NCBI GenBank assembly: GCA_019313385.1
Contig: JAFDBG010000006.1
Location: 1 to 37,238, forward strand
DNA: 37,238 nucleotides
Reading direction: 5' to 3'
Source of the DNA: Deltaproteobacteria bacterium
GTDB lineage: Bacteria > Desulfobacterota > Syntrophia > Syntrophales > UBA2210
The translations under genes were made by a program, and so were the position numbers. How positions within the stretch are numbered: position 1 is the stretch's first letter; every line of letters begins with the position of its first letter. Below are positions 1 through 37,238 of the stretch, in pieces. Below the pieces are notes generated by a model. The model searched no databases and had not been told where the DNA came from. It saw only the letters and a program-made list of their open reading frames with translations.

Positions 1-74
1 CGAAAACCTACCTCAAGGATCCAGCCGATGAAGGAAAAGAAAACAAAGAGAAATATATATTCTGAAAATTTCAT
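1..74 (-). CDS. N-terminal fragment of a membrane protein (MKFSEYIFLFVFFSFIGWILEVGFR...), possibly CmpB/PF06541-type putative ABC transporter permease; runs off the left edge
   Basis: Reverse-strand ATG at 74-72 overlaps the TGA of the upstream TetR gene (ATGA); hydrophobic start with a FIGWILEV motif. Only 25 codons visible. Confidence 0.4.
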   Translation of the reverse strand, partial: MKFSEYIFLFVFFSFIGWILEVGF

Positions 75-733
75 ACTACCTCTCTCCTCACAAGTATGCC
101 GCTGCAAAGGATATAGGACAGGTTATCCAGGTGCTTTTCGATCTCACCATTGTTTTCTTCCAGCAGCCAGGTTGTTTCGAAGCCCCTGAGGGCATACCCG
201 ATCGCCCTGGCCGTAAGCATTATATTTGAGACATAAAAAATTCCTTCAGTTACACCCTTCTCAAGAATTGAGTGGAGAATATTCACCTCCCTTGAGAAAA
301 GACGGTCACGGATACTGCTTGTCTTTGGAAGCAAATTATCTATTCCTTCACGTCCAAGATTCAAAATATTAATGGCCTCCTTCATGTAACGAAATTTTGC
401 ATGCATGAATACTCTGAGTTTGTCTGCCGGAGATGTCACTTGATCAACAGCAACTGATATCTTTTCAATAACATCATTGCTTTCACGATTGAGAACCTCC
501 AGATATATTTGATCCTTGCTGCCAAAATAATTATAGATGGTCGCTTTGGCGACCCTCGCCATCCGGGCTATTTCATGCAGGCTCGTCTTCTGAATACCGT
601 AACGTCCGAACATCTTTCTTGACGTATCAAGTATTGATTCTAACTTTTCCTGTTTCATCTGGCCGTCCCCCTGTACTATAACTTTTTGGACTATTTTCGT
701 TTTGCAGTCTAAAATATCACAAAAAGATTCCAT
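71..733 (-). CDS. TetR/AcrR family transcriptional regulator (likely start at internal Met MKQEKLESILDTSRKMF)
   Basis: N-terminal HTH typical of TetR: FGRYGIQKTSLHEIARMARVAKATIYNYFGSKDQIYLEVL. Confidence 0.9.
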   Translation of the reverse strand: MESFCDILDCKTKIVQKVIVQGDGQMKQEKLESILDTSRKMFGRYGIQKTSLHEIARMARVAKATIYNYFGSKDQIYLEVLNRESNDVIEKISVAVDQVTSPADKLRVFMHAKFRYMKEAINILNLGREGIDNLLPKTSSIRDRLFSREVNILHSILEKGVTEGIFYVSNIMLTARAIGYALRGFETTWLLEENNGEIEKHLDNLSYILCSGILVRREVV

Positions 734-911
734 GTCAAGAAAAGATTTTAGAAACCCGCATAAGCCAGGCGAGTATTCTCCACTGCGCCGTCAGGCTTTT
801 CAGAAGAATATCTGTGGAAATATGCTAATTAACAGGGAACTACGCAGGTAACTTATGAGATTGGTATAGAAAGGAATATAAGGTGCAGAGCCTGAAAAGA
901 TTGCTCACAGG

Positions 912-1319
912 TTATTGCCATCTCTCCGAGTTGTTAATTTTACTAATCTGATCGTTCAGTGTCCAGAAGTCATACAGATACCCCAAGCCAAAAATCCCGC
1001 CTGTCAACAGATAGATAATCCCTGTGAACCATTTGCCCATATACATTCGGTGCACGCCTAAAAGACCCAGAAACGTCAGGAGAACCCAAGCTATGGAATA
1101 ATCGATCCAACCTGCACGAAACCGCAGGTCCGCCTGCCGATCCAGTGAAGGAATTAGAAACAGATCCACCAGCCACCCGACACCGAGAAGCCCGAAGGTA
1201 AAAAAATAGATGGTTCCCGAGATCGGTTTGCCAAAGTAGAAGCGGTGAGAACCTGTAAATCCAAAGAGCCATAAAACGTAACCTATCGATTTAAGGGGCG
1301 TATCATTAGTATGATTCAC
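912..1319 (-). CDS. TM2 domain-containing protein with two TM2 units
   Basis: Two copies of the pattern G..G.HR.Y.GK...G..Y..T.G..G.G...D (GFTGSHRFYFGKPISGTIYFFTFGLLGVGWLVDLF and GLLGVHRMYMGKWFTGIIYLLTGGIFGLGYLYDFW). Confidence 0.85.
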   Translation of the reverse strand: MNHTNDTPLKSIGYVLWLFGFTGSHRFYFGKPISGTIYFFTFGLLGVGWLVDLFLIPSLDRQADLRFRAGWIDYSIAWVLLTFLGLLGVHRMYMGKWFTGIIYLLTGGIFGLGYLYDFWTLNDQISKINNSERWQ

Positions 1320-1457
1320 AGACAGGTCTCCTTGTCGAAAATAATTTTGCGCTCATATGTGGCAACTAACTTGATATTGGCGGTATTATGCAGTAGACGA
1401 GTTAGGCTGTCAACGATTATGCCTTCCCACGCAGAAGCGTGAGAACGATAAAAAAAC

Positions 1458-1694
1458 ATGGGGCTATTTTATATGAACGTATTTTTCTGGTGGATTTCCA
1501 GACTCTTTATAGGAATTGCCTCCCTGGTTCTTTTCATCAGGGGGATTGAAGTCCTTATCGGCTCATACAGCCTGAACAACCCTGTCGAGTTTCTCATGTA
1601 TTTCTTTTCATCGAGCATGCTCATCCTTGTGAGCGCGGTCGGTGTCATCTATAGTGCCGTCAAAATATTCAAAAAAGTAAAGGGGGAACTCTAA
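1458..1694 (+). CDS. small two-TM membrane protein
   Basis: 78 aa hydrophobic ORF whose stop abuts the downstream M16 peptidase start. Confidence 0.6.
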   Translation: MGLFYMNVFFWWISRLFIGIASLVLFIRGIEVLIGSYSLNNPVEFLMYFFSSSMLILVSAVGVIYSAVKIFKKVKGEL

Positions 1695-3211
1695 TGATTT
1701 CCGGAAAGAGCCTTCGTAATATCCTCCTTGAATGCCTTGCCATCACCTGCCTTGCATCTTTTTTCTTATGTATTCCTTTAGCGCCATGTTCCGCGTATGA
1801 TCTGAAGGATAAGGTGAAGGAATTCACACTCGAGAATGGCCTCAAGGTGCTGATAGTCGAGAGACATGCGAGTCCGACAGTCTCTCTCTATATAAGCCAC
1901 GAGACAGGCGCGGTAGACGAAGGGGATGGCCACACGGGTACTGCGCACATCCTGGAACATATGATGTTCAAGGGCACCGAGACTATCGGAACAAAAAATT
2001 TTGAAGAGGAAAAGAGTACCCTCCGGAAAATTCATGCCGTGGGCAACGCCCTTGATACTGAGCTGATGAAAGGGGAAAACGCTGATGTGCAGAAAACAGA
2101 AAATCTGCGCAGGCAACTTGATACCCTTCAGAAAGAGGCTGGAAAATGGAGCATCCCGAGCGAGATAGACCGTCTCTACACGGAGAAAGGGGGCGGAGAC
2201 CTTAATGCCTTTACAGGACAGGATCTGACCTCCTATCATGTAAGTCTGCCCTCCAACCGGATAGAACTGTGGGCAAGGATAGAATCCGACAGAATGGCTA
2301 ACCCTGTTTTTCGCGAGTTCTATTCGGAACGCGACGTAGTTATGCAGGAGCGCAAACAGACGGTGGAGTCGAATCCGGGGAGAAGGCTCATAGAACAGTT
2401 TCTGGCCGCGGCCTTCATGGTTCACCCATACAGAAGACCGGTGCTCGGGTGGACGCCCGATATGCGTTTCTTGAACATCGATTATATAAAAGAATTTTTC
2501 AGAACTTATTATGCCCCCAACAATACAATTATAACCATTGTGGGAGATGTATCACCGGAGGGGGTAATGAAAATCATAAAACACTATTTCGGAAGGATAC
2601 CCTCTCAGGAAGTTCCCATAAGGCACGTCACAGAGGAACCGCCTCAGAGTGGTGAGAGACGGGTGAAACTGGTATCCGATGCCTCTCCCAGACTCATCGC
2701 AGGATACCACAAGCCTACCCTTCCCTCTTTTGACGACTGCGTCTTTGACATTATCGACACAATCCTCTCAGGAGGAAGGACATCCAGACTCTACAAGGCA
2801 CTGGTTGAAAAGGGTATCGCTGTTGACGTAAATACCACAAACGGATTTCCGGGCGCCAGATACCCCAATCTCTTTGTCATATTTGCCCAGCCCGTCTCGC
2901 CGCACACCTGTGGAGAGCTGGAAGAGATAATCTATAAGGAACTGGATATACTGAAAAAAGAGCCTGCCAAACCTGAAGAACTTGAAAAAGCTAAGAACCA
3001 GTTGAAGACGGACATTTTAAGGAATATTTCTACGAATTCCGGTCTCGCCGGCATGCTTTCCTATTATGAAGTCGTGACTGGAAGTTGGCAATATATTACG
3101 AAATTCCCCGATCTTCTGGAAAGGGTTACACCGGAAGATATCATGGCGGTTGCGGAAAAATACCTTGAGTCCCGGAACAGGACAGTCGCCGAACTGGTGA
3201 AGAAAAAATGA
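1694..3211 (+). CDS. M16 family zinc metallopeptidase (catalytic subunit)
   Basis: HXXEH motif HILEHMMFKGTE, downstream ERDVVMQERKQ glutamate region, signal-like N-terminus. Confidence 0.92.
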   Translation: MISGKSLRNILLECLAITCLASFFLCIPLAPCSAYDLKDKVKEFTLENGLKVLIVERHASPTVSLYISHETGAVDEGDGHTGTAHILEHMMFKGTETIGTKNFEEEKSTLRKIHAVGNALDTELMKGENADVQKTENLRRQLDTLQKEAGKWSIPSEIDRLYTEKGGGDLNAFTGQDLTSYHVSLPSNRIELWARIESDRMANPVFREFYSERDVVMQERKQTVESNPGRRLIEQFLAAAFMVHPYRRPVLGWTPDMRFLNIDYIKEFFRTYYAPNNTIITIVGDVSPEGVMKIIKHYFGRIPSQEVPIRHVTEEPPQSGERRVKLVSDASPRLIAGYHKPTLPSFDDCVFDIIDTILSGGRTSRLYKALVEKGIAVDVNTTNGFPGARYPNLFVIFAQPVSPHTCGELEEIIYKELDILKKEPAKPEELEKAKNQLKTDILRNISTNSGLAGMLSYYEVVTGSWQYITKFPDLLERVTPEDIMAVAEKYLESRNRTVAELVKKK

Positions 3212-4635
3212 GAAGATATATTGTTTACGCGGCAGTTTTTATTATTCTCCTCTCCTCGTGCGCATGGCACGGCGCGTCACTGACCGATCCAGATGATATT
3301 GTGTATGCTCCGCTTCGTTTCGAACCCCCGAAAGCACAGCGAGTGAAGTTTGAAAACGGCATCATACTCTATATGCTGGAGGATCACGAGATTCCCCTTG
3401 TGAATATATCCGCCGTTATAAGGATGGGCTCCTTTTACGATCCGCCCGAAAAAGAAGGACTGGCAAAGATCACGGGTACCGTGATGCGCACGGGGGGAAC
3501 AAAATCCAAGACAGGCAATCAGATAGATGAGGATCTGGATTTCATCGCCGGGAAGATAACTGTATCGGTGGGAACGGATTCCTGCACCCTGTCTATGTCC
3601 GTCCTTGAAAAAGATATGGACAAGGGGCTGCAAATATTTTCCAATCTCCTCATAAATCCTGTTTTCTCTGAGGGAAAGCTGGAGACTGCAAAAATCCTTG
3701 AGACAGAAGCAATCGAAAGAATATCCGACAACCCCCAGAAGATTGCATTCAGGGAATTTCGCCGTTTGATTTACCACGGTGACCCGAGGGGAAGGCTCTC
3801 CTCCGTCGAATCCATAGAAAAAATAGAGAGGGACGATCTGCTGAACTTTTACAAACGTTTCTTTCGACCGGGCAACGTGATGATAGCCCTGTCGGGCGAC
3901 ATAGAAACAGCGGATGCTGTAAAAAAGATAAAAAGCAGTCTGGGAGCATGGAATATCCCCGGAGGACCGGGAAAGCCCCCTACCCCTCCGGTTCGTGTGG
4001 GAGCTTCTTTGAATTACATTCATAAAGACACTCCGCAATCTGTTATTATTATAGGACAATCGGCGCCCGGCAAGGAAAGTTCCGACTATTACGCCTTTGA
4101 AGTCCTTGATTTTATCACAGGGAGCGGCGGGTTTCGTTCACGCATATTTGCCGAGGTGAGAAACAGACTGGGGCTCGCCTACAGTGCCGGAAGCTTCTAT
4201 TCTCCTCGTACAGAATATGGCGTTTTCGGCGTCTACGCCATGGCAAAGGGCTCTTCCACTGTTGACGCTCTGTCCGCAATGACAAAAATCCTGGACAACA
4301 TGAGGGACAGAGGTGTGGAGTCCGGCGAAGAGCTTGCCTGGGCAAAGGAATCCATTATAAATAATTTCATCTTTTCTTTTTCCGAACCAAGCCAGATAGT
4401 TATGAGTCAGATGATGCTGGAGTTCGACGGACTCCCGGATAATTTCCTGACAAACTACACGGATAATATGGAAATGGTAAAATCGAGTGATTTGAGATAT
4501 GTTGCAGCGCGTTATCTCTCCGGGGAAAGCAGGATCGTACTTGTCCTCGGCAATAAAGAAAAATTTAGCAAGCCGCTCTCCTCGTTCGGAGATTTTCACA
4601 GGGAGATAAGCGGGACGGAAAACCAGGAGAATTAA
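3208..4635 (+). CDS. M16 family peptidase-like protein lacking HXXEH (partner subunit), probable lipoprotein
   Basis: M16-like architecture (FENGIILYMLEDHEIPLVNISAVIRMGS...; NRLGLAYSAGSFYSP), no HXXEH motif, lipobox-like LLSSC, 4-bp overlap with upstream M16 gene. Confidence 0.85.
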   Translation: MRRYIVYAAVFIILLSSCAWHGASLTDPDDIVYAPLRFEPPKAQRVKFENGIILYMLEDHEIPLVNISAVIRMGSFYDPPEKEGLAKITGTVMRTGGTKSKTGNQIDEDLDFIAGKITVSVGTDSCTLSMSVLEKDMDKGLQIFSNLLINPVFSEGKLETAKILETEAIERISDNPQKIAFREFRRLIYHGDPRGRLSSVESIEKIERDDLLNFYKRFFRPGNVMIALSGDIETADAVKKIKSSLGAWNIPGGPGKPPTPPVRVGASLNYIHKDTPQSVIIIGQSAPGKESSDYYAFEVLDFITGSGGFRSRIFAEVRNRLGLAYSAGSFYSPRTEYGVFGVYAMAKGSSTVDALSAMTKILDNMRDRGVESGEELAWAKESIINNFIFSFSEPSQIVMSQMMLEFDGLPDNFLTNYTDNMEMVKSSDLRYVAARYLSGESRIVLVLGNKEKFSKPLSSFGDFHREISGTENQEN

Positions 4636-4638
4636 GCT

Positions 4639-5883
4639 ATGACGGACAGGGATATTATCAAAAAGATCGAAGAAAGAATAGATTCATACGAAAATGACAT
4701 GGTAGCCCTTCAGATTGCTCTTACAGCCATACCGGCGCTGGCACCGGAAAATGGCGGAGATGGCGAATACAAAAAAGCCGGCTATCTTGAGGAATATCTC
4801 AACGATATGAAATTTGACAGCATCAGCAGATTTGACGCACCGGATGAGAGGGTCTCTTCCAATTGTCGCCCCAATATCATCGTGAACATCCCCGGGGAAA
4901 ATCCTGAAAGAACGGTCTGGATTCTCACGCACACGGATGTAGTTCCTCCGGGAGAATTGAAACTTTGGAATAGTGACCCCTACAAGGGACATGTAAAGGA
5001 TGGCAGGATATATGGCAGGGGAATGGAGGATAATCAGCAGGATTTGGTTGCGTCCATTTTCGCGGCAAAGGCCTTTGTCGATGAGAGCATAACGCCCCGC
5101 TTCTCCGTGGGACTGGCATTCGTTGCCGATGAGGAAACATCAAGCAGAAAAGGACTTGGATATCTCCTCGGCATGGAGAAGAAGATCTTCAGAAAGGACG
5201 ATATCATCGTTGTCCCCGATTTTGGGAATGAAAAGGGAGCCATGATAGAGGTAGCGGAGAAAAGTCTGTTGTGGCTGCGTTTCAGGACAGTCGGCATGCA
5301 GTGCCACGCGAGCGAACCCTCACTGGGGAGAAACGCCTTTGTTGCCGCGTCACACCTTGTCGCGAAACTTGGGGATCTGTACCACATGTTTGACGCTATT
5401 GACCCGCTCTACTATCCCCCGACAAGCACCTTTGAACCGACAAGCAAGGCTGCCAATGTTCCTAACATAAACACCATACCTGGAGAAGATGTCTTCCATA
5501 TGGATTGTCGCATCCTTCCTCAGTACGATCTTGATGAAGTTATGTCAAAAGTACGTGCCATGGCGGACGAAGTGGAGAAGACATTCGATGTTTCCATAGA
5601 GATTGCGCCCGTCCAGAGAGTGCAGGCTCCTCCCCCAACGGACAGTGACGCGCCGGTTGTAAATGCCCTCAAAAAGGCGATAAAAGAGGTATATGGCGTG
5701 GATGCATCTCCCGCTGGAATCGGGGGTGGCACAGTGGCGGCGCACCTGAGGAAAGAAGGATACCCGGCCGCGGTATGGAGCAGGCTGGACAGAATGGCTC
5801 ATCAGCCAAACGAAAGTTGCGCTATATCGAACATGATGGGAAACGCGAAGGTATTCGCCCGCCTGTTTCTGGGTGAATACTGA
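4639..5883 (+). CDS. M20 family metallopeptidase (ArgE/DapE/CPG2-type)
   Basis: Metal-binding motifs THTDVVP, GRGMEDNQQ, ADEETSSRKG; C-terminal GGGTVAAHLR. Confidence 0.9.
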   Translation: MTDRDIIKKIEERIDSYENDMVALQIALTAIPALAPENGGDGEYKKAGYLEEYLNDMKFDSISRFDAPDERVSSNCRPNIIVNIPGENPERTVWILTHTDVVPPGELKLWNSDPYKGHVKDGRIYGRGMEDNQQDLVASIFAAKAFVDESITPRFSVGLAFVADEETSSRKGLGYLLGMEKKIFRKDDIIVVPDFGNEKGAMIEVAEKSLLWLRFRTVGMQCHASEPSLGRNAFVAASHLVAKLGDLYHMFDAIDPLYYPPTSTFEPTSKAANVPNINTIPGEDVFHMDCRILPQYDLDEVMSKVRAMADEVEKTFDVSIEIAPVQRVQAPPPTDSDAPVVNALKKAIKEVYGVDASPAGIGGGTVAAHLRKEGYPAAVWSRLDRMAHQPNESCAISNMMGNAKVFARLFLGEY

Positions 5884-5892
5884 TTGTTGATT

Positions 5893-6732
5893 TCAGGTCG
5901 CTCGAAAAACTGCCCCTGCTAACCGGCCGAATTCCTCCACAGTCAGCGTTTCCCCCCTCCTCCTGCCATCTATCCCAGCCTCGACAAGCAGGGTGGAAAC
6001 ATCCATGCCCCTTGAACATACGGCATCCATGTCCTTCAAGTTGTTGGCAAGTGTCTTTCTTCTCTTTGAGAAGGCCGCCTTCACTGTCTTGAGGAATACA
6101 TCATGATCCTCAAGCGGATACAGGGGCCCTTCTCGCATATCCATCTTCAGGACGCCGGAATCCACCTTCGGTTTAGGGTGAAAGCAGGAGGAGGGAACCG
6201 TCATAATCCTTGAGAGCACTGCATACATGGAGATGATTACTGAAAGTATTCCATATTCCTTCGTCCCCGGCGCCGCTGTTAGCCTGTCCGCGACCTCTTT
6301 CTGAAACATCAGGGTTGCCGAGGATATATGATCTCTGAATTCGATAAGGCGAAAGAGGATCTGTGACGATACGTTGTAAGGGATGTTGCCTATGACCTTT
6401 ATCTTTCCATTGCCGCCCAGTGGTGAGGAAAAATCGTAACGGAGAACATCCGCGTGAATTATTTCGATGTTGGATATCTCTTTCAGCTCTTCGCTCAGAA
6501 CATTCACAAGCTTCGGGTCTATCTCAAGGGCAACGACTTTTTTTGCTCTCTCTGCGATCATCGAGGTCATAACACCCAGCCCTGCCCCGATCTCGACCAC
6601 GATATCATCCCCGCAGATTTCTGAGGCATCCACTATCCGGGAAGTTATATTGTTATCCACAAGAAACGATTGCCCCAGGTGTTTTACCGGGCGTATACGA
6701 TGTCTTTTGAGGATTTTCAGGGGAGATTCCAT
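5893..6732 (-). CDS. rsmA: 16S rRNA (adenine1518-N6/adenine1519-N6)-dimethyltransferase RsmA/KsgA
   Basis: HLGQSFLVDNNI, VVEIGAGLGVMTSMIAERAKKVVALEID, GNIPYNVSSQILFRLIE; start trimmed to MESPLKILKRHRIRPVKHLGQ, so the longer ORF is not needed. Confidence 0.93.
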   Translation of the reverse strand: MESPLKILKRHRIRPVKHLGQSFLVDNNITSRIVDASEICGDDIVVEIGAGLGVMTSMIAERAKKVVALEIDPKLVNVLSEELKEISNIEIIHADVLRYDFSSPLGGNGKIKVIGNIPYNVSSQILFRLIEFRDHISSATLMFQKEVADRLTAAPGTKEYGILSVIISMYAVLSRIMTVPSSCFHPKPKVDSGVLKMDMREGPLYPLEDHDVFLKTVKAAFSKRRKTLANNLKDMDAVCSRGMDVSTLLVEAGIDGRRRGETLTVEEFGRLAGAVFRAT

Positions 6733-6805
6733 TTTTTCATCCGGCTCCGGGAAAGATTTATTAGACAGGATAAACGTTTTTACTCTCGTCAAAAACCTGT
6801 TCCGG

Positions 6806-7804
6806 TCAATCAAGTGGCCATCTGGAGACAGCGTTGAGATCGAAACTGTCTCTCTTGCCGCCGCGGATGAGACTATCGCCAACAACCGCTATCATTGCCG
6901 CATTGTCGGTACAGAGGATGGGTGGAGGAAAAAATATCTCAATCCCCATCCTTTCGCCCTTCTCGAAAAACCTCCCTCGCAGCCGGCTGTTCGAGGCCAC
7001 ACCGCCGCACACGACCACTCTCGGCACGGATGCGTCTTCAGCGGCTTTAAGCGTCTTCCCGACGAGGACATCCACGATGGCTTCCTGATAACTTGCGGCG
7101 ATATCCGGCACTTCGTCCGCTGATATGGGCTCTTTCCTGCCCTTTATGTGGTTCAGAAGCGCCGTCTTCAGGCCGCTGAAACTGAAATCGACGCTTCCCT
7201 TCATCGCGCGTGGAAAAGCGACGGCAGCGGGGTTTCCCTTTTTTGCCAGCCTGTCTATGACCACTCCCCCGGGATATCCAAGACCCATCATCCTGGCGGC
7301 CTTATCAAATGCCTCTCCAGCCGCGTCATCCCTCGTCTGTCCGAGGATCTGAAAATCACCAAATCCCCTGACGAGATATACATGCGTGTGTCCCCCCGAA
7401 ACGACCAAGGCGGTGAAGGGAAAGTCGGGGCTCCTGTCCGCGAGAAATATGGCGGCAATATGCCCCTCTATGTGGTTCACTCCCGCAAAAGGAATGCCCC
7501 TGGCGAATGCTATCGCCTTCGCGGCCGATAGACCGACTAAGAGGGATCCCACCAGACCGGGGCCCCTCGTCACGGCGATTCCTTCTATATCGCCCATTGA
7601 CACATCGGCATCATCCAAGGCCTGCCGAGTCACCGGTATGATTGCCTCCATATGTTTTCTGGATGCAATTTCGGGAACAATACCCCCATATTTGCCATGG
7701 ATTTCTATCTGCGATGCTATGACGTTGGACAACATTGCTGTGCCGTCTGAAACCACTGCCGCCGCGGTCTCATCGCATGAGGATTCTATCCCTAATACGA
7801 GCAT
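6806..7804 (-). CDS. tsaD: tRNA N6-adenosine threonylcarbamoyltransferase TsaD
   Basis: MLVLGIESSCDETAAAVV, GGIVPEIASRKH, VVSGGHTHVYLV, VVCGGVASNSRLR. Confidence 0.97.
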   Translation of the reverse strand: MLVLGIESSCDETAAAVVSDGTAMLSNVIASQIEIHGKYGGIVPEIASRKHMEAIIPVTRQALDDADVSMGDIEGIAVTRGPGLVGSLLVGLSAAKAIAFARGIPFAGVNHIEGHIAAIFLADRSPDFPFTALVVSGGHTHVYLVRGFGDFQILGQTRDDAAGEAFDKAARMMGLGYPGGVVIDRLAKKGNPAAVAFPRAMKGSVDFSFSGLKTALLNHIKGRKEPISADEVPDIAASYQEAIVDVLVGKTLKAAEDASVPRVVVCGGVASNSRLRGRFFEKGERMGIEIFFPPPILCTDNAAMIAVVGDSLIRGGKRDSFDLNAVSRWPLD

Positions 7805-7930
7805 TCTGCCTCCGTGAAAACGTGTTTCTGATTTAATATGGACATGTATTGATTTTGAGCTTGAAACTTGGTATCGAAGGGATATATAGGAAAGCGGGTC
7901 ATTTGTAAATACAAAACAGGAGCTTTGAGG

Positions 7931-9535
7931 ATGGAGAAAGAGTACGATTTTCTGGTGTTGGGCAGCGGTATAGGTGGGCTATCCTTCGCCATAAAGGCGG
8001 CGGAACTGGGAACCGTCGCGGTTGTTACAAAAAAAAGCAAGGTTGAATCGAATACGAACCATGCACAGGGAGGTATCGCTGCCGTTACCGATAATAATGA
8101 CAGCTTCGAATCTCACATAAACGATACACTGAAAAGCGGTGCAGGACTGTGCAAGGAAGACGTGGTGAGATTCGTCGTAACGGAAGGACCCGAAAGGATA
8201 AAGGAACTTATCGAATGGGGCGTGAACTTCACGAAGGAGGGAGACAACACGTCGGGTGCCTATGACCTCGGGAGAGAGGGAGGGCACAGCCGCAGGAGGG
8301 TCCTTCACGCTGAAGACCTCACCGGCAGAGAGATAGAACGGGCGCTGATTGAAAAGGCCGCCTTACAGAAGAACATTACAATCTATGAAAATTTCTTTTC
8401 AATAGACCTCATCTGCAAGTCTAAACTTACCGGCCATAAAGAGGAAGAAGACCGGTGTCTCGGGGCATATGTCTTTGACGTGGACAAAAACATCGTTCAT
8501 ACCTTCAGAGCGAAATTTGTCATGATCGCCACAGGGGGATCGGGAAAGGTTTACCTGATTACCACCAATCCCGATATTGCCACGGGTGATGGGGTTGCAA
8601 TGGCCTACAGGGCCGGTGCCGAGATCGCCAATATGGGATTCATTCAGTTCCATCCCACCTGCCTGTATCACCCCGCCGCGAAATCCTTTCTCATAAGCGA
8701 GGCTGTGAGGGGCGAGGGAGCTGTACTGAAGCTCAAGAATGGCTCCACATTCATGGAGAAATACCACACTATGAAGTCACTGGCCCCCAGAGATGTCGTC
8801 GCCAAGGCGATAGATACAGAGCTGAAAAAATCAGGGGATGAATACGTCATTCTGGATATTACACATATGAGCAAAGAATTTCTCGTGAAAAGATTTCCTT
8901 ATATCTACAACAGGTGTCTTGAGTTCGGCATCGATATGGCCGTCGATCCCATACCGGTTGTCCCAGCGGCCCATTACCAGTGCGGAGGTGTACTGGTGAA
9001 TCCCTTCGGTCAAACCAGCATTGATCGCCTTTTCGCGTTCGGAGAGGTCGCCTGTACGGGCCTTCACGGTGCCAATCGTCTTGCCAGCAATTCCCTCCTG
9101 GAGGCCCTCGTGTTCACACACAGGGCGTTCAAGAAAGCCAAAGAGCTCCTGCCAGCGGTGGCGAAAGAGTCCCTTCTAATCCCTCCTTGGGATCCTAAGG
9201 GTGCGACCGAGAGTGACGAATCGATCATGGTCTCGCATAACTGGGAGGAGATCAGAATGTGCATGTGGAACTACGTGGGCATCGTACGGTCTGACAAGAG
9301 ACTGGAACGAGCGAAGAGGCGGATTGACATGATAATAAGAGAGATAGAGGAGTACTACCATAATTTCACCATAACAACCAATCTGCTCGAACTGCGCAAC
9401 ATAGCCATCGTGGCCAGGATCATTATCGAGTGCTCGTGCCTCAGGAAAGAGAGCCGGGGTCTTCACTACAATCTTGATTATCCTGAAAGAGACGATGTCA
9501 ACTGGATAAAGGATACTGTGGTAAAAAAGGACTAA
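7931..9535 (+). CDS. nadB: L-aspartate oxidase NadB
   Basis: GSGIGGLSFAIKAAELG FAD motif, NHAQGGIAAV, EGGHSRRRVLHAEDLTG, GEVACTGLHGANRLASNSLLEALVF; start chosen at MEKEYDFLVLG. Confidence 0.95.
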   Translation: MEKEYDFLVLGSGIGGLSFAIKAAELGTVAVVTKKSKVESNTNHAQGGIAAVTDNNDSFESHINDTLKSGAGLCKEDVVRFVVTEGPERIKELIEWGVNFTKEGDNTSGAYDLGREGGHSRRRVLHAEDLTGREIERALIEKAALQKNITIYENFFSIDLICKSKLTGHKEEEDRCLGAYVFDVDKNIVHTFRAKFVMIATGGSGKVYLITTNPDIATGDGVAMAYRAGAEIANMGFIQFHPTCLYHPAAKSFLISEAVRGEGAVLKLKNGSTFMEKYHTMKSLAPRDVVAKAIDTELKKSGDEYVILDITHMSKEFLVKRFPYIYNRCLEFGIDMAVDPIPVVPAAHYQCGGVLVNPFGQTSIDRLFAFGEVACTGLHGANRLASNSLLEALVFTHRAFKKAKELLPAVAKESLLIPPWDPKGATESDESIMVSHNWEEIRMCMWNYVGIVRSDKRLERAKRRIDMIIREIEEYYHNFTITTNLLELRNIAIVARIIIECSCLRKESRGLHYNLDYPERDDVNWIKDTVVKKD

Positions 9536-9556
9536 GAAAGATTGAAGGGCTGAATC

Positions 9557-10834
9557 ATGAATGAAGAACAGATAAAAAAGACCCCTCTGCATGACTGGCA
9601 TCTGGAACATGACGCCAATATGGCCGTATTCGGCGGATACGAGATGCCCCTCTGGTATCCTTCAGGGGCGAAGCGGGAACACATTGCGGTCCTCAAGGGC
9701 GCCGGAATATTCGATACAAGTCACATGGCAGTTATTATGGTTGAGGGTCCCGGTGCGTTAACCCTTCTACAGACCTGTTTTACCAAGAACCTGGAGACGT
9801 GTATAGGAAAGGACAAGACCCCTCTCGTGCCTGGAAGATGCGCCTACGGCATTTTTTTAGACGATCTGGGGCATGTTATGGACGACGCTATCGCCTCACA
9901 AGTGGCACCGGAGATATACATGATTGTTGTGAACGCCGGAATGGGCGGACAGATCGCCCGTCACCTGAAAGATCATGCAGGTATGTCAGATGTCGCGATC
10001 TACGATCTTACCGACGGGGTCGGAAAGATGGATATACAGGGGCCCATGTCCGCCAGGATATTGGCGGAGATACTCAGAGAACCGGAAACGGTGTTTGATC
10101 GGATGGTCTATTTCAGCTTCAAGGGATTTTTTGATGAAAACTCCCCTCTTGCGGATGCCGTGCGCCTTTCGGACGGCACCCCTGTCATGCTTTCACGCAC
10201 CGGCTACACCGGCGAGTTCGGCTTTGAGATATTCTTGAATCCCGATAATATCGAGCACGTATGGGAAATAGCGCTGAAGGCGGGAGCTGATTTCGGTCTT
10301 GAAATATGCGGTCTCGCCGCACGCGATTCTTTGAGAACAGGTGCGATGCTTTCCTTGTCCCACCAGGATATCGGTCCCTGGCCATTCATCAACAATCCTT
10401 GGAGCTTCACCCTTCCCTTTAATGACGACCGAACGGATTTCACCAAAAGATTTATAGGTGAAGAAGCCCTTAAAAATATTAAAAAGATGGAATATACCTA
10501 CCCTTTCGCAGGCTTTGATCTGCGAAAGGTTTCCCTCGGAGATTCGACGGTTGTAACAGACTCCGATGGCGCCGAAATCGGCGTTGTCCTAACCTGTGTA
10601 ACCGAGATGGCCATCGGCCGGGTGGAGGGAAGGATATACAGCGTAGCCAGCCCGGACAGACCGGATGGATTCAATCCGAAGGGGCTTTCCTGCGGGTTTG
10701 TCAAGGTAACAAAAAAACTGTCCCTCGGAGACACCGTGGAACTGAAGGATGGCAGACGAACCATAAAGGTTGTAATCGTGGATGATATCCGCCCCGATCG
10801 CACCGCGCGCAAGGCAATCAAGAACATGCTGTAA
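9557..10834 (+). CDS. gcvT: Glycine cleavage system T protein (aminomethyltransferase)
   Basis: GYEMPLWYPSGAKREHIAVLKGAGIFDTSHMA, SRTGYTGEFGFEIFL, CGLAARDSLRTGAMLSLSHQDI; precedes gcvH and gcvPA/PB. Confidence 0.93.
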   Translation: MNEEQIKKTPLHDWHLEHDANMAVFGGYEMPLWYPSGAKREHIAVLKGAGIFDTSHMAVIMVEGPGALTLLQTCFTKNLETCIGKDKTPLVPGRCAYGIFLDDLGHVMDDAIASQVAPEIYMIVVNAGMGGQIARHLKDHAGMSDVAIYDLTDGVGKMDIQGPMSARILAEILREPETVFDRMVYFSFKGFFDENSPLADAVRLSDGTPVMLSRTGYTGEFGFEIFLNPDNIEHVWEIALKAGADFGLEICGLAARDSLRTGAMLSLSHQDIGPWPFINNPWSFTLPFNDDRTDFTKRFIGEEALKNIKKMEYTYPFAGFDLRKVSLGDSTVVTDSDGAEIGVVLTCVTEMAIGRVEGRIYSVASPDRPDGFNPKGLSCGFVKVTKKLSLGDTVELKDGRRTIKVVIVDDIRPDRTARKAIKNML

Positions 10835-10888
10835 GGTTTTGACAGGATAACAGGAATATCCTGTCTAATATTTAAAAGGAGAGAATAT

Positions 10889-11293
10889 ATGAAAGAGCTC
10901 GAGGAATTATTTTTGCCGGATGATGTGCAATACACGGAGACGCATGAATGGGCCAGAGATGATAGCGGCAGCGTTACGGTAGGGATCACTGATTACGCTC
11001 AGGATCAACTGGGCGATATCGTGTTTGTGGAACTTCCCGAAGTCGGCGACATCTTTGAAGAGGGAGAGGAATTCGGCACGCTGGAATCGGTAAAGGCCGT
11101 CTCTGAGATATGTATGCCGGTGTCGGGAGAGATCACAGCGATAAACGAATTACTTGAAGAAGCACCGGAACTTGTAAACCAGGAACCTTATAATAACGGG
11201 TGGATAATAAAGGTAAAGCCGGACAACCCGGACGAGATAAACAACCTTATGACCAGCGAGGAATATGTTGAAATGTTAAAAGGAGAGGAATAG
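10889..11293 (+). CDS. gcvH: Glycine cleavage system H protein
   Basis: THEWARDD...VGITDYAQDQLGDIVFVELPEVG, lipoyl-lysine motif ESVKAVSEI. Confidence 0.96.
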   Translation: MKELEELFLPDDVQYTETHEWARDDSGSVTVGITDYAQDQLGDIVFVELPEVGDIFEEGEEFGTLESVKAVSEICMPVSGEITAINELLEEAPELVNQEPYNNGWIIKVKPDNPDEINNLMTSEEYVEMLKGEE

Positions 11294-12625
11294 ATGCGCT
11301 ATCTGCCTCATACCGAAGAAGACATCAGCTCAATGCTGCACGCGGTGGATGCAGAGGACATGGATGATTTGTTTTCAATGATCCCCGGTAACTGCAAAAT
11401 GAAGGGAAATCTGAGTCTGCCGGAGGCGCTGACGGAGTGGGAACTCAACACCCTCATGGACGGCCTTTCGAAAAAGATAGCGGTTTCACCAGAGTACAAA
11501 ATATTCATGGGCGCGGGGAGCTACAATCACTATATTCCCGAATCGGTGTCATATCTCCTCGGCAGGTCCGAGTTCTCGACGGCCTATACACCTTATCAGC
11601 CTGAAATAAGTCAGGGGACCCTCCAGGCAATGTATGAGTATCAGACACTGGTCACCCGCCTGCTCGGCATGGAGGTGGCAAACGCCTCAATGTATGACGG
11701 CGCGTCCGCGCTGGCTGAAGCCATCCTGATGGCCGCACGCGTAACAAAGCGGAAAAAGGTGGCCCTCTCAGAATTGATCCACCCATATTACCGCGATGTG
11801 GTCCGGACATATCTGGAACCGGGTGATTATGAAATCGTGGAGATGCCCAGCCTCGGAAACGGACGGACAGATATCTCAGGCGTGGCCGGTATGGATGACC
11901 TCGCGGCAGTAGTTATCCAGTCTCCCAATTTTTTCGGGTGCATCGAAGATCTCCGGTCAACAGGAGAGATCGCCCATAACTCGGGTGCGCTTTTTGTTCT
12001 TTCCTTCACAGAACCTCTGGCCTATGGCCTCTTCAAAAACCCCGGCTGTCAGGGGGCGGACATCGTCTGTGGAGAAGGGCAGAGTCTCGGCATACCTCAG
12101 TCTTTCGGGGGGCCGGGGCTTGGAATGTTCGCCTGCCATATGAAGAATGTACGCGATATGCCGGGCCGCCTTGTGGGAAAGACCACCGACATGGATGGAA
12201 GGCCCGGTTTCGTCCTGACGCTGGCCACGAGGGAACAGCATATCCGCCGGGAAAAGGCAAAATCCAACATCTGCACAAACAACAGCCTGTGCGCTCTGGC
12301 ATCCTCCATGTATATGGCCTCCGTCGGGGGCACCGGCATCCGCGAGCTGGCCTGCCTCAACTATGACAAGGCCGAATATCTCAAACGAGGATTGAGGGAA
12401 GCTGGATTTAGAATCTCCTTCGACAGCCCCACCTTCAATGAATTCGTAGTTGAATTCGGAGAAGACTTCAAGGATACTTATAAGAAATTGCTCAAACAGA
12501 GGATAGTGGTGGGAATTTCGCTCGCTGACTGGTATCCCGAACTTTCCGGTCGCTATCTATTGTGCGTGACAGAGACCATGGACAGGGAAGATATGGACGC
12601 CCTGATAAAGGAGGTGCGATCATGA
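11294..12625 (+). CDS. gcvPA: Glycine dehydrogenase (decarboxylating) subunit 1
   Basis: MRYLPHTEEDISSML, GAGSYNHYIPESV, YTPYQPEISQGTLQAMYEYQT, ASMYDGASALAEA. Confidence 0.96.
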   Translation: MRYLPHTEEDISSMLHAVDAEDMDDLFSMIPGNCKMKGNLSLPEALTEWELNTLMDGLSKKIAVSPEYKIFMGAGSYNHYIPESVSYLLGRSEFSTAYTPYQPEISQGTLQAMYEYQTLVTRLLGMEVANASMYDGASALAEAILMAARVTKRKKVALSELIHPYYRDVVRTYLEPGDYEIVEMPSLGNGRTDISGVAGMDDLAAVVIQSPNFFGCIEDLRSTGEIAHNSGALFVLSFTEPLAYGLFKNPGCQGADIVCGEGQSLGIPQSFGGPGLGMFACHMKNVRDMPGRLVGKTTDMDGRPGFVLTLATREQHIRREKAKSNICTNNSLCALASSMYMASVGGTGIRELACLNYDKAEYLKRGLREAGFRISFDSPTFNEFVVEFGEDFKDTYKKLLKQRIVVGISLADWYPELSGRYLLCVTETMDREDMDALIKEVRS

Positions 12626-14079
12626 AAGAACTTCAAGGTGCCTCCGGTCTGATACTCAATGAGCCCCTGCTGTGGGAAAAAGGAAAAAAGGGAAGGTGCG
12701 GATTCTCCATGCCCCGGAGGGATGTTGTCCCCTCCCCTGTCGATGAAGGCCTCGCGGGCGACGGACCCGACTTTCCTGATCTATCCGAGGTGGACGTCGT
12801 GCGGCATTATACAAGGCTGTCACAGTGGAACTTCGGCGTTGACGCTGGAATGTATCCCCTCGGTTCGTGTACCATGAAGTATAATCCCAAGGTCAACGAA
12901 CGGGAGGCCTCGCTCCCCGGATTTGCCGGAGCGCATCCCCTGCTGCCCCCTGAACTATCGCAGGGCGCCCTTGAACTTATGTACCGGCTTGAACAGTACC
13001 TTGCCGGGATAACAGGGATGGATGCCGTCACGCTTCAACCCGCCGCGGGGGCGCATGGAGAGCTGACCGGGATGCTTCTCATACGCGCGTATCATAAGAA
13101 CAGGGGATCACACCGTTCAAAGATTATCGTACCCGACACCGCGCACGGCACCAACCCAGCGAGCGCCGCCCTCTGCGGTTTTCATCCTGTTGCGGTAAAA
13201 TCGGGTGAAGATGGAATCATACCGGCAGAAGCCATCGCCGCCATCATGGATGAAGACACGGCGGGTATCATGATAACCAATCCGAACACGCTGGGACTAT
13301 TTGAAGAAAATATCCGCGAAATAGGGGAGATTGTCCATTCAAAGGGAGGTCTGGTCTACGGCGACGGCGCGAATATGAACGCCGTCATGGGAATCGTGCA
13401 GATGGGAAAGATCGGGTTCGACGTGATGCATTTGAACCTTCACAAGACATTCTCTACCCCCCATGGAGGCGGAGGGCCCGGTTCAGGACCGGTATGTGTA
13501 AAAGATATCCTGAAACCGTTTCTCCCCGTTCCACGAATCATAAAAGAGGGAGACAAATACACGCTGTCCGGAGATTTTCCGGAATCCATCGGAAAACTGC
13601 AGGCATTTTATGGAAACTTCGGTGTAATGATCAAGGCCTGTAGTTACATCATGAGCATGGGAAGCGAAGGTCTGAAAAGGGCAAGCCAGCTTGCCGTCCT
13701 CAATGCCAACTACATCAAGGAGAACCTTAAGGATTCGCTCTATCTTCCCTATGACAGGCCATGTATGCACGAATGCGTTTTCTCCGACAAGTTCCAGGAA
13801 GGAGAAAAGATTACCACGCTGGATATGGCCAAGTGTCTTATGGATTATGGCTTCCACCCACCGACAATCTACTTCCCGCTTGTGGTGCATGGTGCCATGA
13901 TGATTGAACCCACGGAAACGGAATCAAAAGAGGATATAGACCACTTCATAGCGGCGCTCAAGGCCATAGTTGCCGAGGCCGGGAAGGACCCCGATCTTCT
14001 CAAAAGGGCACCTACCCGCCCAAAGCTGCGCAGGCTGGACGAAACAGCAGCGGCAAGAAAACCCTGTCTCGCGGGATAA
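12622..14079 (+). CDS. gcvPB: Glycine dehydrogenase (decarboxylating) subunit 2 (PLP-binding)
   Basis: GSCTMKYNPKVNE, PDTAHGTNPASAALCG, DVMHLNLHKTFSTPHGGGGPGSGPV; ATG overlaps the gcvPA stop. Confidence 0.96.
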   Translation: MKELQGASGLILNEPLLWEKGKKGRCGFSMPRRDVVPSPVDEGLAGDGPDFPDLSEVDVVRHYTRLSQWNFGVDAGMYPLGSCTMKYNPKVNEREASLPGFAGAHPLLPPELSQGALELMYRLEQYLAGITGMDAVTLQPAAGAHGELTGMLLIRAYHKNRGSHRSKIIVPDTAHGTNPASAALCGFHPVAVKSGEDGIIPAEAIAAIMDEDTAGIMITNPNTLGLFEENIREIGEIVHSKGGLVYGDGANMNAVMGIVQMGKIGFDVMHLNLHKTFSTPHGGGGPGSGPVCVKDILKPFLPVPRIIKEGDKYTLSGDFPESIGKLQAFYGNFGVMIKACSYIMSMGSEGLKRASQLAVLNANYIKENLKDSLYLPYDRPCMHECVFSDKFQEGEKITTLDMAKCLMDYGFHPPTIYFPLVVHGAMMIEPTETESKEDIDHFIAALKAIVAEAGKDPDLLKRAPTRPKLRRLDETAAARKPCLAG

Positions 14080-14083
14080 TACC

Positions 14084-14959
14084 ATGGATCACATAACGCA
14101 AACCAGAACGCAAAAGCCCCCATGGCTCAAGAGGAGTCTCCCGAAGGGGGCAGAATGTCAGGCGGTCAGAAAGCTCCTCAGGAAAAACAGCCTGCACACC
14201 GTCTGTGAGGAGGCCCTCTGTCCCAATATCTGGGAATGTTTCTCCAAAAGCACGGCAACCTTTCTCATCATGGGATCCCTATGCACGCGGGGCTGTCGTT
14301 TCTGCGCAATGTCCCGTGGAAAACCGGCCCCTCTCGACATGGGGGAACCCGCCAGGGTTGCCGGTGCGGTACGGCAGCTGGGGCTCGACTATGTCGTTGT
14401 CACATCCGTCACGAGGGATGATCTCCCCGATGGAGGGGCCTCGTTCTTTTACGACACAATCACAAAAATCCGCGAAGATGTTCCAGGCGCGCGCGTGGAG
14501 GTGCTGATACCTGATTTTCAGGGAGACACAGAGGCGTTAGCTTCCGTCGTAAGGGCCCATCCCGATGTGCTTAACCATAATATTGAGACGGTGCCACGTC
14601 TCTACCCCGCGGCAAGACCCGACTCGTCATACAGCCGTTCGCTCGCACTTCTGGAGCGTGTAAAGAAAGTTGCCCCTGAGATACCGGTAAAGTCGGGAAT
14701 TATGCTGGGGCTCGGAGAGACTTCAAAAGAGATCAGACAGACACTGCGTGACCTTGTGGATGCCGGATGCGATATTCTGACAATGGGACAGTATCTCCAG
14801 CCCTCGAAAGAAAATCTGGCAGTGGAACGGTTCGTACACCCGGATGAATTTGATGAATTGCGCGTGGCAGCACTCGAGATGGGTTTTTCAGGTGTTGTCA
14901 GCGGCCCACTCGTCAGAAGCTCATACCACGCAGGGGAACTCTACAAAACGGTGGTGTAA
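14084..14959 (+). CDS. lipA: Lipoyl synthase LipA (radical SAM)
   Basis: CEEALCPNIWECF, CTRGCRFCAMSRGKP (CxxxCxxC), TSVTRDDLPDGG, KSGIMLGLGE, GQYLQPSKENL. Confidence 0.96.
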   Translation: MDHITQTRTQKPPWLKRSLPKGAECQAVRKLLRKNSLHTVCEEALCPNIWECFSKSTATFLIMGSLCTRGCRFCAMSRGKPAPLDMGEPARVAGAVRQLGLDYVVVTSVTRDDLPDGGASFFYDTITKIREDVPGARVEVLIPDFQGDTEALASVVRAHPDVLNHNIETVPRLYPAARPDSSYSRSLALLERVKKVAPEIPVKSGIMLGLGETSKEIRQTLRDLVDAGCDILTMGQYLQPSKENLAVERFVHPDEFDELRVAALEMGFSGVVSGPLVRSSYHAGELYKTVV

Positions 14960-15136
14960 AATAGTAACATCAACTATTTTCTACCCTTACTTGACATAGT
15001 TTTCTTCCTGTTTTATCGTGTTTCCTATACATTAAGAGGAGCCACTATATTGGATATTGGAAACAAGCAGATTTGCCTGTTTGTCGGTTCAATATCAGGA
15101 CATCAGACAAAATTACCTTATGTGCAAATGTTAGGC

Positions 15137-15483
15137 TTATGAAAGGAGGAATGATAAAAAGTCTTCATGAGCTGTGAATTGGTATAGACTGTTCGAAACT
15201 TTATAGTTTTGGGCGGCAAGGCTACTGTTCGACATGTTTACTGGTCTTCGAGACCACAAAGGAGAATGAACAGCCGTAGCCGCAGCATTCAATGATCTAC
15301 GGGATCGAATAGGAGATTGGGACCAATTCACCTGACAGGCGCTGTTCGAAGCGTTAGGAGGCAGGCATGAAGATGAGTACCATTGTCTATGTCATCTTAA
15401 AGGAAAGACAACCATTTGATCCATCGAAAATGTCACCGGACCCAAGATATGTAGAGATGAGCAAGGTTGCAAGGCTCTATGCC
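15137..15483 (+). pseudogene. Decayed coding remnant; the last ~39 codons (15367-15483, MKMSTIVYVILKERQPFDPSKMSPDPRYVEMSKVARLYALAV) resemble a transposase C-terminal tail (possibly IS110-like)
   Basis: No intact ORF; one forward frame reads coding-like stretches interrupted by stops (FWAARLLFDMFTGLRDHKGE*TAVAAAFNDLRDRIGDWDQFT*QALFEALGGR). The IS110 suggestion rests on the IVYVILKERQPFDP tail only. Confidence 0.3.
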
Positions 15484-15554
15484 TTGGCCGTGTAAATTTT
15501 AACCATAGCCCTGTTTGATGGGCTTTATGAATTGACTTTTATAGGAGAATTAGA

Positions 15555-15911
15555 ATGACAGAGAATCAGATAGAGTTCGCAGTCGAAAAAAACAATCTGT
15601 ATCGGGAAGAGAGTTTTACAGACCTAAAGACCGTTTTAATCCGGTGTCTTACACCCACAAACCCGGATGGGACTGTAGACGAAAGCCGTGAAAAGGTCTT
15701 TATTGGGCACACCCAGCTCATGTCGCCTCAAGGTCCACTCCCACTTCAAGCGCCACTAGAGGCAGCCACCCTGAGCGAGGCCATAGAAAAATTCCCTGAG
15801 GCAATGCATAAAGCCATGGCAGAAATGATTGAGAATGTGAAAAAAATTCAACAGGAACAGGAAAAAGCGAAGCAAGAAGAAGAGTCCCGCATTCTTATGC
15901 CCGGGAGATAA
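15555..15911 (+). CDS. conserved hypothetical protein (118 aa)
   Basis: RBS-like ataggag upstream of ATG at 15555, soluble coding-like composition. Confidence 0.65.
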   Translation: MTENQIEFAVEKNNLYREESFTDLKTVLIRCLTPTNPDGTVDESREKVFIGHTQLMSPQGPLPLQAPLEAATLSEAIEKFPEAMHKAMAEMIENVKKIQQEQEKAKQEEESRILMPGR

Positions 15912-15977
15912 AGGGGACAGGAGATAAAGGGGAGATAACACTTAATCCTCCGGACTCTTCAAAGGTAATAAGTGTTA
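15904..15977. repeat. REP/hairpin-like intergenic element: tandem GGAGATAAAGGGGA plus 10-bp inverted repeat ATAACACTTA/TAAGTGTTAT
   Basis: GGAGATAAAGGGGA at 15904-15917 and 15920-15933; ATAACACTTA 15935-15944 is a perfect inverted complement of TAAGTGTTAT 15968-15977. Confidence 0.6.
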
Positions 15978-16065
15978 TGCCCCCGATTTTTCACAGTAAA
16001 TTAAGGTCTTTTATGGCAAGGCAAAAAATTGATTTGAGGGGAAAAGAAGAAGGGGAACAAGACAA

Positions 16066-16245
16066 ATGAAAGCAAAAATTGAAAACGACATACTGTATAT
16101 CGAAATTGAAATCAATAAAAACCCCGTACCAAGCGCATCAGGGAAAACTCTCGTTGTCGCCAGTACCAGAGGGAATATCATTACTGATGTTATGGTTGAC
16201 GGAAAAGCTTTGACCGTTGGATTAAATGCATACATTAAGAGGTGA
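16066..16245 (+). CDS. small conserved hypothetical protein, 59 aa (MKAKIENDILYIEIEINKNPVPSASGKTLVVASTRGNIITDVMVDGKALTVGLNAYIKR), below the ORF-track length cutoff
   Basis: Complete ATG-to-TGA frame read directly; strongly protein-like (PxPSASGKTLVVASTxGN...VxLNxYIKR). Confidence 0.65.
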   Translation: MKAKIENDILYIEIEINKNPVPSASGKTLVVASTRGNIITDVMVDGKALTVGLNAYIKR

Positions 16246-16361
16246 AAATCTCCCCATAAAACCTTGACTGAACGCCCCTCATATTGATAAAAAAGACACA
16301 CAAGTAATCAACAATACGAGTCCTTAAAAAAATTCTATTATCGAAGGAGGTGTCTTCCCCC

Positions 16362-16643
16362 ATGATCTTGAAAAAAGCAGGTATTGTCAAATCAATCCAC
16401 GACCAGCTTGGTCTTCCTAAGAACAGATCCACAGACATATTCGAATCCGTCCTGGAGATAATAAAGCAATCACTTGTGAAGGGTGAGGAGGTGAAGATCA
16501 GCGGATTCGGGAAGTTCTACGTTATTGATAAGAAAGCCAGAAACGGAAGAAATCCTCACACAGGAGAACATATGATTATTGAGCCAAGGAGGATTGTTTC
16601 TTTCAGGTACTCTTCAAGGGCAAGGCGTGGGCTCAACGGTTGA
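16362..16643 (+). CDS. HU/IHF family DNA-binding protein, integration host factor alpha-like
   Basis: VKISGFGKFYVIDKKARNGRNPHTGEHMIIEPRRIVSFRYS; start MILKKAG with gaaggaggtg RBS upstream. Confidence 0.88.
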   Translation: MILKKAGIVKSIHDQLGLPKNRSTDIFESVLEIIKQSLVKGEEVKISGFGKFYVIDKKARNGRNPHTGEHMIIEPRRIVSFRYSSRARRGLNG

Positions 16644-16723
16644 TGGACATCATAAGGGGAAAACAATCAAATTGAACCGGGAAAAAAGGTTGGGGGCCAC
16701 CCCTTCAAGATAAAGAGAATACT

Positions 16724-16963
16724 ATGCCAAAGGAAAAAACATTTGCCATGGCATTGTTGTTAGCGGGTTTATTTCTTCTGATAATTCCTTTATTCTTTTA
16801 TGAATATTTCCCGTCAGCTCTTCTTATTGCAAGATGGCAATTATGTGTGACAGGGGAAGGCTGTGAACGTATCAGTATCTTCTGGACCGATTTTGTAATA
16901 GTCGGATTCCTGATGATTGGAGGGAGCATGTGGTTAAGGAGAAGATTAAAAAAAAGAAGGTGA
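16724..16963 (+). CDS. small two-TM membrane protein
   Basis: 79 aa with two hydrophobic segments and basic C-terminus. Confidence 0.5.
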   Translation: MPKEKTFAMALLLAGLFLLIIPLFFYEYFPSALLIARWQLCVTGEGCERISIFWTDFVIVGFLMIGGSMWLRRRLKKRR

Positions 16964-16980
16964 TCTCTGAAAATTGGAGT

Positions 16981-17190
16981 ATGGATATGGAATGCAAGAA
17001 GGAAAAGAATCTGGAGCAGTGCAACTGCACTTATGAACCATGCAGCCGCAAGGGAACATGTTGTGACTGTATACGCTTTCACCTGAAAATGCGTGAGCTT
17101 CCCGGCTGTTGCTTCGACAAGGAAGCGGAAAGCACTTACGACCGGACTTTTGAACACTTCGCTCGCCTGGTTATGGAAAACAGGCTGTGA
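16981..17190 (+). CDS. DUF6485-type small cysteine-rich protein
   Basis: CNCTYEPCSRKGTCCDCIRFHLKMRELPGCCFDKEAESTYDRTFEHFARLV cysteine pattern. Confidence 0.75.
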   Translation: MDMECKKEKNLEQCNCTYEPCSRKGTCCDCIRFHLKMRELPGCCFDKEAESTYDRTFEHFARLVMENRL

Positions 17191-17277
17191 GGATACAGGG
17201 ACTTTCTCAATCAAATCCTACATATGAATCGTCTGACCATCCACCGCACGCATCTGCTCCATCACCACCTCGGATAT
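17149..17277. repeat. Left copy of ~130-bp imperfect direct repeat bounding the 8.1-kb island (DUF6485 3' end + lpdA 3' end)
   Basis: Hand alignment to 25285-25414: about 21 mismatches and 1 indel over ~130 bp (~83%). Confidence 0.85.
17218..17277 (-). pseudogene. lpdA 3'-terminal remnant (ISEVVMEQMRAVDGQTIHM*)
   Basis: Reverse-strand reading matches the C-terminus of the intact LpdA in this window (ISEAIQEQMRAVDGKPIHM*); in-frame stop (TGA) lies immediately upstream. Confidence 0.8.
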
Positions 17278-17400
17278 TGAGTATATCTTTCAACATCTGT
17301 TCCGACAGGAACCGTGCATACCATCAGAGGATAGAGAAATAGTTTTGGGTGTGATTTCCTGTCTGCTAATTGCTGTGGGCCACTGCTTCGCGGTATCCTT

Positions 17401-18168
17401 TCAGGAAAGTCTCTTAGATAATTCTAAACTAGAGGGTCTGCTGCCGAGCATAAATAGAAGAAAAGCAACTACAATTCCAGCAGCACCGACAATAAAAATG
17501 TAGATTGCCGGGGATTTATTAATGATTACCAGGATCTGTTCATCCGACAATTCCTTTTCATTCATACCGACATGAAAGCTGTATCCCATTGAGAAGTCCG
17601 GTTTCATCGATTCGGGATATATTGTTGCGATCTCACCTGCTAAATCCTTGATGGTGATGGATGCCCGGGTGCCCATGCGAATCTTTTTGCCGGCAATATC
17701 AAGCTGAATCCGTTGAAGCATCACGGGTTCCAGAGATAGCTGAGTCCCCGTCAGTTGGCCGACAGCGCCCTTTTCCAAAATGAGGGTTTCTGAGCTTCCC
17801 GTACACTCATAGACAAGATGACCGGAAAGAAACAGCAAAAAACTGAGATGAAAGAGAATAATGCCGACCTTTTTTATTGTCATTCCAGATTGCTTTGTGT
17901 TTTTTATGTATGCCCATGTGCATAAACATGTATTGATGCCGAGCACCAACAGCACGGCAAAGAGGACAAAGATCCAGACATACAAAATGGGCCGATCACG
18001 ATACAGGGCCAGCCATTCGAACAACAACATAAAATTAAGGGTATGGAAGTCATCGGAGTTAATATCTACGATGATCGCACCGGCAAACAACAGCACCGAT
18101 GCTGCCAGCAGCAGGTAGAGACCTGGCTTAATCTGTGAAAGAAAGGTCCACGCTCCCCGTCTGCTCAT
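17401..18168 (-). CDS. ResB/Ccs1-like membrane protein (short, ~255 aa)
   Basis: MSRRGAWTFLSQIKPGLYLLLAASVLLFAGAIIVDIN, four hydrophobic segments with a periplasmic beta-rich loop and C-terminal TM; start overlaps the upstream gene stop (ATGA). Confidence 0.65.
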   Translation of the reverse strand: MSRRGAWTFLSQIKPGLYLLLAASVLLFAGAIIVDINSDDFHTLNFMLLFEWLALYRDRPILYVWIFVLFAVLLVLGINTCLCTWAYIKNTKQSGMTIKKVGIILFHLSFLLFLSGHLVYECTGSSETLILEKGAVGQLTGTQLSLEPVMLQRIQLDIAGKKIRMGTRASITIKDLAGEIATIYPESMKPDFSMGYSFHVGMNEKELSDEQILVIINKSPAIYIFIVGAAGIVVAFLLFMLGSRPSSLELSKRLS

Positions 18169-18914
18169 ATCAGCACTCCCAGAAGTTCGATAATTTGATG
18201 ATGGTACACCATAAAAACAACGGGGATGATCCCGACTATCGTAATCAGTGCCTTCGATTTCGTATTCATACCGACATATCGTAAATGGATTGCCGCGCCG
18301 TAGAAACACCAGATGGACGCGCTCGACAGGTGACGGGTGCTCCATGAGAATGGATAGGACCACCCGATAAAGGCCCAAATCGCTCCGAGAATCTGGCACA
18401 GGGTAAATATCACAAAGCCCCACAGCACCAGCCTGTTCCAAGACTCATTGACAGAAGAATTTACCAAGAGTGCTGCAAAGGCTAACGCACCTGACATCAG
18501 GAAAAATGCCGCGCTTACGCCTTCACTTAAAAAAAAGAACGACGCAACCATAACCTTCGTTTTAATAGATGGCATCGGGGGATCGGTTTGGACAATGACG
18601 GCAATAAAAGTTACCAGTAACAGCACTCCCATAACTGTCATGGCCTCATTCCTGCCCTTTCCCCGTATAACCGGATAGGCCAAAAGTGCCATCACAGCCG
18701 GGATCAGGCGAAGTTCATCAAGCATCGGAAATAAGTACCAATCGCCCCCGATGTAACCAAGAGATATGAGGGCGACCAGATTAACGACGAACCCCGCCAT
18801 TATCAGAAATGAGCCGAAATGGCGCACACGAAAGAAAGTCAGAACGGTAGACATGGCATAGAGAACCAGCGCCGCAACCATGCAATATTCAAAAAACCCG
18901 GAATTTAAGTCCAT
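18165..18914 (-). CDS. CcsA/CcmC-like cytochrome c assembly family membrane protein with degenerate WWD region
   Basis: Multi-TM; GAIWAFIGWSYPFSWSTRHLSSASIWCFYGAAIHLRY aligns by eye with the CcsA tryptophan-rich motif (GA.WA...WG.YW.WDP.E.W.L..W..Y...LH.R) but lacks the WDP. Confidence 0.65.
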   Translation of the reverse strand: MDLNSGFFEYCMVAALVLYAMSTVLTFFRVRHFGSFLIMAGFVVNLVALISLGYIGGDWYLFPMLDELRLIPAVMALLAYPVIRGKGRNEAMTVMGVLLLVTFIAVIVQTDPPMPSIKTKVMVASFFFLSEGVSAAFFLMSGALAFAALLVNSSVNESWNRLVLWGFVIFTLCQILGAIWAFIGWSYPFSWSTRHLSSASIWCFYGAAIHLRYVGMNTKSKALITIVGIIPVVFMVYHHQIIELLGVLI

Positions 18915-18941
18915 ATTTTGTAGAATCGAATTATTTCAACA

Positions 18942-20090
18942 TCATCTCAGACTGATCACCTCAATCTTCTGTACCGACTTGACATGTCGGTCAGCGGAAA
19001 GATCATCAGATGTTACTAAGAAAAAACGGCCCCTTTTCTTGACTTTCTCTCCTGCCATCATGTCGCCGATAATAATGTTTTTCCCCGCCGGGGACATAAA
19101 CAGCTCACCATAAGACAATAATGTGCGATACCCGTCAGGCGCGGAAATAATAATCGCTGAATCGAGGTCCCGCTGTATCCCCGCCTCCTCAAGTAACTGT
19201 ACAAGAGAAACTCCTTCGAACAGCTTCAGACCATGGTATCCTTGCCCATCACCTACTTCCTTAAAAAGAGTTACGGTACGATCAATAGCAGGCAAAGCAT
19301 CAAAGGTCATTGATTTGACTCCGTAACCCGAAACCGTAAATTGTGGAGCAAAAAGGCCTTTCTGCTTTTGTTGAGGAACCTTGGGATGTAAATCCACAAC
19401 CTCGATAGAGGCTATTCCCTCCAGAGATCGATCCGAGTAAAAATCAGAAGCAAGAACAAGTTTTGGAAACCCTACTTTACGTTCGAGCTGTTCGAGCCAA
19501 GGATGGAATTTCTTCGGGATCTTATCCTTTTCATGGTGGGGAATAATGGGACATGCCTCAAATGCGATGATGACATTCGAAGGATTTCGATAAAAAATCT
19601 CTCCCCAGGAAAGAACAATCTTTTGTCCCTTTTTGTCCTTTACAACAATGGCAAGATCAAGGTCCTTGTTGAAGTCGGGATTTTTTTTCTTTATACCCGC
19701 AAATTCAAGCAAAGATCTGAGCGCGGGACCACGATAAGTGAAAGCTCCATGGTACCGACCATCCCGTGATACTTCATTCAATCTGACTTCGCTACACTCG
19801 AAGCGGTTAAGATCCTTCGCCGACAGGGACACGGCTTGTCCTACCTCACCCGTTATCAGTAAATCTTTGCCGGTCAGCAGATGGTCCCGGGGTTCCATCA
19901 GCGCGAGTTTCTGCGATAGATTGCTGATTTCTTCGTGCACCCGCGACAATTCCTTACTGACTTCTCTGTCACCCGGCGAATCCTGGCATCCGAAAACGAG
20001 CAAGAGAACTAACATAGAGCACAGCATTGACAAGACACCGCATGTCCTGTCTTTAATCTTTAAAAAATATTGTTTTCCCCTCTTTTCCAT
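18942..20090 (-). CDS. Lipoprotein with two tandem domains resembling the oxidoreductase molybdopterin-binding fold (PF00174-like)
   Basis: Lipobox-like LLLVFGC; repeated pattern DGRYHGAFTYRGPALRSLLEFAGI...KIVLSWGEIFYRNPSNVII and DGQGYHGLKLFEGVSLVQLLEEAGI...RTLLSYGELFMSPAGKNIII. Confidence 0.65.
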   Translation of the reverse strand: MEKRGKQYFLKIKDRTCGVLSMLCSMLVLLLVFGCQDSPGDREVSKELSRVHEEISNLSQKLALMEPRDHLLTGKDLLITGEVGQAVSLSAKDLNRFECSEVRLNEVSRDGRYHGAFTYRGPALRSLLEFAGIKKKNPDFNKDLDLAIVVKDKKGQKIVLSWGEIFYRNPSNVIIAFEACPIIPHHEKDKIPKKFHPWLEQLERKVGFPKLVLASDFYSDRSLEGIASIEVVDLHPKVPQQKQKGLFAPQFTVSGYGVKSMTFDALPAIDRTVTLFKEVGDGQGYHGLKLFEGVSLVQLLEEAGIQRDLDSAIIISAPDGYRTLLSYGELFMSPAGKNIIIGDMMAGEKVKKRGRFFLVTSDDLSADRHVKSVQKIEVISLR

Positions 20091-20094
20091 ATGT

Positions 20095-20493
20095 TCACGT
20101 CCTTTCCGTGGCAATTGTGAATGTAGATGCGCCGGCACGCCTGACTTCGTCAATGACTTTGACCAGAAGACTCAGAGGTATCGTTTCGTCAGCTTTGATT
20201 GTGACAGGACAATCGGGAAACCTCATAAGTTCACGGCGCAATTTGTTGCAGATCTCTTCCATTAAAACTTTCCTGTCTCCTATATAGAGCCCGCCCTTTT
20301 CGGTCACCAGGAGAATGATTTCTTCTATGGTCGCCGCATCGGATGTTGCGGATGTGGGCAGCGCCACTTCTATGGAAGACGACACCATAATACGCGAAGT
20401 GACCATAAAAAACAGGAGGAGTATAAAAACGACATCGACGAGCGGCGCGATATTTGTGTGGAGAAGGACTCGTTTCCTTCTTTCAAATTCCAT
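20095..20493 (-). CDS. exbD: ExbD/TolR family biopolymer transport protein
   Basis: NIAPLVDVVFILLLFFMVTSRI typical ExbD TM with conserved Asp, follows exbB. Confidence 0.92.
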   Translation of the reverse strand: MEFERRKRVLLHTNIAPLVDVVFILLLFFMVTSRIMVSSSIEVALPTSATSDAATIEEIILLVTEKGGLYIGDRKVLMEEICNKLRRELMRFPDCPVTIKADETIPLSLLVKVIDEVRRAGASTFTIATERT

Positions 20494-21037
20494 CCCGTTC
20501 TCCCCTGGCGTGTTGAAATACCACCCCCTTCATCCTGAGTGATATATCTTCTAATTGTCCTTCAAGATATAGATAGGCGACTTCTACAGGAATTGCCACT
20601 AGCAGACCGGCCGCTGTCGTTATCAATGCCTCCCAGATACCTCCGGCGAGATACGCCACGTTAGTAGCACCGTTCTGGATGGCTATCATGCGGAAACATT
20701 CAATCATGCCAAGCACTGTCCCCGTCAATCCCAGCAGCGGAGTGATAGCCGCAACCAAAGAAAGTACACCGACTCCCTTCTCGAGCGAATGTAACTCACG
20801 TCCGCCAATCAGAGATATCTCTTTTTCTTCCGCCCCGTTCACCAAGGCGCCCAGCATCTGTCTTATCTGTTCGGGTTTTGATTCCAAAAGCTCATTCAGA
20901 GGCCGTCCGAGTTGCTGGATCAGGGTTTTGAACATCACTGCTTTATAAATGGTAATAGCCAGGGCAAGCACCGAGCAAAACAGAATAGGCCACATCAGCG
21001 GACCACCCTTCAGAAAAAAATCTACCATATCTGTCAC
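20483..21037 (-). CDS. exbB: ExbB/TolQ/MotA proton channel family protein
   Basis: LKGGPLMWPILFCSVLALAITIYKA; LSLVAAITPLLGLTGTVLGMIECF; EALITTAAGLLVAIPVEVAYLYL. Confidence 0.95.
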   Translation of the reverse strand: MTDMVDFFLKGGPLMWPILFCSVLALAITIYKAVMFKTLIQQLGRPLNELLESKPEQIRQMLGALVNGAEEKEISLIGGRELHSLEKGVGVLSLVAAITPLLGLTGTVLGMIECFRMIAIQNGATNVAYLAGGIWEALITTAAGLLVAIPVEVAYLYLEGQLEDISLRMKGVVFQHARGERDGI

Positions 21038-21783
21038 CTCAGTTTAAACCGAATTGGCAACATCGCTTTGCATGCAACGGGTCTGCCGTTTCTTCGTGCC
21101 GCGATAAATAACGAATTTTTGACTGCTGCTATCGCCGCGTCGTCAAAACCAGTGCCACTCGTTTCTAGAATTTCAACATCAATCAATTCGCCCACCTCGT
21201 CAATTGTCAACATCAGAACAACGACACCGGTTTTGCGTAACCGTCGTTCCTTGAACGGATATTCAGGCAGCATTCGCTTCAAAAAACGCGGACCCTCGGC
21301 GGAGCCGAAGGCAACTTCGAGCGGCGGATCTGTTACTGTTTCCTGTATGCTGGGACCGGCAACCGACGGCCTCTGTGCCGGCGCTTCCTGATGTTGCATA
21401 CTATACTCAGGCACAACGTGTTTCGCCACAACATCAATTTCGGGTTTACTTTTGGGCGGCACCGGGGATCGCAGAATCTTTGTTTCGGGTTTCGCGTCTT
21501 TTACAGGCTTCTCTTTCTTCGGCGGCTTTTTCCGCACCACCTCTTCCCTGCGCACCTTTTCTATCGCTGGTTTCTCCGGTTGCACCACGCATGGCGGGGG
21601 TTGAGCTTTTTCCTTCTTCTCAGGAGGAACCTCTTGTTTAACCGAATTCACCGCGATTCCCGTTCTCTCGGTAACAACAAAGACAACCCTCTTCACCTCA
21701 CCCTCGATGTGCCCTTGTAAGGGACACAGCATAAGGGCAAAATGAAAAACAAGAGCAATGATCACACACTGCCTGAAGGTCAT
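21034..21783 (-). CDS. tonB: TonB family protein
   Basis: N-terminal TM, Pro/Lys-rich linker, C-terminal LPEYPFKERRLRKTGVVVLMLTIDEVGELIDVEILETSGTGFDDAAIAAVK. Confidence 0.93.
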   Translation of the reverse strand: MTFRQCVIIALVFHFALMLCPLQGHIEGEVKRVVFVVTERTGIAVNSVKQEVPPEKKEKAQPPPCVVQPEKPAIEKVRREEVVRKKPPKKEKPVKDAKPETKILRSPVPPKSKPEIDVVAKHVVPEYSMQHQEAPAQRPSVAGPSIQETVTDPPLEVAFGSAEGPRFLKRMLPEYPFKERRLRKTGVVVLMLTIDEVGELIDVEILETSGTGFDDAAIAAVKNSLFIAARRNGRPVACKAMLPIRFKLR

Positions 21784-21873
21784 TACATATCTCTCAAACC
21801 GTTACTCAACGCTGTTTTTAAAGACTTCGGTCGTCTCCATTCCTGGGGACGGCCGAAGAAGAGCAACCGGGGT

Positions 21874-23937
21874 TTAAAACTTTGCCGTCAGGCCGCAGAT
21901 AACACTTCTCCCCTCACCAGGAAAGCCATATTGCTCTTCGTATGCATAATCACAGAGGTTATTGCCGGCCACGTACAATTCGAAATATTTCGATACGGGC
22001 TGTGTAATTCGAGCGCCGAAGAGCCAGTAATTATCGGCCTCATTTGTAAGCGTCGGATACTTGGACGTAGGAAGATCGGAATAGATCTCCGCTCGATAAA
22101 CCCCCGTCATGTCGACTCGTGTCTTGAATCTGGGCACCGTATACTGGATCGCGAACTTGAGCGCATGTTCGGGAACATCAGTAACATTGTCAGTCAAGCG
22201 GCCGTCGCTTCTGTCCCGCGCGTCCGTGTAGGTATATCCCGCGTTCAATGTCAGATCGTCGATGGGAGAAATAAATGTGTTGAACTCAACCCCTGACATA
22301 GTGATCTTTCCCCAGTTCATATAATCATTGTCGCCATAGGGACCGTCGCGGCTGATCCAGTCCGAAACGTCGTGATGGAAAAGAGAAAGCTCAGCGCTTA
22401 TAAACTCAAAGAAGGTCCGTGAAATCCCCAGTGTATAGTTGATGCTCTGTTCCTCGTTCAGTTCCTGGTTTCCTGATTTTCCATAGAGTTCACTCAGAGT
22501 GGGGAAACGGGTCTTCTGTGCCACTGAACCGAACAGTTTGGTTGAATCGGCAAAGGTATAAACCATACCAATCATGGGATTAACAGCCTTCTTCGTCCCC
22601 GGTGTCGTCGAATCTTCCACCACCTGATCATAATCGCCGTTCTCTTGGGCATCTGTAACATCGAACCAGTCGTAGCTGACCCCCACCACGATAGAAAGAT
22701 TCTTTATCATGGCGAATTCATTCTCGATAGCTATTGATCCCGTATTCGACTTTGATTCTTCAAAGGGCAGATAGGCATCATCACGCTGCTCATGTGAATC
22801 AACTGTGTAGTGAAGGGCGCAGCTCAACGTATCCCATTCGGTGGCCTTGTAATCGGCAAGAAGGCTGCCTCCGGCCATGTAGTCTTTATAGGTACTCTCG
22901 GACATAGGAGTTGAATAGGTAGGATCCGTATAGGAGACATAATCATCTGTGTGGTTGTGGTAAAAAAGCTTTTCCCGCAGCGTCAGTTTACCGGTAATTT
23001 TCTGTCTGCCGCTCAGGTCGATCCCCCAGTCATCGTAGTTTTCACTCCGGGCCAGTTGTGAAAAAGCAGGTTTTGTAGGGCTCGCTGTATTATGTTTGTT
23101 TTCACGGATTGACAGCGGCATCCCCTTTTCCGACTGAATGACATGAAGATTGACGTAGTATTTTGAATCGGCTGTCGGTTCAAGACCGAACTTTGCCCAG
23201 AAGGCATCGGTCCTGGAATCGGAATTGTTGCGAACTCCACCATCTTCCAGAATGGCATATGCCTTGCCTTTCTTATTCCCATACCACCCCACCACTGGAT
23301 CGAAACCGTTTGCCATATCCCATCCATCGGTCTCCTGGTGTGAGTAATTCAGCCAGTAGCTGAATTTTCCTATCTTCATTCCATTGTAAACGGATTCTTT
23401 ATTATAATGATTCTCGCCGAACTCCACGTTTGCCCCTATCGCAGGTTTTTCGGTTGGCGCCTTGGTTACAACATTGATGACACCCGCCTCGGCGTTGGCC
23501 CCGTAGAGAACGGAGGCGGCACCCTTTATCACCTCGATCTTTGCCACGATATCGGTCGGTATCTGATTCAGGTCGAGCTTCCCATACTTGGTCTCGTAGT
23601 AGGGGACACCATCGATAAGAACCAGCACCTTGTGTTGCTTAAATCCGTGCATATAGATTTCCGGCTCCGATTTCCGACCGGTAACAACGTAAAGACCGGG
23701 CACGTGATTAAGGGCCTCGGAAACGGTCGTACTGTTCGTTGCCTGGATTTCCTCGGCCGTGATTGTATTCGTCACGGCTATGTCACGAACAGCCGATGCT
23801 TTTCCTGATACGACAATTTCTCCCAAGTCGTATACTTCATAGTCTTTCGCATCTGCATTTTCGTCGCACCAACCGGGATTCGAAAATAACGATAAGGTAA
23901 AAACTAATAGCAGTGCCGATAAAAGTCTTACATTCAT
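21874..23937 (-). CDS. TonB-dependent outer-membrane receptor
   Basis: DLGEIVVSGKAS TonB-box-like region, plug domain (VSEALNHVPGLYVVTGRKSEPEIYMHGFKQHKVLVLIDGVPYYE...IEVIKGAASVLYGANAEAGVINVVTK), beta-barrel ending ..SVICGLTAKF. Confidence 0.95.
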   Translation of the reverse strand: MNVRLLSALLLVFTLSLFSNPGWCDENADAKDYEVYDLGEIVVSGKASAVRDIAVTNTITAEEIQATNSTTVSEALNHVPGLYVVTGRKSEPEIYMHGFKQHKVLVLIDGVPYYETKYGKLDLNQIPTDIVAKIEVIKGAASVLYGANAEAGVINVVTKAPTEKPAIGANVEFGENHYNKESVYNGMKIGKFSYWLNYSHQETDGWDMANGFDPVVGWYGNKKGKAYAILEDGGVRNNSDSRTDAFWAKFGLEPTADSKYYVNLHVIQSEKGMPLSIRENKHNTASPTKPAFSQLARSENYDDWGIDLSGRQKITGKLTLREKLFYHNHTDDYVSYTDPTYSTPMSESTYKDYMAGGSLLADYKATEWDTLSCALHYTVDSHEQRDDAYLPFEESKSNTGSIAIENEFAMIKNLSIVVGVSYDWFDVTDAQENGDYDQVVEDSTTPGTKKAVNPMIGMVYTFADSTKLFGSVAQKTRFPTLSELYGKSGNQELNEEQSINYTLGISRTFFEFISAELSLFHHDVSDWISRDGPYGDNDYMNWGKITMSGVEFNTFISPIDDLTLNAGYTYTDARDRSDGRLTDNVTDVPEHALKFAIQYTVPRFKTRVDMTGVYRAEIYSDLPTSKYPTLTNEADNYWLFGARITQPVSKYFELYVAGNNLCDYAYEEQYGFPGEGRSVICGLTAKF

Positions 23938-23997
23938 GAAAATATCTCCTCCTGTGTTTCTGAAATAGCCTTTCTGCTCTTATTTTTGAGCGGGGTG

Positions 23998-24025
23998 AAC
24001 ATATCATAACAAAACACGTTGTCAA
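23998..24025 (-). promoter_or_regulatory. Predicted sigma70-like promoter for the TonB-dependent receptor
   Basis: Reverse strand TTGACA (24025-24020), 16-nt spacer, TATGTT (24003-23998). Confidence 0.4.
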
Positions 24026-24104
24026 GCCCTGAAATGACATATTCTTACATTTATGGATTAAATATAATCGATGCTTACCTATAATAACCTACAGTACTTT
24101 ATAT

Positions 24105-24133
24105 TGACATATGATTACAGTTTGTGTATCTAC
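24105..24133 (+). promoter_or_regulatory. Predicted sigma70-like promoter for the WtpA-like gene
   Basis: TTGACA (24105-24110), 17-nt spacer, TATCTA (24128-24133). Confidence 0.45.
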
Positions 24134-24195
24134 GCTAAACGATTATTCTGATCTATTGAATAAAATAAGAAAGTAACAAAGAGAGGATATGTGGT

Positions 24196-25182
24196 ATGAA
24201 ATCAAGAAATATTTGGAAAATTGGACTGTTAACTGTAGCAGTTATCCTGCTTGTGGCCCTTACAACCCAGGGCTTTGCCGCGCCTAAAGGTAAAATCGTC
24301 ATATTCCACGCTGGAAGCCTTTCGGTTCCCTTCGCTGCAATGGAGAAGGCATTCGAAGCACAGTATCCGAATGTTGATATTCAGCGTGAGCCGGCTGGAA
24401 GTCAAAAATGCGCCCGAAAGATTTCAGATCTGAAAAAGCCCTGCGATATCATGGCATCAGCGGACTACAAGGTAATTGATTCACTGCTCATACCAGCCTA
24501 TGCAAACTGGAATATTCGCTTTGCCACCAATCAGCTTGTTTTATGCTATACCGCTCAAAGTAAATACGCAGATACAGTTAGCACTGAAAACTGGTATGAA
24601 ATTCTGCAAAAAAAAGATGTTGTCTGGGGGCATTCGGATCCCAATGTTGATCCCTGTGGATATCGTTCCTTGATGGTTCTTCAATTAGCCGAAAGATATT
24701 ATAAAGATCAAGGCCTTTACAATGCAGTGATCGCCAACCGTCCCGACGAAAACATTCGGCCGAAATCCGTTGAATTAATCTCGCTGCTACAAACGGGAAA
24801 CATGGACTATGCCTGGGAATATCGTTCTGTCGCTGTTCAGCACGGGCTGAAGTACATTAGTCTGCCCGATGAAATAAACCTGGGAAATTACAAATTTGAC
24901 GATTTCTACGCCCAGGCAGTCGTAAAGATAACAGGAAAAACACCGGGAACATTTATGAACATTAAAGGAAAATCGTGTACTTATGGAGTAACATTAATCA
25001 GAGATGCACCAAACAGGGACGCAGCCCTTGCCTTCCTGAGATATCTGCTTGATCCAGAGGGCGGCCTGAAGATATTAAAGGAAAGGGGTCAGCCACCCTT
25101 TATCCCCGGCCGCGTCTCCACTGCCGAAGAGATGGCGATGCTGCCAGCTATTTTGCAGGTTGAGGTGGAAATTAAAGATTAA
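24196..25182 (+). CDS. WtpA/ModA-type tungstate/molybdate ABC transporter substrate-binding protein
   Basis: Signal peptide then [89 protein letters not shown]. Confidence 0.85.
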
Positions 25183-25284
25183 AAATATCTTTCATCAATA
25201 AAGGGAAAAGGACCTCTTGCATGAATGAACATGTTCTGTGGCACCATTTCATATCATTACCTTTTCGTCTCAATGTTGATGTTG

Positions 25285-25326
25285 TTTGAACACTTCGCTC
25301 GTCTGGTTATGGGAAACAGGCTGTGA
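25285..25326 (+). pseudogene. DUF6485 gene 3'-terminal remnant (FEHFARLVMGNRL*)
   Basis: Matches the C-terminus of the intact gene at 16981-17190 (FEHFARLVMENRL*). Confidence 0.8.
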
Positions 25327-25414
25327 TGATACAAAGGCTTTTCTTAATCAAATGCTACATATGGATCGGTTTACCATCCACCGCGCGCATCTGTTCTTGT
25401 ATCGCTTCGGATAT
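25285..25414. repeat. Right copy of the ~130-bp imperfect direct repeat
   Basis: See left copy 17149-17277. Confidence 0.85.
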
Positions 25415-26749
25415 GGTCGGGTGGGCATGAATCATCTCCGCAATATTTTTTGGCAACAATCCGGCGGTTTTAGCCAGAAGGATCTCATGGATCAGTTCCG
25501 TTGCATCATGCCCCACAATATGGGCGCCCAGAATCTCATGTGTCTCTGGATCATATAGGATTTTAACCATGCCGTCGGTTTTACCGATTGCAACAGCTTT
25601 TCCTACTCCCCTGTACGGATATATCGCTTTTTTGTATGGGATGTTCTGTTCTTTTGCCTGGTTTTCTCTAAGGCCGAAGCTTGCCAGTTGCGGTTCACAA
25701 TAGACAGCTGACGGTATCTCATTCAGATCAATTCGAGGTTGAGGTGTACGCCCGGCAATATACTCACTGACAATCTCACCTTCCTTTGAAGCGACATGGG
25801 CCAGAAGCGGCGTTTTTACCACGTCACCAATGGCATACACTCCATCGACCTGTGTCTGATAGTAATCCCCCACAGGAATGTAGCCCTTCTCGGTTTTCAG
25901 TCCGATATTCTCAAGGCCTGTCTTCTCTGTATTCGGAGTCCGCCCGAACACACATAAAACCTTTTCCGCCTCTATTTTCTTTGAGTTGCCATCTTTTCCC
26001 GTAAGGGTGACCGTCACTTTTCCGGATGTCTTCTCCAGGGAGTTTGCCCGTGCCCCGGTAATTACATCGATGCCGCTATCCTTAAATGACCTTTCGAGAA
26101 CGGCAACCACCCTTGCATCTTCAATGGGTAGAATATGTTTTTCCATCTCTATCAGGTGTACCTTTACGCCGAAAGTGTTCATGATATAGGCAAACTCGCA
26201 CCCAATGGCACCCGCTCCAAGTATAATCAGGCTTTCAGGCAGTTCTTTTAGCGAAAGAATTCCATCCGAAGAAAGTACCTGCTTCTCATCAAACTCGAAT
26301 CCTTTTATCTGCGAAGGGCGAGATCCTGTTGCAATTACAATGTTTTTCCCTGTAATTTCAGTTTGATCTTCAAGCATTACGCCGTTTCTTGAAACGATTT
26401 CGGCACTGCCCTGGATATGATCAACCTTGTTCTTTTTCAGTAGATACTCGACACCTTTGACCAGAGACCGGACTGCTGCCCTTGATTGATCGCACACATA
26501 TCCGTAATCAAACTTTTCAGAATCAATGGTAAGCCCCATCTTTTCCAACTCAAGACGAGACTGAAAAATGCCCGCCTGATGAATAAGACTTTTCGTGGGA
26601 ATACATCCCCGGTTCAAACAAACACCACCAAGTGCGTCTTTTTCGATAACGCAGGCCTTCAGACCCAGCTGGGCGGCCCTGATACCGGCAACATATCCAC
26701 CGGGACCGGCTCCTATTATTATCACATCATATTCAGACGCTTTTGCCAT
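25355..26749 (-). CDS. lpdA: Dihydrolipoyl dehydrogenase (E3 / L-protein)
   Basis: DVIIIGAGPGGYVAGIRAAQLG, GGVCLNRGCIPTKSLI (redox CxxxxC), YAIGDVVKTPLLAHVASKEGE, HAHPTISEAIQEQ. Confidence 0.97.
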   Translation of the reverse strand: MAKASEYDVIIIGAGPGGYVAGIRAAQLGLKACVIEKDALGGVCLNRGCIPTKSLIHQAGIFQSRLELEKMGLTIDSEKFDYGYVCDQSRAAVRSLVKGVEYLLKKNKVDHIQGSAEIVSRNGVMLEDQTEITGKNIVIATGSRPSQIKGFEFDEKQVLSSDGILSLKELPESLIILGAGAIGCEFAYIMNTFGVKVHLIEMEKHILPIEDARVVAVLERSFKDSGIDVITGARANSLEKTSGKVTVTLTGKDGNSKKIEAEKVLCVFGRTPNTEKTGLENIGLKTEKGYIPVGDYYQTQVDGVYAIGDVVKTPLLAHVASKEGEIVSEYIAGRTPQPRIDLNEIPSAVYCEPQLASFGLRENQAKEQNIPYKKAIYPYRGVGKAVAIGKTDGMVKILYDPETHEILGAHIVGHDATELIHEILLAKTAGLLPKNIAEMIHAHPTISEAIQEQMRAVDGKPIHM

Positions 26750-26773
26750 TGTAATAACTCCGGTTCTATTTTT

Positions 26774-26829
26774 TTAAATAGTTAAATGGCTAAATGGTCA
26801 AATAGTTAAATAGTCAAATAGTTAAATGG
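26774..26829 (+). repeat. Tandem 8-bp array, 7 units of TTAAATAG/TTAAATGG type
   Basis: TTAAATAG TTAAATGG CTAAATGG TCAAATAG TTAAATAG TCAAATAG TTAAATGG read directly. Confidence 0.85.
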
Positions 26830-26871
26830 TTAATGTTCAATTGTTTTACTAAAAACAAATATGCCCGTGAA

Positions 26872-26959
26872 TTTAACCACTCAACGACTTAACCACTCAA
26901 CGACTTAACCACTTAACGACTTAACCACTTAACTACTCAACAATTCAACCACTTAACGA
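26872..26959 (+). repeat. Tandem 8-bp array, 11 units of CTTAACCA/CTCAACGA type (inverted relative to the first array)
   Basis: TTTAACCA CTCAACGA CTTAACCA CTCAACGA CTTAACCA CTTAACGA CTTAACCA CTTAACTA CTCAACAA TTCAACCA CTTAACGA; the reverse complement of CTTAACCA is TGGTTAAG. Confidence 0.85.
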
Positions 26960-27012
26960 GGTCTGAATCATGAAAAACGGGAAGGGCTTTCCGGATGGAA
27001 AACAGGTAATTG

Positions 27013-27927
27013 TTATATCTTGAGCGTTCCAATCAGATCGTTTATGTCGCCGATGCCCTTCTCCGACATGTACTTTTCCATGTCATCAATAATATCAGCA
27101 GTCACACCCGGATTAAGAAAGTTTGCCGTTCCCACTTGGACCGCTTTTGCACCCACAATGAGAAATTCGAGGGCATCGCGGGCATTCATTATTCCACCCA
27201 CGCCTATCACCGGTATGGAGACAGCGTTTACCACTTCCCACACCATCCTGAGCGCGACCGGTTTTATAGCCGGACCGGACAGGCCGCCTGTGACATTTTC
27301 CAGGTGCGGTACCCTCTTTTCTATATCTACCGACATTCCTGTAATCGTATTGATGAGAGAAAGCACGTCGGCGCCAGCGGCTTCAACCACCCTCGCGATC
27401 TGGGTTATATCCGTTACGTTTGGGGTAAGCTTCACAATAACGGGAAGATGGGAGACATCCTTCACCGCCCTTGTAACCTCTCCGGCTAAGGCAGGATCGG
27501 AGCCGAAAGTGATCCCTCCTCTCTTGACATTGGGGCAGGATATGTTTACCTCAAGCGCCGCTACCCCTTCGGCATCGTTGAGAATCTCCGCGACCTTCAC
27601 GTAATCCTCGATGGTTTCACCGAATATATTTGCAATTATTGCGGAATCAATCCCGCGGAGCCATGGCAGCTTGTCGTCAATAAAGGCCCTTACACCCACA
27701 TTCTGAAGACCAACAGCGTTGAGCATTCCGGAAGCTGTTTCTATAATCCTCGGCGGCTGATTCCCATCTCTCGGTTCGAGTGACAATCCCTTGACAATGA
27801 TGGCACCCAGACGATTAAGATCAAGATAATCGGAATATTCCTCACCATAGCCGAATGTACCCGACGCAGTCATAACCGGGTTTTTCAGCGTCAGGCCTCC
27901 TATATCAACTCCCATTTTTAATTTCAT
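27013..27927 (-). CDS. pyrD: Dihydroorotate dehydrogenase, class 1B catalytic subunit
   Basis: [84 protein letters not shown]. Confidence 0.96.
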
Positions 27928-27943
27928 ATCACTGTCCGTTATG

Positions 27944-28741
27944 TTAACTGAAGTCTACACTGTTGATGTCAAACACCGGCCCTTCCTTGCAAACTCTTAC
28001 CAGACCATCTGATTTTGTCTTAACAACACACCCGAGGCAGGCTCCGATTCCGCATGCCATACGTTCTTCAAGAGAAACCTGGCAGGCAACCGGCCGATCC
28101 TTCAATAATTTGTGCAGGCTTCTGAGCATTTGGGTCGGACCGCAGGAGTATATCCGGGAATCATTATCCGCGTAGAGTTCCATGTCGTGTCCGAAAAACT
28201 CTGTTACCAGACCTGGATGTCCCCGGCTTCCATCATCCGTGCTTATTTTAACAACAGAGCAGATCCCCTCAATCCTGTCCAGACCCGCAAGCGCTTTCGA
28301 ACTTCCCGCTCCCATATAGCAGATTATCTCCGCGCCGCTAATCTCTTTCTCACAGCGCTCCGCCAGAAATGAAAGGGGCGCCACACCGACCCCGCCGGCT
28401 ATCAGAACTATCTTCTTACATGTCGAAGGAACGTCAAACCCTCTCCCAAGCGGCCCCAGGACGTTCATGGCATCTCCTTCTCTCAGTCTGGAAAAGATGT
28501 CTGTCCCCTTCCCCACCACTTTGTACAGGATCTCAACAAATGTGTCGCCACCACGGGAACGCACGGAATAGATACTGAATGGTCTGGAAAGAAAGGGGGC
28601 ATTGCTGTCTGTCATTCTCACCATGACAAACTGCCCCGGAAGGGATTCCCTGAAGGAGGCGGATGCCTTTAAGACCATCAGAAAATGTCCTCTGGTTGTT
28701 TCTCTTTGAGAAAAGACTGTTGCGGAGGTATCAGGTTTCAT
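27944..28741 (-). CDS. pyrK: Dihydroorotate dehydrogenase electron transfer subunit
   Basis: [77 protein letters not shown]. Confidence 0.95.
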
Positions 28742-28778
28742 AACTTCTCGATTTGGACTTTCAATAAAGCCATCTATT

Positions 28779-29234
28779 TTAAAAATCCGCCCACATTATA
28801 AGGGCGTCTTCACCTGTCTCGGAATAGTAAGAATATCTTGTCCCTTCTACCACAAAGCCGAATCTTTTGTACAACTCTAATGCGGCCACATTCGATCTTC
28901 TTACCTCCAGGGTACCATGTCTGGCTCCTTTGCCGGAGGAGATTGTTACCATTTTTGAGAGGAGTTCCGAAGCCACCCCGCGCCTCTTCCAGCTTTCATG
29001 CACGGCGAGATTTCTGAGATGAATCTCGTCGCAGACTATCGCGAAACTTATATAACCGACAATTTGCCCTTCCAGAAGCGCCACAAGATCATGGCAGAAG
29101 GGGTGTTGCATCTCCTCCAGAAACATGCCTTCTGACCAGGGTATGGGGAAGGAAACAGATTCAATCGCGAGGACATCCTCCATATCATCCGCCGCCATAT
29201 CGCGCGTTTCAATATTTACAGCTATTTTCGCCAT
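28779..29234 (-). CDS. rimI: Ribosomal protein S18-alanine N-acetyltransferase-like GNAT
   Basis: VLAIESVSFPIPWSEGMFLEEM, HLRNLAVHESWKRRGVASELL, EVRRSNVAALELYKRFGFVVEGTRYSYYSETGEDALIM. Confidence 0.9.
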   Translation of the reverse strand: MAKIAVNIETRDMAADDMEDVLAIESVSFPIPWSEGMFLEEMQHPFCHDLVALLEGQIVGYISFAIVCDEIHLRNLAVHESWKRRGVASELLSKMVTISSGKGARHGTLEVRRSNVAALELYKRFGFVVEGTRYSYYSETGEDALIMWADF

Positions 29235-29249
29235 GCCGGAAGTTCCCGT

Positions 29250-29936
29250 CTAAAAGATTTTCATAATCAGGGTGGCAAGGAGGAAAAGCCCCGCGAATAC
29301 CGGGACAGCGCCACGCAGTTTGATGGTGTTCAGGGCCACGGCGATACCGAGAATGGGAATGAAGAAGTAGGTATATGAAAGGATCTTCATAATTCTCTCT
29401 GGAAGGATGGGAAATGCCCATTTGAGAATCGCCACTCCCGGCGCCAGACATACAAGGATAATAACAAACACACCCACAAATGTCTTCACAAGCCCCTGCA
29501 TATGCGTCCTTGCAAACCGTTTTATATCGCCCAGCCGGGCATACTCAACGGCCCTCTGGGAAAGTCTGTCATTCGTCTTTATTATCCATACGTCAATCTT
29601 CTGGGCAAGGACGCCGAAGGGGAGAAAGAGGAGAATGGCCAGTGCTAAAAGTTCGCGAGGCGGATGTCCCGATTCCCTCCCCGCCAGTATGGCTCCCGCC
29701 GTTGCCAGTATGGTGGCAATTGAATCGTTGGGAGGAACATACAATCCCATTGGCGATCTGTCGATCCACAGTAACTCTATGAAGGCCCCTATTATCAGCC
29801 CTGTGAATGGTTCCGAAAGCACCATCCCTATGACAGGGCCAGCAACAACAGGCCTGGATATCATGGTCTGCAGAACCACTCTGTCCAGACATAAAAACCC
29901 GCCCAGAAGGGCCACTTCAAGGAAATTCAACCACAT
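29250..29936 (-). CDS. PTS mannose/sorbose-family transporter subunit IIC
   Basis: ISRPVVAGPVIGMVLSEPFTGLIIGAFIELLWIDRSPMGLYVPPNDSIATILATAGAIL. Confidence 0.88.
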   Translation of the reverse strand: MWLNFLEVALLGGFLCLDRVVLQTMISRPVVAGPVIGMVLSEPFTGLIIGAFIELLWIDRSPMGLYVPPNDSIATILATAGAILAGRESGHPPRELLALAILLFLPFGVLAQKIDVWIIKTNDRLSQRAVEYARLGDIKRFARTHMQGLVKTFVGVFVIILVCLAPGVAILKWAFPILPERIMKILSYTYFFIPILGIAVALNTIKLRGAVPVFAGLFLLATLIMKIF

Positions 29937-29982
29937 GATATGCCTTTAGTAAGTTGAAATTATTGAACGCATTAGTAAGATA

Positions 29983-30011
29983 GAAGTTGCTTTCTCGTAG
30001 AAAGCAGCTTC
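29983..30011. other. Intercistronic hairpin GAAGTTGCTTTC-TCGTA-GAAAGCAGCTTC between PTS IIB and IIC genes
   Basis: 12-bp arms with one mismatch/G-T wobble, 5-nt loop; no following U-run on the transcribed (minus) strand. Confidence 0.6.
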
Positions 30012-30058
30012 GTTATCGCACTTATCCCTTTTAGTGGCACTAATTCTGTTTATCGGGA

Positions 30059-30601
30059 TTAGGGTCTAAACGGAAAGTGGTGTTCGGAATTGTCAAATTT
30101 ACTTATCATCTCCAGAAAATCAATCGGTCTATCTCTCGGGACGCTTCTTATCTCTATATCGACTCCTGAATCAGCAAGCAGCGACAGATCATTCAAGCTC
30201 TTTTCGCTCAAAGATATAGATGTCGTCAGCTGGCACACAAAGCCATCATCATGAGCATTGCCTATATTTAACCTGTCAAATTTGAAGCCCAACCTGTATG
30301 CCCGCAACAGATCGTCTATACTGCTAAACAAAACTACGATTTTCTTTCTTATATAGTTCTTGTAGGCGAAATTTTTGGAGAACTCTCCGACGCTATAGAT
30401 GCGCATCTCTATTTCCCGAGGCACCGCCATCCTTATGACCGATTCCCGGAACAGGTCATCCGCGACCGCGTCATTTACCACTACGATGTGCGAGGCGTTG
30501 ATAAAGGGAACCCATGCCTCCAGTATCTGACCATGGACAAGCCTGTTGTCGATTCTTATCAGAGAAGGGTTCAATGGTGAAAGGCGTTGCAGGTCAATCA
30601 T
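30059..30601 (-). CDS. PTS mannose/fructose/sorbose-family IIB
   Basis: LIRIDNRLVHGQILEAWVPFINASHIVVVNDAVADD (phospho-His motif RLVHGQ). Confidence 0.92.
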   Translation of the reverse strand: MIDLQRLSPLNPSLIRIDNRLVHGQILEAWVPFINASHIVVVNDAVADDLFRESVIRMAVPREIEMRIYSVGEFSKNFAYKNYIRKKIVVLFSSIDDLLRAYRLGFKFDRLNIGNAHDDGFVCQLTTSISLSEKSLNDLSLLADSGVDIEIRSVPRDRPIDFLEMISKFDNSEHHFPFRP

Positions 30602-31004
30602 CAGCTTTTCTGTTTAATATCTCGCTGGCAAGGTAGATGTTCTTTTTGCCGTAAACTTTTATGAGCTCGGCAAATTCAGTAAGCTTTTTTTCCTCCCTTA
30701 TATCCGATATCTTGAGCAGCATGGGAAGATTCACACCGGTAACCACCTCTACCTTTTCCTTTTTCAGGAACGACAGGGAGATATTGGAAGGCGTGCCTCC
30801 AAACAGATCCGTCATGATGAGCACGCCCTTCCCCGAATCAGCCTTTTTTATGGCCGAGGTGATCTCTTTCTTGATATCTTCCACGCCTTTGGTCTCATTC
30901 AGTGAAACGGAAGTAATCCCCTTTATCTCACCCTTTATCATCTCGGCGGCCCTTATCAGCTCACTCCCGAAATTAGCGTGAGTTATAATCAGTACACCAA
31001 TCAT
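30594..31004 (-). CDS. PTS mannose-family IIA
   Basis: IGVLIITHANFGSELIRAAEMI, VLIMTDLFGGTPSNISLSF; start trimmed to MIGVLIITHANFG. Confidence 0.92.
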   Translation of the reverse strand: MIGVLIITHANFGSELIRAAEMIKGEIKGITSVSLNETKGVEDIKKEITSAIKKADSGKGVLIMTDLFGGTPSNISLSFLKKEKVEVVTGVNLPMLLKISDIREEKKLTEFAELIKVYGKKNIYLASEILNRKADD

Positions 31005-31144
31005 CTTTCCTCCAAAAACAACCCATTTTTGCATTTTTGCATGGACAGTAAATAAATAACCCATGCATGTCAAGAAAATCCGTCCTTGACATACTATTAT
31101 GCTTCAATTTATATTTCCACTATTACATGTGGAAGGGTATCACA

Positions 31145-31609
31145 ATGAGCACAAAGATAAAAGGAATCTGCCGGAACTGCGGCGCCAAGCTGGAATTCTA
31201 CCACAACCCAACGCCCACGGTCGATATTATTATCGAGATCGAAGGAAGAGGCATTATCCTGATAATGAGAAAAAATGAACCCATCGGCTGGGCGATCCCG
31301 GGAGGCTTTGTCGATTATGGAGAATCGCTGGAGGATGCTGCCGTCAGAGAAGCAAGGGAAGAAACATCCCTTGACGTGATACTTACCGACCAGTTGCACA
31401 CATACTCAAGACCCGACAGGGACCCGCGCCAGCATACCATATCCACTGTCTTTACGGCCACCGGAAGGGGCACCCCCAGGGCCGCGGATGATGCCGCGGA
31501 GACAGGGATCTTTACTGAAGACAACCTGCCGGACCCTATTATGTTTGATCACAAAGAGATACTTTCAGATTATTTCCGTATGGTCAGGGACAAGGAGCGA
31601 AGCATTTAA
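31145..31609 (+). CDS. NUDIX hydrolase with N-terminal zinc-ribbon-like segment
   Basis: [25 protein letters not shown] Nudix box; [23 protein letters not shown]. Confidence 0.93.
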
Positions 31610-31621
31610 TTTAAAACACCC

Positions 31622-31966
31622 CTACCCTTCCCATATGCTTTTCCATACACCCAGCACAGATTCATAGGTCAAACTTTTCATATCACTGGCGCCTATCTCC
31701 ACCGGATTTTCAAGGAAACATGTACAGGGATCTGTCTCCGCGTAGGAAGACACAAAGTGGTCATAATCGCTGTAATTACTCTTATAATAACTCTTTTCAT
31801 AATCAATGGAACCATCAGGCTCAATCGAAAACGTACAATAGTTAACCCCGTCATCTATGCATCCATATATCTTTTCTCCCAGCTTCTCAATACTCACCAC
31901 CCGCACCTGTAACTTCTCCTCTTCATCTCGGTAATCGTGTAAAACACTTTCTCGCTGTTCTATCAC
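31622..31966 (-). CDS. hypothetical protein (114 aa, acidic)
   Basis: ORF in the track without a competing coding strand; no recognised family. Confidence 0.45.
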   Translation of the reverse strand: MIEQRESVLHDYRDEEEKLQVRVVSIEKLGEKIYGCIDDGVNYCTFSIEPDGSIDYEKSYYKSNYSDYDHFVSSYAETDPCTCFLENPVEIGASDMKSLTYESVLGVWKSIWEG

Positions 31967-32168
31967 TTATCATAGTTTCTGAAGTCAAGTTTTATCTGCA
32001 CTGGTACGCGCGTATTTGATCATGATCCGGCAGGAACAGTGTCGGGTTCAAAAACAGACCTTGATTCACCGCCAGGGAATTCCAATTGCGGTTTTGCCTT
32101 CTTAATCCGAAATATATTGACAGATCTGCTATATTCCCTGTAATTGTTCTCATCAAGGTGGTTAATTA

Positions 32169-35045
32169 ATGTCAGCTCCCAAAGACATACAAGAGCTTGT
32201 TGATCGTTTTGACCGCAATCTGGATACCTATCGGTCAGGCCGTTACAATGAGGCCCAGGTTCGACAGGAATTCATCAATCCCTTCTTCAATGCCCTCGGG
32301 TGGGATATTTACAACAGGCAGGGCTACGCGGAGGCCTACAAGGATGTAATCCATGAGGATGCCATCAAAGTAGGCAGCGCTACAAAGGCCCCCGATTACT
32401 GTTTCCGCATCGGAGGGACACGCAAATTCTTTCTGGAGGCAAAAAAGCCGTCAGTCAACATTAAAGAAGATATCCACCCGGCCTACCAGCTTCGCCGATA
32501 TGCCTGGTCAGCCAAGCTACCCCTCAGTATCCTGACCGATTTTGAAGAACTTGCCATCTATGACTGCCGAATCAAACCGGTCAAAACCGACAGGCCTTCA
32601 ACGGCGCGCACCCTTTATTTTACTTACAATGAATATATTGACCGCTGGGATGAAATCGCCTCCATCTTCTCCCGTGAAGCCGTCCTTAAAGGTTCTTTTG
32701 ACAGGTATGTCGAATCCAGCAGGGCAAAGCGCGGCACAGCCGGAGTGGATGCCGCCTTTCTCGAAGAGATTGAACGCTGGCGGGAAACACTTGCCAGAAA
32801 CATCGCCCTGCGGAATCCAGGCCTGACAATCCGCGAACTGAATTTTGCCGTCCAGCGCACCATTGATCGTATAATCTTTCTCCGCATCTGTGAAGACCGG
32901 GGAATCGAGGATTATGGCCGGCTTATGACCCTGCGAAACGGCAGTCAGGCCTACCAGCGATTGTGCCAGCTCTTCCAGCAGGCCGATGATCGTTATAACT
33001 CAGGCCTTTTCCATTTCAGGAAGGAAAAGGATCGAACCTCTTCCCCTGATGATCTCACACTTGATATCGCAATTGACGACAAAACCCTCAGGGATATCTT
33101 CACAAATCTCTATTACCCAGACAGTCCCTACGAATTTTCCGTTCTTCCAGCAGATATTCTGGGGCAGGTCTATGAGCAATTTCTGGGAAAAGTAATCCGC
33201 CTGACGTCGGGTCACCGTGCTGTTGTAGAGGAAAAACTGGAGGTAAAAAAGGCAGGCGGCATTTATTACACGCCAACATACATTGTTGATTATATTGTAA
33301 AGCAAACTATCGGCAAGCTGGTTGGGGGCAAGAAGCCCGGTCCTCGCGGGGCCGTCAGCGGACTGAAGATTCTGGACCCGGCCTGCGGTTCGGGCTCTTT
33401 TTTGATAGGCGCTTATCAATATCTCCTCGACTGGCACCGGGATCAATACATAGAAGATGGCCCGGAGAAATGGGCCAAGGGGCGCAAGCCTCGCCTCTAT
33501 CAGGGACCCGGCGGTAACTGGCGGCTTACCACCGACGAACGGAAGCGTATTCTTCTCAACAATATCTATGGCGTAGACATCGACGCCCAGGCAGTGGAAG
33601 TAACAAAGCTTTCCCTCCTTCTCAAAGTGCTGGAAGACGAAAGCGCCGAAACAATCGGAAAAACACTCGAACTGTTCCAGGAACGCGCCCTGCCCGACAT
33701 GGGAAACAACATCAAATGCGGCAATTCCCTCATCGGTCCCGACTTCTATGAAGGACAACAGACGAACTTTCTCGATGAAGAAGAGATGTACCGCGTCAAT
33801 GTTTTTGACTGGGAAACTGAATTTTCCGAAATTATGCAAGCAGGGGGCTTCGATGCGGTAATCGGGAATCCGCCATATGGTATCCCATTTAATAAAAAGG
33901 ATTCGATTTATCTTTCAAATCGCTATCCACATACCCGCAAATTTCCCGATAGTTACTGCTATTTCATAATAAAATGTTTACAACTTATTCGCAAAAATGG
34001 CTTTCTTTCGCTTATAGTGCCCAACACTTTTTGTGATTTAGAAAGCTGCAACGAATTTAGATTTTGGCTTTTAAAAAACTATTCAATGATTGAGGTTTGG
34101 CAGTCAGGCTGGACTTTCAAATCTGCTATTGTGGATACGCTTGTGTTTGTTACCGGTAATAGTAAACCTGATTCCGAAGCCGTCTTAAATATCAGTGTTC
34201 ATGAAAGAGCGTATAAACGAAAGCTTTCTACTTTCTTGTCCAACGATTTGAATAAAATAGACTATCGTAATTCGGAAGAAGATAGAAAGTTGCTTAATAA
34301 AGTACTTAATGACAGGATTCTTTTAGGAGATATTGCCATTGTTAAAGCCGGCGTTAAACTTTACGAGAAAGGAAAGGGTGATCCGCCGCAAACAGATAAG
34401 ACTTTGAAAGAAAGACCTCACACAGTAAAAGGCAATAGACCGACTGGATGGCAAAAACTATATCGCGGTAAGAACATAGAAAGATATGCAATTTCAGAAG
34501 GCGATGAATTTGTTAATTATGGTCCTTGGCTCGCGGCACCGCGCAACTCAAAACTTTTCGAAAAAATTAAAATTTTAATGAGGCGCACTGATGATCGTAT
34601 TTTAGCTTGCATAGACGGTGATTCAGCTATTGCTGTTAATTCATGTCACGTAATATCATTAAAGAAAGAAATTAATCTAAGTCTCTTATATGTCTTAGGT
34701 TTAATCAATTCTAGATTGATACAAAAGATTTTTGCATTGCAGAATCCACAGATGGTTAATAAGGTATTTGCTGAAATTAAAGTCATCTATGTCGAAAGAT
34801 TCCCCATTTGCACTATCGACTTCTCCGACCCCGCTGACAAGGCCCGCCACGACCGGATGGTCGAACTCGTCGAACAGATGCTTGATCTCAAAAAACAACT
34901 GGCCGAAGCCAAGGAACCCCAGACAAAAACCGTCCTCCAGCGCCGGATTGAAACCACAGACCGGCAAATTGACCGACTGGTTTATGAATTATATCGCCTG
35001 ACAACCGAAGAGATTGCCATTGTGGAGGACAGTGCGGAAAAATGA
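32169..35045 (+). CDS. Type IIG restriction-modification enzyme (Eco57I-like, fused nuclease-methyltransferase-specificity)
   Basis: N-terminal PD-(D/E)xK-like PDYCFRIGGTRKFFLEAKKPS; SAM motif LDPACGSGSFLIGAYQYLL; NPPYG motif IV; C-terminal TaqI-like specificity region. Confidence 0.92.
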   Translation: MSAPKDIQELVDRFDRNLDTYRSGRYNEAQVRQEFINPFFNALGWDIYNRQGYAEAYKDVIHEDAIKVGSATKAPDYCFRIGGTRKFFLEAKKPSVNIKEDIHPAYQLRRYAWSAKLPLSILTDFEELAIYDCRIKPVKTDRPSTARTLYFTYNEYIDRWDEIASIFSREAVLKGSFDRYVESSRAKRGTAGVDAAFLEEIERWRETLARNIALRNPGLTIRELNFAVQRTIDRIIFLRICEDRGIEDYGRLMTLRNGSQAYQRLCQLFQQADDRYNSGLFHFRKEKDRTSSPDDLTLDIAIDDKTLRDIFTNLYYPDSPYEFSVLPADILGQVYEQFLGKVIRLTSGHRAVVEEKLEVKKAGGIYYTPTYIVDYIVKQTIGKLVGGKKPGPRGAVSGLKILDPACGSGSFLIGAYQYLLDWHRDQYIEDGPEKWAKGRKPRLYQGPGGNWRLTTDERKRILLNNIYGVDIDAQAVEVTKLSLLLKVLEDESAETIGKTLELFQERALPDMGNNIKCGNSLIGPDFYEGQQTNFLDEEEMYRVNVFDWETEFSEIMQAGGFDAVIGNPPYGIPFNKKDSIYLSNRYPHTRKFPDSYCYFIIKCLQLIRKNGFLSLIVPNTFCDLESCNEFRFWLLKNYSMIEVWQSGWTFKSAIVDTLVFVTGNSKPDSEAVLNISVHERAYKRKLSTFLSNDLNKIDYRNSEEDRKLLNKVLNDRILLGDIAIVKAGVKLYEKGKGDPPQTDKTLKERPHTVKGNRPTGWQKLYRGKNIERYAISEGDEFVNYGPWLAAPRNSKLFEKIKILMRRTDDRILACIDGDSAIAVNSCHVISLKKEINLSLLYVLGLINSRLIQKIFALQNPQMVNKVFAEIKVIYVERFPICTIDFSDPADKARHDRMVELVEQMLDLKKQLAEAKEPQTKTVLQRRIETTDRQIDRLVYELYRLTTEEIAIVEDSAEK

Positions 35046-36871
35046 GTGAACTACTCAAATTATTATTGGGAGCAGCGTTTTCCCTGCTTGCAACTTTGCT
35101 CGTAGCTTTGCTCGCACCTCTTTGGCAAAGCAAAAGACACCAGAACTATATTTTACTTTCGGTATTTCTGTTCTGCATAATTTTAGCGTTCTTTTTCTCA
35201 GGTTTTTTCGCGGGATGGATAACATCCATTCTCCTTGCTCTATTGGCGATTTATACTTTTGTCGCATACCATGCCGCGACAAGACCGATCTTTCCTGAAA
35301 CCTCAGTGATTGCTCAGTTGGCAGATCTCGTCAGAGAAGGCAGATATACAGAAATTGAGAAACGATTCCCCCAAAGACCTCTTTATATCAGGGGCATACC
35401 GGGCAGGATAAAATGGAATTTACTTTGGGCCAGAAAGCTCATGACGCAAGAGCAACCGAGATTAAGGGATGCCTACGAAATGTATTCCGAGCTTTTGAGC
35501 TTCCCCCTGCTCGAAAAAGAGGAAAATAATATCAGATTGAATCAGGTTCTTGTGCTTTTCCTGCTCGGAGATACAAATAAAGCGAAATCTATTTTTGAGC
35601 GAACGAAGCAAAAAATTGATCAAGATAAATACTATGAAATTCTTTATTTGCAGTCTTTGTTTGATGAAAGAGTAGGCGCATTTGAAAAAGCGAGGCAGAG
35701 CTTATTATCAGCAGTGGGTGAACACGACAATGTCAAAGATATACAATTGGCAAGAATTTATAACAATCTTGGGCGCATGGAGAAACTACTCGGGAATACT
35801 ACCAATACTTCTCACTATTACCGCAAATCAGCAGAACTTGCCCACCATTTTAAAGAAAAACATCTCATTCATATTGCTTACCCAAACCTCATAGACACTT
35901 ATCTACTTAATGGTGATACCCAAAATGCTGTTTCATTTTTGGATGAATATTCCAATCTGATCGACAAAAATAATATCGATGATCTGCTTAAATTCAACAA
36001 CTATAAGCTTGAATATGCAAGGCAGACAAAAAACAAAATACTCATGTTAGATACACTGACACAGGGAAGAATTGAAATTTTGCCAAAGATTTCTGCCACA
36101 AAACAGCTTGTGTTTGAAATTAGCGAACTTAGGATTAGATGGAATAGTGGATGCGGATGGTTGGAAAAACTGTTTTGGGTGAGACATTGTTTGCCGGAAT
36201 ATCTCAAATTAGAATTTCCTGCTCGTCACATTGCGCTCAAGGAAATTTTTAACATTTTGCGTGATCTTGCAAAAACGAACAATTTAGGACCGTTCACAGG
36301 CCTGTTTTCACAACTGATAGATCTCATGGGACAGTCCAACGATGATATAGACCGGTATGTTCGTGATCTGCCAGATTATTGTGTTAATGAACGTTGTTTT
36401 TGGGAAAAAGAAAAAGCATTTTTGCGTAAAGTTCAGAAAACCGATGAACCCCAAATAAACCTGATAGACTTTTATGAAGGTATATTTGAACATTTACGCA
36501 ATATCAAGGACATCCAACTTCAATACGGGAATCCACTGCCAGCCATTGAAGCAGATTTAAACATTGCAGATGAATGTATGGGAGTAGCTCAAGAAATCCG
36601 TGATATAGCCGTCATAAATTATTTGCGAAAAAACATGCAGGAACACTTGGACAATGCCTGCAAGGATTTTGAAAAATTCCGGCGAAGCCCGGCCTCAAAG
36701 GAGTATATTGTGCGTATCGCCAAGTATGCCCTTTTTCTGGACGACAAAGAACGAGCCAGGGAATATTTCGATGATTTTGTCCGATCAAAAATCAGCATCT
36801 ATCATTATGCAGCCTGGATACAGCAGTATTATAAGGAATTGGATAGCGAATTCCGGGAATGCAATACTTAA
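35042..36871 (+). CDS. Membrane-anchored TPR-like helical repeat protein, overlaps the Type IIG gene by ATGA
   Basis: Two or three N-terminal TM segments then alpha-solenoid features (LARIYNNLGRMEKLLGNTTNTSHYYRKSAELAHHFKEKHLIHIAYPNLIDTYLLNGDTQNAVSFLDEY). Confidence 0.7.
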   Translation: MSELLKLLLGAAFSLLATLLVALLAPLWQSKRHQNYILLSVFLFCIILAFFFSGFFAGWITSILLALLAIYTFVAYHAATRPIFPETSVIAQLADLVREGRYTEIEKRFPQRPLYIRGIPGRIKWNLLWARKLMTQEQPRLRDAYEMYSELLSFPLLEKEENNIRLNQVLVLFLLGDTNKAKSIFERTKQKIDQDKYYEILYLQSLFDERVGAFEKARQSLLSAVGEHDNVKDIQLARIYNNLGRMEKLLGNTTNTSHYYRKSAELAHHFKEKHLIHIAYPNLIDTYLLNGDTQNAVSFLDEYSNLIDKNNIDDLLKFNNYKLEYARQTKNKILMLDTLTQGRIEILPKISATKQLVFEISELRIRWNSGCGWLEKLFWVRHCLPEYLKLEFPARHIALKEIFNILRDLAKTNNLGPFTGLFSQLIDLMGQSNDDIDRYVRDLPDYCVNERCFWEKEKAFLRKVQKTDEPQINLIDFYEGIFEHLRNIKDIQLQYGNPLPAIEADLNIADECMGVAQEIRDIAVINYLRKNMQEHLDNACKDFEKFRRSPASKEYIVRIAKYALFLDDKERAREYFDDFVRSKISIYHYAAWIQQYYKELDSEFRECNT

Positions 36872-36939
36872 TAAAAATCTGTGAGAGACCTCAAGTACAA
36901 TGAGTGGAAACTAGGGAAACTAGGGGCAGCGCCCATTAT

Positions 36940-37010
36940 TTATAACCAGCGGCTCCACATGGACCGTCAGGGCCTGCGGCCCTTCCGACCAGTGAGCCGC
37001 GGCGTTATGC
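36940..37010 (+). other. attC-like integron recombination site (candidate)
   Basis: R''-like TTATAAC (36940-36946) and R'-like GTTATGC (37004-37010); L''/L' GCGGCTC (36949-36955) / GAGCCGC (36994-37000) perfectly complementary; inner stem AGGGCC TGC GGCCCT. Confidence 0.5.
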
Positions 37011-37095
37011 CCAAGATTATAAAAGATATTTCCTATCCTTTCTTCATGTGATATTATACCAAGGTAAGATAAGATCGCGTTGAGGAGGTTGTGAT

Positions 37096-37140
37096 ATGGA
37101 AACAAAGCTAAAAATGGTCTATTGGAAAGTAACCGTCTGA
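37096..37140 (+). pseudogene. Truncated or frameshifted HicB-like start (METKLKMVYWKVTV*)
   Basis: Strong RBS gaggaggt upstream; N-terminus xLKMVYWK resembles HicB-like antitoxin starts; premature stop. Confidence 0.3.
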
Positions 37141-37238
37141 CCAACCCATCTTGGAACTTGTTTTCAGGTGGGATAGGATGCGACAGTTGGTGAGAGATTC
37201 CCCCTGCGGTTCTTTGACAAAATAATCAGGAAAAGGTT

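Follow-up and report, generated by a model that had tools for sequence, protein, structure and literature searches.

A candidate TonB-dependent uptake system for tungsten and/or molybdenum in Desulfobacterota

Introduction

Porins are generally regarded as the route by which tungstate and molybdate cross the outer membrane, with specificity beginning at the periplasmic binding protein. A locus in a genome of Syntrophales (UBA2210) raises the question of whether some bacteria possess a dedicated, energised outer-membrane route for these metals. Within the window, the whole analysed stretch of 37,238 nucleotides, the gene for a WtpA-type binding protein is divergent from genes encoding a TonB-dependent receptor, TonB-ExbB-ExbD, a lipoprotein and a CcsA/ResB-like pair. 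No TonB system for molybdate or tungstate turned up in the literature searched; the T6SS-ModA-IcmP route of Pseudomonas aeruginosa (PMC8602904) is a different idea. The original prediction called the system undescribed, and no characterisation of it was found, but its pieces had been noted earlier. The part of the 2012 Pelobacter carbinolicus genome paper that deals with such clusters reports receptors beside molybdopterin-binding proteins, c-type cytochromes and tetrapyrrole methyltransferases, for which its authors guessed a role in metal transport (PMC3543383).

Gene content and organization of the cluster

ORF and HMM checks verified all eight predicted genes and their layout, a compact minus-strand run with short overlaps, divergent from wtpA. 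The receptor (21874..23937, minus strand, 687 aa) has both the plug (PF07715, 4e-25) and the barrel (PF00593, 9e-33) above the Pfam cut-offs; its closest solved relative is BtuB, the match being limited to the plug. On the same strand are TonB (21034..21783; PF03544, 8e-18), an ExbB/TolQ-type proton channel (20483..21037; PF01618, 3.2e-24) and ExbD (20095..20493; PF02472, 2.1e-28), with overlaps of 4 nt between TonB and ExbB and 11 nt between ExbB and ExbD. Co-encoded with the receptor by overlapping genes, TonB-ExbB-ExbD would be expected to energise it. The run continues with a periplasmic lipoprotein with two PruR-like sulfite-oxidase-fold domains (18942..about 20090, minus strand; start corrected to the ATG at 20090), a CcsA-like membrane protein with a degenerate WWD motif (18165..18914, minus strand; TIGR03144, the CcsB model, 3.5e-8, below the curated cut-off) and a short ResB-like membrane protein (17401..18168, minus strand). 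The start of the latter was corrected to the ATG at 18168, which overlaps the CcsA stop by 4 nt (ATGA); the longest ORF call, from a TTG at 18441, is too long and was rejected.

On the plus strand, wtpA (24196..25182) encodes a protein that scores 455 bits with the NCBIfam WtpA equivalog (cut-off 355), and also 386 against 242.75, and matches solved archaeal WtpA relatives at 1e-76. The octahedral ligand carboxylates of WtpA correspond to archaeal Asp153 and Glu218; with columns assigned from this numbering, the Asp is kept in the window protein and the putative Glu column appears as Ser. No WtpB or WtpC gene adjoins wtpA in the window, and a second wtpA copy with wtpBC is located on contig 48 of the same genome.

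The shared divergent promoter region (23938..24195) is kept in the sister species and contains AT-rich repeats and possibly an operator. The comparison covered its counterpart in the genus's second species (L008) and the intergenic region between TaoR and wtpA genes elsewhere in the window's genome. An 18-mer including a -35-like TTGAC, common to the receptor/wtpA and TaoR-linked promoters, scored slightly above 15 shuffles, and motifs shared by these promoters at other widths did not exceed shuffles. Searched with Rfam, 25 loci yielded no cobalamin or Moco riboswitch; thus neither the motif nor the Rfam searches found an operator or riboswitch tying the window genes to tungsten or molybdenum levels.

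Conservation and distribution

The second species of the genus has an identical gene order, including the divergent wtpA, with 78-85% identity, hence the cluster is not a chance juxtaposition. A contig scan with the lipoprotein found two close relatives only, and a whole-genome profile search performed far better. Of 395 genomes sampled from the phylum, about 10% carry the core, comprising receptor and lipoprotein; TonB/ExbBD usually accompanies it, and CcsA/ResB often does. The original prediction had staked the system on conservation in other genomes, and the core proved to be kept phylum-wide, with the unit whole in L008. The receptors of the system form approximately one clade (2 label changes versus 18.9 in shuffles), and the window receptor groups with lipoprotein-linked receptors of other loci.

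Tungstate and molybdate genes at related loci

Tungstate/molybdate genes were found at 12 of 33 lipoprotein loci, versus 1 of 40 loci of control receptors in these same genomes (p≈3e-4). With the window genus left out, they are present at 10/31 lipoprotein loci (p=7e-4); counted by family, with the window's family left out, the contrast is weaker (7/17 vs 1/13, p=0.09). Many copies have no such gene in reach, in some cases because the contigs end there.

The neighbours differ between lineages. One locus (L011) contains the receptor, lipoprotein, TonB, ExbB, ExbD, a TaoR-type regulator, two TupA, TupB and TupC; TaoR-TupA is divergent from the receptor in L064, and a TaoR-type regulator adjoins the cluster in L010 and L083. 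In L082, TupA and the tandem lipoprotein domain are fused into one 596-aa protein, followed by a ModE-type HTH protein, TupA, TupB and TupC. Other arrangements include tupAABC, TonB, lipoprotein, receptor, ResB, CcsA and a ModE-type HTH protein (L072), a ModE-type HTH protein, CcsA, ResB, ModABC, lipoprotein-methylase and receptor (L077), and lipoprotein-WtpA-receptor on a single strand, with wtpA inside the operon (L068/L069); in L071 the neighbours are TupA and a molybdopterin oxidoreductase. WtpA is therefore not the constant member it had been taken for, as other lineages have TupA, ModA or none nearby. Cobalamin genes adjoin two loci (L073, L074), and L065 includes an ABC transporter of the FecCD/BtuCD type; such neighbours would be in keeping with a different metal or with a tetrapyrrole.

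The lipoprotein and the CcsA/ResB-like pair

In the lipoprotein, PF00174 is above the cut-off for the second domain, and it takes the predicted structure (AF2, pLDDT 87) to recognise the first domain clearly. Foldseek matched this model to sulfite dehydrogenase, YedY and PruR (1e-7), so the protein is built of two sulfite-oxidase-type domains resembling the pterin-binding PruR. The fold search was needed, since PDB sequence searches with each domain alone yielded chance matches only. As to the cysteine ligand to molybdenum of sulfite-oxidase-type enzymes, a comparison of 27 relatives showed no conserved cysteine in the core domains, and the window protein has a cysteine (ECSEV) close to the putative ligand column. 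Most relatives carry CxxCH after a PIxPH motif, and many copies have TP_methylase domains related to cobalt-precorrin-4 methyltransferase, either C-terminal in the lipoprotein or in a separate exported protein. The window lipoprotein has neither. These tetrapyrrole-methylase domains are unexplained by a plain oxyanion pathway.

The AF2 model of the ResB-like protein (pLDDT 85) matches CcsBA (7s9y, E=1.3e-6) and CcmF (6zmq) in Foldseek, which points to a CcsBA fold, and the sequence HMM barely matches (Pfam ResB, E=0.22, not significant). Its residues H107 and H117 are invariant. The CcsA-like profile matches solved CcsA at E=0.017; in the motif alignment P-His2 is kept, and the WWD Asp and the heme histidine P-His1 are lost, which sets the pair apart from canonical System II. 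The pair is present at 8/9 loci where the lipoprotein lacks CxxCH and at 8/15 loci where it has it. Its presence does not track CxxCH, and a dedicated lipoprotein heme lyase as the sole explanation was therefore rejected. The expectation of ordinary System II machinery is thus supported neither by the motifs nor by the distribution of the pair.

Proposed mechanism and alternative explanations

The cluster and its relatives beside tungstate/molybdate transporters suggest a previously uncharacterised outer-membrane import of scarce tungsten or molybdenum, and we assign a probability of about 0.6 to TonB-dependent uptake of tungsten and/or molybdenum by this cluster. At the cell exterior the receptor would bind a complex of tungsten or molybdenum, which the dedicated TonB-ExbB-ExbD, a system known to power passage through outer-membrane receptors, would then drive across the outer membrane. 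The lipoprotein may bind this complex, or the organic portion of it, and help to free the oxyanion. WtpA, a family known to capture and deliver tungstate/molybdate, would pass it to WtpBC, a permease whose genes lie in another part of the genome and which it may share with the second copy; TupABC or ModABC would stand in its place in other lineages. The CcsA/ResB-like pair might be a diverged heme-handling membrane unit, conceivably one that feeds heme or electrons into the step in the periplasm. The organism, a small anaerobe with many tungsten enzymes, has five AFOR and four molybdopterin oxidoreductase genes; the imported metal would serve the five tungsten-type aldehyde oxidoreductases and formate-dehydrogenase-type enzymes. 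Of the original prediction, the dedicated energised route is supported by the independent neighbourhoods and the TupA-lipoprotein fusion, while the System II pair and the constant WtpA are not. We speculate, as a rather doubtful elaboration, that the receptor imports a pterin-containing complex of tungsten or molybdenum, either released cofactor or a pterin-based metallophore, in a form of cofactor salvage: the PruR-like lipoprotein would grip the pterin and strip the metal for WtpA/TupA, with CcsA/ResB providing a redox or heme step.

An unlikely alternative, though one with several observations in its favour, is tetrapyrrole import: the receptor would take up heme, a corrinoid or an unusual metalloporphyrin, which would be bound by the methylase-fold domains and moved across the inner membrane by the CcsA/ResB-like pair. 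The kinship of the TP_methylase domains, the CcsA/ResB fold, the frequent CxxCH and the neighbours at L073, L074 and L065 all fit it, and Aklujkar et al., in the part of their paper concerned, proposed novel porphyrins for metals besides Fe and Co (PMC3543383). It leaves unexplained the repeated tup, wtp, mod, TaoR and ModE neighbours and the TupA fusion, however, and is at odds with the lack of a cobalamin riboswitch in the 25 loci and of both the methylase domain and CxxCH in the window copy.

The CxxCH after PIxPH and the CcsBA/CcmF fold could also mean that CcsA/ResB attaches heme to a c-type cytochrome encoded in the cluster, in most cases the lipoprotein, and that the receptor takes an ordinary iron or cobalt chelate. 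We consider this quite improbable, given the lost WWD Asp and P-His1, the presence of the pair at 8/9 loci without CxxCH and at only 8/15 with it, and the FecCD-type importers, which lie beside 7/40 control receptors but only one lipoprotein locus. It is equally hard to believe that wtpA and the receptor-TonB-lipoprotein cluster are unrelated neighbours and the receptor ligand has no link to tungsten or molybdenum: wtpA is on the opposite strand and is not nearby in other lineages, but different tungstate/molybdate genes recur at independent loci in excess over controls, among them wtpA within the operon (L068/L069) and the fusion in L082.

If the uptake of tungsten and/or molybdenum is correct, it would explain how anaerobes rich in tungsten enzymes obtain these metals where they are scarce or bound to sulfide or organic matter. 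It would also extend the substrate range of TonB receptors to these metals, assign a function to an exported PF00174 family often annotated as oxidoreductases, and place CcsA/ResB folds in use beyond ordinary cytochrome c maturation.

Comparison with known systems

The System II proteins CcsBA/ResBC resemble the CcsA-like and ResB-like pair in the predicted ResB-like fold and in the retained P-His2 and ResB TM-His. In contrast to them, the ResB of the cluster is much shorter, the WWD Asp and P-His1 are lost, and the pair is not tied to CxxCH. PruR shares with the lipoprotein an exported sulfite-oxidase-fold domain (Foldseek E=2e-5, TM to target 0.69) and core domains free of conserved cysteine; it is a single domain, whereas the lipoprotein is tandem and often fused with CxxCH, TP_methylase or TupA. 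PruR binds pterins; the likeness of the lipoprotein to it lies in the fold.

The Pelobacter carbinolicus clusters have neighbours of the same kinds and a proposed role in metal transport; the relevant part of that account contains no defined system, no link to TupABC, WtpA or TaoR and no CcsA/ResB analysis (PMC3543383). The WtpABC, TupABC and ModABC systems, with TaoR and ModE, are represented by wtpA in the window and by tupABC, modABC, TaoR-type and ModE-type genes at related loci. They are without an outer-membrane component, whereas the cluster joins them to a TonB receptor set and the permease is not adjacent to the window wtpA. TonB-dependent uptake of metals and metallophores, as by BtuB, siderophore and pseudopaline receptors, likewise combines a plug and barrel, a dedicated TonB-ExbB-ExbD and a periplasmic binding partner. 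In contrast to those systems, the recurrent inner-membrane partners of this cluster are tungstate/molybdate importers rather than iron or B12 importers, and it adds a sulfite-oxidase-fold lipoprotein and a CcsA/ResB-like pair.

Structure and conservation of the gene cluster

The window is one contig of a 2.15-Mb genome assembly of 138 contigs. Gene positions and family models confirm the layout of the original prediction, a run of minus-strand genes from a receptor to a ResB-like protein with a divergent wtpA. The run encodes a TonB-dependent receptor (23937-21874), TonB (21783-21034), an ExbB/TolQ-type protein (21037-20483), ExbD (20493-20095), a tandem PF00174 lipoprotein (about 20090-18942), a weakly recognized CcsA-like protein (18914-18165) and a ResB-like protein (18168-17401), to which sequence HMMs are nearly blind (E=0.22). 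The TonB/ExbB and CcsA/ResB gene pairs overlap by 4 nt each, and ExbB/ExbD by 11 nt. WtpA, encoded on the plus strand (24196-25182) divergently from the receptor, exceeds the curated equivalog cut-off.

A genome search for conserved neighbourhoods found the entire block, divergent wtpA included, in a second species of the genus (L008), and its core recurs across the phylum. The lipoprotein profile matched 13 of 155 genomes in the class and 38 of 395 in the phylum, in some cases weakly. Of the 33 lipoprotein loci, 26 have a TonB receptor gene nearby. Common additional members in many relatives are ExbB/ExbD/TonB, the CcsA/ResB pair and an APC-family permease. The unit is thus mosaic in composition, with receptor and tandem lipoprotein as its stable part. 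In many relatives the lipoprotein, preceded by a signal peptide, ends in a tetrapyrrole-methylase (PF00590) domain, and the permease lies beside many such fused loci (L030-L033, L062-L064, L066, L071, L073, L074, L079).

Tungsten and molybdenum genes at the lipoprotein loci

Varied W/Mo genes turn up at independent copies of the cluster. They include TaoR-TupA-TupA-TupB-TupC with a xanthine-dehydrogenase-type enzyme (L011), tupAABC with a ModE-type HTH protein (L072), a ModE-type HTH protein with ModABC and CcsA/ResB (L077), TaoR-TupA (L064), TaoR alone (L010, L083), and TupA, FmdE and a molybdopterin oxidoreductase (L071). WtpA is flanked by lipoprotein and receptor on one strand in L068 and L069, and formate dehydrogenase adjoins the cluster in L030 and L033. 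A single 596-aa ORF (L082:8477-10267), followed by genes for a ModE-type HTH protein, TupA, TupB and TupC, fuses a TupA-type tungstate-binding domain to a tandem lipoprotein domain with CxxCH, and is a good crystallography target. More distant lipoprotein relatives lie near wtpABC (L086) and aldehyde ferredoxin oxidoreductase (L088). FmdE-family proteins were also observed near these receptors (L062:1938-4259, L071:3724-4488, L114:2542-3276), being exported and Cys-rich in L071; L062 further has a DUF364-like ORF, recognized by eye, and a methyltransferase near the receptor.

As controls we took 40 further TonB-receptor loci from 14 genomes that also supplied lipoprotein loci, and scored both sets against one collection of reference proteins at the same thresholds. 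Genes for W/Mo transporters or their regulators are present at 12 of 33 lipoprotein loci and at one of the 40 controls (Fisher p=3e-4), a contrast that the origin of the reference proteins in the lipoprotein loci themselves may tilt somewhat toward these loci. Lipoprotein loci score 10/31 without the window genus (p=7e-4), and 9/30 when one of the near-identical L068 and L069 is also removed (p=0.0015); counted per family without the window's own, the contrast is 7/17 versus 1/13 (p=0.09). The sole positive control, L121, is a cluster of receptor, methylase and TupA-like protein whose receptor belongs to the sister clade. FecCD-type importers lie beside 7 of 40 control receptors versus one lipoprotein locus. 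In the receptor tree (2 label changes versus 18.9 in shuffles), all 24 lipoprotein-linked receptors group with one other, L114, which also adjoins CcsA/ResB, a methylase and FmdE at a contig end. Sister-clade receptors L092 (window genome, contig 63), L103 and L108 lie beside ECF-type transporter genes (CbiO/CbiQ-like), L092 also with an 'IDDTDN' protein; they may represent a further uptake set, likewise undescribed, for a cofactor or a metal.

Neither wtpB nor wtpC lies near the window wtpA. The Glu of archaeal WtpA thought to ligate tungstate is, by the numbering we presume, seemingly Ser in both copies of this genome (window 24196-25182; L014:2597-3640); both have a Glu in a WEY motif close to that position. 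The second WtpA (contig 48), 75% identical to the first, is encoded together with WtpB and WtpC and, divergently, a regulator that combines HTH_17 and PBP_like domains. This combination is the architecture of TaoR, which regulates tungstoenzymes and W/Mo transport (PMC11980592; cited in PMC10102598).

Lipoprotein, methylase-fold domains and the CcsA/ResB-like pair

The predicted lipoprotein model (27 sequences, pLDDT 87) has two sulfite-oxidase-type domains. Foldseek matched it to sulfite dehydrogenase (E about 1e-7), to YedY (1xdy) and to PruR proteins, which bind pterins in the periplasm (7kom, 7kou, 7rkb; E about 2e-5, TM to target 0.62-0.69). PruR has no cysteine to ligate Mo; its ligands are small pterins and unlikely to include complete Moco (PMC13259868). 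Across 27 relatives, no conserved cysteine was found in the core domains of the lipoprotein family. A CxxCH motif follows a PIxPH motif in most relatives and is absent from the window genus.

Exported PF00590 domains, fused or separate, occur in L012, L029-L033, L063, L064, L066, L067, L071, L073, L074, L077 and L079. Many of them carry a Cys in the first glycine loop, which reads GxGC(A/G)D rather than GxGPGD, and an intact GDPxxYG-type motif.

The predicted ResB-like model (pLDDT 85) matches CcsBA (7s9y, 1.3e-6) and CcmF, and the rest of the window genome yielded no ResB above the cut-off. In the CcsA-like family, P-His2 and the tryptophans are retained and P-His1 is not conserved; the window branch has Ser for the WWD aspartate. 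The genome's other CcsA/HemX, beside hemA, has intact motifs. Where the lipoprotein has no CxxCH, the pair is present at 8 of 9 loci; where the motif occurs, at 8 of 15. The pair is therefore not simply the heme lyase of the lipoprotein.

Proposed mechanism and comparison with known systems

The window genome encodes five aldehyde-ferredoxin-oxidoreductase-type proteins of the tungsten family. It also has genes for four molybdopterin oxidoreductases, two of which contain an in-frame TGA, a feature of selenocysteine enzymes. Its TonB receptors number only three. It is plausible that the organism needs much W/Mo. TonB energizes such receptors, and WtpA, TupA and ModA bind W/Mo oxyanions. The analysis shows gene content, conservation, association and folds. 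In the pathway we propose, the receptor would take up a W/Mo complex, the lipoprotein would bind or dismantle it, and WtpA would capture the metal and pass it on via the distant WtpBC; the CcsA/ResB pair may supply heme or electrons.

We keep alive an alternative in which the receptor ligand involves a tetrapyrrole. The exported methylase-fold domains favour a tetrapyrrole or another organic ligand part, and cobalamin genes at L073 and L074 and a FecCD transporter at L065 point the same way. A plain oxyanion route does not account for a methylase fold in the periplasm, a compartment in which SAM would not be expected.

Literature searches found no paper characterizing TonB-dependent uptake of W or Mo. 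In Pelobacter carbinolicus, the genome paper noted receptors in the vicinity of molybdopterin-binding proteins, tetrapyrrole methyltransferases and c-type cytochromes, and suggested metal transport and novel porphyrins (PMC3543383). We file the cluster, originally predicted as a candidate undescribed uptake system, as a variant of TonB-dependent metal uptake with a putative ligand.
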